Assembly (NCBI GenBank): GCA_009936825.1
Contig: JAACDV010000016.1
Coordinates: 1-5,713 of the forward strand
Length of the DNA stretch: 5,713 nt
Direction of reading: 5' to 3'
DNA from: Bacteroidota bacterium
Lineage (GTDB): Bacteria; Pseudomonadota; Alphaproteobacteria; Puniceispirillales; Puniceispirillaceae
Below are positions 1 through 5,713 of the stretch, one piece after another. The translations under genes and the position numbers were made by a program. Position 1 is the stretch's first letter. Every line of letters starts with the position of its first letter. Under the pieces are notes generated by a model. That model made no database searches. It saw only the letters and a program-made list of their open reading frames with translations, and was not told where the DNA came from.

Positions 1-3
1 ATT

Positions 4-31
4 TAGGGGGCGGCATCTAGGGGGCGGTATT
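4..31. repeat. 14-bp tandem duplication upstream of glcF
   Basis: Two adjacent copies, TAGGGGGCGGCATC (4-17) and TAGGGGGCGGTATT (18-31), match at 12 of 14 positions. A degenerate third start, TAAGGGC, follows at 32-38 and supplies the AAGGG that probably acts as the glcF ribosome binding site. The copies sit immediately before the gene start. The window begins at position 1, so more copies could lie upstream. Confidence 0.7.
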
Positions 32-44
32 TAAGGGCAACGAT

Positions 45-1373
45 ATGCAAACGCATTTTACTCCGGATCAGCTTTTGGATCCGCAAATCAGGGAAGCGGA
101 CGCGATTCTGCGCAAATGCGTTCATTGTGGTTTTTGCGTGGCAACCTGTCCCACCTACGTGTTGACCGGAGATGAGCGTGATAGCCCGCGCGGCCGGATT
201 TGGCTGATGCGTGAGCTGTTGGAATCGCCCGAAACTGTCTCGGCTGAAACCGGCTTTCACCTTGATCGGTGCCTTGGCTGTATGTCCTGCATGACGACCT
301 GTCCGTCGGGCGTTGATTATAATAATCTACTGGACATTGGCCGCGAACGGATCGAGCGCAAGGTAGAGCGCCCGCTTGCCGATAGGGTGAGGCGCCGTCT
401 GCTGGCGCGCATTATTCCGCATGCCGCAAGGTTTCATTTGCTCCTGCGGTTCGGGCGTCTTGCTGCGCTATTTGCCCCTTTGATGCCGACCCACATCCGG
501 GCAGCGCTTACCAAAGTGCCATCAAGGCTCGCCAAGCTTGACCGGATTGGCGGAAAAACCATGTCGTTTAAGCCCGGAGTGCAGGCGAAAAAACATGTGA
601 TCCTGCTGGCTGGCTGCGCGCAACGGGCGCTTGATCCGGCGATTAATGCCAGCACGGTGCGCGTTCTGAACAAGCTGGGTGTTGAGGTTACCGTTCGTGC
701 TGAAGCGCATTGCTGCGGGGCGTTGGCGCATCACATCGGGGAGGCGGCTGCGGCGGCTGCGGCGATGCGGGCAACGCTAGGTGCGTGGCGTGACGAATTA
801 CAATCCCGCAAGGTTGATGCGATTTTGGTAAATGCGTCGGGCTGCGGGACGATGATAAAGGATTATGCTCACATCACCGCCAATAGTTTTGCCGCAAATG
901 TTGGGGGCGATGCTAATCGGTGCCCCACAAATCAACAGCTTGTCGAAACAGCGAGGCAGGTTTCGGCGATGACAATGGATATTTGTGAATTCCTGGCCGA
1001 ACTACCGCTGGCGGATATTGTTGAGCGCGCGCGTGAAGGTCGCGGCGAGATTACCTATCATTCCGCCTGTTCTCTGCAGCATGGCCAGAAAATCCACGAT
1101 CTTCCAATGCAGCTTTTGCGGCAGGTTGGCTTTGTAGTGAGGCAACCGCAGGAGCCGCATTTATGTTGCGGATCGGCGGGGGTCTATAACATTCTTCAGC
1201 CCGAAATGGCGGACGGACTCCGGTCTCGAAAGCTGGATAATCTGAAACGCGCAGGGGCGCCGTTTGTGGCGGCGGGAAACATCGGTTGCATCACGCAGCT
1301 TGATGGTGATTTGCCGGTGCGACACACAATTCAGTATATTGACTGGGCGTGCGGTGGACCGCCGCCGGTTTGA
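45..1373 (+). CDS. glcF: Glycolate oxidase iron-sulfur subunit GlcF
   Basis: This 442-residue protein is the electron-transfer subunit of glycolate oxidase (GlcDEF), which oxidises glycolate to glyoxylate at the membrane. Two ferredoxin-type [4Fe-4S] motifs are visible at the N-terminus: CVHCGFCVATCP (residues 25-36) and CLGCMSCMTTCP (76-87). Two cysteine-rich CCG domains follow, with Cys191 in LAGCAQ and Cys223-Cys224-Gly in the first, and Cys342 in HSACSLQHG and Cys374-Cys375-Gly in the second. This order is typical of GlcF and related heterodisulfide-reductase-like proteins. The ATG at 45 has AAGGG at 33-37 in front of it at suitable spacing. The protein is longer than E. coli GlcF (about 407 residues), partly through extra sequence around residues 286-302 between the CCG domains. 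glcD and glcE are expected upstream but are not in view. The related lactate-oxidation protein LutA is less likely because of the length and the N-terminal HFTPDQL-like start. Confidence 0.93.
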   Translation: MQTHFTPDQLLDPQIREADAILRKCVHCGFCVATCPTYVLTGDERDSPRGRIWLMRELLESPETVSAETGFHLDRCLGCMSCMTTCPSGVDYNNLLDIGRERIERKVERPLADRVRRRLLARIIPHAARFHLLLRFGRLAALFAPLMPTHIRAALTKVPSRLAKLDRIGGKTMSFKPGVQAKKHVILLAGCAQRALDPAINASTVRVLNKLGVEVTVRAEAHCCGALAHHIGEAAAAAAAMRATLGAWRDELQSRKVDAILVNASGCGTMIKDYAHITANSFAANVGGDANRCPTNQQLVETARQVSAMTMDICEFLAELPLADIVERAREGRGEITYHSACSLQHGQKIHDLPMQLLRQVGFVVRQPQEPHLCCGSAGVYNILQPEMADGLRSRKLDNLKRAGAPFVAAGNIGCITQLDGDLPVRHTIQYIDWACGGPPPV

Positions 1374-1395
1374 ATCGTAGCCGGTTTGAGTTTTG
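1364..1395. repeat. 16-bp imperfect tandem duplication over the glcF stop codon
   Basis: GCCGGTTTGA occurs at 1364-1373, where its TGA is the glcF stop, and again at 1380-1389, exactly 16 bp later. Over the whole 16-bp period 12 positions match, with the first 10 identical. The second copy lies in the 41-bp gap between the convergent glcF and fumarase genes, so the stop-codon context has been duplicated outside the gene. Confidence 0.5.
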
Positions 1396-1423
1396 AAAAA
1401 AATTTATCAGCTACCTAGCCGAT
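1396..1423 (-). terminator. Probable intrinsic terminator of the fumarase gene
   Basis: On the minus strand ATCGGCT-AGGT-AGCTGAT (1423 to 1406) folds into a 7-bp stem with one G-U pair and a 4-nt loop. It overlaps the fumarase stop codon (1417-1415). Three A residues and then seven T residues (1402-1396) follow. The stem is short and not very GC-rich, so the efficiency is uncertain. No matching T-run was seen for glcF on the plus strand. Confidence 0.5.
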
Positions 1424-3019
1424 ATCGAAAAAGTCGTTGCCCTTGTCATCAGTGATGATAAAGGCCGGGAAATTTTCAACCTCAATTTTCCAGATGGCTT
1501 CCATACCAAGCTCGGGATATTCCAGAACCTTGATATTTTTGATCGATTCCAGCGCCAGCTTTGCTGCAACACCGCCAATGCTGCCAAGATAAAATCCGCC
1601 ATTCGCCTCGCAGCTATCACGAACCTGACGCGACCGGTTGCCTTTTGCCAGCATTACCATTGATCCGCCAGCGGCCTGAAATCTGGGGACATAGCTATCC
1701 ATCCGGCCAGCGGTCGTAGGCCCAAACGATCCGGATGCCATTCCGTCTGGCGTTTTAGCCGGTCCGGCATAATAGACAGGGTGATCCTTGAAATAATCTG
1801 GCAGGGTACCTTCGGCCTCCATCCGTTCCAGTAATTTGGCATGGGCAATGTCGCGCGCCACAATCAGCGGACCGGTTAATGACAGCCGCGTTTTGACCGG
1901 ATACTGGCTGAGGGAGTGCAAGATATCGGCCATTGGCTGGTTCAGGTCAATCGGCACGGCGGCGGCTTCATCCTCTTCAACTTCGGGAAGAAAACGCGCC
2001 GGATTACGCTCCAGCTTTTCGATAAAAATACCGTCAGGGGTGATTTTCGCCAGCGCCTGACGGTCAGCCGAACAGGAAACGCCAATGCCAATCGGACAGG
2101 AGGCACCGTGTCGAGGCAACCGGATAACGCGCACATCATGGCAGTAATATTTGCCGCCAAACTGCGCCCCAATGCCTAACTCGCGGGTGATTTGCAGAAT
2201 TTCTGCTTCCCAGTCAAGATCGCGCCAGGCATGGCCGATATCATTACCGGTTGTAGGCAGCCCATCCAGTGCGCGAATTGAGGCCTGTTTAACAGTTTTC
2301 AGATTATATTCGGCAGAGGTGCCGCCAATCCCAACAGCAAGATGGTAAGGCGGGCAGGCCGATGTTCCCAGATCCACGATTGCGGTCCGGATAAAGTCCC
2401 GCATGCCTTCGGGGTTCAGCACCGCTTTGGTTTTCTGGTGAAGGAAGGTTTTGTTGGCCGAACCGCCGCCTTTTTGCACGAAGGCAAATTTATATTCCAG
2501 ACCCTTGCCAGCATAAAGTTCAATCTGAGCTGGCAGGTTGGTGCCGGTGTTCACCTCTTCAAACATGCTGGTTGCGGCAAGTTGTGAATAGCGCAGGTTG
2601 CTGGTTTGATAAGTATCAAACACGCCGCGTGACAGGGCCATGCTGTCATCACCATCGATTAAGACCCTATCCCCGCGATAGCCGGCGATAATCGCCGTTC
2701 CCGTATCTTGGCACATTGGCAGCAGACCATCGGCGGCGATCACCGCGTTTTTCAGCATTTCCAGCGCGACAAAGCGATCATTGTGGCTGGCCTCGGGGTC
2801 TTTCAGAATATCGGCAAGCTGGCTAAGATGGCCGCTCCGAAGAAGATGCGATATGTCGGTAAAAGCTCGCGCCGCCAGAACTGTTAACGCCTCCGGGGCA
2901 ACTTTCAAAAATGTCTCGCCGCCAAGTTCAACCAGTTCGACATGGTCTTTTGAAACCAGCTCATACGGGGTGGTATCAGCAGATTGCGGGAACATCGGGC
3001 TATAGACAAAATCTGTCAT
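1415..3019 (-). CDS. fumA: Fumarate hydratase class I (iron-sulfur fumarase)
   Basis: This 534-residue enzyme catalyses reversible hydration of fumarate to L-malate in the TCA cycle and is cytosolic. It belongs to the oxygen-sensitive [4Fe-4S] class I family (E. coli FumA/FumB, about 548 residues), not the FumC superfamily. Candidate cluster ligands are Cys103 in [10 protein letters not shown], Cys222 in GTSACPPYH and Cys316 in GVSCSADR. Other family signatures are KGGGSANKT (183-191), [11 protein letters not shown] (230-240), and in the C-terminal domain [16 protein letters not shown] and [13 protein letters not shown]. The alpha (Fumerase) domain spans roughly residues 1-330 and the C-terminal beta domain the rest. 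The ATG at 3019 is chosen because the protein starts normally there; no clear Shine-Dalgarno precedes it. The start codon lies in a tandem duplication that also creates an out-of-frame ATG 17 bp upstream. The gene is convergent with glcF and lies 93 bp downstream of sspB on the same strand, so it may receive some sspB readthrough. The fumA symbol reflects the family, not a proven ortholog of one E. coli paralog. Confidence 0.95.
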
Positions 3020-3041
3020 AAGATAAAATCTGTCATATTAT
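3008..3041. repeat. 17-bp tandem duplication containing the fumarase start codon
   Basis: AAAATCTGTCATAAGAT (3008-3024) and AAAATCTGTCATATTAT (3025-3041) are adjacent and match at 15 of 17 positions, the first 13 identical. The left copy contains the real fumarase start (CAT at 3017-3019 on the plus strand). The right copy carries a duplicate of the first codons, ATG ACA GAT TTT, which is out of frame because the period is 17. Confidence 0.75.
3016..3036 (-). promoter_or_regulatory. Possible 6-codon upstream reading frame overlapping the fumarase start
   Basis: The duplicated start region on the minus strand reads ATG ACA GAT TTT ATC TTA TGA, encoding MTDFIL. Its stop TGA (3018-3016) overlaps the fumarase ATG (3019-3017) as ATGA. 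This is the geometry of translational coupling or termination-reinitiation. No strong ribosome binding site precedes either ATG, so translation of the short frame is only a possibility; it may be a passive result of the duplication. Confidence 0.25.
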
Positions 3042-3077
3042 GGGGTCCGGTCCGTTATAGGGTTGCGGTTGTGGCCC

Positions 3078-3113
3078 ACAGCTGATCGTAACAGTACAGC
3101 TGATCGTAACAGT
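3078..3113. repeat. Perfect 18-bp tandem duplication at the sspB stop codon
   Basis: ACAGCTGATCGTAACAGT is repeated twice with no spacer (3078-3095 and 3096-3113) and no mismatch. The right copy ends on the last base of the sspB stop codon, so the array lies immediately downstream of the gene on the minus strand. Each unit holds the palindrome CAGCTG, so the two copies could also pair as a 6-bp stem with a 12-nt loop. No T-run follows, so this is not a typical intrinsic terminator. Confidence 0.9.
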
Positions 3114-3664
3114 TACGAGGGGGTCTTGCGAAAACTATCAAGCGAGACAACGTCAGCGGTCTCATTCTTACCGCGTGCGGCGTTCTTGCTGCCCCTCGCA
3201 GCAGTATCACCGGCGCGCGGGTTGGCGGCGTTCCGGCCCGTATTTCCGCCATCTACATTTCCGTCATCTGCATCATCGATATCATCTTCATCATCATCGG
3301 TCTCGAACTGCAAGCCAAAGCCAACTGACGGGTCGTTAAAGCTGGTCACGGCGGCAAAAGGCACGGTCATAGCCGATGGCTTTCCGCCAAAGAACAGGGT
3401 CACGCTAAATTCTTCGTCTTCAACAACAAGATCGGCATATTGGTGTTGTAGAACGATGGTGATGTTGTCGGGGTGGTTGGCGCGAAGATCATCCTCTATT
3501 TCAACCCCCGGATATCCGGTTTTGAAAGCAATATAGAAATGCGTATCGCCGGGCAGGCCGTCGCTCGCGGCAATATGAAGCGCCGAGCGCACAACCATTC
3601 GCAATGAAGCCTCGACAAGAAGTTCGTAATTCAGGCCGGTAACAATGTCGTTATGGTCAGTCAT
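3113..3664 (-). CDS. sspB: SspB-family ClpXP adaptor (alphaproteobacterial type)
   Basis: This 183-residue cytosolic protein is recognised as an SspB family member, the adaptor that binds ssrA-tagged polypeptides and delivers them to the ClpXP protease. The folded domain covers about residues 1-121, with family-like segments GLPGDTHFYIAFKTGYPGVEI (split around residues 37-56), HPDNITIVLQHQY (64-76) and FSVTLFFGGKP (86-96). A disordered linker follows. It begins with an acidic stretch, TDDDEDDIDDADD (122-134), and continues with Gly/Asn/Ala/Arg-rich sequence to about residue 170. The tail ADVVSLDSFRKTPS is set off from the linker and is the likely ClpX-docking motif, as in other SspB proteins. 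The start ATG at 3664 gives a normal N-terminus, but no strong Shine-Dalgarno is visible. The gene lies about 135 bp downstream of ssrA on the same strand, which supports the assignment and suggests a shared or coordinated output. Tag-binding specificity is inferred from the family. Confidence 0.88.
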   Translation of the reverse strand: MTDHNDIVTGLNYELLVEASLRMVVRSALHIAASDGLPGDTHFYIAFKTGYPGVEIEDDLRANHPDNITIVLQHQYADLVVEDEEFSVTLFFGGKPSAMTVPFAAVTSFNDPSVGFGLQFETDDDEDDIDDADDGNVDGGNTGRNAANPRAGDTAARGSKNAARGKNETADVVSLDSFRKTPS

Positions 3665-3688
3665 CCAGATCAGATCTCAGATACAGCG

Positions 3689-3714
3689 CCAAATTTAGAC
3701 TCCAAATTTAGACT
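3689..3714. repeat. Perfect 13-bp tandem duplication between ssrA and sspB
   Basis: CCAAATTTAGACT occurs at 3689-3701 and again at 3702-3714 with no mismatch or spacer. It lies 25 bp upstream of the sspB start on the minus strand, where a promoter or 5' leader would be. A weaker echo follows, with CTAGGTT at 3713-3719 and 3729-3735. The unit is AT-rich compared with its surroundings. Confidence 0.85.
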
Positions 3715-3798
3715 AGGTTCATTTTGCGCTAGGTTTGCTGTTCACTCTTTTTGCCTCGCATCCAGACTGCCTTTTGGACAAATCCGGTTTCGATACGG

Positions 3799-3832
3799 AA
3801 AAGTGGAGCGCTTCTGTTGCCAGGTGCGCTCC
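3799..3832 (-). terminator. Hairpin and short T-run at the ssrA 3' end
   Basis: On the minus strand GGAGCGC (3832-3826) and GCGCTCC (3811-3805) form a perfect 7-bp stem with a 14-nt loop. Then come A, C and four T residues (3802-3799). This probably marks the 3' end of the tmRNA coding piece, either as a weak intrinsic terminator or as a terminal structural helix. The short T-run leaves room for readthrough into sspB. Confidence 0.5.
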
Positions 3833-3892
3833 GGAACCCCGCCTACCCGAGCTCAATCGGACTGGACTTAAAATCGGTTACTCACGCTACCA

Positions 3893-3931
3893 TTAGGCTG
3901 CGATTGCGACCGGAGCAGTGTTGTCATTTGC
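3893..3931 (-). CDS. tmRNA proteolysis-tag reading frame
   Basis: The frame reads GCA AAT GAC AAC ACT GCT CCG GTC GCA ATC GCA GCC TAA and encodes ANDNTAPVAIAA. With the alanine carried by tmRNA, the added tag is AANDNTAPVAIAA. It has no start codon because translation resumes at GCA (3931-3929), preceded by GTAGTT, as in other tmRNAs where the resume codon follows a TAGT(C/T) context. The ANDN start is typical of alphaproteobacterial tags. The hydrophobic IAA end fits the ClpX degron class (usually LAA or VAA). A second in-frame stop, TAG, lies one codon after TAA. Confidence 0.93.
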   Translation of the reverse strand, partial: ANDNTAPVAIAA

Positions 3932-4016
3932 AACTACTACATGGCCCGATAACGGTGGGTACCATACCGAACGAAAATACTGCCTTTATTACATGCGTCG
4001 ATCCTATTTCGCCCCC

Positions 4017-4076
4017 AATCTTTCAGCTGCCCCTTCTTTATTAAGATCCTCCTATCAAGAGGATCAACAGCTGAAA
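4017..4076 (-). other. Excised spacer of the permuted pre-tmRNA
   Basis: This 60-nt segment lies between the encoded CCA (ending at 4077) and the first base of the coding piece (4016). Its ends are nearly closed by a perfect 9-bp inverted repeat, TTTCAGCTG at 4021-4029 with CAGCTGAAA at 4068-4076. Nested inside is a 7-bp hairpin, GATCCTC (4045-4051) with GAGGATC (4059-4065) around a 7-nt loop. The folded spacer continues from the acceptor stem and holds the two halves together until it is removed. Confidence 0.85.
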
Positions 4077-4157
4077 TGGTGGAGGCGCCGGGTACCGCCC
4101 CCGGGTCCGCTCTGCTTATTTCACAGCACGTTTATCGCCATAGCTGGCAAGCCAGCA
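4077..4157 (-). ncRNA. ssrA: tmRNA acceptor piece (3' half of the mature molecule)
   Basis: The minus strand ends in CCGGG-GGCGGTA-CCCGG-CGCCTCC-A-CCA. This is a 5-bp T-stem with a 7-nt loop, a 7-nt acceptor strand, the discriminator A and an encoded CCA at 4079-4077. The loop lacks the usual TTCGA sequence. Upstream, ACGTGC (4131-4126) can pair with the coding piece. Near the 5' end is the palindrome GCTGGCTTGCCAGC (4156-4143). The 5' boundary is estimated from the putative -10 box. Confidence 0.85.
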
Positions 4158-4162
4158 CCCTT

Positions 4163-4191
4163 AATATAGGCCGGTAGGCGCGCCTTTGGAA
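4163..4191 (-). promoter_or_regulatory. Putative ssrA promoter
   Basis: On the minus strand TATATT (4168-4163) resembles a sigma-70 -10 box and lies just upstream of the acceptor piece, giving a start near 4157. A weak -35 candidate, TTCCAA (4191-4186), lies 17 bp upstream of it. The -10 match is good and the -35 is poor. Confidence 0.4.
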
Positions 4192-4332
4192 GCGCTGTTT
4201 TGATGAACGGGATAAAAGACCGGTTTATTCTTTTTGATTGCGGCTTGATCCGGCCTCTCCAGCGTGCGATTTTTACCGCATTATCTCCCAGCCGTGATGT
4301 CCGGTTAATGCAGTAAAAAGAGGAGCCGCCCG
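4192..4332. promoter_or_regulatory. Divergent control region between ssrA and thyA
   Basis: This gene-free stretch must carry the thyA-folA promoter and upstream elements of ssrA. On the plus strand TTGATC (4245-4250) is a -35-like hexamer, but the hexamer 17 bp further on, GATTTT (4268-4273), is a poor -10 box. The only firm signal is the thyA ribosome binding site AGGAG at 4321-4325, preceded by an A-rich run. I saw no clear operator or riboswitch, and none of the short tandem duplications found at other gene boundaries. Confidence 0.35.
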
Positions 4333-5127
4333 ATGCGCCAATATCTTGATCTTCTGGCACATGTTCTAGATAAAGGGATTGATCGTGGTGATCGGACCGG
4401 AACGGGCACACGCGCGGTTTTCGGGACTCAGATGCGCTTTGATCTTGGCGAGGGGTTTCCTCTGTTAACCACCAAGAAGCTGCATACACGATCAATCTTT
4501 CATGAACTTTTATGGTTTATCAAAGGTGATACCAATATTCGTTATTTGCAGGAAAACGGCGTTTCGATCTGGGATGAGTGGGCCGATGACGAGGGTGATT
4601 TGGGCCCGGTATATGGCAAACAATGGCGCCGGTGGCAGGCCCCTGACGGACGTGAAATTGATCAACTGGCCGATCTTGTCTCGATGATCAAGAGTAATCC
4701 TGAATCGCGCCGGTTGATGTTGTCGGCATGGAATCCTGCCGATATCCCGAACATGGCGCTGCCGCCTTGTCATTGCCTGTTTCAGTTTTTCGTTGCCGAT
4801 GGGCGGCTGTCTTGCCAGCTGTATCAACGTAGTGCCGACATTTTTCTGGGTGTGCCGTTCAACATTGCTTCATACGCGCTGCTAACGCACATGATCGCGG
4901 CGGTGTGCGGGCTGAAAGCGGGTGATTTTGTTCATACGCTGGGTGATGCGCATCTTTATTCGAACCATTTTGATCAGGCGCGCCAGCCATTGACCCGCAT
5001 TCCCGGCGCTTTGCCAAAACTGCTGATACACCGCGTTCCAGATAGCATTGATGACTTCACTTATGATGATTTCGAAATTACCGAATATACGGCGCAGGCG
5101 CATATCGCCGCGCCAATAGCTGTTTAG
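4333..5127 (+). CDS. thyA: Thymidylate synthase ThyA
   Basis: This cytosolic enzyme methylates dUMP to dTMP using 5,10-methylenetetrahydrofolate, releasing dihydrofolate. Its 264 residues equal the E. coli ThyA length, and the key residues fall at the same numbers: Arg21, Arg126-Arg127, the nucleophile Cys146 in [10 protein letters not shown], Arg166-Ser167-Ala168-Asp169, Asn177, and His207/Tyr209 in DAHLYSNH. Trp80 lies in the SIWDEWAD segment. The C-terminus APIAV matches the closing tail of the family. The ATG is preceded by AGGAG at a 7-bp spacing, the best ribosome binding site in the window. folA starts 9 bp after the stop, so the two are almost certainly co-transcribed. The gene is divergent from ssrA. 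No truncation or altered catalytic residue was seen. Confidence 0.98.
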
Positions 5128-5136
5128 GGCCGCCGG

Positions 5137-5679
5137 ATGACCAGCAAAACTGAAATGATTGCCGTCGTTGCCATGGCGCAAAACCGTGTTATTGGCGACG
5201 GTGAAGGGCTGCTGTGGCATCTGCCGGATGATCTAAAAAGGGTGAAGGCGCTGACCATGGGTTGTCCTTTGATTATGGGGCGCAAGACTTGGGATTCCAT
5301 TGGCAGGGCGCTTCCCGGACGGGCCAGCATTGTGTTAACGCGCGATCCTGAATGGCGGGCCGACGGCGCCATCGCCGTTGCCAATCTGGTTGAGGCTATT
5401 GCCGCCTCAAAAGACTGGATTAACGCCAACCCGGATGCGCGTGACACCATTATTCTGTTCGGCGGGGGACAGATTTATGAAATGGGGATGCCGGAATGCA
5501 ACCGCATTGAACTGACGGTGGTTGAAATTGATGTCGATGGCGGGCCGGACGCGGCGCGGTTTCCAGTTCTAGATGACGATGAATGGTCACGGTCAGCTGT
5601 ATCCCGCCACCCCGCCAGCCAAACTGTGCCGGGCTATCGCTATGAGACGTTAACCCGCAAGAATCCGATCCCAATCTAA
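5137..5679 (+). CDS. folA: Dihydrofolate reductase FolA
   Basis: This 180-residue cytosolic enzyme reduces dihydrofolate to tetrahydrofolate with NADPH, recycling the product of ThyA. Visible motifs are the N-terminal IAVVAMAQNRVIG (8-20), LLWHLPDDLK (25-34) with the catalytic acid Asp32 (E. coli Asp27), the NADPH-binding MGRKTWDSIG (47-56), the LPGR turn (59-62), and the ILFGGGQIYE segment (106-115). The C-terminal RYETLTRK matches the last strand. It is longer than E. coli DHFR (159 residues) because of a six-residue N-terminal extension, a longer loop around residues 91-104 and a longer C-terminus. The residue aligned with E. coli Phe31 is Val36, and the substrate-contact region around E. 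coli Thr113 reads GGPDAARFP, so the folate pocket differs from the enterobacterial one. The Shine-Dalgarno is weak; TAGGG overlaps the thyA stop, suggesting translational coupling. Met7 is an alternative start, giving a protein closer to standard length. Confidence 0.96.
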   Translation: MTSKTEMIAVVAMAQNRVIGDGEGLLWHLPDDLKRVKALTMGCPLIMGRKTWDSIGRALPGRASIVLTRDPEWRADGAIAVANLVEAIAASKDWINANPDARDTIILFGGGQIYEMGMPECNRIELTVVEIDVDGGPDAARFPVLDDDEWSRSAVSRHPASQTVPGYRYETLTRKNPIPI

Positions 5680-5683
5680 GCCG

Positions 5684-5713
5684 GTTGGTATCTGGGCCAG
5701 TTGGTATCTGGGC
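5684..5713. repeat. 16-bp tandem duplication just after folA
   Basis: GTTGGTATCTGGGC occurs at 5684-5697 and, perfectly, at 5700-5713 where the window ends, giving a 16-bp period with CA as the last two bases of the first unit. It starts 5 bp after the folA stop. More copies could follow outside the window. Confidence 0.8.

Follow-up and report, generated by a model that had tools for sequence, protein, structure and literature searches.

The window analysed here, a stretch of 5,713 nucleotides, carries on its minus strand an ssrA gene that encodes a circularly permuted, two-piece tmRNA and belongs, in all probability, to an alphaproteobacterium of SAR116 type. We put the probability of this reading at about 98%. 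A first-pass annotation had proposed such a gene in the gap between sspB and thyA and had named a covariance-model search as a check, a missing hit to count as refutation. The Rfam scan aligned RF01849 (alpha_tmRNA) to 4195-3802 minus, over model positions 1-355 of 355, with 275.2 bits and an E value of 4.3e-80, far above the gathering score of 50 and across the whole model. RF04321 (tmRNA_permuted, gathering score 47) matched 4139-3893 minus with 140.3 bits. Within a clan the scan retains the best overlapping match alone, and in this competition of related families no window match to the one-piece tmRNA model, RF00023, was reported.

Parts of the gene and its surroundings

All parts of a permuted tmRNA are present in the proposed place, together with the two flanking genes:

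3113..3664, minus strand: gene sspB for the adaptor of tagged proteins (PF04386), read in the same direction as ssrA and downstream of it; Pfam E 3.1e-40, above cut-off
3802..4016, minus strand: coding piece of the tmRNA, 3' end according to the Rfam match; RF01849 alignment
3893..3931, minus strand: tag reading frame GCA...GCC UAA, encoding ANDNTAPVAIAA and a stop; RF01849 alignment and base-by-base check
4010..4016, minus strand: 5' strand of the acceptor stem, GGGGGCG, where the coding piece begins; RF01849 alignment and pairing check
4017..4076, minus strand: intervening segment of 60 nt, predicted to be removed; fold z -5.25
4076-4066 with 4031-4021, minus strand: outer helix of the spacer; folding
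4065-4057 with 4053-4045, minus strand: inner helix of the spacer; folding
4077..4157, minus strand: acceptor piece of the tmRNA, CCA 3' end at 4079-4077, putative 5' end near 4157; RF01849 and RF04321 alignments
4080, minus strand: discriminator A; base-by-base check
4081..4087, minus strand: 3' strand of the acceptor stem, CGCCUCC, bearing the U of G3-U; RF01849 alignment and pairing check
4088..4104, minus strand: T arm with stem CCGGG/CCCGG and loop GGCGGUA; RF01849, recovered by folding
4163..4192, minus strand: promoter-like stretch of ssrA with CTTCCA (4192-4187), 18-nt spacing and TATATT (4168-4163); inside the RF01849 match, with a presumed promoter function
4333..5127, plus strand: thyA, the divergent neighbour; Pfam and NCBIfam above cut-offs

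The order of the parts is that of the alphaproteobacterial family, with the CCA-bearing acceptor piece first, then the spacer, then the tag-bearing coding piece. The acceptor stem joins both pieces by seven of seven base pairs, among them G3-U, as a base-by-base check of CGCCUCC (4087-4081) against GGGGGCG (4016-4010) confirmed, and the separation of its strands, given as 60 nt in the first-pass annotation, is exactly that (4076-4017). The tag frame is short, closed by a stop and ends in small hydrophobic residues (ANDNTAPVAIAA). The T loop GGCGGUA differs from the usual tRNA T loop and equals the RF01849 consensus. When 206 nt were folded without constraints, the acceptor stem, the T arm and the long-range helix of the tRNA-like domain were recovered (z -3.11), with 0 of 200 shuffles as stable. 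These parts, their pairing, the family match and the conservation are what the sequences show directly.

The RF01849 match reaches up to 4195 because the model includes an upstream promoter-like stretch, and a start of the tmRNA near 4157, as originally suggested, is plausible. Thirty of the 57 sequences compared share an upstream TATATT, and 28 of these 30 also have the CTT equally far from it; the 57 comprise 55 loci described below, the closest complete relative (L002) and the window, with one genome counted twice. A scan for E. coli-type promoters did not report the CTTCCA/TATATT stretch and found no such promoter near 4157, the sole promoter-like site in 3650-4340 being 4308-4280, a yield in keeping with chance (0.5 expected).

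That the gap instead holds a small protein gene, on one strand or the other, and matches the RNA model only incidentally is vanishingly improbable. Four ORFs of at least 60 aa (72, 97, 83 and 124 aa) overlap the gene, but none of the four matches a Pfam family, against an E value of 4.3e-80 for the RNA model; the gap had already been described as lacking a credible protein, and this description stands. By Pfam, the protein genes of the window encode an iron-sulfur protein, fumarase, SspB, ThyA and dihydrofolate reductase. Above the NCBIfam cut-offs the first is GlcF and the fourth thymidylate synthase, two NCBIfam subfamily models back a class I fumarase, and the dihydrofolate reductase stays under the NCBIfam cut-offs shown. 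The match of SspB to the NCBIfam adaptor model is weak, at 22 bits where the cut-off is 191. Short tandem duplications (two copies, 13-18 bp) lie in or at the edges of the intergenic gaps of the window (3004-3037, 3078-3113, 3689-3714, 5680-5713 and 1-28), and further repeats fall inside genes.

Relatives and gene order

The window SspB has three relatives at 59-62% identity, two of them in SAR116 MAGs and one in a MAG labelled only Alphaproteobacteria. In all three, ssrA lies beside sspB, complete in L002 and truncated where the contig stops in L001 and L003. The contigs of the latter two stop inside ssrA at base 1, and the conserved gene perhaps breaks metagenome assembly; such breaks would conceal the gene in MAG surveys.

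In the order of L002, the nearest complete relative, RF01849 scored above cut-off in 94 of 136 genomes and was without such a match in 42, and in an even draw of 289 genomes from the class of the same genome it did so in 263 and not in 26; in each genome no more than 10 (order) or 5 (class) candidates were scored, under strict filters. Broken assemblies explain some of the missing matches, since two genomes without a match in one search (G001 and G003) carry copies truncated at the contig end. The one-piece model RF00023 was above cut-off in none of the 136 order genomes. Weaker matches to it, the best ones mostly 76 nt long and by that length probably tRNAs, occur in 129 of the 136; because they also occur in all 14 control genomes, archaea included, only the RF00023 cut-off is informative.

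For comparison of loci we took the 30 best-scoring of the order (L004-L033, where L004 and L002 are one genome) and the best-scoring further 28 of the class (L034-L061), from which L043, L049 and L055, without anchor motifs, were dropped, leaving 25. Counts of loci hence describe high-scoring genes, not randomly drawn ones, and the selection itself makes the anchors conserved. In these anchor-picked loci the acceptor stem pairs seven of seven with G3-U in 30/30 of the order and 25/25 of the class (55/55). Pair 5 is altered on both sides in three of the 25 class loci, and the encoded CCA is replaced by CCT in one. A tag frame is present in every one of the 30 order loci, encoding ANDNTAPVAIAA in 15, ANDNTAPVAMAA in seven, ANDNYAPVAAAA in three, ANDNTAPVAAAA in two, and ANDNTAPVAVAA, ANDNTAPVVAAA and ANDNYAPVAVAA in one each. 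Among the class loci a motif search found the tag in 15 of 25 and ARAGORN in seven of the other ten; for L035, L053 and L056 neither motif nor ARAGORN found one.

At default settings ARAGORN made no tmRNA call in the window. The first-pass expectation that the gene is easily overlooked in annotation thus holds for this common finder in the loci of the order and fails for Rfam, which detects the gene immediately. The default score not attained could point to a decayed or inactive gene that retains the look of ssrA, but the match is full-length at 275 bits, the acceptor stem and the CCA are intact, as are the tag frame and its stop, and 30/30 order loci examined have these parts in this gene order. 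At the default threshold ARAGORN found 5 and missed 25 of the 30 order loci (19/25 class loci were found), which suggests that the tool falls short in this clade, and a pseudogene is highly improbable. A default run of ARAGORN accordingly overlooks 25 of 30 high-scoring loci of this order.

The gene order around ssrA is constant among the high-scoring order loci. In 30/30, sspB follows ssrA in the same direction at an estimated 24-118 nt past the RNA end, the SspB alignment covering only residues 1-65 in L022, and thyA stands divergent on the other flank in 30/30. The ssrA-sspB gap of the window is estimated at 136 nt; the duplication at 3689-3714, upstream of sspB, may partly account for the longer gap there. 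Within about 1.5 kb of flank, a codirectional sspB lies downstream in 14 of the 25 class loci and a divergent thyA in nine. The estimated gaps of the 14 are 20-225 nt in ten and about 800 nt in two (L034 and L035), and not measurable in the remaining two; in 11 of the 25, one of which (L050) lies at a contig end, sspB is absent from the ~1.5-kb flank. A scan for terminator-like sites found none in 3650-4340, which includes the ssrA-sspB gap (0.7 expected in shuffles). Judged from sequence, co-transcription of ssrA and sspB is plausible. Constant order of the two genes bears on how tagging and tag delivery couple. The linkage is not described in the titles or abstract openings searched, which does not establish it as unreported. 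Alphaproteobacterial SspB is reportedly the subject of a 2007 paper by Lessner, Venters and Keiler.

The same location bears on the question whether this ssrA could belong to a phage, a plasmid or an integrated island instead of the host. Two-piece tmRNA can occur in marine phages, according to passages of PMC9004378, and 32 nt of the acceptor end are exact in one Rhodobacter phage, but no phage record covers at least 80% of the gene, and the sspB-thyA location is that of the window and of 30/30 order loci examined, with housekeeping genes as the protein genes of the window. Eighteen plasmid records match, three of them across at least 80% of the gene; these three, however, are replicons of 1.57-4.6 Mb from other Alphaproteobacteria with 67-69% identity. 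We therefore regard a mobile-element copy as very improbable, and phage origin was rejected, as the two phage records found match just 12% and 8% of the gene. In this phage, RcRudolph, the exact copy of those 32 nt (3001-3032 of locus L062) lies within a gene labelled hypothetical. No integrase is annotated among the nine surrounding features, and a reading of this match as an attachment site was for this reason not adopted. The same 32 nt are also exact in four Methylobacterium plasmids.

The intervening segment

In the window, acceptor stem and spacer together fold with -46.1 kcal/mol (z -5.25), and 0 of 200 shuffles are as stable. The spacer ends pair into a nine-pair helix in the window and in 14 of the 30 order loci. 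The only criteria of selection were spacer length and the left arm, and 134 of the 135 cells of the helix are standard pairs. Pairs 2, 4, 8 and 9 show two-sided changes among these 15 sequences, which are related, their kinship being uncorrected. A helix common to the whole order was considered and rejected, the outer helix being missing in 16 of the 30 loci. Four of these 16 (L018, L028, L030 and L033) have spacers of just 8-9 nt; that of the window measures 60 nt and others reach 78 nt, a nearly tenfold variation inside one order. Other end-to-end spacer helices occur in several class loci, and the RF01849 model handles the spacer as an unpaired insert. The helix likely holds both pieces together until processing, and it bears on how the permuted precursor gets cut.

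Taking spacer and gene order together, we tentatively propose, at somewhat less than even odds, that in this order of Alphaproteobacteria a single transcript covers ssrA and sspB, whereby tagging RNA and tag adaptor would be made together, and that in part of the order the precursor spacer may have been selected for a helix that stacks on the acceptor stem and guides processing.

Proposed pathway and known systems

Transcription, cleavage, charging, tagging and degradation are proposed here by analogy with the known family. A single precursor would be transcribed leftwards from near 4157, and its intervening segment would fold back on itself and stack on the acceptor stem. The enzymes of tRNA processing are expected to excise the spacer, RNase P cutting at 4016 and a 3' nuclease acting at the CCA end, 4077, and the products would be the acceptor piece and the coding piece, joined by base pairs. 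Alanyl-tRNA synthetase would charge this tmRNA via the G3-U pair, and the charged tmRNA with SmpB would enter stalled ribosomes and append (A)ANDNTAPVAIAA. The product of the next gene downstream, SspB, would then pass the tagged protein to ClpXP. In Caulobacter the route from SsrA via SspB to ClpXP has been described (PMC8119881, in part), and the function of the two-piece tmRNA of this organism is credited to Keiler et al. 2000, as cited in passages of PMC3985003.

The permuted arrangement is already well known in Alphaproteobacteria, as the first-pass annotation had stated and as passages of PMC11915505, PMC9004378, PMC3985003 and PMC2704228 bear out. The first of these counts the permuted form among the three major forms of tmRNA genes, with 11,946 unique permuted sequences, and PMC3985003 and PMC9004378 treat two-piece tmRNA in Alphaproteobacteria. 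The window gene is hence a correct but ordinary case, one further alphaproteobacterial two-piece tmRNA, by which little is gained beyond annotation. In a literature search on SAR116 and tmRNA, neither word stood in the titles or abstracts found.

With the RF01849 family, for example Caulobacter ssrA, the window gene shares the order of the pieces, the acceptor stem, the GGCGGUA T loop, the G3-U pair and the ANDN start of the tag. It differs in a tag that ends in IAA and in its intervening segment, which is 60 nt long and contains a strong helix, whereas the RF01849 model leaves this segment as an unpaired insert. The tmRNA of Pelagibacter (SAR11) is similar in being split, permuted, hard to identify and adjoined by a thymidylate synthase gene, but passages of PMC2704228 give its flanks as thyX and COG4696, where the window has thyA and sspB. 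Cyanobacterial (RF01851) and betaproteobacterial (RF01850) permuted tmRNAs show the same kind of permutation, and RF04321 is a merged model that takes them in (PMC11915505, in part). Among the clade models the alphaproteobacterial one alone was reported for the window, the best overlapping match of the clan being kept.
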